Below, in pieces: positions 1 through 38,230 of a stretch of DNA of 38,230 bases. This DNA is from a virus: positions 1 to 38,230 of IMG/VR virus record IMGVR_UViG_3300042924_007028, one strand, 5' to 3'. The number at the start of each line of letters is the position of its first letter. Position 1 is the first letter of the stretch. The position numbers were made by a program, and so were the translations under genes. The notes under the pieces were generated by a model. The model worked only from the letters and a program-made list of their open reading frames with translations, was not told the DNA's origin and made no database searches.

Positions 1-1
1 C

Positions 2-754
2 ACTTTTGATCTGTCGAAGCCTGACATAAACGAAGCTCGCGGTGGGCGCATTGGCTACGACTATGGCGGCAACGTTCGCACTGGCGACAATCCAGGTGGC
101 GCGGCAGACGCAAATCGTCCTGCGGCAACCTCCCGCGATGCCAGCCGGAATTACAACGTTGGCTCTGGCACCCAAACCGCTGGCCCAAGCGGCGGCAACC
201 GCCCCGACAATCGCCCTGACAACCGTCCCGACAACAGCAATGATCGTTTCAACATTGGCGGCGGCGGAGCACCAATGCCTCCTCAGCGCGGAGACGATAG
301 TTTCTTCGGCAACATGGGCGGCAACATTGGGTCTGTTTTGGGCGGACTTGCGCTCGGGCCGATTGGGTCGATTGGCGGAAGGTACCTCGGCAATCAATTC
401 AATCAGCCTGACAATTCGCGCTTCGAAGCGAAGAACGATGAATTTGGGAACCCTGTTGGCGGTGGATGGTTGGACTTCTTGGGCAACTCAGGCAACCCTC
501 CTGCTCCAATGACCAGCGACAATCGTCGTGACCCGATTGTTCAGCCTCGCAAGCCTCGGAGACGGGTGTTGATGCCGGACGGAACTTATCAAGAAGTTGA
601 GGAATACAAATCTGGCGGAGAGGTGAAAAGCCCCATTGCCAAAAATACAAAAACAGAACATAATAGTCCGATTGTCGAGGTCGCCCTCAGCAAAATCAGG
701 TCTCTGCCGCGAGGCTCTGATTACCCCTCTCGCGGCATGCGGGGACGCCCGTAA
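2..754 (+). CDS. Partial Gly/Asn/Pro-rich virion-type protein (C-terminal part)
   Basis: The frame is open from the left edge, so the start lies outside the window; about 250 residues are visible. The visible N-terminal half is low complexity, with GG motifs (EARGGRIGYDYGG) and a tandem RPDN repeat (RPDNRPDNRPDN at about residues 71-82). The middle holds a small glycine-zipper-like stretch (GGNIGSVLGGLALGPIGSIGG) that could insert in or lie along a membrane. The C-terminal part has DGTYQEVEEYKSGGEVKSP. I do not recognise a family. The position upstream of scaffold and capsid genes, and the GG motif shared with later virion proteins, suggest a virion-associated protein. An internal ATG at 275 exists, but coding continues upstream of it, so I treat the gene as partial. 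Confidence 0.7.
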   Translation, partial: TFDLSKPDINEARGGRIGYDYGGNVRTGDNPGGAADANRPAATSRDASRNYNVGSGTQTAGPSGGNRPDNRPDNRPDNSNDRFNIGGGGAPMPPQRGDDSFFGNMGGNIGSVLGGLALGPIGSIGGRYLGNQFNQPDNSRFEAKNDEFGNPVGGGWLDFLGNSGNPPAPMTSDNRRDPIVQPRKPRRRVLMPDGTYQEVEEYKSGGEVKSPIAKNTKTEHNSPIVEVALSKIRSLPRGSDYPSRGMRGRP

Positions 755-775
755 TTGCAACCTCCGGAGACGACC

Positions 776-2101
776 ATGGAATATTCTGCCAAAACTGTAC
801 GTTCTGCGATGAAGGCAAAGGCAAAACGCCTCTCCTCCACCGACCCACAAAAAAAGGTTGACTCGTCAACTTGGTCGCCTTCCGAGCCGTTGAACACGGA
901 TGTTCAAACTGGCATGCGTCCATTGAGCAAGCGCTCATACAAAAAAGGCGGCAAAGTCGTCGGCAAAGCGGATGGCATAAAGGCGGCAGATCGCGCTGAT
1001 CGGATGCCCCGCAAGTCGGGCGGTCGTGCAGAACGCTACCTCACTCCTGACAACCTGATCAACCGTGATCAGAAGATGGCGAATGAGGTTCGCGAAGGCG
1101 GCAAGGCGCACGTTGGCGGATTGAAGCATGGCGGCAAAGCCAAGAAGTTCGGCGGTGGTCCAATCGGCGAGAACCCAATTAATCAGCAGAACCAGATGAT
1201 GGGTCGAGCTGCGGGTGCGATGAAGAAGGGCGGTCGTGCAAAACATGCAACCAAGGGCAGCGTTCCTTTGCCTCCGGTTATGCCTTTGAGCATGAAAGAA
1301 GAGCGCGAATCGAACGCACGTGAAGATGCTTTGATCGAAAGCATCGCTGCTCGCAAAGCAGCAGAAGATGCTGAAAAGCGTCGCGCAGCCAATGCGGCAG
1401 CTTTCGATGCAGATCAAGTCAAGGCTCGTCAGGATGTTTATGGCGTCACTGGTCAGAAGCGCGGCGGCAAGGTCAAGTTCGAAGGCTCCGCGAAGGATGA
1501 AGCCCAAGATAAAAAGCTCGCTGCCAAGCGCGGCATGACCATGAAGCAGTGGGAAGCGTCGAAGGCTGACACGAAGCACGACAAGCAGGAGTCCATGAAG
1601 GGCTTGAAAAAAGGCGGCAAAGCGGAACATGCTGCCGATTGCTCATGCAAACAGTGCGGCGGCGGTCGCACAATGAAATACAGCGGCGGCGGCGTGTTCT
1701 CTGGCAACTCAACAACCAAGGTTCCTGGAGTTGTTGGCGGTCGCAAAGCTCACGCAAAGGGCGGCAAAGTTGGCAAGGGCAAAGGCAAGGGCAAGACGCA
1801 CATCAATATCATCATTGGTGCGCACGGGAGCCCTGCTGGCGGCGGCATGATGCCGAATGCACCAGTTCCTGCTCCAATGTCCCCGAGAACACCTCCAATG
1901 CCTCAAGGTGGGCCTCCAATGCCACCTCCAGGAATGATGCCTCCAGGAGCTGGCGGTCCTCCGCCAGGAATGATGCCCCCTCCAGGAATGATGCCACGGA
2001 GATACGGTGGTCGTGCGACCCACGTCATTGATCATGCTGCTGGCGGAGGTTTGGGTCGGTTGGAAAAGGTTAAGGCTTACGGTCTGGCTGGACCAAAATA
2101 A
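776..2101 (+). CDS. Large Lys/Gly-rich low-complexity protein with GGK repeats
   Basis: The product is 441 residues. I chose ATG 776 because GGAG at 766-769 sits 6 bases upstream; the frame is open to a TTG at 755. The protein is strongly basic and built around about ten copies of a (K/R)xGG(K/R) motif (KKGGKVVGK, HGGKAKKFGGG, MKKGGRAKH, KRGGKVKF, LKKGGKAEH). A three-cysteine cluster CSCKQC lies near residue 290. The C-terminal fifth is Pro/Gly/Met rich with repeated PPGMM units. The segment RADRMPRKSGGR recurs almost exactly in the small protein at 7139-7414. Composition suggests nucleic-acid binding or a disordered internal virion protein; that is inference. A role as head or ejection protein is possible. 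Confidence is high for a gene, low for function. Confidence 0.85.
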   Translation: MEYSAKTVRSAMKAKAKRLSSTDPQKKVDSSTWSPSEPLNTDVQTGMRPLSKRSYKKGGKVVGKADGIKAADRADRMPRKSGGRAERYLTPDNLINRDQKMANEVREGGKAHVGGLKHGGKAKKFGGGPIGENPINQQNQMMGRAAGAMKKGGRAKHATKGSVPLPPVMPLSMKEERESNAREDALIESIAARKAAEDAEKRRAANAAAFDADQVKARQDVYGVTGQKRGGKVKFEGSAKDEAQDKKLAAKRGMTMKQWEASKADTKHDKQESMKGLKKGGKAEHAADCSCKQCGGGRTMKYSGGGVFSGNSTTKVPGVVGGRKAHAKGGKVGKGKGKGKTHINIIIGAHGSPAGGGMMPNAPVPAPMSPRTPPMPQGGPPMPPPGMMPPGAGGPPPGMMPPPGMMPRRYGGRATHVIDHAAGGGLGRLEKVKAYGLAGPK

Positions 2102-2126
2102 GTTCTCGGAAGCAATTCCGTGAAAA

Positions 2127-2163
2127 GGGCCGGACGCTTTCACCCCTCTGTGGTGTCCGGCCC
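2127..2163 (+). terminator. GC-rich stem-loop after the Lys/Gly-rich gene
   Basis: GGGCCGGAC (2127-2135) pairs perfectly with GTCCGGCCC (2155-2163), leaving a 19-base loop. It lies in the 98-base gap between two genes. The downstream AATAATTAAC has no real T-run, so it may be a weak terminator, a processing site or an mRNA 3' stabiliser rather than a classic intrinsic terminator. The same stem core GGGCCGGA is reused in the terminator at 27822. Confidence 0.55.
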
Positions 2164-2199
2164 AATAATTAACAGAGGGGAAAATCAGAGGGGTCTGAA

Positions 2200-2418
2200 A
2201 TGATATTAAATACGACGCATCAGCTCAGTTATGAGTTGAAAAGAATGATCGGAGCGGAATACGAACGCATCCGAGACAATCTTGCCGCTGGTTCGGCATC
2301 TTCATTCGATGAATACCAGCGTCAAGTCGGAAAAGTTCAAGGGCTTTCGCTTGCACTTGAATTTGTGAACGAAGCCAAGGCGATTGCCGATGGTGAAACA
2401 GTCAGAGGGGAAAACTGA
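2200..2418 (+). CDS. Small hypothetical protein, helical
   Basis: The product is 72 residues starting at ATG 2200, with AGAGGGG at 2187-2193 as ribosome binding site. The sequence is largely helical and amphipathic (YELKRMIGAEYERIRDNLAAG, then a VQGLSLALEFVNEAKAIAD segment). This layout, a short helix pair with YQRQVGKVQGL, resembles small phage proteins located between portal/terminase and scaffold genes, but I cannot name a family. The stop codon (2416-2418) is one base before the start of the co-chaperonin-like gene, so the two are probably translated together from one message. Confidence 0.75.
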   Translation: MILNTTHQLSYELKRMIGAEYERIRDNLAAGSASSFDEYQRQVGKVQGLSLALEFVNEAKAIADGETVRGEN

Positions 2419-2419
2419 C

Positions 2420-2812
2420 ATGCCTGCAATGAAGATGTACCACGAAACAGATCCTCGAGAGCTGCTCGTTGAGCAGGTTGGAGACATTTCTGATTTTGAA
2501 TTGTTTAACAACCAAGTTCTTGTTGCGCTTTATCTCCGACCAAAGATAACAAAAAGCGGAATTATTTTGACTGATCAAACAGTCGACGAAGATATTTATC
2601 AAAGCAAAGTTGGCCTCGTGCTGAAAAAAGGCCCGACTGCTTTCCAAGACGAAGAAGGTCAATGGTTCAAAGAAGTAACCATTAATGAAGGCGATTGGCT
2701 CGTTTCTCGAGCATCGGACGGCTGGACAATCACGATAAATAGCGTTCCTTGCAAAATTTTGAATGATGTCAATGTCAAAGGTCGCATTTTAGATGTCGAT
2801 CAGGTTTGGTAA
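2420..2812 (+). CDS. GroES-like co-chaperonin (Cpn10 fold)
   Basis: The product is 130 residues from ATG 2420 (GAGGGG at 2405-2410). Residues about 31-130 follow the Cpn10 pattern: a first strand NNQVLVALYL, then KITKSGIILTD in the place of the GroES mobile loop, YQSKVGLVLKKGP for the KVVAVGPG strand, INEGDWLVSR for the VGDRVLF strand, and a terminal GRILDVDQVW for the xEDILAVV strand. The hydrophobic tripeptide (here IIL, residues 48-50) is the part of GroES that docks to GroEL. An extra N-terminal region of about 30 residues is not typical of GroES (97 residues). T4 gp31 is a precedent for a phage co-chaperonin that helps GroEL fold the capsid protein; the position just before scaffold and capsid genes fits that role. 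Function is inferred from pattern only. Confidence 0.7.
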   Translation: MPAMKMYHETDPRELLVEQVGDISDFELFNNQVLVALYLRPKITKSGIILTDQTVDEDIYQSKVGLVLKKGPTAFQDEEGQWFKEVTINEGDWLVSRASDGWTITINSVPCKILNDVNVKGRILDVDQVW

Positions 2813-2821
2813 GGAGCCAAA

Positions 2822-3721
2822 ATGTCAGAAAACGATAAAAATGATATTGAGTTGGTGCTTGAACCGCTCGAGAATGAAGTCCCAGCTGAAGAAATTCAGG
2901 TGGAAAAAGATGAAGAGCCTGTAAGAGAGGAAATTTCGGCCGAGGACGGCATTCGAGAGCTGAAATTCAAGCTCGAGGAAGAGCGTCAGGCTCGTTTGGA
3001 CGCTGAAAGGCGGATGAAACAGGCCTCGGAACAGGCAACTGCTGCCAAAAGCGAGGTCGATGACACAAATCTCCGACTGATTGACAATGCAATCGACACG
3101 GTGAAATCAAATCAGCTCGTGTTGAAACGTTCTTACGCAGATGCGCTCTCATCCGGCGACCATGAAGCGGCTGCTGACATCCAAATGCAGATGTCGGAGA
3201 CCTCTGCACAGAAAATGCAGCTTGAACAAGGCCGCACTGCTTACGAAAACAGAGTAAAGGAGTTGAAAAACCAGCCTCAAGCTCCCTCCGACCCCGTCGA
3301 AGCCCTTGCTTCTCAGCTTTCGGGACGTTCTGCGGACTGGGTCAGGTCTCATCCGGAGTATGCAACGAACCCTCGCCTCTATCAGAAGATGATTGCGGCC
3401 CACAACCTCGCGGTTGCGGACGGGATTGAGGCTGATTCGGACGATTACTTCAATACGATTGAAGATACGTTGAAAATTCAGTCGCGTCGTTTCGTTCAAC
3501 AAGAGGATTCCGCCTTGTCAAGTGCTTCTGCCCCAACAGCTCGCCGCTCTGCGCCCCCAGCAGCTCCCGTTTCGCGTTCTCCGACGACCAATTCCGGCAC
3601 AAAGCCGAATGTTGTGCGTCTAAATTCTCAGGAACGTGAGATGGCAAGCCTGATGGGGATGACAGATCAGGAATATGCCCGAAACAAATCCGCCTTGATC
3701 AAAGAAGGCAAGTTGAATTGA
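2822..3721 (+). CDS. Scaffolding-like acidic coiled-coil protein
   Basis: The product is 299 residues from ATG 2822, preceded by AAGGAG. The first 45 residues are very acidic, followed by a long predicted coiled coil (about residues 43-150; heptad-like runs such as LKFKLEEERQARLDAERRM). The middle contains SGRSADWVRSHPEYATNP, seen in phage scaffold and head-assembly proteins, and the C-terminal quarter is Ala/Pro/Ser rich, ending in a short helix with MTDQEYARNKSALIKEGKL. Acidic, helical composition, length and position before the capsid gene are the usual signs of a procapsid scaffolding protein. No protease domain is apparent. The assignment is by context and composition, not by a family signature. 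Confidence 0.7.
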   Translation: MSENDKNDIELVLEPLENEVPAEEIQVEKDEEPVREEISAEDGIRELKFKLEEERQARLDAERRMKQASEQATAAKSEVDDTNLRLIDNAIDTVKSNQLVLKRSYADALSSGDHEAAADIQMQMSETSAQKMQLEQGRTAYENRVKELKNQPQAPSDPVEALASQLSGRSADWVRSHPEYATNPRLYQKMIAAHNLAVADGIEADSDDYFNTIEDTLKIQSRRFVQQEDSALSSASAPTARRSAPPAAPVSRSPTTNSGTKPNVVRLNSQEREMASLMGMTDQEYARNKSALIKEGKLN

Positions 3722-3735
3722 TTGGAGATACCGAA

Positions 3736-4242
3736 ATGAAGAATGTTGAAGCTGCAAATCGTCGCGAGGTTCGTCCATCGCTGCGTGAAGACGATCCAAG
3801 AGCCTTGGCCGCGCAGCGTGCGGCGGAAATCCGTGGCAATTCGTCCCCGCTCGACGATGGGGTGGATGAATTTGCTGCGCCACCTGCTCCGGACGGTTGG
3901 TCGTATGAATGGAAGCGCAAATCCTCGATGAATATGGAAGACCTTTCGCATATGAACCATGTTCGGCGAATGGGTTGGACGCCTGTTCCGGTTGAACGCC
4001 ATCCGGACATGATGCATGTTGGAGCGGAAGGTTCCATTGAAAGAAAAGGTATGCTTTTGATGGAGCGGCCTGAAGAAATCACGCTCGATGCTCGGGCGAA
4101 AGATTTGCTCATGGCTCGCCGTCAGGTAAAAATTAAAGAAGGCCAGCTTACATCCTCGGATGGACTGCTTGGTCGCGATGACTCGAAAATGGCTCCTAAA
4201 CTTAAGAAAAGTTACGAGCCAATGCCGATCCCGAACGATTGA
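3736..4242 (+). CDS. Conserved phage head-region protein with PDGWSYEWKRK motif
   Basis: The product is 168 residues from ATG 3736 (GGAG at 3724-3727). The N-terminal 50 residues are charged and Ala rich. The core carries APDGWSYEWKRK, MGWTPVPVERHPDMM and GMLLMERPEEIT, a set of motifs I recall from uncharacterised proteins placed next to scaffold and capsid genes in other phages. The C-terminus is basic and Lys rich. No enzyme motif is visible. It is the last gene before a strong terminator, so it closes the first transcription unit. The role may be head assembly or portal-scaffold interaction; this rests on position only. Confidence 0.75.
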   Translation: MKNVEAANRREVRPSLREDDPRALAAQRAAEIRGNSSPLDDGVDEFAAPPAPDGWSYEWKRKSSMNMEDLSHMNHVRRMGWTPVPVERHPDMMHVGAEGSIERKGMLLMERPEEITLDARAKDLLMARRQVKIKEGQLTSSDGLLGRDDSKMAPKLKKSYEPMPIPND

Positions 4243-4247
4243 TAATT

Positions 4248-4281
4248 AAAGGGGCAGAAAATAAAAACATCTGCCCCTTTT
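4248..4281 (+). terminator. Rho-independent terminator before the capsid operon
   Basis: AAAGGGGCAGA (4248-4258) pairs with TCTGCCCCTTT (4270-4280), an 11-bp perfect stem with an 11-base loop, followed by TTTTCATTT. This separates the scaffold unit from the decoration/capsid unit and is a good candidate for a partial terminator that sets relative expression. Confidence 0.85.
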
Positions 4282-4312
4282 CATTTGCATTTTTTCAGGC
4301 ATAATACCCAAT

Positions 4313-4374
4313 AGTCTTCCCTCGGTGTGGAAGATTCGAATTTTTCCCGTTTCACAGTCGCCTCGGTGTGCGAT
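4313..4374 (+). promoter_or_regulatory. Tandem hairpins with identical CTCGGTGT loops in the capsid leader
   Basis: Two stem-loops lie in the 124-base leader of the decoration/capsid genes. Hairpin 1: TCTTCC (4315-4320), loop CTCGGTGT (4321-4328), GGAAGA (4329-4334), extendable by a G-T and an A-T pair. Hairpin 2: TCGC (4358-4361), the same loop CTCGGTGT (4362-4369), GCGA (4370-4373), plus one G-T pair. The stems differ in sequence but both pair, while the loop octamer is unchanged, which is the pattern expected of an RNA recognition element. A GAGGAG ribosome binding site (4391-4396) follows 18 bases later. No convincing sigma70 promoter was found between the terminator and the hairpins. The function is unknown; translational control, RNA processing or protein binding are possible. 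Confidence 0.55.
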
Positions 4375-4405
4375 GATGGAAACTCTCTGAGAGGAGAATC
4401 CCGTC

Positions 4406-5029
4406 ATGGCAAACACTGCTGCCTATTTCGGTTTCACGCAGTATCAGGGTGGCGCAGGTGGAGCTCCGACTTTTGCACAGTCGACTCGCCGAATCGCTTC
4501 TGGTAACACGACACCCATTTACACTGGCGACCCCGTTATGCCTGTTGTTAGCACTGCTAACGGCTACATAACTCAAGGTGCCGCTGGTACAACCCGTCTT
4601 GATGGTATTTTTGTTGGTTGCAAATACCTCAACACTTCCCTCGGTCGTACCGTATTTTCACCATACTGGCCTGGATCTGGAGCAACTGGTGACGTAGAGG
4701 CTTACGTCATTGATGATCCAAGCGTAAGGTTCCTCGTTCAGACGAGTTTTGCTGGCGCACCGATGACTGGCACAGCGACCACGATGACTTCGGGCATCAT
4801 TGGTCAGTACGCACAGTTCACAATCGGTTCAGGCAATACCTCAACAGGTCGTTCAGGTGCATACCTTTCTTCCGTCGCTACAACCGTCACGTTCCCATTC
4901 ATTGTTGTTGATTACCAGATTAGCGGTAGCAACGGCGGTGATCCAACAACCCAGTACTGCAATGTCATCGTAGGATTCAATAACGAAATCTTCCGGTCGA
5001 ACGGTGCAGGCCCAACTGGCATTAGCTGA
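4406..5029 (+). CDS. Beta-rich structural protein next to the capsid gene (possible decoration protein)
   Basis: The product is 207 residues from ATG 4406 (GAGGAG at 4391-4396). It has no charged clusters and is rich in Gly, Thr, Ser, Val and Ile, typical of a beta-sandwich virion protein. Features include SGNTTPIYTGDPVMPVVSTANGY near residues 32-54 and DGIFVGCKYLN near 67-77; this spacing resembles small phage head proteins that lie just before the major capsid gene. Motifs and position suggest a capsid decoration or minor head protein. It is the first gene after the twin-hairpin leader and is 13 bases from the capsid gene. No catalytic motif is visible. Confidence 0.7.
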   Translation: MANTAAYFGFTQYQGGAGGAPTFAQSTRRIASGNTTPIYTGDPVMPVVSTANGYITQGAAGTTRLDGIFVGCKYLNTSLGRTVFSPYWPGSGATGDVEAYVIDDPSVRFLVQTSFAGAPMTGTATTMTSGIIGQYAQFTIGSGNTSTGRSGAYLSSVATTVTFPFIVVDYQISGSNGGDPTTQYCNVIVGFNNEIFRSNGAGPTGIS

Positions 5030-5042
5030 GGAGTAAGGTATT

Positions 5043-5957
5043 ATGGCTGTTAATCTCTCACAGATCAGAGACCTTCTCCTTCCAGGTCTCCGTGGCGTCG
5101 AAGGCAAGTACGAGATGATCCCATCTCAGTACGACAAGATCTTCACAAAGCACGATTCAAAAATGGCTCTCGAGCGTACCGCTGAAATGCGCTACCTCGG
5201 CCTTGCGCAGCTGAAGACCGAAGGTGGTCAGACTGCATTTGATTCGGGTGCTGGTGAACGGTTCATCTACAACCAAGAGCACACTGAAATCGCTCTCGGT
5301 TACGCGATCACCCGTAAAGCAATCGATGACAACCTCTACAAGACCCAGTTCCAGCCATCCAACCTCGGCCTGACGGAATCTTTCCACCAGACCAAGGAAA
5401 TTTATGGCGCGAACGTTTTGAACACAGCAACGACCTACAACGCTTCGATTGGCGGTGACGGTGTGGCACTTTGCTCCACGGCGCATCCAATTGACGGCAG
5501 CACCGTCGCAAACACCCCATCGGTTCAGGTTGACCTCAATGAAGCAACGCTCTTGAATAGCATGATTGCTATTCGGACGAACTTCAAAGATCAGGCCGGA
5601 TTGAAGGTGTTCGCACGTGGTCGCAAGCTCGTCGTTCCTCCTCAGCTTGAGCCAGTCGCAATTCGTTTGACGAAGACCGAACTGCGTCCAGGTACTGCGG
5701 ACAACGATGTGAACGCGATCATGACAACGGCTGGTGGTCTCAGCGAAGGCTACATGGTTAACGACTTCCTCACCTCCGCTTATGCTTGGTTCTTGCTGAC
5801 CAACATTGACGGTCTGTCGTACATGGAACGTATCAAGTTCGAAACCGATATGCAGGTTGACTTCGTTACTGACAACCTGTTGGTCAAGGGCTACGAGCGT
5901 TATTCCTTCGGTTACTACAACTGGCGTTCGATCTTCGGCTCATTCCCAACCTCGTAA
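5043..5957 (+). CDS. Major capsid protein (HK97 fold, Mu gpT-like family)
   Basis: The product is 304 residues from ATG 5043 (GAGGAG just upstream). The sequence follows the gpT-like major head subunit pattern: an N-terminal helical region, LKTEGGQTAFDSGAGERF (E-loop/beta region near 58-75), ALGYAITRKAIDDNLY near 84-99, a P-domain helix region, and the A-domain signature KVFARGRKLVVPPQLEPVA near 190-210 followed by AWFLLTNIDGLSYMER. The C-terminal FGYYNWRSIFGS is typical of this family. It forms the icosahedral shell; assembly likely uses the scaffold-like protein and perhaps the GroES-like protein upstream. The small size and lack of an obvious N-terminal delta domain fit a separate scaffold. 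Confidence 0.9.
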   Translation: MAVNLSQIRDLLLPGLRGVEGKYEMIPSQYDKIFTKHDSKMALERTAEMRYLGLAQLKTEGGQTAFDSGAGERFIYNQEHTEIALGYAITRKAIDDNLYKTQFQPSNLGLTESFHQTKEIYGANVLNTATTYNASIGGDGVALCSTAHPIDGSTVANTPSVQVDLNEATLLNSMIAIRTNFKDQAGLKVFARGRKLVVPPQLEPVAIRLTKTELRPGTADNDVNAIMTTAGGLSEGYMVNDFLTSAYAWFLLTNIDGLSYMERIKFETDMQVDFVTDNLLVKGYERYSFGYYNWRSIFGSFPTS

Positions 5958-5975
5958 TCCATAGGAGACTGCAAC

Positions 5976-7127
5976 ATGGCTATTTCAGCATTCTCTGGTC
6001 CCGTAATCTCCTTTGGTCAGAACACCATTGGAAACGTGACGGATTACAACCCACAGCTTGGCCCATCCCTCTTTTGGGGTGGGGTAGGCCGGATTGACCC
6101 TCGTCCTAACTTCAACTACGTCCCAGGACAAAACTACGGTGCGTTTACTGCTGGTTTTGCAACCTCGGATACACAGACCATCAGTGCCGCTCCTTACGCG
6201 CTTGGCTCTGCTGCGATTGCAGCAGCCGCAGCAACTACGGCCAACACAGCGATGACACTTGTTTCGGCAAACTCGACGACAACAGGTGTTTCAGTCAACG
6301 CATCGTGCATCAACTACAATACTGGTGTAACAGCGACTGGCCTTTTGCTGCTTGATGGTTTCACATCCTTCACGGGTGTGGTGGCAAGTAGCATCCTGAC
6401 AGCATCGTCCGTGACTGGGGCGATTACGATCGGGATGACACTGACTGGAACTGGCGTAAATTCTGGAACTACCATCGTGAACCAGCTTACTGGTCCTCCT
6501 GGTGGAGCCGGAACTTATACTGTTGCTGGGGACGATACTGTTGGTTCCACAACAATAACGGGACAAGCCGCCTTGGGACCAAACGCTTTTGGTCAACCCT
6601 TCGGCGATACTAATTCCGTTTATCTCTGGAACCCACAGGCTCTTGTTGCTCGGGCGGTTAGTATTGTTCCAGTTTCGAATACAACAACGGCAGCAGTTAT
6701 CTTTACTGTTTCTGGTTACGACATTTATGGCGTACCAATGAGTGAAGCAATTACTGTCCCGACAAGCACGACGACAGCGACCACGACCAACGGCAAAAAA
6801 GCATTTAAGTATATTGCTTCTGTAACACCTGACGTTACAAATGCAATTACTTATAGCGTTGGCACAACGGATATTTTTGGTCTCCCACTTCTCTCTAATT
6901 TCTTCAGCGACGTAGCCATAAACTACAACGCTGCTGCGATCACAGCGACTACGGGATACGTTGCGGCAGTGACCACAAGTCCTGCAACAACAACCACAGG
7001 TGATGTTCGTGGAACCTACGCCGTGCAATCAGCGACAGACGCAACAAAACGGCTTGCCATTCGTCAGTTTGTTCTTCCAGCCAATATGGGTTCCACTGCG
7101 GGCCTGTTCGGTGTAACCCAAGCATAA
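5976..7127 (+). CDS. Thr/Ala-rich structural protein with an inserted Ig-like module
   Basis: The product is 383 residues from ATG 5976 (TAGGAG upstream). It begins with a conserved-looking head-protein sequence (AISAFSGPVISFGQNTIGNV; GPSLFWGGVGRIDPR). Residues about 134-197 form a separate module (TIGMTLTGTGVNSGTTIV, GAGTYTVAGDD) of a type found in many phage fibre and structural proteins (G-T-x-I ... G-T-Y-T-V). After it the beta-rich body resumes (NSVYLWNPQALVARAVSIV). The module looks inserted into an otherwise continuous fold. Position after the major capsid gene suggests a second head or vertex protein. No enzyme motif is seen. Confidence 0.8.
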   Translation: MAISAFSGPVISFGQNTIGNVTDYNPQLGPSLFWGGVGRIDPRPNFNYVPGQNYGAFTAGFATSDTQTISAAPYALGSAAIAAAAATTANTAMTLVSANSTTTGVSVNASCINYNTGVTATGLLLLDGFTSFTGVVASSILTASSVTGAITIGMTLTGTGVNSGTTIVNQLTGPPGGAGTYTVAGDDTVGSTTITGQAALGPNAFGQPFGDTNSVYLWNPQALVARAVSIVPVSNTTTAAVIFTVSGYDIYGVPMSEAITVPTSTTTATTTNGKKAFKYIASVTPDVTNAITYSVGTTDIFGLPLLSNFFSDVAINYNAAAITATTGYVAAVTTSPATTTTGDVRGTYAVQSATDATKRLAIRQFVLPANMGSTAGLFGVTQA

Positions 7128-7138
7128 GGATTAGGGCC

Positions 7139-7414
7139 ATGAAGGGTCATAAGGGTAAGATGAATTCCCCTAAGAAAGGGAATTTTGCAATGGACAAGGC
7201 TCCGTCCGACGTTTACGAAGGCGGTTCTTCGAACGTCGTGAAGGAAGCCAAGGCCAAGAAGCATGGCGGCAAGGCAATGGGCGGCAAATCAATGCCTCGC
7301 GCTGACCGGATGCCACGCAAGGCTGGTGGACGCACGGGTTCGAACATGAACCCACTTTCGTCTGCCCACGCAGGAACGGCTCCAAAGGGCCGCTCTGGCA
7401 TGCAAATGAACTAA
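7139..7414 (+). CDS. Small basic GG-motif protein
   Basis: The product is 91 residues from ATG 7139 (TTAGGG upstream). It is Lys/Gly rich and probably disordered, with KKHGGKAMGGKSMP and RADRMPRKAGGR; the latter repeats RADRMPRKSGGR of the 776-2101 product with one change. No other domain is visible. Shared motifs with other virion proteins suggest a packaged or DNA-associated role, but this is inference. A strong hairpin follows the stop codon. Confidence 0.75.
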   Translation: MKGHKGKMNSPKKGNFAMDKAPSDVYEGGSSNVVKEAKAKKHGGKAMGGKSMPRADRMPRKAGGRTGSNMNPLSSAHAGTAPKGRSGMQMN

Positions 7415-7420
7415 AAAGTC

Positions 7421-7440
7421 GGGGGAGCTTCGGCTCCCCC
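7421..7440 (+). terminator. Stem-loop with UUCG tetraloop
   Basis: GGGGGAGC (7421-7428), TTCG loop (7429-7432), GCTCCCCC (7433-7440), a perfect 8-bp stem closed by a very stable tetraloop, followed by TTCTCCTTC. The tail is T rich but interrupted, so partial termination or mRNA end protection is more likely than full termination. Confidence 0.75.
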
Positions 7441-7465
7441 TTCTCCTTCAACCTTGGGGTTTCGC

Positions 7466-7696
7466 ATGACGCTCAAAAAGTATCAAAATCCTGAAGGTGG
7501 TTTGAATGAGCGAGGCAGAGCAGCAGCTCGCGCCGAAGGTCACAACCTGAAAGCTCCGACCAAAGATGCGGACAATCCGCGTCACAAAAGTTTTTGCGAG
7601 CGCATGACTGGCATGAAACGTAAAATGACAGGTGCTGCCACTGCCGCCGATCCTGATAGTAGGATCAATAAATCTCTCAGGAAATGGGGTTGCTAA
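7466..7696 (+). CDS. Small conserved phage protein, DUF6321-like
   Basis: The product is 76 residues. ATG 7466 was chosen over an in-frame TTG at 7454 because GGGG (7456-7459) lies at a good distance. The sequence contains YQNPEGGLNERGRAAA, KAPTKDADNPRHKSFCERM and SRINKSLRKWGC. The combination NPEGGLN ... RxKSFCxRMxGM ... LRKW(G/D)C matches, from memory, a small family found in many phages and some large viruses. The two conserved cysteines (in KSFCERM and at the C-terminus) may bind metal or form a disulfide. The molecular function is unknown. Confidence 0.8.
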   Translation: MTLKKYQNPEGGLNERGRAAARAEGHNLKAPTKDADNPRHKSFCERMTGMKRKMTGAATAADPDSRINKSLRKWGC

Positions 7697-7697
7697 A

Positions 7698-8486
7698 ATG
7701 ACCGTTACAGCTTGGTCGATCACACAGTCTGGCCGTTATGAGCCATTTGAGCTTCAGGTGTCGCGCGGCCAGATCACTTGGCACGAGACGGTGTTTAAAT
7801 TTGGCCTCAACCTTGATGTTGGAACAACATTTGAAACAATATGGACCGGAAGCACACTGTACAGCTACCTTTCTGCGGCTTCTGTCCTAAAAATATCAAG
7901 TGCAAGCGCAGATGACGCATCAGGCGGAACTGGGGCAAGAAGTGTTGCTATTTACGGCCTTGACGCTAATTATAATGAGATCAGCGAGTCTGTTTTGTTA
8001 GATGGTCAAACGTCGGTCAATACTGGAAATAGTTACCTTCGTATTACAAGGATGTTTGTTACCACAGCGGGTTCTGGTGGGACGGCAGCAGGAATTATCT
8101 ATGCAGGAACCGGAACTGTAACTTCAGGTGTACCCGCCAATATTTATGCTCAGATTTTGGTTGGATACAATCAAACGGCAATGGCTCTTTGGACCGTTCC
8201 GTCTGGGTACACCGCTTATATGAGCGGATATACAATTTTGTCTGGCATCACCACAGCCAATACTGTTTTTACGGGAGCGTTGTTTATTCGTGAAAATGGC
8301 GGGGTATTCCGTCTTCAATCGAGCATCAAAGCGGGCAGCGGCGGTGGCCACGACCATACGTTTAATACTGCGCTGCGTATTCCGGAGAAAACAGATATTG
8401 AGTTACGTGCTGCGTCCAGTACAGCGGGAGCTTCTGCAACAGGCGAAATGCAGATCATCTACATAAAGAATGACGCCAGCATCTAA
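7698..8486 (+). CDS. Conserved beta-rich virion protein
   Basis: The product is 262 residues from ATG 7698, one base after the previous stop. It opens with TAWSITQSGRYEPFELQVSRGQITWHETVFKFG-type sequence, followed by GTGARSVAIYGLDANYNEISESV and VPSGYTAYMSGYTI. I recall this arrangement from a widespread but unnamed phage structural family that sits between capsid and adaptor genes. It has a beta-sandwich character and no catalytic motif. It may decorate the head or form part of the neck. A longer reading from a start at 7632 overlaps the previous gene and lacks a ribosome binding site, so it was not used. Confidence 0.75.
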   Translation: MTVTAWSITQSGRYEPFELQVSRGQITWHETVFKFGLNLDVGTTFETIWTGSTLYSYLSAASVLKISSASADDASGGTGARSVAIYGLDANYNEISESVLLDGQTSVNTGNSYLRITRMFVTTAGSGGTAAGIIYAGTGTVTSGVPANIYAQILVGYNQTAMALWTVPSGYTAYMSGYTILSGITTANTVFTGALFIRENGGVFRLQSSIKAGSGGGHDHTFNTALRIPEKTDIELRAASSTAGASATGEMQIIYIKNDASI

Positions 8487-8495
8487 GAGGGTCAG

Positions 8496-9215
8496 ATGAC
8501 AACGAGCGGCACATACGCATTCAATCCGTCGCTCGGTGAGTTGACGCTTTATGCGTTCAACCTCTGCGAGGTGCGGAACACGGCAATTGTTCAAGAGCAT
8601 ATGGAATCGGCCCGTATGGCCTCCAACATGGTTCTGAGCAATTGGTCGAACCGTGGCGTAAACCTTTGGTGCGTTGATCTTATCACGGAGCCGTTGATCG
8701 AGGGACAGTCGGTTTATACGGTTGATCAAAACACAGTCATGATTTTGGATGCTTACGTCCAGATTGACAATGGTGACGGCAATCCGATCGACCGCATCAT
8801 CCTCCCTATCAGCCGCAGTGAATATGCGTCCTACCCGAACAAAGAACAGCAAGGTTTCCCGACGACTTATTGGTTCGATCGGTTGATCTCGGCAAACCGT
8901 TCGACCGGATCGGCTGGACCTTCGGTCACCATTTGGCCTGTTCCGGACGGCACGAGCGCACAAAACCTGAAATATTATTGCGTCCGTCAAATTCAGGACA
9001 GCGCATTGACAAATGGTCAAACGGTCGAGATCCCCTATTTGTGGATGGAGGCATATGCCTACGCGCTCGCGCAGCGGCTCGCTATCATCTGGAACCCGCA
9101 GAAGGCAATGGTGCTGAAGCCATTGGCGGACGAGGCATATGCGGTTGCGGCGGAACAAAACGTCGAGCAAGCACAGCAGTACATCTCTCCAATGATTGCA
9201 GGGTACTTCAGGTGA
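8496..9215 (+). CDS. Head-tail adaptor, P22 gp4/SU10 adaptor-like (copy 1)
   Basis: The product is 239 residues from ATG 8496 (GAGGGT upstream). The N-terminal helical part (VQEHMESARMASNMVLSNWSN near 32-52) followed by a beta hairpin (EGQSVYTVDQ) and a C-terminal helical region (IPYLWMEAYAYALAQRLAIIW) fits the adaptor fold that forms a ring under the portal in short-tailed phages. The YTVDQNTVMILDAYV segment corresponds to the strand that follows the first helices. The last 4 bases overlap the next gene (GTGA). A second, diverged adaptor-like gene lies at 16605-17321. Confidence 0.75.
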   Translation: MTTSGTYAFNPSLGELTLYAFNLCEVRNTAIVQEHMESARMASNMVLSNWSNRGVNLWCVDLITEPLIEGQSVYTVDQNTVMILDAYVQIDNGDGNPIDRIILPISRSEYASYPNKEQQGFPTTYWFDRLISANRSTGSAGPSVTIWPVPDGTSAQNLKYYCVRQIQDSALTNGQTVEIPYLWMEAYAYALAQRLAIIWNPQKAMVLKPLADEAYAVAAEQNVEQAQQYISPMIAGYFR

Positions 9216-9937
9216 GACCTCATGGCCGCGCATCAGTATCGTCGAGAAGCCCTCAAGCGTTCGCAATTTGCGATCGTTGCGGCTTTTTGTACAATCATTC
9301 GCGGCTTCAATGGCAGTTCGACTTCGCTGGCGCGAGCCTGATCAACAAGCGGATCCTCGTTTGCAACTCTTGCAATGACACTCCGCAGAACCAACTCCGT
9401 GCGATTATTATTTCTGCGGATCCGGTTCCAATCCAGAACCCTCGTACGCAAGATTACGCCACGGCGGAAACCGACTTCATTACGATCTCGGAGGCAACGG
9501 TTTACGACCCATTCACGGGCATTCCGATCCCGACGACCACGAAAATCGTCAACGAGGATGGCACTTTTCCAAACACTCAAGTGCTCGGACCACCAATAGG
9601 GCTTGATCAAAACGCAATTATGCCGTTAAATGGAACCGTTGAGTACGGAGTGATTTTGTCTCCGTTGTCCGTTATATCGACAGGGACGCGCACCGTGACC
9701 ATGACATTTTCTTCAGCTCACGGATTGGCTACGGACGACCAAGTCGCTGTCAATGGGTTGTCCAACAATAACGCAGATGGTTTTTACAGCGTCACGGTGG
9801 GCTCGGCAACGCAGTTCTCCTATCAAGCAAACGTTGACATCGCGGCAGACAGCTTGCTTCAGTCAACAACGCTCGTGAAAACTGCGCTCGTTGGCCTCCC
9901 ATACAACTACGCTCAAATACCTCAGACGGGGATTTAA
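9212..9937 (+). CDS. Zinc-ribbon protein with C-terminal beta domain, GTG start
   Basis: The product is 241 residues. The start is GTG 9212, overlapping the previous TGA, because residues MRPHGRASVSSRSPQAFAI match the start I remember for this phage family; the ATG at 9222 is out of frame. Two CxxC pairs (CDRCG near 19-22 and CNSCND near 47-52) form a likely zinc ribbon, followed by a conserved PADPVPIQNPR-like region (here SADPVPIQNPR). Residues about 165-210 form a beta module (FSSAHGLATDDQVAVNGL) similar to modules in fibre proteins. The zinc ribbon may help bind a partner in the neck or DNA; the function is unknown. It is likely a virion protein by position. Confidence 0.75.
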   Translation: MRPHGRASVSSRSPQAFAICDRCGFLYNHSRLQWQFDFAGASLINKRILVCNSCNDTPQNQLRAIIISADPVPIQNPRTQDYATAETDFITISEATVYDPFTGIPIPTTTKIVNEDGTFPNTQVLGPPIGLDQNAIMPLNGTVEYGVILSPLSVISTGTRTVTMTFSSAHGLATDDQVAVNGLSNNNADGFYSVTVGSATQFSYQANVDIAADSLLQSTTLVKTALVGLPYNYAQIPQTGI

Positions 9938-9939
9938 TC

Positions 9940-12081
9940 ATGGCCAATATTACCATTCCAAATCTCCCGCAAGCGGTTTCGATCGACGGCGCTGAACAGC
10001 TTCTTGGGGTTCAATCCGGCACTTCGAAATCAATCACGACTGGTCAGATTGTAAGTTTAGCAAATGGTGGCGGAAGTCTTCCTTTTCCGGTTTCAATTGG
10101 CGGAACTGGCAACACCACGTTTGACAATTACGGCGTTTTGTACGGCGACGGGACGAACCCTATTGAGTCGATCACCCCTCCGACTGGCTCAAATTACGTC
10201 CTCGTCGCAAGTCCTGGGACAGTTCCGGCTTGGCAAGAAAACATTCCCGTCACAGCTGGCGTGAATAGCATCAGTTTTGGTTCGACTGGCCTGACGCCAA
10301 GCACTGCGACAGAAGGCATCGTCACGGTTGCGGGAACGCTTGTGGCGGCCAATGGAGGCACGGGTCAATCAAGCTACACGATCGGCGATTTGCTTTATGC
10401 TTCTAGCTCAACCGCGCTTTCAAAACTCGCGGACGTGGCAACTGGCAACGCGCTCATATCTGGTGGCGTAAGCACCGCTCCATTGTGGGGTAAAATTGGT
10501 TTAACAACTCATGTTTCTGGAATTCTTCCTGTTGCAAATGGTGGGACGGATGCGGCAACATTTACAGCCAACGGCGTTATTTATGGTAATACAACAAGCG
10601 CATTGGGCGTAACTGCGGCTGGTACAACAGGCCAAGTTCTTGTAGCAACAACAAGCGGCGCACCATCTTGGGGTGCAATTCCTTCTACTGCCGCTGTAAC
10701 TTCTATTACATTTGGCACAACAGGTCTTACGCCTAACACAGCAACAACTGGTGCTGTTACGGTTGATGGCACATTAGTCGCGGTAAACGGCGGCACGGGA
10801 CAATCATCTTATGCTGTTGGTGACTTGCTTTATGCATCCACAACAACGGCTCTTTCCAGATTAGCAGACGTAGCAACTGGCAACGCATTGATATCCGGTG
10901 GCGTAAACACTGCTCCTTCATGGGGTAAAATTGATCTTGCAACAGCAATTAGTGGTACTCTGCCAGTTGCCAACGGCGGCACAGGCGCAACGACCTCAAA
11001 CGCCGCTTTGACAAATTTGACAGAATTCACAAGCACCGCGACTGCGGCTGGCACGACCGTCCTGACCAACACAAGCACATACTTCCAGTTCTTCACGGGA
11101 ACGCTCACGGAAACGATCACGTTGCCTGTGACAAGCACTTTGGGGACTGGTTGGACGTTTCACATTGTCAACAACAGCACTGGCAATTTGACGGTCAATT
11201 CATCTGGCGCGAACCTTGTCATTACGGTTCTCCCTGGCACGACCGTAATGTGCACATGCATTGGAACTGCATTAACAACTGCCGCTGACTGGGAAGCGGG
11301 TTACACCGACTTCACCACCGCGACAGGAACGGGATCGGTTGTTCTTTCTGCAAGCCCAACGTTGACGGGAACGACAACTGCGACGACATTGAGCGCAACA
11401 ACCCTCACAGCGACTGCGGGTGCTGGGTTTCAGAACATGGTTGTTTTAACATCTGGAGCCTCTTGGTCATTACCTGCGGCACTTCAAGTCACGGGCGCAA
11501 AATTTAAAATTACTGTTATTGGCGGTGGCGGCGGCGGCGGCGGCAATCCGGCGACTGCCGCAACTTCAGGTGCGGGGGGTGGCGGCGGTGGGCTTCTCGT
11601 TGCTTATTTGACTTACGTTTCGGGGCAAAATTCTGTTACAACGTCATTTGGTGCCGCAGGGGCCGGAGCATCAAACACTGCAGGCACAGCGGGTGGTGCA
11701 ACAACTGCGACTTATAACTCACTGACATATATTGGGAGTGGCGGTAGTGGAGGCGCAATTGGCGCGACTGCGGCAGGTGGCGCAGGTGGCGCATCAAACA
11801 CAGGCACTGGAACTGCAACTATTAATTACTCTGGGCAAAATGGCGGTAGTGCAGGAACAACGACAGCAGTTGCGGGTGTTACATATATTGATAATTCTGG
11901 CGGCGGCACAGGTTTTAGTTGGGGTCTTGGAGGAAGAATGCCATTTGCTGGGGCAACAGGCTCTGCGGGAACGGCAGGAACAGGATACGGCGGTGGCGGT
12001 TCTGGTTCCACGGCGGGTTCAACGGCAACGGCTCGTGCGGGTGGAAACGGGTCGGCTGGTGCAATTATCATTGAATACTGA
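9940..12081 (+). CDS. Large tail-fibre/adhesin with internal repeats and polyglycine C-terminus
   Basis: The product is 713 residues. The N-terminus (ITIPNLPQAVSIDGAEQLLGVQ) resembles a virion-attachment segment of fibres. The shaft has repeated ANGGTGQSSY, DLLYAS and ALISGGV units, with a duplicated block near residues 110-205 and 255-350. A triplex-like beta region with FFTGTLTETITLPVTS follows. From about residue 505 the chain is Gly rich with GGGGGGGG-type runs and ends in AGAIIIEY, like Gly-rich phage adhesin tips that may use polyglycine helices. It probably recognises the host surface. No enzyme motif is apparent. It lies directly after the zinc-ribbon gene. Confidence 0.8.
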   Translation: MANITIPNLPQAVSIDGAEQLLGVQSGTSKSITTGQIVSLANGGGSLPFPVSIGGTGNTTFDNYGVLYGDGTNPIESITPPTGSNYVLVASPGTVPAWQENIPVTAGVNSISFGSTGLTPSTATEGIVTVAGTLVAANGGTGQSSYTIGDLLYASSSTALSKLADVATGNALISGGVSTAPLWGKIGLTTHVSGILPVANGGTDAATFTANGVIYGNTTSALGVTAAGTTGQVLVATTSGAPSWGAIPSTAAVTSITFGTTGLTPNTATTGAVTVDGTLVAVNGGTGQSSYAVGDLLYASTTTALSRLADVATGNALISGGVNTAPSWGKIDLATAISGTLPVANGGTGATTSNAALTNLTEFTSTATAAGTTVLTNTSTYFQFFTGTLTETITLPVTSTLGTGWTFHIVNNSTGNLTVNSSGANLVITVLPGTTVMCTCIGTALTTAADWEAGYTDFTTATGTGSVVLSASPTLTGTTTATTLSATTLTATAGAGFQNMVVLTSGASWSLPAALQVTGAKFKITVIGGGGGGGGNPATAATSGAGGGGGGLLVAYLTYVSGQNSVTTSFGAAGAGASNTAGTAGGATTATYNSLTYIGSGGSGGAIGATAAGGAGGASNTGTGTATINYSGQNGGSAGTTTAVAGVTYIDNSGGGTGFSWGLGGRMPFAGATGSAGTAGTGYGGGGSGSTAGSTATARAGGNGSAGAIIIEY
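10267..10980 (+). repeat. Duplicated fibre shaft unit, about 435-nt period
   Basis: Codons near 10267 (NSISFGSTGLTPSTAT) and near 10702 (SITFGTTGLTPNTAT) begin two homologous blocks of about 95 residues; LADVATGNALISGGV is identical in both. The DNA has diverged more than the protein, so this is an old duplication under selection rather than a recent copy. Confidence 0.75.
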
Positions 12082-12092
12082 TTGGGAAAATC

Positions 12093-12476
12093 ATGACAAT
12101 CTCGTACATCTGGACGATCAACTCAATGGAATCCTACCCTCAAGCCGAGGGTCAGACGGACGTTGTTGTGAAGGTCAATTATTCATGCGCGGCGACCGAC
12201 GGGACATTCTCGGCGGCGGTTGCGGGAATGACCAACCTGAAGCTCGACCCAGACGCCCCATACACCCCCTACGCTGACCTCACTGAGGATCAGGTCGTGG
12301 GTTGGGTGAAGGAAGTCCTCGGGCCAGAGGGTGTTCAGGAACGCCAGAACGCCGCCGAACAGACGTTGGCTTATCGGTTTTATCACCCCGTCACTCTGCC
12401 AAATCCTTGGAGCGTTGTTGCACCGGAGGTTGTTGCGCCGGAGGTTGTTGCGCCGCCGGAGGAGATTGTTGAATGA
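12093..12476 (+). CDS. Fibre-associated conserved protein with PEVVA repeats
   Basis: The product is 127 residues from ATG 12093 (GGGAAAA upstream). The N-terminal part has ISYIWTINSMESYPQ and VVKVNYSCAATDGTFS, and the middle DLTEDQVVGWVKEVLG; together these match, from memory, small proteins that follow tail-fibre genes in other phages, though their role (fibre chaperone or virion part) is not established here. The C-terminus ends in a tandem APEVV repeat encoded by about three copies of a 15-base unit. The stop overlaps the next start as ATGA. Confidence 0.75.
   Translation: MTISYIWTINSMESYPQAEGQTDVVVKVNYSCAATDGTFSAAVAGMTNLKLDPDAPYTPYADLTEDQVVGWVKEVLGPEGVQERQNAAEQTLAYRFYHPVTLPNPWSVVAPEVVAPEVVAPPEEIVE
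12414..12455 (+). repeat. 15-nt tandem repeat encoding VVAPE
   Basis: The units at 12414-12428, 12429-12443 and 12444 onward read GTTGTTGC(A/G)CCGGAG, with the last unit carrying an extra codon. Short in-frame repeats like this are prone to length changes and give a flexible acidic tail. Confidence 0.8.
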
Positions 12477-12712
12477 CCATTGACCTTCAATTCATCGCAA
12501 ACCTTGCCGCGATTGTGGTGTTCGGAGTGATTGGGTATTTTTACCGCCAGTTGGTGAATGATATCCAAAAGCTCTCGTCCACGATCAATGACATGAAGGT
12601 TGACATGCCAACGAGCTACGTTCGGAAGGACGAGCTTTCTGTTCACTTGAACCGCATTGAAAACATGTTGAACAAGATTTTCGATAAGCTCGACAACAAG
12701 GTGGATAAATAA
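12473..12712 (+). CDS. Small membrane protein with coiled coil (holin-accessory or XhlA-like layout)
   Basis: The product is 79 residues and its ATG overlaps the preceding TGA. There is one membrane segment near residues 7-24 (FIANLAAIVVFGVIGYFY), then a coiled-coil-type region (LVNDIQKLSSTIND ... LSVHLNRIENMLNKIFDKLD). This single-TM plus coiled-coil layout is seen in phage lysis accessory proteins and some inner-membrane spanins, but no signature proves it. It lies between two fibre-like genes, ahead of the main lysis cassette. Confidence 0.7.
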   Translation: MTIDLQFIANLAAIVVFGVIGYFYRQLVNDIQKLSSTINDMKVDMPTSYVRKDELSVHLNRIENMLNKIFDKLDNKVDK

Positions 12713-12713
12713 C

Positions 12714-13958
12714 ATGGCCATTTCATACACCTCAAACAAAAACATTCAGGTTCCGGCTCTGAACGACCTGAACTGGAACGTTCCGCTCAATGCGAACTTC
12801 AATGAATTGGACCAACTTGCGGGATCTTCTTTCCCGATTTCCATTGGCGTTGGCTCAACGGTTGCTTTAACAAGTTCGACTGCCGCAGTTTCAAGCGTTT
12901 ATTGGTACTCCGCGCAACAGCTTGTGGTCACTTCGACAGGCACTTTGACCTCGAGCCCAGTGATCACCCTTCCTGCGAACATAACTGGCTCAGGCACGAT
13001 GGGCGGGTCGTGGATTGTCATCAATGATATTTCGACCGCTGATGCAAGAACCGCAAATGTAATATCGTCGCTTCCGGCATCTGGGGCTGTAAATTTCACA
13101 GTAACCACTGCCCCAGTGAACGGCACCATTGTTATCCTCACAACGACAGGCAAACTTCCTGGCGGGTTCCAAGAAAATGTTGAATATTATGCTGTGAACC
13201 GGACAGCAACAACGTTTCAGCTTTCGGCGACTTACGGCGGAACGGCAATAACTTCGACCGAAACATCGACATATGTTGGAACCCCGACGGCAACATATTA
13301 TTATGCGCTCACTGTTCGCCCTGCATCCGGCGCGGCAGGGACAGGAGCTGTTATTGATAATTCAAGACAGGGTGTTATTTATTACAATGGCACAACAGTA
13401 GAATACGCGGATACGGCTGTGTTGACTCAACTCGATACGATCAGCGGCGCGTTCACCGTCACTGGCCCGACGACGCTTAATGGTCCGGTTGAAATTGGAG
13501 ACAATGGCGGTCTGACAATTGCTGCAACCGCATTCCCTGATTTGACCCTTGGAAGCATTGTTGAAAAAGGTAATTACGACACAACCACAGGTTGGGACTC
13601 TTCGGTTGGTTACGACGTTTTAACTCAAACCGTTTGGTATAACTCCGCTTCATCAACAAGTACTTTTACTGTTAACATTTGCGGAAATAGCACTTTAATT
13701 CCGTTATCTCAAATTCTTACGAGTACTGGGGACACAATAACTTGTGTTTATATTATTAATTGCGTAAATGCGGCACATTATTGCACCTCGGTGGAGGTTG
13801 ACGGCACAACAACGAACGTAACCACTTGGTGGCAAAATGGAGCACCGCCAACTGCGGGAATTTCAGGTTTTCGAAATGTTTATACGTTTACTGTTATGAG
13901 AATAGGATCCGCACCATCATATGGAATTTTTGCAAGCCTTGTAGCATTTGATACATAG
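12714..13958 (+). CDS. Tail-fibre-like protein with Ig-like module
   Basis: The product is 414 residues from ATG 12714. The N-terminal YTSNKNIQVPALNDLNWN and LNANFNELDQLAGS resemble the virion-anchoring start of phage fibres. Residues about 125-200 contain a module with LPGGFQENVEYYAVN followed by ATTFQLSATYGGTAI, matching modules in the gp10-like hub. A shaft-like region (VLTQLDTISGAFTVTGPTTLNGPVEIGDNGG) leads to a C-terminal beta domain of about 140 residues. Together with the next gene it may provide receptor binding. The function is inferred from layout. Confidence 0.75.
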   Translation: MAISYTSNKNIQVPALNDLNWNVPLNANFNELDQLAGSSFPISIGVGSTVALTSSTAAVSSVYWYSAQQLVVTSTGTLTSSPVITLPANITGSGTMGGSWIVINDISTADARTANVISSLPASGAVNFTVTTAPVNGTIVILTTTGKLPGGFQENVEYYAVNRTATTFQLSATYGGTAITSTETSTYVGTPTATYYYALTVRPASGAAGTGAVIDNSRQGVIYYNGTTVEYADTAVLTQLDTISGAFTVTGPTTLNGPVEIGDNGGLTIAATAFPDLTLGSIVEKGNYDTTTGWDSSVGYDVLTQTVWYNSASSTSTFTVNICGNSTLIPLSQILTSTGDTITCVYIINCVNAAHYCTSVEVDGTTTNVTTWWQNGAPPTAGISGFRNVYTFTVMRIGSAPSYGIFASLVAFDT

Positions 13959-13967
13959 GGGATATTT

Positions 13968-14672
13968 ATGCCAGTCATTGCAACATTTGCTGCGGCTTCT
14001 GCGAGGGGGTTTGGGACAGGATCCGATAATCGATTTTTTTATGAAATCATCGGTTATTCTTCAACATCAACTGCGCTTTTTACTTTTGCAGGGTCTGATT
14101 GGAAACCAAGCGAAAATTTTGCGTATTACGGGATGCTTGTTGGGACGCAAAGCACTGGCAGAACTTTTTCAAGCGTAACTTTTGATGGGTCTCCAGGCTA
14201 TCTTAATATTGGCGGTCAAGACAATTCTAGCGGTGAAGCAAAAGTCCTTGGTTTAGGTTCATTAAGTTTAGGGCAATCTCCCTCCGACCAAAGTGGTCTT
14301 TTGAATGTTGCTTCTGGTGGTCTTTCAAGCAGATCAAATTTTCTTTTTAGAGTCATAGGCGGGTATTCACAACCGACTGTTCACTATTCTAGTATCATTT
14401 CGCATGGTTCTTTTCCTTACACGTATAATATTCCAGATTGCAAAATTGGCGATATTGTATTTTTGTGTGCGGCAGTAAGAACAAGTGGTTCAGGAACTTC
14501 AAATGCAAGTGCAACAAATATGACTTTGTATCGGCAAGGCGGCCCTGGAAATAACGGCATGACAGTTTACGCCGCTTACGTCACAACAGATGGTACATTT
14601 ACCACAACCATTACTTGCACAAATCAGTATCAACAATGGATTTGGGGTATTGTGGTTTTAAGGGCGAGTTAA
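13968..14672 (+). CDS. Putative receptor-binding or fibre-tip protein
   Basis: The product is 234 residues from ATG 13968. It is rich in Ser, Thr, Gly and aromatic residues with few charges, as in surface adhesins. It opens with PVIATFAAASARGFGTGSDN and ends with WGIVVLRAS, a compact beta-rich form. Short AT-rich stretches distinguish it slightly from neighbours, which may reflect exchange of receptor-binding genes, though this is only an impression. No family is recognised. The stop codon shares a base with the next start region. Confidence 0.65.
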   Translation: MPVIATFAAASARGFGTGSDNRFFYEIIGYSSTSTALFTFAGSDWKPSENFAYYGMLVGTQSTGRTFSSVTFDGSPGYLNIGGQDNSSGEAKVLGLGSLSLGQSPSDQSGLLNVASGGLSSRSNFLFRVIGGYSQPTVHYSSIISHGSFPYTYNIPDCKIGDIVFLCAAVRTSGSGTSNASATNMTLYRQGGPGNNGMTVYAAYVTTDGTFTTTITCTNQYQQWIWGIVVLRAS

Positions 14673-15140
14673 ATGGATCCTTTTACGCTCCTCGCTGGCG
14701 CAACGGCCCTCTATAATGGAATCAAGTCAGCGACCGACGCTGGCCACGAAGCCATCGACGTGGTGGAGCGCGTGGGTAGTTTGTTTGCGAGGATTGCGCA
14801 GATCACGCAATTAACTTCTGGGCAAAAAAAGAAGTTTTTCCAAAGCCAAGCGGAATACGAGGCTGAAGCAATCAAGTTGTACGCTTTGCGGGCTAAGGCG
14901 CAACAATTGCAGCTCGACACCAAGAACCTGTTTGTCGGAGCTTACGGGCAGACAGCCTGGACTTCTATTCAGAAGGAAGTGACGGAAATGCGTAAAGAGG
15001 CCGTGCGTCAGGCCGCTGCCGCGCAGAAGGAAGCCGAGGAACGCCGCGCTGAACTTATTTTGGGTGCGTGGATGTTTTTGGGCGTCATTGTCATGGCTCT
15101 CGGTCTTGCACTTTTTGTTTATCTGACGGCGCACAAATGA
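14673..15140 (+). CDS. Coiled-coil protein with C-terminal membrane anchor, first gene of the lysis cassette
   Basis: The product is 155 residues from ATG 14673, immediately after the previous stop. It opens with DPFTLLAGATALYNGIKSA, has ITQLTSGQKKKFFQSQAEYE and a helical coiled-coil region (residues about 60-125), and ends with one membrane segment (about 128-151, AWMFLGVIVMALGLALFVYL). I recall close relatives as uncharacterised proteins in other phage lysis or tail regions. The C-terminal anchor differs from i-spanins, which are anchored N-terminally. The stop overlaps the lipoprotein start (ATGA), implying coupled translation. Confidence 0.75.
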   Translation: MDPFTLLAGATALYNGIKSATDAGHEAIDVVERVGSLFARIAQITQLTSGQKKKFFQSQAEYEAEAIKLYALRAKAQQLQLDTKNLFVGAYGQTAWTSIQKEVTEMRKEAVRQAAAAQKEAEERRAELILGAWMFLGVIVMALGLALFVYLTAHK

Positions 15141-15319
15141 AATACCTGATGGCAATTGCAGTTTTAGTTTTGGCGGGATGCGAAGACCGCTATCGTTACC
15201 CATGCCAAGATCCGAAGAACTGGGACGCACCTGAATGCAATCCGCCCATCTGCACCGCATCCGGAACCTGTTCCGCCGACACTCTGAAACAAAACCCTTG
15301 CGGAGCCGTAGCGCGATGA
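15137..15319 (+). CDS. Cys-rich lipoprotein, lysis-associated (possible o-spanin-like)
   Basis: The product is 60 residues from ATG 15137, overlapping the previous stop. The N-terminus is a lipoprotein signal with a lipobox LAGC (Cys15). The mature part EDRYRYPCQDPKNW ... PPICTASGTC has five further cysteines. This small CEDRYRYPCQDP protein family is, from memory, common in phages of Gram-negative hosts. Its lipidation and position next to membrane proteins suggest an outer-membrane spanin-like role, but it lacks the Pro-rich stretch typical of Rz1. The gene is shorter than many ORF finders report because a longer reading starts inside the preceding gene. Confidence 0.75.
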   Translation: MKYLMAIAVLVLAGCEDRYRYPCQDPKNWDAPECNPPICTASGTCSADTLKQNPCGAVAR

Positions 15320-15573
15320 GGATCAAGGAAGACGAACTCCACGCCCTCTTGCAGTTTATCATTGGCATCAGCTTGTGCCTGACCTTAACCGGAACCGTTT
15401 TCGCAGTGCTATACAGCCTGATTTTTGTGGTTCAGCCAATTGACGGGCAAGCACCAAACGACCAAGAGTTTTTCAAGTTGATTGCTCCAATTGCGACGTT
15501 CCTGACAGGCACGCTGTCGGGAATCATGTTAGGTTCTAAATCAAACGGAGGTAAGGACGATGGATCTGCTTAA
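15316..15573 (+). CDS. Two-TM small membrane protein, holin-like
   Basis: The product is 85 residues. ATG 15316 overlaps the lipoprotein stop (ATGA). Membrane segments lie at about 11-39 (IIGISLCLTLTGTVFAVLYSLIFVV) in parts and 54-75 (LIAPIATFLTGTLSGIMLGS), with a charged start and a Gly/Lys/Asp tail. Size and topology fit a class II holin or antiholin. Together with the 3-TM holin downstream, two holin-type proteins occur in the same cassette, as in holin/antiholin pairs. The 3' end overlaps the next gene by 14 bases. Confidence 0.7.
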   Translation: MRIKEDELHALLQFIIGISLCLTLTGTVFAVLYSLIFVVQPIDGQAPNDQEFFKLIAPIATFLTGTLSGIMLGSKSNGGKDDGSA

Positions 15574-16087
15574 AACATTTGGCCCACTGCTTGGGTCGGT
15601 CGCTCCAAGCATTGCCACGGCATTGGGCGGCCCATTGGCTGGGATGGCAACGAAAGCATTGTCTATGGCTTTGCTCGGAAACGAGGAGGGCTCCGAGGGC
15701 GATCTGCAAACGGCCCTTCGCACCGCCTCGCCTGAGCAGCTTGCGTCTGTCAAGAAGATTGATGCCGATTTCAAAGTTCAAATGAAAAAACTTGACATTG
15801 ATCTGGAAGCACTTGCGGTGGACGACCGTAAGTCTGCTCGTGAGATGCAAAAAGAAGTCAAAGACTGGATTCCTCGGGCTTTGGCGATCAGCGTAACATT
15901 TGGGTTTTTTGCCATCCTGATTTATATGCTTGTTTATGGTTTGCCGACTTCTGGCAACGAGGCATTGCTTCTTCTTCTTGGTGCGTTGCAAACGGCTTGG
16001 GGCGGAATCATTGCTTTCTATTTCGGTTCGTCGTCTGGGTCGCAGAAAAAAGACCAGATGATTTACAATTCAACACCCAAGGAGTGA
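15560..16087 (+). CDS. Holin, GTA_holin_3TM-like family
   Basis: The product is 175 residues from ATG 15560 (GGAGG at about 15549). It has an N-terminal hydrophobic helix region (residues about 5-40), a central charged stretch with DDRKSAREMQKEVKDW near 91-106, two membrane segments (about 106-128 and 134-154), and ends in FYFGSSSGSQKKDQ. This DDRKSAR ... DW.PR ... FGSS.GS.KK pattern matches, from memory, the holin family also found in gene transfer agents. It probably permeabilises the inner membrane to release the endolysin encoded next. Confidence 0.8.
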   Translation: MDLLKTFGPLLGSVAPSIATALGGPLAGMATKALSMALLGNEEGSEGDLQTALRTASPEQLASVKKIDADFKVQMKKLDIDLEALAVDDRKSAREMQKEVKDWIPRALAISVTFGFFAILIYMLVYGLPTSGNEALLLLLGALQTAWGGIIAFYFGSSSGSQKKDQMIYNSTPKE

Positions 16088-16090
16088 GTC

Positions 16091-16603
16091 ATGAAAGGCA
16101 ATTTTGAACAGTGTTTAGCTCTTGTGTTGAAACATGAAGGTGGGTACGTCGATCACCCGAAAGATCCTGGTGGAGCCACGAACCTTGGCTGCACGAAAAA
16201 GGTTTGGGAAGAATGGCTAGGCCACGAGGTAACAAAAGATGACATCAAAGCCCTCAAAATCGCAGACGTCGCTCCCCTCTACAAAGCGCGGTACTGGGAC
16301 AAGTGCCGCTGCGACGACCTCCCGTTTGGGGTGGACTTTTCTGTTTTTGATCTTGCTATTAATAGTGGTCCTGCTCGTGCCAGCAAGTATCTTCAGACAG
16401 CTTGTGGTGCTCATGCTGATGGGGTTATCGGACCTGCGACCCTCTCTTTAGTTAATTCACAAGATCCCCTTTCCTTATTGCAAAAAATCAACGATAATAG
16501 ATTGCAGTTTTTGCAGAGTCTTCCGACTTGGGAAACGTTCGGCAAGGGGTGGGGCCGGAGAGTTGCAGAAGTTAAATCGGCATCGACTTCAATGGTAGGG
16601 TGA
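16091..16603 (+). CDS. Endolysin, GH108 muramidase
   Basis: The product is 170 residues from ATG 16091, 3 bases after the holin stop. The N-terminal FEQCLALVLKHEGGYVDHP, with catalytic Glu16, and PGGATNLGC form the GH108 signature, and LYKARYWDKCRCDDLP follows. The C-terminal half (FSVFDLAINSGPARASKYLQ, then ADGVIGPATLSLV) matches the peptidoglycan-binding part usually fused to this family. It cleaves glycan strands of the cell wall during lysis. No signal peptide is visible, so release depends on the holin. Confidence 0.9.
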   Translation: MKGNFEQCLALVLKHEGGYVDHPKDPGGATNLGCTKKVWEEWLGHEVTKDDIKALKIADVAPLYKARYWDKCRCDDLPFGVDFSVFDLAINSGPARASKYLQTACGAHADGVIGPATLSLVNSQDPLSLLQKINDNRLQFLQSLPTWETFGKGWGRRVAEVKSASTSMVG

Positions 16604-16604
16604 C

Positions 16605-17321
16605 ATGGTCGGATTAACATACGCAACCTACGTTGAACAGATTGCCACAATGGCGGTCGTGCAGTCAACCGACGTGAATTACCTCACCATTGTCCCATCA
16701 ATGATTGATTACGCCGAGTTGCGAATGCAACGCGATTTGGATTTTCTTTCGACGCAGATCAGCAATTCGTCTTATTCGTTTTCAACGAGCAACAACACAT
16801 TGACGATCCCAACATCGTCGTTTGTTTCTTTGCAGACGTTTGAGGTTATTGACGGGACAGGAAACTCAACTCCGCTTTTGGCGATCGGGAAAGAATATAT
16901 TCAAAACGTTTATGGCGGCGGCTCGACGACAGGTTTGCCAAAATACTTTGCTGTTTATGGCGGCGACAGCGCAACGACGGGTTTGACTTCGCAGAACATA
17001 ATTGTTGGGCCAACGCCAAACTCAACATACTCAGTTCGGTTGACCGGAACAGTTCGATCGACTCCTTTGTCTGCCGCAAACACCACAACGTTCATCAGCG
17101 TTTATCTGCCAGATTTGTTCATCATGGCTTCGATGATTTATATCTCTGCTTATCAGCGCAACTTTGGCCGACAGTCCGACGACCCTCAAATGGCTCAAAG
17201 TTACGAAAGTCAATACCAAGCTCTCAAGGCAAGCGCATTGGTTGAGGAAAACCGCAAGAAGTTTGAGGCGGCGGCTTGGACAGCCTACTCACCCTCCCCT
17301 GTCGCTTCGCCAACGAGGTAA
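16605..17321 (+). CDS. Head-tail adaptor-like protein (copy 2)
   Basis: The product is 238 residues from ATG 16605, one base after the endolysin stop. It has the same overall plan as the 8496-9215 product: N-terminal helices with VPSMIDYAELRMQRDLDFLS, a beta hairpin (YSFSTSNNTLTIPT), a beta core and C-terminal helices (LPDLFIMASMIYISAYQRNFG, then SYESQYQALKASALVEENRKKF). This pattern is that of phage adaptor proteins of short-tailed phages. It is followed at 6 bases by the gp10-like hub gene. The two adaptors may occupy successive rings in the neck. Confidence 0.75.
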   Translation: MVGLTYATYVEQIATMAVVQSTDVNYLTIVPSMIDYAELRMQRDLDFLSTQISNSSYSFSTSNNTLTIPTSSFVSLQTFEVIDGTGNSTPLLAIGKEYIQNVYGGGSTTGLPKYFAVYGGDSATTGLTSQNIIVGPTPNSTYSVRLTGTVRSTPLSAANTTTFISVYLPDLFIMASMIYISAYQRNFGRQSDDPQMAQSYESQYQALKASALVEENRKKFEAAAWTAYSPSPVASPTR

Positions 17322-17327
17322 CCTCCC

Positions 17328-19928
17328 ATGCCTCACGCAACGATGAAGCTGATCCCTGGTATTGATACCTACAAAACACCTGCCTTGAACGAGGCAGCTT
17401 TTTCAGAGTCTCAGCTTATTCGTTTCGTTCCGGACAGATCCGGCATGGGTCTTGTGCAGAAAATGGGCGGTTGGGTTGATTGGGCGACTCAAGGCCCAAT
17501 TCCAGGCACGATTATGGACATTCACCCTTGGCAAAATTTAGTTGGAGATGCAGCTCTTGCTGTTGGAGCAGAGGATAGTATTTCGGTTATTGATGAAGTG
17601 AGCAGAAACGAAAACGTTATCACTCCTCAGAAAACCACTTCTAATTCTCCGAAAAGCACATACACCGTAACAATAACAAACGCGACTCCAGCAGTCGTGA
17701 CCGCAACAGGAAGCTCCTACCCACCAGGGATGCCGATTGTATTTTCCACGACAGGCACTTTGCCTTCTCCGCTCGTGGTAGGAACAGTTTATTACGTTGC
17801 GTCAAGCTCACCAACCCCAACAGCGAACACTTTTGGAATAGCAACCTCGGTTGGCGGAACTGGCATTGCAACAACCACAGCCGGAAGTGGCGTCCATACG
17901 GTGACTGTTCCGCTTGCCTCGACCACGAGCGGATCATCAATTGTCACCATTTACGACACTGGGTTGGGCGTTCAATCTGTTTCATTCACCAATGGGTCGC
18001 CAACCGTGGTCACATCTGCCGTTGCGCCAACGCTCGACACAAGTTTAGTGTTTTATGGCACGTCGCTCCCGACGGGAGTCACGCAAGGCACGACTTATTA
18101 CGCACAGCCTTTGACCGCCACAACGTTCAATATTTCGACAACGACCTTTGCGAGCGGTACCCTCACCCTTGTCAACACGACAACGACAGGGACAGGTACG
18201 GTTTACACCCCAAACCAATTAAGAGACGGGTTTTCTTCTTGGATAAAAACGCCAATCAGCATATCAAATTTGATCGTGAGCGGAGTTTATTCAATTCAAA
18301 CTTATACCGCAAGTTTGTATTTTAACGTTTATACGATTGATGTCGGGATTGCCGCGACTTCAACAACAAGCATTTCAACGCTTCCGGAATTCGACCCCGA
18401 TTCAGGGTTTTCAACAATTGTTGTAACTCAAGCCAATCACCCATATCAGGACGGTTTCACGGCGACGTTTCTCACGTCAACGACTTCTGCGGGTGTAACA
18501 ATTTTTGGCAATTATTTTACGACATACATAAGTTCTACTCAGTATCAGATAACAGCTTCGTCTGCCGCGACAAGTAGCACTGCGTTTTTAATGAATTTGG
18601 GTAGTGCGCAATTTACTTATTATTATAACATTCCATCATCTTTTGCCGCCTTGGGTTATGGTTCAGGCGGATATGGCGAAGGAGGGTATGGGGCGGGAAT
18701 TAAAATTGGTTATCCTTCTGCTCCGACAGTGACGACAACCAATTGGACAATTAACAACTTTGGTGAAATTCTCACTGCGAATGTTCAAAACGGTGAAATT
18801 TACTATTGGTCTCCAACCTCCAACACAACAACAATGTTTTTGTTGGAGACCGCTCCAACGGCAAACACAGGGCATTTTATTGCGATGCCATCTCGACAGG
18901 TTGTGGCTTACGGTTCAACAGTGACAGGCATTCAGGATCCATTGTTGATCCGGTGGTCGGAGGCCGGAGACGCAACCGTTTGGCAAGCCTCGGCGAATAA
19001 CCAAGCTGGTTCTTTCCGCCTCGCGGAAGGAAGCAAGATTGTTGGCGGAATTCAGGCTTCACAACAGGCTTTGATTTGGACCGACCTTGCTCTTTGGTCT
19101 ATGCAATACATTGGCTACCCAAATGTGTTCGGGTTCAACAAGCTCGCGGACGGTGTTGGATTGATTGCGCAAAAGGCAGTTGGCATTCTTGGGAGAGCAA
19201 CATATTGGATGTCTCCTGGAGGGTTCAACGTTTTGGCCGAAGGTGGCCCCCAAGACATGGCCTGTCCTGTTTGGGATCAAGTATTCCAAAACTTGAACAC
19301 CAGTTTGGACCCAAACGGCTACCCTTATAGCGACCTGATCCAGTGTGGCACAAACTCTATTTTTGACGAAGTGATGTGGTATTACCCATCAACGAATTCA
19401 ACGTATAACGACTCATACGTCAAATATAACACCCTCACCCAAGCATGGGATTACGGCACATTGGATCGTGTTGCGTGGTGCGATCAATCCGTCCTTGGGC
19501 CACCGCTCGGCGCGGACAGCGATGGCTACATCTGGCAACATGAAATTGGTTACAACGCTGGCAACTCGCCAATGGTGTCATCATTTGAAACGGGTTACAT
19601 GCAGTTGAACGATGCAGACAACTTGATCTTCATCGATCAAATCTGGCCTGATTTCAAATGGCAAACGACCGAGCAACAATCGACTGGTTCCGCAACTTCT
19701 GCAACCATGTATCTGACGTTTTATGGGGCGGATTATCCAGGAGATACTCCTGTTCAATATGGCCCATACGAAATGAATTCAACCACGCAGTATTTGAGCG
19801 TTCGGATCCGAAACCGTCTATTGCGCATTTCATGCTCCACAGCGAACGCAAATGGTGTTGCTCTAAGCAATACATTTTTCCGGATTGGCGCACTGCGCTA
19901 CCGTGCTCAACTTGATGGGAAATTCTGA
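17328..19928 (+). CDS. Tail hub/nozzle protein, P22 gp10-like with inserted modules
   Basis: The product is 866 residues from ATG 17328. It begins LIPGIDTYKTPALNEAAFSE and LIRFVPDRSGMGLVQKMGGW, the start I associate with the gp10/stabilisation and T7 gp12-like tail-nozzle families. Three Ig-like modules follow (near 110-195, 205-285 and 335-430; for example LVVGTVYYVASSS, TTYYAQPLTATTFNI). A GYGSGGYGEGGYGAG motif (near 445-459) leads into the propeller-like body (FIAMPSRQVVAYGS; DPLLIRWSEAGDATVW). The C-terminal part carries FRIGALRYRAQLDGKF. The protein likely forms the tail tube nozzle under the adaptor. An alternative start at 17343 lacks a better ribosome binding site. Confidence 0.8.
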   Translation: MPHATMKLIPGIDTYKTPALNEAAFSESQLIRFVPDRSGMGLVQKMGGWVDWATQGPIPGTIMDIHPWQNLVGDAALAVGAEDSISVIDEVSRNENVITPQKTTSNSPKSTYTVTITNATPAVVTATGSSYPPGMPIVFSTTGTLPSPLVVGTVYYVASSSPTPTANTFGIATSVGGTGIATTTAGSGVHTVTVPLASTTSGSSIVTIYDTGLGVQSVSFTNGSPTVVTSAVAPTLDTSLVFYGTSLPTGVTQGTTYYAQPLTATTFNISTTTFASGTLTLVNTTTTGTGTVYTPNQLRDGFSSWIKTPISISNLIVSGVYSIQTYTASLYFNVYTIDVGIAATSTTSISTLPEFDPDSGFSTIVVTQANHPYQDGFTATFLTSTTSAGVTIFGNYFTTYISSTQYQITASSAATSSTAFLMNLGSAQFTYYYNIPSSFAALGYGSGGYGEGGYGAGIKIGYPSAPTVTTTNWTINNFGEILTANVQNGEIYYWSPTSNTTTMFLLETAPTANTGHFIAMPSRQVVAYGSTVTGIQDPLLIRWSEAGDATVWQASANNQAGSFRLAEGSKIVGGIQASQQALIWTDLALWSMQYIGYPNVFGFNKLADGVGLIAQKAVGILGRATYWMSPGGFNVLAEGGPQDMACPVWDQVFQNLNTSLDPNGYPYSDLIQCGTNSIFDEVMWYYPSTNSTYNDSYVKYNTLTQAWDYGTLDRVAWCDQSVLGPPLGADSDGYIWQHEIGYNAGNSPMVSSFETGYMQLNDADNLIFIDQIWPDFKWQTTEQQSTGSATSATMYLTFYGADYPGDTPVQYGPYEMNSTTQYLSVRIRNRLLRISCSTANANGVALSNTFFRIGALRYRAQLDGKF

Positions 19929-20278
19929 TGGCAAGTCTTGACGACATCCTCACCACTCAGAAAAACGGCGTCATTGCAATTGGCGAATATCCAAGCGCAT
20001 TGGCCAAGTTCGCCGGAACAAACAACACAAAAGAAATTGCGGCGGCAACGACCCGACAAGTCAAAGTTGGTAGCGGTTGGTTTGCCAACGTTTCTGTTAT
20101 TGTAGCGGGAACAACAACCGGAACTGTCTACGATTCCTCCAACACCAACTCGCTGACAGGTTTGCGGATTTACATCGTCCCCAACACAGTTGGCGTGTTT
20201 CAAGTTCAAGTCCCGTTTGCAGACGGCCTTGTCATCACCACTGGAACAGGACAGATCGTTTCTGTCACTTATACGTGA
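19928..20278 (+). CDS. Small beta-rich virion protein
   Basis: The product is 116 residues and its ATG overlaps the last base of the hub stop (TGATG). The sequence SLDDILTTQKNGVIAIGEYP, then a beta-rich body with TGLRIYIVPNTVGVFQVQVPFADGLVITTGTGQ, is of a small jelly-roll or beta-sandwich type. I recall similar proteins after gp10-like genes in other phages. It may be a tail accessory or fibre-attachment part. Overlapping starts suggest translational coupling with the hub. No catalytic motif is visible. Confidence 0.75.
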   Translation: MASLDDILTTQKNGVIAIGEYPSALAKFAGTNNTKEIAAATTRQVKVGSGWFANVSVIVAGTTTGTVYDSSNTNSLTGLRIYIVPNTVGVFQVQVPFADGLVITTGTGQIVSVTYT

Positions 20279-20285
20279 GGTCGTT

Positions 20286-21080
20286 ATGCCGTTGAAAAAA
20301 GGCTCTTCCCAAAAAACAGTCAGCTCCAATATCTCGGAGATGATGCGTTCTGGCCGTTCGCAGGACCAAGCCATTGCGGCGGCGTTGAACACTGCTCGGA
20401 ACACAAAGGCGAATGGCGGTGGGTTGTATGCCAACATTCACGCCAAGCGCGAGCGCATCGCTCGTGGCTCGAAAGAGCGCATGCGGAAGCCGAACGCGAA
20501 AGGCGCACCGACCGCTGGCGCGTTCAAAGCTGCCGCAAAAACAGTTCGTCCAGCGAAAGCGGAGGGTGGGCCGTTTGCCGACATGTCATACGACAAAGGC
20601 GATATGTCATACACAAAATCCGATCCGAAGTTTATGATGAGTAAAGTGCATGAAGGCCCAATTCATTCTCCGGTCGCCGGACGCACGGATCACCTGCCGA
20701 TGAACGTTGCTTCAGGGTCGTACGTCATCCCTGCCGACATCATTTCGGCCATGGGCGAAGGCAACACTATGGCTGGTTTCAAAGTCGCCAGAAAAATGTT
20801 CTCCTCTCAGCCCTACATGGTAAATGAAAAGCAACCATACGACTCTGCCGAGCAACCCTACTCCGAGGGCAAACCCTACGGTGCGAGGGCGGCGGGTGGA
20901 GCGGCCCCTGTTGAGATCGTAGCAGCAGGAGGAGAGTATGTCATTTCTCCGAAAGATGTTCTCAAACTTGGCGGCGGCGACATGGATCACGGTCATGCCA
21001 GTTTGGATGAGTTCGTCAAAAGCTACCGCCAAAAAACGATCCACACGCTGAAAAAACTTCCTGGGCCAAAGAAAGATTGA
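20286..21080 (+). CDS. DUF6496-like virion-associated protein with GG motifs
   Basis: The product is 264 residues from ATG 20286 (GAGG at 20276-20279). The first 45 residues (PLKKGSSQKTVSSNISEMM, QDQAIAAALNTAR) match the DUF6496 pattern known from small phage proteins. The central part is basic, with NGGGLYANI, AEGGPFADMS and conserved GRTDHLPMNVASGSYVIPADI. The C-terminus has AAGGEYVISPKDVLKLGGG, a second copy of the SYVIP/EYVISP type segment. It lies between the tail hub and a GNAT gene. The function is unknown; a virion or ejection role is inferred. Confidence 0.75.
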   Translation: MPLKKGSSQKTVSSNISEMMRSGRSQDQAIAAALNTARNTKANGGGLYANIHAKRERIARGSKERMRKPNAKGAPTAGAFKAAAKTVRPAKAEGGPFADMSYDKGDMSYTKSDPKFMMSKVHEGPIHSPVAGRTDHLPMNVASGSYVIPADIISAMGEGNTMAGFKVARKMFSSQPYMVNEKQPYDSAEQPYSEGKPYGARAAGGAAPVEIVAAGGEYVISPKDVLKLGGGDMDHGHASLDEFVKSYRQKTIHTLKKLPGPKKD

Positions 21081-21082
21081 TC

Positions 21083-21595
21083 ATGGACAACGAATTGAAC
21101 GTTCGCGTCGGAACACCCGAAGACATTGACGGCATGATGAAGCTCGCTTTGGCAGCGTGCGAAGAAAATGGTTTGACAAACCCGAACCCAATGAAATTGC
21201 TGGGAGAGCTTTGGGCTGGGCTGACGAGGGAGCATGGCATTGTCGGGATCATTGGCAAAGCCGGAGAGCAATTCGAGGCGGCAATTTTGCTGAGGACTGA
21301 ATCTTTGTGGTATTCAGATGATTTAACGATTGTCGAACGTGCGATTTTCGTTCATCCTGATTACAGAAGTGCAAAAGGCGGTCGGGCAAGGAAACTTTGC
21401 GAATTCGCGAAACAGGCGGCGGAAGTTTTGCAGCTTCCATTGGTGATCGGGATTTTGAGTTCGCAGAGGGCCGAGGGCAAGGTTCGACTTTACGAACGGC
21501 AATTTGGCCCACAGTCGGGTGCTTATTGGATTTATGGCAAGAAAACAGGTGAATGGGCAGACGAAGCTCAACCTGAAAACGCGACGGAGCATTAA
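21083..21595 (+). CDS. GNAT-family N-acetyltransferase
   Basis: The product is 170 residues from ATG 21083 (an in-frame TTG at 21077 is less likely). The acetyl-CoA-binding core is visible: a strand and loop IFVHPDYRSAKGGRARKL (R-x-x-x-G-G/A type motif A near 92-110) followed by a helix, LPLVIGILSS, and the last strand/helix LYERQFG. The N-terminus VRVGTPEDIDGMMKLALAACEENG is the usual GNAT start. It would transfer an acetyl group from acetyl-CoA to an amine on an unknown substrate. Similar enzymes occur next to ejection-protein genes in other phages, but a role in the virion or in host modification is open. Confidence 0.85.
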   Translation: MDNELNVRVGTPEDIDGMMKLALAACEENGLTNPNPMKLLGELWAGLTREHGIVGIIGKAGEQFEAAILLRTESLWYSDDLTIVERAIFVHPDYRSAKGGRARKLCEFAKQAAEVLQLPLVIGILSSQRAEGKVRLYERQFGPQSGAYWIYGKKTGEWADEAQPENATEH

Positions 21596-21596
21596 A

Positions 21597-24500
21597 ATGG
21601 GCGGGAAAACCGGAACCACAAGTTCAGCGACTACGATCCCTCCAGAAGTTTTGGCGCGTTACAATGCTGTGAACACTCGTGCCGAGGGCGTTGCTACGAA
21701 ACCTTTTCAGCAATATGGCACAACGCCGGAAGCTTTTGTTGCGCCTTTGAATGAACAGCAAAGAACAGGTCAGGCTGGGATGAACCAGTATGCCAATGCT
21801 GCGCAACCTGTTTTGAATCAGGTGCAGCAAGGCTACACTCCCGAAGGTTTCTCGCAGGGCGTTCAGGGCTACATGAATCCCTACCTTCAAAGTGCTGTTG
21901 GCGCGACCACTGCTCAAATGCAAAATGTTGCGGGTCAACAGCAAGCTCAAATGAAGGGCTCCGCGATCGGCCAAGGCGCGTTCGGTGGCGACCGATCCAA
22001 CATTGGTCTGGGCAACCTCATCAATCAGCAGAACCTTGCTTTGGGTCAAACGATCGGTGGCATGCAATCGCAAGGGTTTCAGAACGCTGCGCAGAATTAT
22101 ATGACAGGCCTCGGCCAGCGTGGCCAGACAGCCCTTGCAGGACAGCAAGCAGGGCTGCAGGGAGCTCAGGCGCAGATCGGCGCGGGAACCCTTGGCCAGC
22201 AAACCGAACAGGCTGGAAAAACCGCCCAGTACAATCAGTTCCTGCAGGAACAGGCATACCCATATCAAGTCGCTCAGTTCCTTGCGAACATCGCAATGGG
22301 CACAGGCGCGTTGTCCGGCTCAAGCACAACCACGACTCAGCCTATGCCGTTTTTCTCGGATGAGCGTCTCAAAGATGACATTGAAAAGATCGGCAAAACG
22401 TTCGACGGTCAGGACATCATCAAGTTCCGTTACAAAGGCGAGGACGGCCCGAAACAGATTGGCTTGTCCGCTCAGAACGTCGAGAAGCATCATCCTGAAG
22501 CGGTTGGTTTGGCGAAGGGCTACAAAACTGTTGACTACGATGCCGCAACAAAAGATGCTGCCAAGCGTGGGCACTTCGAGGATGGCGGCATGGCTTCCGA
22601 GGGCGGAGCGGTCGGGCTGCAGAGCATGGGCCAAGGGTTCGCTGCAGGAGGCGGAGCTTACGATCCTTACGATCCATACTCCATTCAAAACATCATCGCC
22701 CGTCAGCAAGGGTTCTTCGACGGCGGTGAACGCAGCCATGTTCCGACCGCTCGCGGGTTGTCCGGAGGCGTCGGAAAGCACGGTCGTGTTCCGGAGGCGA
22801 GCTTGCCTGTCGGAAGACTCATGGTTGGCTCCCCTCCTCCTGCGCCATTGGAAAGCGGAATGTCGCAAGCGATGAATGCGGCGAACACTGGCGAAACTAT
22901 TTCGAAGATGTTTTCAACCAACGAGAAAACTGGCGAGAGCGGCCTTGCGCGTCAAATTTTGGAGTCGATTAAATCGAGACTGCCAAAAGATGAAGAAACG
23001 AAAAAGCCAGAGACAGAGGCTCGTGGCGGACTCGTTGGGTATGCTTCGGGAGGTATGCCTTACGACATGGATGAAGATCCGAAAAAGCTCGACATTCCGG
23101 ATGAATCCTCCAAATTCAAAATGCCTGAGCAAAAGCATCTTCCTGGAGCCATGCAGGATCCAACAATGAAAGCCATCATGGACATGGCGAAACTCGCTTC
23201 TGGGTTCATGAAGAACGGCGGACGTGCTGAATATCAAGAAGGCGGTGCGCCAGAAGATGAGCTGGGTCGTTATTTGGGAGCGATTGCGAAAACTGAAAGC
23301 GGCGGACAGAAAAATCCGTATGCGGCTCTTGGTCCATTGACAAAAACAGGCGACCGAGCTTACGGAAAATATCAAGTCATGGGGGCCAATATTCCTTCAT
23401 GGACGGAAGAGGCGTTGGGTCAAAAAATGACGCCTGACGAATATCTCGCCAACACAGATGCGCAAGAAAAAGTTGCGCGGCATCATTTTGGGAAAGCATT
23501 GAATAAATATGGCACCCCAGAAGATGCAGCGTCTGTTTGGTTCACAGGCAAGCCACGCTCCGAGGCAGGAAATGTTGCGGACATTCTCGGCACAACAAAT
23601 TCACAGTATGTGCAGAAATTCAACGAAGCATTAGGCCGTCCAACGGAGCCTAGAGAAGCTCGTGCGGATCTTCCGGCGGAAAAAGCAGTCACGGCTGGAG
23701 ATTTCAATGTTCCTGGAGAAAAATCCAACAAGGGATTTATGGAAGACCTTCTGCAAGAGAAATACGTTGTTCCGGCACTTGCAGGTCTCGGATCAATGCT
23801 TTCATCTCGGAGCCCATATTTGCTTCCTGCTTTGGGAGAAGGACTTGCGGGTGGCGCGGCGGCTTATATGGGGCAGCAGAAAACACGTGCTGACATCGGA
23901 AGGACGGAAGCTGAGACTGCATTGACTGAAGCGGCGAATGTCAACTCTGCTGTTGTTGAAACAGGCGCAGGGCCAATGATGCGGATCCTGACGCCGAAAG
24001 GATACCAATTAATTCCGCTTGGTGTTTATCGCTCGAACCCAGACGCTTATCAAATCGCTCCTTTCAAACCAGGAGAAGATAAAGGCGTATATGGCCAATC
24101 GGCGGGGCTCGGCGCAACAACTGAAAAAACAATGGATGCTAAACCCCCAACGGGATTGGTTCCTTCAGCTGGCCCAGACAGAACGGACATCGTTCAAGAA
24201 AAGCCACCAACTTCGGACATTGTAAAAACGGAGCTTGCTCCTGCATCGGGCAGTGGTTTGGCGGCGGCAGAAACTCCTTCAGCAGAAACTCCTCCGGCAA
24301 TGAAGACAGGTTCAATGCTTAGTGAAACAGACAGATCTCTCATCGACAAATCTGTTCAAGAAACAATAACTGGTCAAACGACAGCTTCTCTCGCGAGTGC
24401 TCCGAAAAGGTTTGAAGATGCGAAAGCAATTCAAGCAGCCAATTTGCAAATTCAACCAATTTTGCGAACTTTGGCCGGAGAGTTTGCCTCCCTTCCAAGA

Positions 24501-25181
24501 GAAGCTTCTCTTTTGACTCCTGGAGTTCTCAATCCATATTCAAGGAAAATTGCTGAAAGTTTGAATTCAATCGCTGCAACATTGGGAACAGACCCATTTG
24601 TTAACGAAGCAGACATAAAAACCGTTGGTTCGATTGATAAAAACATTGAAAGACTTGCAGATGAATTGAGAGGTAAGGGACAATATGCTGCTTCGGACGC
24701 AGTTAATTCAACTCGCAAAATGCTTCCTCAAATGAACCAATCGACAGAAGCAATTGGTAAAAACCTTGCCGATGTGTTGGTTGATACGCAAAGGCAAAAT
24801 GATCTGGCCGATTATTATCAAGCCATTCGAGACGAGGCTGCAGCAAACCCTGCACTTGCAGGAAGCGTAGCGATGGCAGATCGAATCCCTGATCTTCCTG
24901 GAGTGAACTGGGCAGATCAATTTGCTAAAAACACGGATGAAAAATATCTCGCCGACCGTAGAGCAATGGAAGAAATGTTTAATACGGTGGTTACGAATCC
25001 TGAAGTTAAAGACGCTCGAGGCAACCCGACCCCAATTAATGACCCTGAGAGCGGACGGCCAATGAATTATATGAGCCTTATTATGAGATACGGAGATACG
25101 CTGAGTCCTGAAGTTCGCCAGCAGATCGAAGCTGAATTCGGAAAAGGCATTTTGAAATACTTCGGCATCAAGGGAGAGTGA
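21597..25181 (+). CDS. Giant ejection-type protein with mid-protein S74-like motif and lytic transglycosylase domain
   Basis: The product is 1194 residues from ATG 21597 (GGAG upstream). Residues 1-250 are Gln/Ala/Gly rich and repeat-like. Near 252-325 an S74-like intramolecular-chaperone pattern appears: FSDERLKDDIEKIG, IIKFRYKG, IGLSAQNVEKHHPEAVG, TVDYDAATK. This is followed by GG motifs (FEDGGMASEGGAVG; ARGGLVGYASGGMPYD; MKNGGRAEYQEGG). Residues about 555-690 look like a lysozyme-fold transglycosylase: AIAKTESGG with Glu567, GKYQVMGANIPSWTEEA, and AASVWFTG. The rest is helical, with a last domain near 950-1194. It may be carried in the head or tail and cut peptidoglycan during DNA entry. 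Families are from memory. Confidence 0.75.
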   Translation: MGGKTGTTSSATTIPPEVLARYNAVNTRAEGVATKPFQQYGTTPEAFVAPLNEQQRTGQAGMNQYANAAQPVLNQVQQGYTPEGFSQGVQGYMNPYLQSAVGATTAQMQNVAGQQQAQMKGSAIGQGAFGGDRSNIGLGNLINQQNLALGQTIGGMQSQGFQNAAQNYMTGLGQRGQTALAGQQAGLQGAQAQIGAGTLGQQTEQAGKTAQYNQFLQEQAYPYQVAQFLANIAMGTGALSGSSTTTTQPMPFFSDERLKDDIEKIGKTFDGQDIIKFRYKGEDGPKQIGLSAQNVEKHHPEAVGLAKGYKTVDYDAATKDAAKRGHFEDGGMASEGGAVGLQSMGQGFAAGGGAYDPYDPYSIQNIIARQQGFFDGGERSHVPTARGLSGGVGKHGRVPEASLPVGRLMVGSPPPAPLESGMSQAMNAANTGETISKMFSTNEKTGESGLARQILESIKSRLPKDEETKKPETEARGGLVGYASGGMPYDMDEDPKKLDIPDESSKFKMPEQKHLPGAMQDPTMKAIMDMAKLASGFMKNGGRAEYQEGGAPEDELGRYLGAIAKTESGGQKNPYAALGPLTKTGDRAYGKYQVMGANIPSWTEEALGQKMTPDEYLANTDAQEKVARHHFGKALNKYGTPEDAASVWFTGKPRSEAGNVADILGTTNSQYVQKFNEALGRPTEPREARADLPAEKAVTAGDFNVPGEKSNKGFMEDLLQEKYVVPALAGLGSMLSSRSPYLLPALGEGLAGGAAAYMGQQKTRADIGRTEAETALTEAANVNSAVVETGAGPMMRILTPKGYQLIPLGVYRSNPDAYQIAPFKPGEDKGVYGQSAGLGATTEKTMDAKPPTGLVPSAGPDRTDIVQEKPPTSDIVKTELAPASGSGLAAAETPSAETPPAMKTGSMLSETDRSLIDKSVQETITGQTTASLASAPKRFEDAKAIQAANLQIQPILRTLAGEFASLPREASLLTPGVLNPYSRKIAESLNSIAATLGTDPFVNEADIKTVGSIDKNIERLADELRGKGQYAASDAVNSTRKMLPQMNQSTEAIGKNLADVLVDTQRQNDLADYYQAIRDEAAANPALAGSVAMADRIPDLPGVNWADQFAKNTDEKYLADRRAMEEMFNTVVTNPEVKDARGNPTPINDPESGRPMNYMSLIMRYGDTLSPEVRQQIEAEFGKGILKYFGIKGE

Positions 25182-25182
25182 A

Positions 25183-27615
25183 ATGGTTGATGAATTTGTT
25201 TTGCCGGAAAGCCTTGGGTTCGATCGTCCGAAACACGGATTGAAAGGCGGAGAGCAACCCAAAATTCCGTCTTTTGTTTCGACGGCTCCTTTGATGAAGG
25301 ACGAAGGGTTCACTCCAACACCTCCTCCGAATTTTCGAGACATTGGGCTTTCTGCAGCATCTGCATTCCCGAGAGAAATGGGTGCGTCGACGCTTGGGTT
25401 TTTGGGCGACGTGCAAAAAATTGCGCCAGAGGTCGGACCATTTCTCGCTCGGCAAGCAGGGAAGGTTTATGGTTATGTGACAGGGCAGCCAAATCCTATT
25501 GAAACAATGCAAGAGAAATACGAAACTGAATCTAAAAAAATGATGGATCGTCTCTCTCCGAGAGAGCAAGAGCTTGCTCGAACCTCCAAAAGGCTTGAAC
25601 AGCCAGCGAGATATCCGACTTCTGAAGATATTCGCGAAGGCATGAAGCCGATGACGATTGGGGGATATCCGGTTGGCGAGTTCTTGACCCGTAAGCCGGA
25701 AACACCGGAAGGGGAAGCGGCTGGCCGAATTGCGGGTTTTGCGGGGACGGTTGCTTCTCCGATCGGAGGATTTTCCGGCACAGGCAGAAGGGCTGTGGAA
25801 GGTTTGGCAGGAGGAGCACTTGGGGAAAGTTATGCTTCGGCAAGGCCCGATGCTCCGGAGACGCCTTATGCGAAAGCTGCATTAGAATTGGCAGGAATGG
25901 GTGCAACAAATGCGGCTGGGAAATTTCTCAGAGGTGCAGAAACTCGTGGCGCAGATCAGCTCGCTTCGATTTTGAGAGAGGCTTACGATCAAGGGAAAAT
26001 TAAATACACTCCCGAGCAGATTATCGCTGCTCAAAAATCAGGTGTTCCAATCTCGTTCGCAGACGTCGCAGACCCAGGAACAAGAAAAGCTCTTGAAGAA
26101 TTTGCAGGAATTTCCGACCGAAGCGGAGCTGTCGGAGAATACAATCGAAGGATCGCAACAATTGCGGAACCACAGCCTTTCGTTGACTCTCAGTCGAGAA
26201 TTCAAGGAATGATGGAAGGGTTGATTGAAACTCCTCAAGGGGCAAAAATTTCGCCGAGCTTCGGCCCATCTCCTGCAACAACTTTCAAACCAAGTTTGAA
26301 TCCTGTTGATATTTCAGCAAGAATTGCGGCTGAAAATAAAGGCGAGATTGACCGTGTTTACAATCTTGCGCGAAGCAGTCCAGCGGCGCAAAATATTCCT
26401 GCGTCGAGCTTTGATTCGACGTTGATTGCAGCTCCTGCGTTCAAAACGGCTTTCGATGAAGCAGCAACAACTGCGGCAAATCGAAACGTTGGTAAATCAA
26501 TCAGCGACCCAGACTACGTAAAAGTTCCGTATTTCGATCCGAATACAGGTCAAGAAGTTGCCGGAAATCTTCCATTTTGGGATTTGGTAAAACGTAGAGT
26601 TGATCAAACCATTTCGAAGTCAATTCGCGATGGAAGCGATGCGGACCTCGCCGATGCAATGAGAATAAAAGACAGTTTGCTGAAAGGTCTCGATCCAATT
26701 GTTCCGGAATATGGTGCGGCAAGGTCTTTTGCCTCGGAAGCATTTGGAGCGGCGGAGTCTCCGATGGCGGGTTACAATGCTTATAAAGACAGCAAAAACC
26801 TGATCAACCGAACTCAAGCCGCAAACGCATTTCGCTCTGCTCCAAAAATAGAGCAAGAAGGCATTCGTCAAGGTTGGTTGAGTGGGCTGAATGATGATAT
26901 TCAATCCGGAAAATTGGACGGCATCGTAACCCGACTTCAAAAAGATCAAAATTTTAAAGACACAGGCCGATTGTTTTTGGGAGATGAAAAATTTGACGCA
27001 TTGTCAAGCAATCTTTTGGCGGAAGGTTTGCGAAACAAAGCCAAAGAGATGACAGCTCCGATCCAACGTGCTCCAACAGCAATGCAAAAAGCAGGTCCGG
27101 CTGCTGCTGGGATTGCTGCGTTGGCAGGGATCGGGTCAATCGTGAATGATGCTTTGGGCGATGTTTTCCAGCTTTCTTTTTTCAAACCTGAGCTGATGGT
27201 TCCAGGAGCAATGGCTGCTGTCGGAACATATGCTGGGAAGAAAATATCTCAGGCGAGATTGAAAGCAATGGCGGACCGAATGATTCCAATGTTCACATCA
27301 ACAAACCCTGCTGTGACAGAGCAATTGGCAAAATTGATAAAAGACGTGCCGGAGGCTCAAGCCCTCGCCGAGGCAACATGGAAACGCATCACTGCGGCGG
27401 AAAGCGGCGTTGAAGAATATGATGCTCAACAAGAGCGCGAAGGCAGAGCGACTGGCGGACGCACCATGGTGAAAGACCCAAGAAAAAATGCATCCGCACT
27501 GATGGCCCTTGCCGACAAAATAAAAAAAGAGCAAAGTCAGGACACATCGTCATTGCTGAACCTTGACGATGCGACTGTGGCAAAAGCATTGGCTGTCGCC
27601 AATAAACATATCTGA
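25183..27615 (+). CDS. Large internal/ejection protein
   Basis: The product is 810 residues from ATG 25183, one base after the previous stop. It is mostly helical and Ala/Gly/Glu rich. A Gly-rich zone (AGRIAGFAGTVASPIGGFSG; GLAGGALGESY) lies near 180-225, and a hydrophobic, possibly membrane-inserting stretch (AAAGIAALAGIGSIVNDALG) near 640-660. The C-terminal GGRTMVKDPRKNASALMALA and DATVAKALAVANKHI is a tail I recall from last-position ejection genes of other phages. It probably forms part of the transenvelope channel for DNA delivery. No enzymatic motif was recognised. Confidence 0.75.
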   Translation: MVDEFVLPESLGFDRPKHGLKGGEQPKIPSFVSTAPLMKDEGFTPTPPPNFRDIGLSAASAFPREMGASTLGFLGDVQKIAPEVGPFLARQAGKVYGYVTGQPNPIETMQEKYETESKKMMDRLSPREQELARTSKRLEQPARYPTSEDIREGMKPMTIGGYPVGEFLTRKPETPEGEAAGRIAGFAGTVASPIGGFSGTGRRAVEGLAGGALGESYASARPDAPETPYAKAALELAGMGATNAAGKFLRGAETRGADQLASILREAYDQGKIKYTPEQIIAAQKSGVPISFADVADPGTRKALEEFAGISDRSGAVGEYNRRIATIAEPQPFVDSQSRIQGMMEGLIETPQGAKISPSFGPSPATTFKPSLNPVDISARIAAENKGEIDRVYNLARSSPAAQNIPASSFDSTLIAAPAFKTAFDEAATTAANRNVGKSISDPDYVKVPYFDPNTGQEVAGNLPFWDLVKRRVDQTISKSIRDGSDADLADAMRIKDSLLKGLDPIVPEYGAARSFASEAFGAAESPMAGYNAYKDSKNLINRTQAANAFRSAPKIEQEGIRQGWLSGLNDDIQSGKLDGIVTRLQKDQNFKDTGRLFLGDEKFDALSSNLLAEGLRNKAKEMTAPIQRAPTAMQKAGPAAAGIAALAGIGSIVNDALGDVFQLSFFKPELMVPGAMAAVGTYAGKKISQARLKAMADRMIPMFTSTNPAVTEQLAKLIKDVPEAQALAEATWKRITAAESGVEEYDAQQEREGRATGGRTMVKDPRKNASALMALADKIKKEQSQDTSSLLNLDDATVAKALAVANKHI

Positions 27616-27624
27616 GGGGATATC

Positions 27625-27816
27625 ATGGATAAAGTTGAAATTGATTTGACGTTGACGGTTGCGCAGGTGAACAATATTCTTGCGCATCTCGCAAGGGGGG
27701 CTTATGCAGACGTTGCTGATTTGGTGACAGAAATCCGGAAACAGGCAACACCTCAAGTTGAAAAAGCTACATTGAAACAGGAAAATCAGGTTTCAGAACC
27801 TCCCACTGAAGCCTGA
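27625..27816 (+). CDS. Small conserved protein at the end of the late block
   Basis: The product is 63 residues from ATG 27625 (TGAGGGG upstream). The EIDLTLTVAQVNNILAHLARGAYADVADL segment, followed by IRKQATPQ, gives a beta strand and helix pattern shared, from memory, with small proteins of other phages (LTVxxVNxILxxL ... ELIxxIxxQ). The function is unknown. It is the last gene before the terminator that ends the plus-strand virion block. Confidence 0.75.
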   Translation: MDKVEIDLTLTVAQVNNILAHLARGAYADVADLVTEIRKQATPQVEKATLKQENQVSEPPTEA

Positions 27817-27821
27817 TAACT

Positions 27822-27857
27822 GGGCCGGATTGAGCGCAAACTCTCCGGCCCTTTTTT
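27822..27857 (+). terminator. Rho-independent terminator closing the virion block
   Basis: GGGCCGGA (27822-27829) pairs with TCCGGCCC (27844-27851), with an inner GAG/CTC pairing and a 2-base bulge, followed by TTTTTTATTT. It lies between convergent genes, and its T-run reaches into the stop codon of the minus-strand gene. It should act mainly on plus-strand transcripts. Confidence 0.9.
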
Positions 27858-27859
27858 AT

Positions 27860-28507
27860 TTATTCAAAAAACGATTGGTCGAGCGCGTGAATGATATAAT
27901 CATTTGCTTTGCTTGACCAACGAGCGACGTTAATTTTGTCGTAAAATTCCCCGAGGTAGAAAAGCGTCATGCCGAAAACGATCGTATCCCCGAAAACAAC
28001 AATGATGTCTGTTTCTGGATCAAAATCTTTCAGCCTTTTCGCCATCTGCCACTCGTAACGAATTTTGCGCTCTTCAACGCTCATCCAATCCCTGACAGGT
28101 GCATCGCAGAGGTAAACTGTGTCATCCGCAAGGGAATGCAGTTTCGGGAGATCGAACCTGTCGCTCGGATTGCACGCAAATGCTTTCCGGAACTGTTTTT
28201 GAGATTTCACAGGCTCTGGCTCCGACTTGACGACTGGCTTTTGCCGGACGTTGATTTGATCCGGAAAAGAGATCAGGGTGTAGTTATGAACCCAACTTTG
28301 CGAGGCGTTCGGAGATTTTGACGACAGGATTTTGACTGGGTTCAAAAGCAAGCAGCCATCCGATTTCAAATGTGAAAGAGCAGCAGAAAGATTTCCCTCT
28401 GGCTCATTGGGAAATTGAGCGATGAGCGTATGAAGGTTCATGCTCAAGCCGATCGGAAGTGATCTTACCCATTGTTTCGTTTTTGCAAGTGTTGATAGAT
28501 TTTCCAT
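27860..28507 (-). CDS. Hypothetical protein with N-terminal winged-helix-like region
   Basis: The product is 215 residues. ATG at 28507 was chosen because AGAGGAG lies just upstream; the frame is open further to 28558, giving an unlikely extension. The first 65 residues (LPIGLSMNLHTLIAQFPNEP ... LSAALSHLKSDGCLLLNP) look like a helix-helix-wing domain. A Lys/Gln/Pro linker (near 110-125) precedes a C-terminal domain with FDPETDIIVVFGDTIVFGMT and a YIIHALDQSFF end. I do not recognise the C-terminal domain. As the last gene of the replication block, a regulatory role is plausible but unproven. Confidence 0.7.
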   Translation of the reverse strand: MENLSTLAKTKQWVRSLPIGLSMNLHTLIAQFPNEPEGNLSAALSHLKSDGCLLLNPVKILSSKSPNASQSWVHNYTLISFPDQINVRQKPVVKSEPEPVKSQKQFRKAFACNPSDRFDLPKLHSLADDTVYLCDAPVRDWMSVEERKIRYEWQMAKRLKDFDPETDIIVVFGDTIVFGMTLFYLGEFYDKINVARWSSKANDYIIHALDQSFFE

Positions 28508-28529
28508 TTTAGCTCCTCTGTTTTTTGAA

Positions 28530-28799
28530 TTAATATACCAACGTGGCAATTCGAGCACTTATTTTATAAGTCGCTTTGTTCCCACGACCGAGCGGTGAAA
28601 CATTCACCAGATCGATTCCGTAAACCGACAGTTTGCTTTTCAGTTTGTGAATTGAAACAAGCAAGGATTGTCGAAAATTCTTTGGTTCTTTGTTCATTCG
28701 TTTGGTGACATATTCTGTCAAGTCATCGAGCGGGAATTCCGTTGTTGGTGATGCCATCATAAAATCCAAAATTATTTGCTCTCTTTTAGAAAATCTCAT
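28530..28799 (-). CDS. Winged-helix DNA-binding protein (OmpR-C-terminal-like)
   Basis: The product is 89 residues from the ATG at 28799 (GGAGG upstream, inside the helicase gene, which it overlaps by 14 bases). The sequence RFSKREQIILDFMMAS, LDDLTEYVTKRMN, LLVSIHKLKSKLSVYGIDLVNV and GRGNKATYKI follows the Trans_reg_C layout (recognition helix IHKLKSKL; wing VSPLGRGNKATYKI). There is no receiver domain. It is likely a small DNA-binding regulator of phage genes. Overlap with the helicase gene implies coupled translation. Confidence 0.7.
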   Translation of the reverse strand: MRFSKREQIILDFMMASPTTEFPLDDLTEYVTKRMNKEPKNFRQSLLVSIHKLKSKLSVYGIDLVNVSPLGRGNKATYKISARIATLVY

Positions 28800-30468
28800 C
28801 GTTGTCCTCCATTGCAATCAGCTTGCGGTATTCATCCAACGCAAGGTCGGAAATTGACTTTTTATCTTTCAGGTTCTGCAAAATCCTCGAGTCCGGAGAA
28901 CCCTTCGCCACGAGGTCAATATAAACCACCGAACCTGTCGTGCCATCGCGCCACGTCCTTCCCTCTGACTGCCACCGAGCGAGGGAATTGAAACTGTTCG
29001 AATAATAAACATTCGTCCGGCAAATGCCCTGAAGGTTCAAACCCGTTCCCGCAGCCTCGGGAGAGGCAACGAGGTATCGCACCGATGAGTTCGCATTCAA
29101 AAACAGGTCGAGGTTTTGCTGGCGAGCCTTGGGACTCGTTTCACCGTAATAATCGACCGTTTTGTCGCCGAGCTTTTTCATCACCCGACGAATGTCCTCG
29201 TTGAACCTGCACCAGATGATGGCCTTTCCCTCGCGCTGTTCCAGCACATTCACCAACTCCTCCATCCTTGGGTTCGGGAGCTCGCGCACATGCCCTTCCT
29301 CATCCACCGCAAACCCGCAGGAGATTTGCTGCATCCTCGTCACGAGAGCGGCGGCGTTCGGCACGGAGATTTTCGCGCCGGAACCGACCGAGGCCATGAA
29401 GTTTTGGCGCAGATCTTTCATCAGCCGTTTTTGTTCATCCGACAAAACGAACGGTTGCGTGACATAAACCTTCGGTGGCAAATCGAGAACTTCGTCGGCA
29501 TTGATCCGGAAAATGTGGGGATCGATTTTGCGGTAGAACTCCTCGACGTTTTTGTGACCAATGATTTCGAGGCCGAACCCATTATCGCGCAACTGGCAAT
29601 ACCTCGAACGGAAAGTCGTCACGTAGCGGTGACCAAAAATGTTCTCATCAAGGAACTTGAACTGGCTGAACGCATCCACGAGGTTTTTCGCAATCGGGGT
29701 TCCTGTCATGATCATGCGGTACTTGCACAAATTGCCATATTTGATTGCGGCCTTGGTGCGCATGGCAGAAATGTTTTTGATATCCTGAGACTCATCAACA
29801 ATCATTGTCGCGTGGCCGCTCGCTGCTTTCAAAAACCGCATGATCTTCTGCTCTGCCGCAACCGTGATCAGCGCATCAATATTGATTGCGAAAATTTTGA
29901 GGCCGTCGAACTTCATCATCTGCTCGAATTCCGCTTCAGCCTTTTTCGTTTTGCCCCAAACCCAAGCCTTCCAAGGCACAACCTCCGACATGTGCTTCGG
30001 AAGCTGCTCCGTCACCCATTGGGTGTGAACACCGTTCTTGGCGACCAACAACACGTAATCTGACTTTTTGGCACACCAACGCTTGCCCATCATGGCAATT
30101 CCCGTCCAGCTTTTGCCTGTCCCGATGTCCATGAACAAACCAAACTTGGATTTGTGTGCCATTTTCTCCAAGGCGCGTTCCTGGTGGGCTCTAGGCGGCG
30201 TTTTGTAGGTGAAGGCAGGTCGCCCTTCATCGAACGCACTATTCGCCTCTGCGACCCCTGCAGGTGCTTCCACGAGGGTTCCGGTTTCAACCTTCGAGTG
30301 CGGAAACGTTTGCGACCAAACCTCAAGGTTGTAAGGCGTGTTTTCAAACGTGAACTGTTTGCTGTTCACCCAACGTTTCATCCCCTCCAACTTCGGCAGT
30401 GCACGGATCATCCGCACATCGTAAACCGAAACTGTCTTCACCCGATTGCCTTCGATTTTAATGTCCAT
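28786..30468 (-). CDS. SNF2/DEAD-like helicase (superfamily 2)
   Basis: The product is 560 residues from the ATG at 30468 (GGGGAACGGAAA upstream). Motif I DIGTGKS (Lys119), motif II DESQ (225-228, a DEAH variant), motif III GTP (256-258), and C-terminal motifs NLQG and ARWQSEGRTWRDG (an SNF2-type motif VI, near 505-520) are visible. The first 90 residues carry WVNSKQFTFENTPYNLEVW, seen in phage SNF2 proteins. It acts as an ATP-driven translocase or helicase on DNA, perhaps in replication, recombination or displacement of proteins. No nuclease domain is attached. Confidence 0.85.
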   Translation of the reverse strand: MDIKIEGNRVKTVSVYDVRMIRALPKLEGMKRWVNSKQFTFENTPYNLEVWSQTFPHSKVETGTLVEAPAGVAEANSAFDEGRPAFTYKTPPRAHQERALEKMAHKSKFGLFMDIGTGKSWTGIAMMGKRWCAKKSDYVLLVAKNGVHTQWVTEQLPKHMSEVVPWKAWVWGKTKKAEAEFEQMMKFDGLKIFAINIDALITVAAEQKIMRFLKAASGHATMIVDESQDIKNISAMRTKAAIKYGNLCKYRMIMTGTPIAKNLVDAFSQFKFLDENIFGHRYVTTFRSRYCQLRDNGFGLEIIGHKNVEEFYRKIDPHIFRINADEVLDLPPKVYVTQPFVLSDEQKRLMKDLRQNFMASVGSGAKISVPNAAALVTRMQQISCGFAVDEEGHVRELPNPRMEELVNVLEQREGKAIIWCRFNEDIRRVMKKLGDKTVDYYGETSPKARQQNLDLFLNANSSVRYLVASPEAAGTGLNLQGICRTNVYYSNSFNSLARWQSEGRTWRDGTTGSVVYIDLVAKGSPDSRILQNLKDKKSISDLALDEYRKLIAMEDNDEIF

Positions 30469-30622
30469 TTTCCGTTCCCCTTCTGTTCTCCAGTTTCCGT
30501 TTCCGTTTTTATCCTTGTTTCACCCCTTCCCCTCTTTTTATCTCTCTCTCTTAATAGAGTCACAACAGAGGAAACAAAGGATAAAACGGAAACGGTAACA
30601 CTGAAATCATTACCTTTTCCGT
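30469..30622 (-). promoter_or_regulatory. ACGGAAA repeat array in the DUF932-helicase intergenic region
   Basis: The 173-base gap holds five exact copies of ACGGAAA. On the plus strand TTTCCGT occurs at 30469-30475, 30494-30500, 30500-30506 and 30616-30622, and ACGGAAA at 30586-30592. The first copy abuts the helicase start codon. Such iterons may bind a replication initiator or regulator. Confidence 0.5.
30497..30595. repeat. 25-bp imperfect inverted repeat with 49-bp spacer
   Basis: The arm at 30497-30521 and the reverse complement of 30571-30595 are both 25 bases and differ only in the number of T in two runs (TTTTT versus TTTT, TT versus TTT). Three more pairs (GTT/AAC) follow outward after one mismatch. 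The spacer holds a small CTCT-ATTA-AGAG hairpin on the minus strand. It may form a long RNA hairpin in the minus-strand operon or act as a protein-binding dyad. Confidence 0.75.
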
Positions 30623-30641
30623 CTTTCGTGGTTTTGAGGGG

Positions 30642-31616
30642 TCAGGCGGCGAGCTGCAGGAGCTCATCCCGAACGTCCAACTTCAGCTTTGCCTTGTCGC
30701 CGAACCAAGCGTTGTAGAGGCGAGCTTCAGCTTTGTGGCCAGCGTTGTGGTCAGCCCAGTGAGTGATGCCGTTGAGGACGCCCCAAGCGGTTCCTGGGAC
30801 GGCTCCTGGAGCCTTGTCAACTGACCAAAGCACAGCTTCGAGCTTCTTGTCGATTGCGCCCTTGTCATTGATCAGCGTGTCGACCCATTGTTGCTGGTCG
30901 TTTTGGCTGACGATGGTTTCCGGCATTGGCTGGAAAAACTTGCTCAGGAAGCGAACGGTGTCGAACTGAGACATTTTCATCTTGCTCAGGACCTCGGCGT
31001 CGAGGCCAGCTTGGATGATCTGCTCACGAGCCAGACCGATGGTGTCCTTGGCGGCGGAGGTATCGAACTTGCTCAGGTGGTTCTGGGAGTACTGAGCGGA
31101 CGAGCTGTTGATCGCCATCGCCATGGTGTTGGCGCAAACCACCCGAACGAGGGTCGTGCGGACGGTGATTGCTCTGCCGACTTCATGCGGCGAGGTCAGC
31201 AGGATGTAACCCTTGGAGTGGTCATCACGGTTCACGGTGAAACCTTCCTGAACGGAGGCCAGAGCCCAAACCATTTTGCCCCCACGGAGCGAACCTGCCG
31301 TTTCGAGCTTTGCGCCACCAGCTTCGGTGTATTCACGGAAGAACTCGAGAGCGTCCTTGTTTTGGAACGGCTTCCACATGTCGCCAGTGACCGACATGAC
31401 CTTGTTGTCGGAGGAACGGACGAGGGCGCGACGGAGCGGAACCTTGACCTGAGTGCCATCTTCCATGGTTGCGTAGAGCGGACGGAGCTTGACTTCCCAA
31501 TCCAGCCCTGCCGCGACGAGCATGTCGTCCACGGAGACGGTCGGGTCGACGCGATTGCCGAGACCATGCCAAGGAACTGCGTTCGCGAATGCCATTGTTT
31601 CAATTTCATGTGCCAT
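30642..31616 (-). CDS. DUF932 protein (phage/plasmid-like, TIGR03299-type)
   Basis: The product is 324 residues from the ATG at 31616 (AAAGGAC upstream). It shows the family pattern: MAFANAVPWHGLGNRV at the start, AGLDWEVKLRPLY, RRALVRSSDNKVMSVTGD and then YILLTSPHEVGRAITVRTTLVRVVCANTMA in the middle, and VLNGITHWADHN near the C-terminus. This family is common in phages and plasmids, but its molecular role is not established. Position within the replication block suggests a link to DNA metabolism or anti-host functions. A GC-rich hairpin precedes the gene. Confidence 0.9.
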   Translation of the reverse strand: MAHEIETMAFANAVPWHGLGNRVDPTVSVDDMLVAAGLDWEVKLRPLYATMEDGTQVKVPLRRALVRSSDNKVMSVTGDMWKPFQNKDALEFFREYTEAGGAKLETAGSLRGGKMVWALASVQEGFTVNRDDHSKGYILLTSPHEVGRAITVRTTLVRVVCANTMAMAINSSSAQYSQNHLSKFDTSAAKDTIGLAREQIIQAGLDAEVLSKMKMSQFDTVRFLSKFFQPMPETIVSQNDQQQWVDTLINDKGAIDKKLEAVLWSVDKAPGAVPGTAWGVLNGITHWADHNAGHKAEARLYNAWFGDKAKLKLDVRDELLQLAA

Positions 31617-31636
31617 TGTCTTTGTCCTTTTTTGAG

Positions 31637-31657
31637 GGGCAGGGGATGGCCCTGCCC
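31637..31657. promoter_or_regulatory. Perfect 8-bp hairpin upstream of the DUF932 gene
   Basis: GGGCAGGG (31637-31644), loop 31645-31649, CCCTGCCC (31650-31657). On the minus-strand transcript the stem is followed by CTCAAAAAAGG, not by T, so it is not an intrinsic terminator. It sits just before the DUF932 ribosome binding site and may stabilise or divide the transcript. Confidence 0.6.
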
Positions 31658-31665
31658 TGTTGAAA

Positions 31666-32238
31666 TCAGTTGGTTGGGAATTCGAGAGTTACGTTGCCCT
31701 TCGCGAGGTCCCATGCGAGGTCCTGCTTGCGGCCACCGCAAACGACATATTCCTCGTAGGTGATGCCAGGATTGCGAAGCACTAAATCCATCGCCTTGTA
31801 ACCGAAGCCACCTTCACGCCGAGGGTTCTCCGTCAATCCCTTGGCAGGGAAAATCTTCATTGCAGGAGGGAAAGCAGACTTGGTCTTTTTCGGAGCAGCA
31901 GCTTTCAACGTTCTGAGTTCGTTCATGGTTTCATTCACCGTGGTTGCGACAGGGGCTTCAACAAGCACCTCAACCGCGACAGCTTTGGCTTGAGCGAGGT
32001 TGAAGATGCGTTTGCAGGCAGTTTGACGATCTGAAAATTTCTTCACAGGCTGGGTCGAATTGTGGTGGTTATAAAACACGACCATCTGGGCCAACGTCAG
32101 GCCTGTCGCATTGAGGAGGTCGTCCTCGTCGGAGAAGATGGTGCTACCGTTGCCGTATTGGCTGGCAGCGGTGCGGGAGGAATAGGCCTTGACGATACCG
32201 AAGTCACGACCTGCGAAATTTGCGGAAAAAGTTTTCAT
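31666..32238 (-). CDS. Hypothetical protein with FYNHHN/KKFSDRQTACKRI motif
   Basis: The product is 190 residues from the ATG at 32238 (TAGGAG upstream). Residues about 40-80 contain LNATGLTLAQMVVFYNHHN and KKFSDRQTACKRIFNL, a motif pair I recall from phage proteins of unknown function that accompany DUF932 genes. A linker of Ala/Val/Lys follows. The C-terminal 60 residues (GYKAMDLVLRNPGITYEEYV) resemble a winged-helix-like domain. It may be a DNA-binding or regulatory protein; this is a weak inference. Confidence 0.75.
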   Translation of the reverse strand: MKTFSANFAGRDFGIVKAYSSRTAASQYGNGSTIFSDEDDLLNATGLTLAQMVVFYNHHNSTQPVKKFSDRQTACKRIFNLAQAKAVAVEVLVEAPVATTVNETMNELRTLKAAAPKKTKSAFPPAMKIFPAKGLTENPRREGGFGYKAMDLVLRNPGITYEEYVVCGGRKQDLAWDLAKGNVTLEFPTN

Positions 32239-32261
32239 TGTAGTCTCCTATTGGGGTTGGG

Positions 32262-32522
32262 TTAAACGAGAGCTTTGTAGCGAATTTGTTCGAACATCGT
32301 TGCTTTTTCGCAAGCCGAGATAACTTCCGGTGCGACATGAGCCGCAAGGAGTTCCTTGGAAAGAGTCTTGCGCTCTCCAAGGGAGACGGTAACTCGGAAG
32401 TAATCGCCTTCAATGGCATCCTGGCCAGTGGCCTTGATCTCAGCTTTCAACACATTGAGCTCGGCTTCGAGCTTTTCGATGTTCATCTTGATTTCAGCGT
32501 AACGATCTGCGATCTTCGTCAT
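32262..32522 (-). CDS. Small coiled-coil protein of the replication block
   Basis: The product is 86 residues from the ATG at 32522 (CGGAGAC upstream). The first half is a coiled coil (YAEIKMNIEKLEAELNVLKA), the second a compact part with IEGDYFRVTVSLGERKTLS and FEQIRYKAL. This layout (short coiled coil, then EGDxxxVTV) resembles small phage proteins near recombination or replication genes, some described as nuclease-inhibitor or single-strand-annealing accessories, but I cannot assign one. It starts a sub-block after an AT-rich gap. Confidence 0.75.
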   Translation of the reverse strand: MTKIADRYAEIKMNIEKLEAELNVLKAEIKATGQDAIEGDYFRVTVSLGERKTLSKELLAAHVAPEVISACEKATMFEQIRYKALV

Positions 32523-32669
32523 TTTCAGTCTCCGTTAGGGCGAGGCACCGTGCCCCGATAGAGAGAGTATGCCTGATCATGTTACAAAAGAAAACTCTTT
32601 TTTATCATTTTTATTATTTATTTTCAATCTTTTTTATAAACCGCTGTTTTCGCTGCATTTTATTGCACG
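32523..32669 (-). promoter_or_regulatory. AT-rich intergenic region, possible promoter or origin
   Basis: This gap separates the polymerase/primase genes from the downstream sub-block. It is far more AT rich than its surroundings. On the minus strand a CATACT box 17 bases after TTTTCT could be a weak sigma70 promoter near 32575-32610, and GGGCACGGTGCC lies shortly before the CGGAGAC ribosome binding site. These matches are weak. An origin or a promoter is possible; no iterons were seen here. Confidence 0.35.
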
Positions 32670-32822
32670 CTATTTGACGAAAATTGGGGTTTTCAGCCTC
32701 GGCCTACGGGGTATTTTGCGGAAAATTGATAAAAAATTGTCAAATCGATTTGGTTTTTCGCCAACTTTGAACTGAACCAATGCAAGCGGTTTGCCTTGGT
32801 AGTGAATGATTGCACGGATCAT
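32670..32822 (-). CDS. Possible tiny basic protein, ATGA-coupled
   Basis: The product would be 50 residues from the ATG at 32822, overlapping the TGA of the preceding 34-residue ORF. The sequence starts MIRAIIHYQGKPLALVQFKV and becomes basic (FRKIPRRPRLK). There is no recognisable family and only a weak ribosome binding site, so support is the coupled start and the absence of any other gene in this stretch. A non-coding explanation remains possible. Confidence 0.4.
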   Translation of the reverse strand: MIRAIIHYQGKPLALVQFKVGEKPNRFDNFLSIFRKIPRRPRLKTPIFVK

Positions 32823-32923
32823 CTTCTGTCTTTCCAAACTGACCATAAAAAGGAGATCACGATGAGCCCATAAATTGGGCCCACCATGAAAAAGTACGCA
32901 GGTTCAATTTCCCACAGATTCAT
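32819..32923 (-). CDS. Possible tiny single-TM membrane protein
   Basis: The product would be 34 residues from the ATG at 32923, overlapping the end of the 74-residue gene upstream. The sequence has one hydrophobic segment (AYFFMVGPIYGLIVISFLW, residues about 9-27) followed by a basic end (KDRR), the profile of a small membrane protein. GGGATA lies 8 bases upstream as a weak ribosome binding site. The stop shares ATGA with the next ORF. This is too short for standard gene callers. Confidence 0.45.
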   Translation of the reverse strand: MNLWEIEPAYFFMVGPIYGLIVISFLWSVWKDRR

Positions 32924-33128
32924 TTTCGCTATCCCAAACCAATTTCAAATCGAAAACATTGACCGTCTTCGGTTTGCCTCTTGACCAACGGTGCTCTTTT
33001 GGGATCATCTCGACGCGATGGCTCATCTCGGCGAACCCTCCCTCTTTCAGACACTCCTCCATCATGTTCATGATTTGTTTGTAGGGTTTGGCATCGTCTC
33101 TCACGTTCATATAAACAACACTTTTCAT
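32904..33128 (-). CDS. Small hypothetical protein
   Basis: The product is 74 residues from the ATG at 33128, with GGAG upstream, close to the primase stop. It has a mixed alpha/beta composition (SVVYMNVRDDAKPYKQIMNMMEE) and a basic loop (HRWSRGKPKTVNVFDLK). No family is recognised. Spacing with the primase gene indicates the same operon. Confidence 0.7.
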   Translation of the reverse strand: MKSVVYMNVRDDAKPYKQIMNMMEECLKEGGFAEMSHRVEMIPKEHRWSRGKPKTVNVFDLKLVWDSENESVGN

Positions 33129-33138
33129 TTCGCTCTCC

Positions 33139-35415
33139 TCACATGCTCGAGTTGGTTATGTCATTCGGCTTCTTCGCCGCTTTCCGCATTTCTTCATTGA
33201 GTGCCATCTTCCGCAACCCAACTTCTTCAGGATCGTCATCGGACTTCACGAGGCCGATGACGTTTTTTGTCATGCGAATTTTATGATTTGACTTCAGGAC
33301 ATTGAACATCTTATCATTCATCGCAGCAAGCTGAACACGTCCTCCGATGAGGAACCTGTCCTCGTACCAAAATGCGCCAACCTCGCGCATTGCTTTCCGG
33401 ATTTCCAGGTCCGTGTCGTACATTCTGCCCTGAATGGACGACCTCACCCACTCGACGATGTCTTTCATCGCCAGCACAACTGGATCCGGATGACGGTTCA
33501 ACGCCTCGGCAAGGATGGCGGCTTCTTGTTGACCTTCCGTGCGCGAGGCAACGATCAGCTCCTTCTTGCGTTCGGTCATGGGAGCAGGTTGGCCCTTCAT
33601 GACATAATCCCCGTAGCTCTCGGCCCATTGCTTGATGATGTTCAGGCCACCGCTCTTGAGCCAGTTGTGGAAACTTTCGAACTTGACCCGCGACCATTTT
33701 TCCTCGGTGACTTCGGGATAAAACCAACGCCGATCGTCCTCCTCAATTTTCAGCGCACGCATCGAATTCGAACAAGCGAAAACATGACACCAATTCTCAA
33801 TGACGTAGGGACGCTGATATTTCTCGTTCACTTCGACCTCACGGTCGGTGATGGCGGATTTCAGCTTGTTGTAGGCTTTCCATGAGTGACCGGAATAAAT
33901 CTCATTGATCACGATGAGCCGCTTGTTCGCGAGCCATCCGTTGAACTCGGACTGGACGATTTGGTTCTCGGTCGGAAACCCAACGTTTTGCATCCCCACC
34001 AACGGCCCAAGGATCGACGAGCCAAGCGTTGTCTTGCCGACACCTTGACGCTCGCTCACCAGCAACAACCCATACTCCATTCTCACGTCGAGCCGCGCGA
34101 TCAACGTTGCGCACCACCGCAATGCCTCTTTCAGTTCGCTCTCGTTCGGAAACATGTATTGCATGAACTCAAGGAACGGCTCGGCGGATCCTGGTTTGCT
34201 TTTCACGTGGGTTGGGGTGTGGAGGTTGATGGCGGAGGTTGTGTTGTCGGTCACGACCTTACCTTTGATGTCCGGACGGTAGCAGAGCTTTGCGGAACGA
34301 CCGTTGTATGCCTTCACGATGAGCTGAGACGTTGAGTTGGTATTCGAGAACGCCGAGAGCATCTTGTTCATGATGTTTTCGGCACGGATGATTTCCGGCA
34401 TTTCCGTGCAGACAAAAATGTCAGCTTCTTCGACATATGTCCACATTTCCTTGAAGTTCTTGCGGAGGACGGTCGTTGGTTTGCCTTTTGGGTTTGGGAT
34501 TTGATCTGTGGCCCATGTTGCGGGATGGAGGCAGCTGCGGAAGGAGGGGCCAGTGTAATATTCCCGACCTTCGACCTGACGGAACATTGACCGAGGGAAC
34601 TCATCCGCGAGGTCGAACCCTTGGGGCCACTCACTTGTGAACTGAACATGAAACGTTGGGATGCGGAGGTGATAAGCAATCGCGGGAACTGCCGACAGTC
34701 CTGGAGCATCATTGTCGGAAACAATATAAGCCCGTTTCACGCCGATCTTTTGCAGAATGGACCAATCCGTGCGCGATGGGCTCAAAGCCCCTCCAATCCA
34801 CCCGAGATGCGCTGCTGCGGTCAATTCATCACCCCAAGGGTGCGCCGCGAGCTTTTTCTTGTCCGCTGGCGAATTCCCATGGACCATTCGGCTCATCGCC
34901 CGAGCAGCTTTCGCGCCTTCATGAATGAACACAGTCGTGAAATCCCCAATCATGTCCGTTCCCCAAATCGGCAACGGCCCTTCGGGTTCCATCTTGCGCC
35001 ATTGGCCGTCGTCCCAATATGTCCACGGGACGTAGCGTTTTTCTCCGCCGCCGAGATCGACCCGAGTTTGAAGCATGATGATTTCGTTGTTTTTGTTCCG
35101 AAACTCAAAACGATTTTCCGCAGGGATCTCTTTCAACTCGCTCGGCATATCCACCAGCGTTTTCAGCATCCGCATCTGGGGCCACTGGACGCTTTGGCAA
35201 TCGACTTCAATGGCGAGCTTTTCTTTTTCGGTCGGGGCGTAATTCGCGGGAGCTTTCACGGCTCCTGTTGACTCAATCGAGATGACCGCAATGTCTTCCC
35301 AATATGCGCCTTTGTTTTCCCGCACGACTGCTGCTCGCAAAGAGCGAGGCTCTGCTCCGATCCGTTTCAGGTAGGCGGCAACGGCTGGAATTTCGTAGAG
35401 TGACTTAATCTTCAT
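33139..35415 (-). CDS. Primase-helicase with TOPRIM-like and SF3 (DUF5906-type) domains
   Basis: The product is 758 residues from the ATG at 35415 (GAGGAAAT upstream), overlapping the polymerase stop by 11 bases. The N-terminal half has a TOPRIM-like domain: FIHEGAKAARA (Glu166) and YIVSDNDAPG (Asp234, Asp236). The second half has a superfamily 3-type ATPase: LLLVSERQGVGKTT (Walker A Lys461), then LIVINEIYSGHSWKAYNKLK (B-like), a sensor VFACSN and DDRRWFYPEV, as in P4/D5-like phage helicases. It probably lays primers and unwinds DNA for the phage DnaE polymerase encoded just upstream. Confidence 0.85.
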   Translation of the reverse strand: MKIKSLYEIPAVAAYLKRIGAEPRSLRAAVVRENKGAYWEDIAVISIESTGAVKAPANYAPTEKEKLAIEVDCQSVQWPQMRMLKTLVDMPSELKEIPAENRFEFRNKNNEIIMLQTRVDLGGGEKRYVPWTYWDDGQWRKMEPEGPLPIWGTDMIGDFTTVFIHEGAKAARAMSRMVHGNSPADKKKLAAHPWGDELTAAAHLGWIGGALSPSRTDWSILQKIGVKRAYIVSDNDAPGLSAVPAIAYHLRIPTFHVQFTSEWPQGFDLADEFPRSMFRQVEGREYYTGPSFRSCLHPATWATDQIPNPKGKPTTVLRKNFKEMWTYVEEADIFVCTEMPEIIRAENIMNKMLSAFSNTNSTSQLIVKAYNGRSAKLCYRPDIKGKVVTDNTTSAINLHTPTHVKSKPGSAEPFLEFMQYMFPNESELKEALRWCATLIARLDVRMEYGLLLVSERQGVGKTTLGSSILGPLVGMQNVGFPTENQIVQSEFNGWLANKRLIVINEIYSGHSWKAYNKLKSAITDREVEVNEKYQRPYVIENWCHVFACSNSMRALKIEEDDRRWFYPEVTEEKWSRVKFESFHNWLKSGGLNIIKQWAESYGDYVMKGQPAPMTERKKELIVASRTEGQQEAAILAEALNRHPDPVVLAMKDIVEWVRSSIQGRMYDTDLEIRKAMREVGAFWYEDRFLIGGRVQLAAMNDKMFNVLKSNHKIRMTKNVIGLVKSDDDPEEVGLRKMALNEEMRKAAKKPNDITNSSM

Positions 35416-38230
35416 TACTGATTTCCTCTGTGGTTGTTTCTTCGTCCATGAATCCAATAAAACGTATTTGCGATACGCGGATCATCCGGAAGTCCGGAGG
35501 CACGCGACCTTTTATTGCATAAAGTGCTTTTCCTGGACGACCACGGTCAACAATCTCCTGACCGAGTCGTTCAAATTCAAATCGATCGATTTTTCCAAAA
35601 ATGCGGTCGGTGTCGTCCCCAAGCGTCAAATTCAACGATTGGGTTTGGCCTTTGACTTCGTAGCCTCGCTTGGCAACGTTCACAGCTTCATTCTCGTCGC
35701 GAGGTTTGATTTGTTGCGGTGTGACAAAAACCAGCACTTCGTAATCGAATCCCTTCGTCACCACGTCGATGACTTTTGTTGAAGGGGTGTGAATATTTTT
35801 CTCGGAAGGATCTGGCATGATCCGCTTGAACGCATCCTGAATTGGCCAGAGGCTTTCGATTTCCGTCTTGGGGTTGAGCAACAGCTTTTCGGCCCTCGCA
35901 GGAAGCGGCTCCCCTCTTGCCCTTGATGACATGATCTGCTGAACGAGCTTCGGGCCGATGCCTTTCACGTTTTGCACAGGGCCGATGAGGGCTTGCTTCC
36001 CGTCCACGAACCCGACCGTCCACTTGTCAATCGAGAGGTCTTTGTCGACGGGGACGTACGCAATTCCTTCCGCATGCATCTCGCGCAGGATCTTGATTTG
36101 CTTTTCCGGATCCGGCTCATGGGTCAAGGTCGCCGCCGCAAACTGCAGCGGAAAGTGCGCCTTCATGTATGCGCACCAATATGAGATGATGCCGTAGGCC
36201 ACCGCATGCGAGCGATTGAAACACATCGCTCCATAAGCGCACAGGTCATCCCAAATCCGGTCGAGCATTGGGCCGCTCATTCCGCGCTTCGCGGCACCCG
36301 CTTTGAACTTGTTGCCGTATTGATCAAAGAACTCCTTGCCGAGGGATTTGCTCATTGCTTTGCGGAGAGTGGAGACATCTTCCCATGACATGTCTCCAAT
36401 CTCACGACAGATTTGCATCACCTGCTCTTGATAAGCCACCATCCCGAGCGTCGACTTCAAATAAGGCTCAAACGTTGGATGGGGATATTCCACCGCTTTG
36501 CCGTTCTTGCGCTTCGTCCATTCATTCGTCCCGCCCGAAGCCATTGGTCCAGGACGCGCCAACGAGGTGACGGAGATGATGTCCTCAATGTCCTCGATTT
36601 TGATTTGATTGCAAATCGATTGCAGAGCTGGGCCATTGAACTGGAAAATGCCGGAGAACTGCTTCGTGTTGATGATTTCGAACGAGGCCTTGTCATCCAA
36701 CGGAACTGTCTCAAGGAAGTGGATATCTTTTCCAGCCATCAGCAATGAGTCCTCGAACACCGAAAGCTGGGTCAACCCAAGCGCATCGATCTTCAGCAGG
36801 TTCAAGTCCTCCGCATCTTTTTTGTCGCATTGGGTTGCGCCTGTCCGCGCATCCACCGCAACATATTCCGTGACAGGCTCGGCAGTGACCACGATCCCTG
36901 CGGCATGCTGAGAATAATGCCGAGGATGGCCCTCCATCTGCGCCGCGACAAGGATCTCAGGGTATTTCTCCATGAGCTCTTTTCCTGCCGCGCTCGAGGT
37001 GAAGGTGTCCTCGAGAGTGTTCAGGGCACGACTGTCACCGGAGGAACGGATGATGAGGGAGTCCAACACCTTCGTGCATAACCACTTCGGCACACCCAAA
37101 GCAGTTCCGGCTTCTTCGATTGCTGACCTCGGGCGATAAAGCGCAACCGTCCCGAGACGAGCCACGTGATCTTTGCCGTATTTTTCTTCCATGTATTCGA
37201 AAACGAGGTGACGGTTTTGATCCGAGAAATCTAAATCAATGTCCGGCAAATCGTTACGAGTGATGTCGATGAACCGCTCGAACAATAGGTCGTATTTTAT
37301 TGGGTCGATCGTGGTGATCTCGAGAAGGAAGCAAACCAGCGAACCGCATGAGCTTCCCCGTGCAGGGCCGCAGATCATCCGCTCACGCGCCCAGTGCATC
37401 ATGTCGGCAATGATGTAGAAATAATCCTCGAATTCTTTTTCCGCGATGAGGCTCAATTCCCTGTCGAGCCTTGGGCCATAAACCTCATCCAATTCAATGC
37501 CGAGCTTCTTGGCCCCGTCCAAACACATCTGGCGTAGCGAGAGGGGCTTCGAGGGAGTGAGGAGAGTTCCGGCCTTCAACACCGCTTTGCAGGCTTCCTG
37601 CGACTTCTGGAGGTTCGCGACGGCGGACGCAATCATTTCCTCGGAGGCGAACCGCTTCACCGACTTTTCCCATTCCTCCTGAGAGAGGATCCATTGGGGA
37701 TAGGTTTGGGTGGAGGAGTTTCGGCCCATGACGACTTGATAGAAACTTTCATCCTCCTCAAACGTGAACTTGTTGTCGGAGCATTGGATGAACGCATGGC
37801 CGAGCTCTTTGGCTTCCGTCACAAACCCTTTCGAGAGGCTTGGGCTCAGGCCGATGAACAGGTCGGGTTGGGGCTGAAATTTATCGAGCAGGGCTCTCGA
37901 GCCAGCAATCTTGATCACGCCCTCGACTTCCATGGCTTGTTCATACGTCAACAATGGCTCGTAGCGAAACTGATTTGTCGCGAGGTACAAAAGCTCGTTG
38001 ATCGAGCGGAGATCATCCTTCGCGAAGAACGTCCAGTGATCGAAAATTGGCTTCTTGGCATTGAGGGAGGGAGTGACTGCAATTTCCACCCCGTAAATTG
38101 GTCTCAGGCCAGCCTTTTTGGCGAGCTTCGACCAACGGTTGAACCCGAACGTCGAGGCACGGTCGGAAATCGGCGCACAAGTCATGCCGACTTCCTGAAC
38201 CCGCTTCATAACATTCTCGATCATTCCCGC
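35405..38230 (-). CDS. dnaE: DNA polymerase III alpha subunit (DnaE-type, family C), partial
   Basis: The frame is open at the right edge, with about 941 residues visible; roughly the first 20-30 residues of the PHP domain are missing. The PHP remnant has PISDRASTFGFNRWSKLAKK where typical DnaE has a TDHG, so a metal ligand appears lost. The palm is intact: GPARGSSCGSLVCFLLEI, then the catalytic PDIDLDF (near 326-332). SLARPGPMASGG, CFNRSHAVAYG and a helix-hairpin-helix (GPVQNVKGIGPKLVQQI) follow. The C-terminal part is short and unlike the tau-binding region of bacterial DnaE. It is the likely replicative polymerase of this phage. Confidence 0.9.
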   Translation of the reverse strand, partial: AGMIENVMKRVQEVGMTCAPISDRASTFGFNRWSKLAKKAGLRPIYGVEIAVTPSLNAKKPIFDHWTFFAKDDLRSINELLYLATNQFRYEPLLTYEQAMEVEGVIKIAGSRALLDKFQPQPDLFIGLSPSLSKGFVTEAKELGHAFIQCSDNKFTFEEDESFYQVVMGRNSSTQTYPQWILSQEEWEKSVKRFASEEMIASAVANLQKSQEACKAVLKAGTLLTPSKPLSLRQMCLDGAKKLGIELDEVYGPRLDRELSLIAEKEFEDYFYIIADMMHWARERMICGPARGSSCGSLVCFLLEITTIDPIKYDLLFERFIDITRNDLPDIDLDFSDQNRHLVFEYMEEKYGKDHVARLGTVALYRPRSAIEEAGTALGVPKWLCTKVLDSLIIRSSGDSRALNTLEDTFTSSAAGKELMEKYPEILVAAQMEGHPRHYSQHAAGIVVTAEPVTEYVAVDARTGATQCDKKDAEDLNLLKIDALGLTQLSVFEDSLLMAGKDIHFLETVPLDDKASFEIINTKQFSGIFQFNGPALQSICNQIKIEDIEDIISVTSLARPGPMASGGTNEWTKRKNGKAVEYPHPTFEPYLKSTLGMVAYQEQVMQICREIGDMSWEDVSTLRKAMSKSLGKEFFDQYGNKFKAGAAKRGMSGPMLDRIWDDLCAYGAMCFNRSHAVAYGIISYWCAYMKAHFPLQFAAATLTHEPDPEKQIKILREMHAEGIAYVPVDKDLSIDKWTVGFVDGKQALIGPVQNVKGIGPKLVQQIMSSRARGEPLPARAEKLLLNPKTEIESLWPIQDAFKRIMPDPSEKNIHTPSTKVIDVVTKGFDYEVLVFVTPQQIKPRDENEAVNVAKRGYEVKGQTQSLNLTLGDDTDRIFGKIDRFEFERLGQEIVDRGRPGKALYAIKGRVPPDFRMIRVSQIRFIGFMDEETTTEEISNED

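Follow-up and report, generated by a model that had tools for sequence, protein, structure and literature searches.

The stretch of viral DNA considered here (38 230 nucleotides, referred to below as the window) carries, ahead of its capsid genes, two small hairpins with the same loop on different stems, which raises the question of whether the pair is a chance repeat or a regulatory RNA and, if the latter, what reads it. Comparison of related phages and folding of their leaders lead us to favour, at a probability of about 0.5, a two-site translational operator: a cis-acting 5' leader RNA of the capsid operon that would be bound in trans. As sequence comparison shows, the element consists of two (sometimes three) hairpins with independent stems and the same loop, C(YCGGY)G, present once per genome and always in the capsid leader.

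Both hairpins were read directly from the window: TCTTCC-CTCGGTGT-GGAAGA at 4315–4334 and TCGC-CTCGGTGT-GCGA at 4358–4373, the unit common to the two hairpins being the 10-mer CCTCGGTGTG. A preliminary description had reported twin hairpins with equal loop octamers and differing stems, 23 bases apart, lying after a terminator and before the GAGGAG of the capsid-region genes, and the sequence confirmed each of these points. The order is terminator (4250–4281), promoter (4278–4305), hairpin 1, 23-base spacer, hairpin 2, ribosome site (GAGGAG) and start codon (4406), with the predicted transcription start at about 4311–4313, at the foot of hairpin 1. The features are as follows.

4250–4281, + strand: intrinsic terminator (AGGGGCAGA/TCTGCCCCT and a T-run) ending the upstream transcription unit; read from the sequence
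4278–4305, + strand: sigma-70-like promoter, TTTTCA-16-CATAAT; 9/12 matches
4313–4336, + strand: hairpin 1, stem AGTCTTCC/GGAAGATT, loop octamer CTCGGTGT, that is C(UCGGU)G plus a bulged U; from sequence, covariation and covariance model
4349–4383, + strand: hairpin 2 outer stem, GTTTC (4349–4353) with GAAAC (4379–4383); from sequence and covariation
Within 4349–4383, + strand: hairpin 2 internal loop, ACAG/UGAUG, between the outer and inner stems
4358–4373, + strand: hairpin 2 inner stem, TCGC (4358–4361) with GCGA (4370–4373), and loop CTCGGTGT (4362–4369)
4373–4407, + strand: predicted start-codon-masking stem, ATGATGG (4373–4379) with CCGTCAT (4401–4407); thermodynamic prediction
4384–4397, + strand: predicted hairpin masking the Shine-Dalgarno sequence, TCTCT (4384–4388) with GGAGA (4393–4397), inside the start-masking stem; thermodynamic prediction
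4406–5029, + strand: gene controlled in the proposed model, a 207-amino-acid capsid-neighbour protein of unknown function (phrog_37556), named a decoration protein in the preliminary description
5043–5957, + strand: major capsid protein, 304 amino acids, second gene of the unit (phrog_371, major head protein), with a weak Pfam match to Mu gpT

The octamer CTCGGTGT by itself is unremarkable, with two matches in the window against 0.91 expected; the core C[CT]CGG[CT]G is found at 20 sites, of which only the twin ones have arms of at least four pairs (8 and 5). The fold of the whole leader was not unusually stable either (z = 0.33 and z = -0.92, single leader), so the evidence has to come from comparison and not from energy. 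A chance repeat was rejected since the twin is conserved in relatives, and it is this conservation, not the frequency of the octamer, that upholds the earlier view that the arrangement is hard to obtain by chance.

Relatives were collected by an IMG/VR search with the major capsid protein, which gave at least 600 candidate places, of which the best 80 were retrieved. Nearly every IMG/VR relative of this protein had the same twin in the same place, and the carriers number at least in the hundreds; the closest annotated phage, MW202675 (L003; Manatee Spring), has the twin with changed stems. Further leaders were added by a second capsid search and by pattern scans; invariance in hairpin 2 is partly by construction for leaders picked by hairpin-2 sequence, and the set found by capsid protein alone is less biased. 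Among the 78 distinct leaders of that set, 44 had two strict CGG hairpins, 19 had one, mostly together with a recognisable variant hairpin, and 15 had none. As assigned by eye, eight of those 15 were members of a diverged twin family (L016 type) and five had concertedly changed loops; the others were L419, with a different sequence common to both loops, and one mis-called gene. The L016-type leaders (L016, L021, L035, L036, L049, L056, L065 and L067) lie upstream of the same capsid genes and have twin hairpins with GG in the loops, the second being GGTT..GCAGTGC-YNGGC-GCA..AACC; they apparently have no terminator–promoter block, and the members tested gave weak covariance-model matches (E 1e-7 to 3e-3).

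The covariance model, built from 74 distinct leaders, matched once in the window and once in each of 12 other phage records, every time at the capsid leader (E about 7e-9 to 1e-24), the sole other match below E = 1 being a marginal one in L598 (E 0.65). A further 40 leaders, mainly divergent ones, were put to the model, and every one scored at E 3e-3 or better. Conservation of loop and pairing in relatives, for which the preliminary description had advised such a model, was thus found for both. No match was obtained beside the capsid regions of 11 distant capsid homologues; in distant relatives (Pelagibacter, Roseobacter, Caulobacter and Planktothrix phages), whose major capsid proteins are 31–43% identical, there was no such leader, and the gap before the homologous gene was mostly too short. 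Elsewhere in the window and the 12 long phage records no further copy rose above background. DNA hairpin promoters of the N4 type were rejected on this count, as several small hairpins genome-wide would be expected of them by comparison with the single site per genome here. The element also turned up on metagenome-assembled contigs whose assignment is to Gammaproteobacteria, Betaproteobacteria or Methylococcales, and two more, probably binning errors, carry it too; a genome scan for host copies gave mostly chance 19-mer matches, with true twins only in phage-like metagenome-assembled contigs.

The stems behave as RNA. Across the 74 distinct leaders, 94.8% of cells pair (81.6% when shuffled) and 11 of the 15 pairs change on both sides; double-changed cells numbered 170 (shuffles, 48; slid versions, no more than 37), and the covariation score of 0.438 exceeded both that of shuffles (0.181) and the highest for slid partners (0.124). 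Hairpin 1 occurs with 38 distinct arm pairs, which pair fully in 82% of cases as they stand and in 9% after an exchange of arms among phages. The 'second hairpin' of the preliminary description is present but turned out to be merely the tip of a longer stem (GTTTC/GAAAC, outer pairs 82–91% paired with double-sided changes) across a conserved internal loop; the inner stem is 99.7% paired and nearly invariant, with TCTC/GAGA, CCGC/GCGG and ATACG/CGTAT as natural alternatives. The relatives show compensatory changes at a fixed place before one gene, as is expected of a structured cis-regulatory RNA. A DNA operator was rejected, as the stems change with compensation and no symmetric DNA sequence is kept.

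At the core of the loop is C-YCGGY-G, in most cases accompanied by a bulged pyrimidine. The loop proper is C(YCGGY)G and the 3' bulge is optional, as the eighth loop base is absent in L148, L192, L073 and L384; the 8-base loop noted previously is identical in both hairpins, as stated, but in the window probably consists of a pentaloop, C(UCGGU)G, and, on its 3' side, a bulged U. Leaders L144, L155, L173 and L177 have a third hairpin with the same loop.

The most informative variation was in the loops themselves, where CGU, CGC or ACGAU has taken the place of CGG in the two hairpins of the same leader. In nine leaders hairpin 2 had a core other than CGG; hairpin 1 was also non-CGG in eight of these, and in seven the two cores were identical. 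The 2 × 2 table of loop cores (83, 1, 9 and 8) gives a Fisher p of 1e-6 for sequences that are not independent, kinship being uncorrected; a few of the nine cases confined to hairpin 1 are calls shifted by the script and not real changes. Matched loops were CGU/CGU (six times) and CGC/CGC, and others were CCRUCUG in both hairpins of L075 and CACGAUGC in both of L509; the concert is broken on the hairpin-2 side in L544 and L362, and on the hairpin-1 side in L387, L160 and L184. When mapped onto the tree built from the two capsid genes, the CGU loops require five changes, at least four of them forced by supported branches, although leaders may recombine as a block and the count of independent switches is to that extent uncertain. 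Gene conversion is unlikely given that the stems of hairpins 1 and 2 differ. Paired change of this kind is better evidence for loop recognition than simple conservation, and together with the compensatory pairing and the conserved loop it supports, at the level of sequence, the original suggestion of an RNA structure recognised through its loops.

What the two loops have in common could in principle be each other. The YCGG of CGG-type loops is self-complementary, and two such loops could dimerise by kissing through the palindrome CCGG; the CCGU, CCGC and ACGA loops, however, are not palindromes yet are conserved as pairs, so the loops do not simply kiss, and we regard this explanation as barely credible. 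A common trans-acting binder can, as judged from these sequences, account for the paired changes, and loop–loop kissing cannot. That binder might be a third RNA, of phage or host, rather than a protein, as one antisense partner would fit two identical loops that change together; but no such partner was found, and C1, Y6 and G7 are fixed and only the middle of the loop changes, as would suit recognition of a folded loop by a protein; a third RNA seems to us improbable. The position of the element directly before the capsid genes would also suit an autogenous operator bound by capsid protein in the manner of MS2 coat protein. Leader L081 is informative here, as its major capsid protein is identical to that of L141/L070 (0 differences) and both of its loops differ (CGU versus CGG), so that the major capsid protein does not set loop specificity and an autogenous operator becomes very improbable. 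The proteins at the position of the 207-amino-acid gene differ between the same phages at 7 of 217 residues; no residue in either protein tracked loop type perfectly.

Predicted promoters were found in relatives as in the window, with at least nine of 12 matches in 36% of leaders by comparison with 6.5% of shuffled sequence, and the terminator–promoter–hairpin order is the same in most of them. The distance from the -10 box to hairpin 1 is 6–11 nt, or 25–33 nt where an extra hairpin intervenes, and from this spacing the predicted transcript tends to begin with a hairpin. The extra hairpin between promoter and hairpin 1, which has a variable loop, was seen in L127, L130, L137, L154 and L163 among many leaders; four other leaders have the third copy of the conserved loop in its place. 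Hairpin 1 was itself flagged as terminator-like, but the sequence after it is CGAATTTTT, relatives do not keep the U-run and the true terminator lies just upstream. An upstream mini-ORF in the window (ATGATGGAAACTCTCTGA) was discounted, as by eye it is not kept with its stop in relatives.

The 5' placement admits two further explanations. One is a stabiliser or processing element, with a host RNase or chaperone as the binder of its loops, in which 5'-end hairpins would block pyrophosphate removal and RNase E entry, or would be RNase targets, and so set the lifetime of the capsid mRNA. In many leaders the first hairpin begins at about the predicted transcription start, or the extra hairpin fills that place, and protection of the mRNA has to be taken seriously, whether as a rival or as an additional role. 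A stem alone would protect, though, leaving the conserved loop, its concerted change and the elaborate hairpin 2 beside the ribosome site unaccounted for, and RNase III would need longer duplexes; we consider it unlikely as the principal function. The other is an antiterminator like put of phage HK022, in which nascent twin-hairpin RNA would bind RNA polymerase for read-through of late-operon terminators. HK022 putL has two stem-loops in about 70 nt (PMC9378689), and put lies, as here, near a promoter and at the 5' end of its transcript (PMC9378689), the transcript start being a predicted one in our case; there are also terminator-like sites downstream in the window (e.g. 7421–7440). The put sites differ, however, in sequence, in serving early operons and in acting on RNA polymerase, a conserved host target that sits poorly with loops swapped together among phages with nearly identical capsid proteins; and hairpin 2 adjoins the ribosome site. 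We know of no paired identical loops, or concerted duplicated ones, in put, and find an antiterminator of this kind distinctly unlikely.

The translational operator that we favour draws on predicted masking of the ribosome site. In thermodynamic folds from the predicted transcript start, the median pairing probability of the Shine-Dalgarno sequence was 0.986 across 96 leaders, against 0.62 at the start of the major capsid gene in the same phages. The start-masking stem is nearly invariant and has no significant covariation (6.15 pairs with its own arms, 6.01 with swapped arms), and it is absent in L376, L384, L394, L396 and L402. Its ATGATGG arm lies immediately 3' of hairpin 2's inner stem, and in the predicted folds the start-masking stem competes with the covarying outer stem. 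By default, in the sense of these folds, Shine-Dalgarno sequence and start codon would both be masked, the GG of ATGATGG being contested between the start-masking stem and full hairpin 2. Both loops would be bound at once by a single trans-acting factor, most probably a phage RNA-binding protein other than the major capsid protein, and this would explain their concerted evolution; held by both, the factor would select either full hairpin 2 or the start-masking stem and so switch translation of the first gene of the operon, the major capsid protein following by coupling. As to direction, we lean towards release over repression, as in the modelled folds the start-masking stem does not form together with hairpin 2's covarying outer stem. 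The 5'-terminal hairpin at the predicted transcript start may protect the mRNA as well. More tentatively, and with somewhat less confidence than the operator itself, a phage RNA-binding protein with evolvable loop specificity may read this twin-hairpin code and time capsid synthesis across a widespread freshwater phage group; the loops would then co-evolve with their binder like operator and repressor in fast-diverging immunity types.

To our knowledge, little has been described of post-transcriptional control of capsid genes in tailed dsDNA phages. Rfam 15 gave no family at its gathering cut-off in the window or in leaders L003, L587, L593, L607, L016 and L401, the weak matches at the leader all falling far below gathering scores, and a literature search, mostly of papers outside subscription, gave no description of a twin-hairpin element; the absence of a matching named element, already remarked on, thus holds for the sources searched. 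The MS2 and PP7 coat-protein operators are bulged hairpins with a small loop that control a phage gene, but belong to RNA phages and are bound by coat protein, by comparison with a dsDNA phage whose major capsid protein does not set the loop. CsrA/RsmA sites are repeated small hairpins with the same loop near a ribosome site, bound by a dimer; their loop is GGA, which is absent here, where the core is YCGNY. TwoAYGGAY, named for two AYGGAY sequences, has two hairpins with matching loops. It is listed as a candidate motif of other organisms (human gut, gamma-proteobacteria and Clostridiales; Weinberg 2010; PMC2864571). The loops here are CYCGGYGY and variants instead of AYGGAY, and Rfam gave no match to it. 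The gene 43 operator of T4/RB69, through which DNA polymerase regulates itself, is likewise a phage mRNA hairpin upstream of a ribosome site, with loop bases that are important for protein binding and a loop sequence that differs in some related phages (PMC3014915); it is a single hairpin before a replication gene with a known binder, as opposed to twin hairpins, a capsid operon and a putative one. None of the gene 43 operator, the RNA-phage coat operators, HK022 put and TwoAYGGAY shares the loop, the concerted twin loops and the place.

With an element this widespread and compensatory changes this clear, the paired switching of loops on freely drifting stems amounts to an evolutionary read-out of an RNA contact. 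It opens the way to a concrete search, among phage and host genes, for one that changes in step with the loop, and could lead to new orthogonal pairs of RNA-binding protein and hairpin like those of MS2 and PP7.

Some other features of these genomes were noted. A Pfam search gave no match for two + strand ORFs of the window (755–2101 and 7139–7414) that are rich in lysine and glycine, have the string ADRMPRK in common and are possible nucleic-acid binders. In MW202675 a tRNA gene (L003:5835–5908; Rfam RF00005) lies directly upstream of the capsid leader. The - strand of the window at 35405–38224 encodes a 939-amino-acid DNA polymerase (phrog_405, E 4e-209), whose sequence is that of the bacterial polymerase III alpha type.
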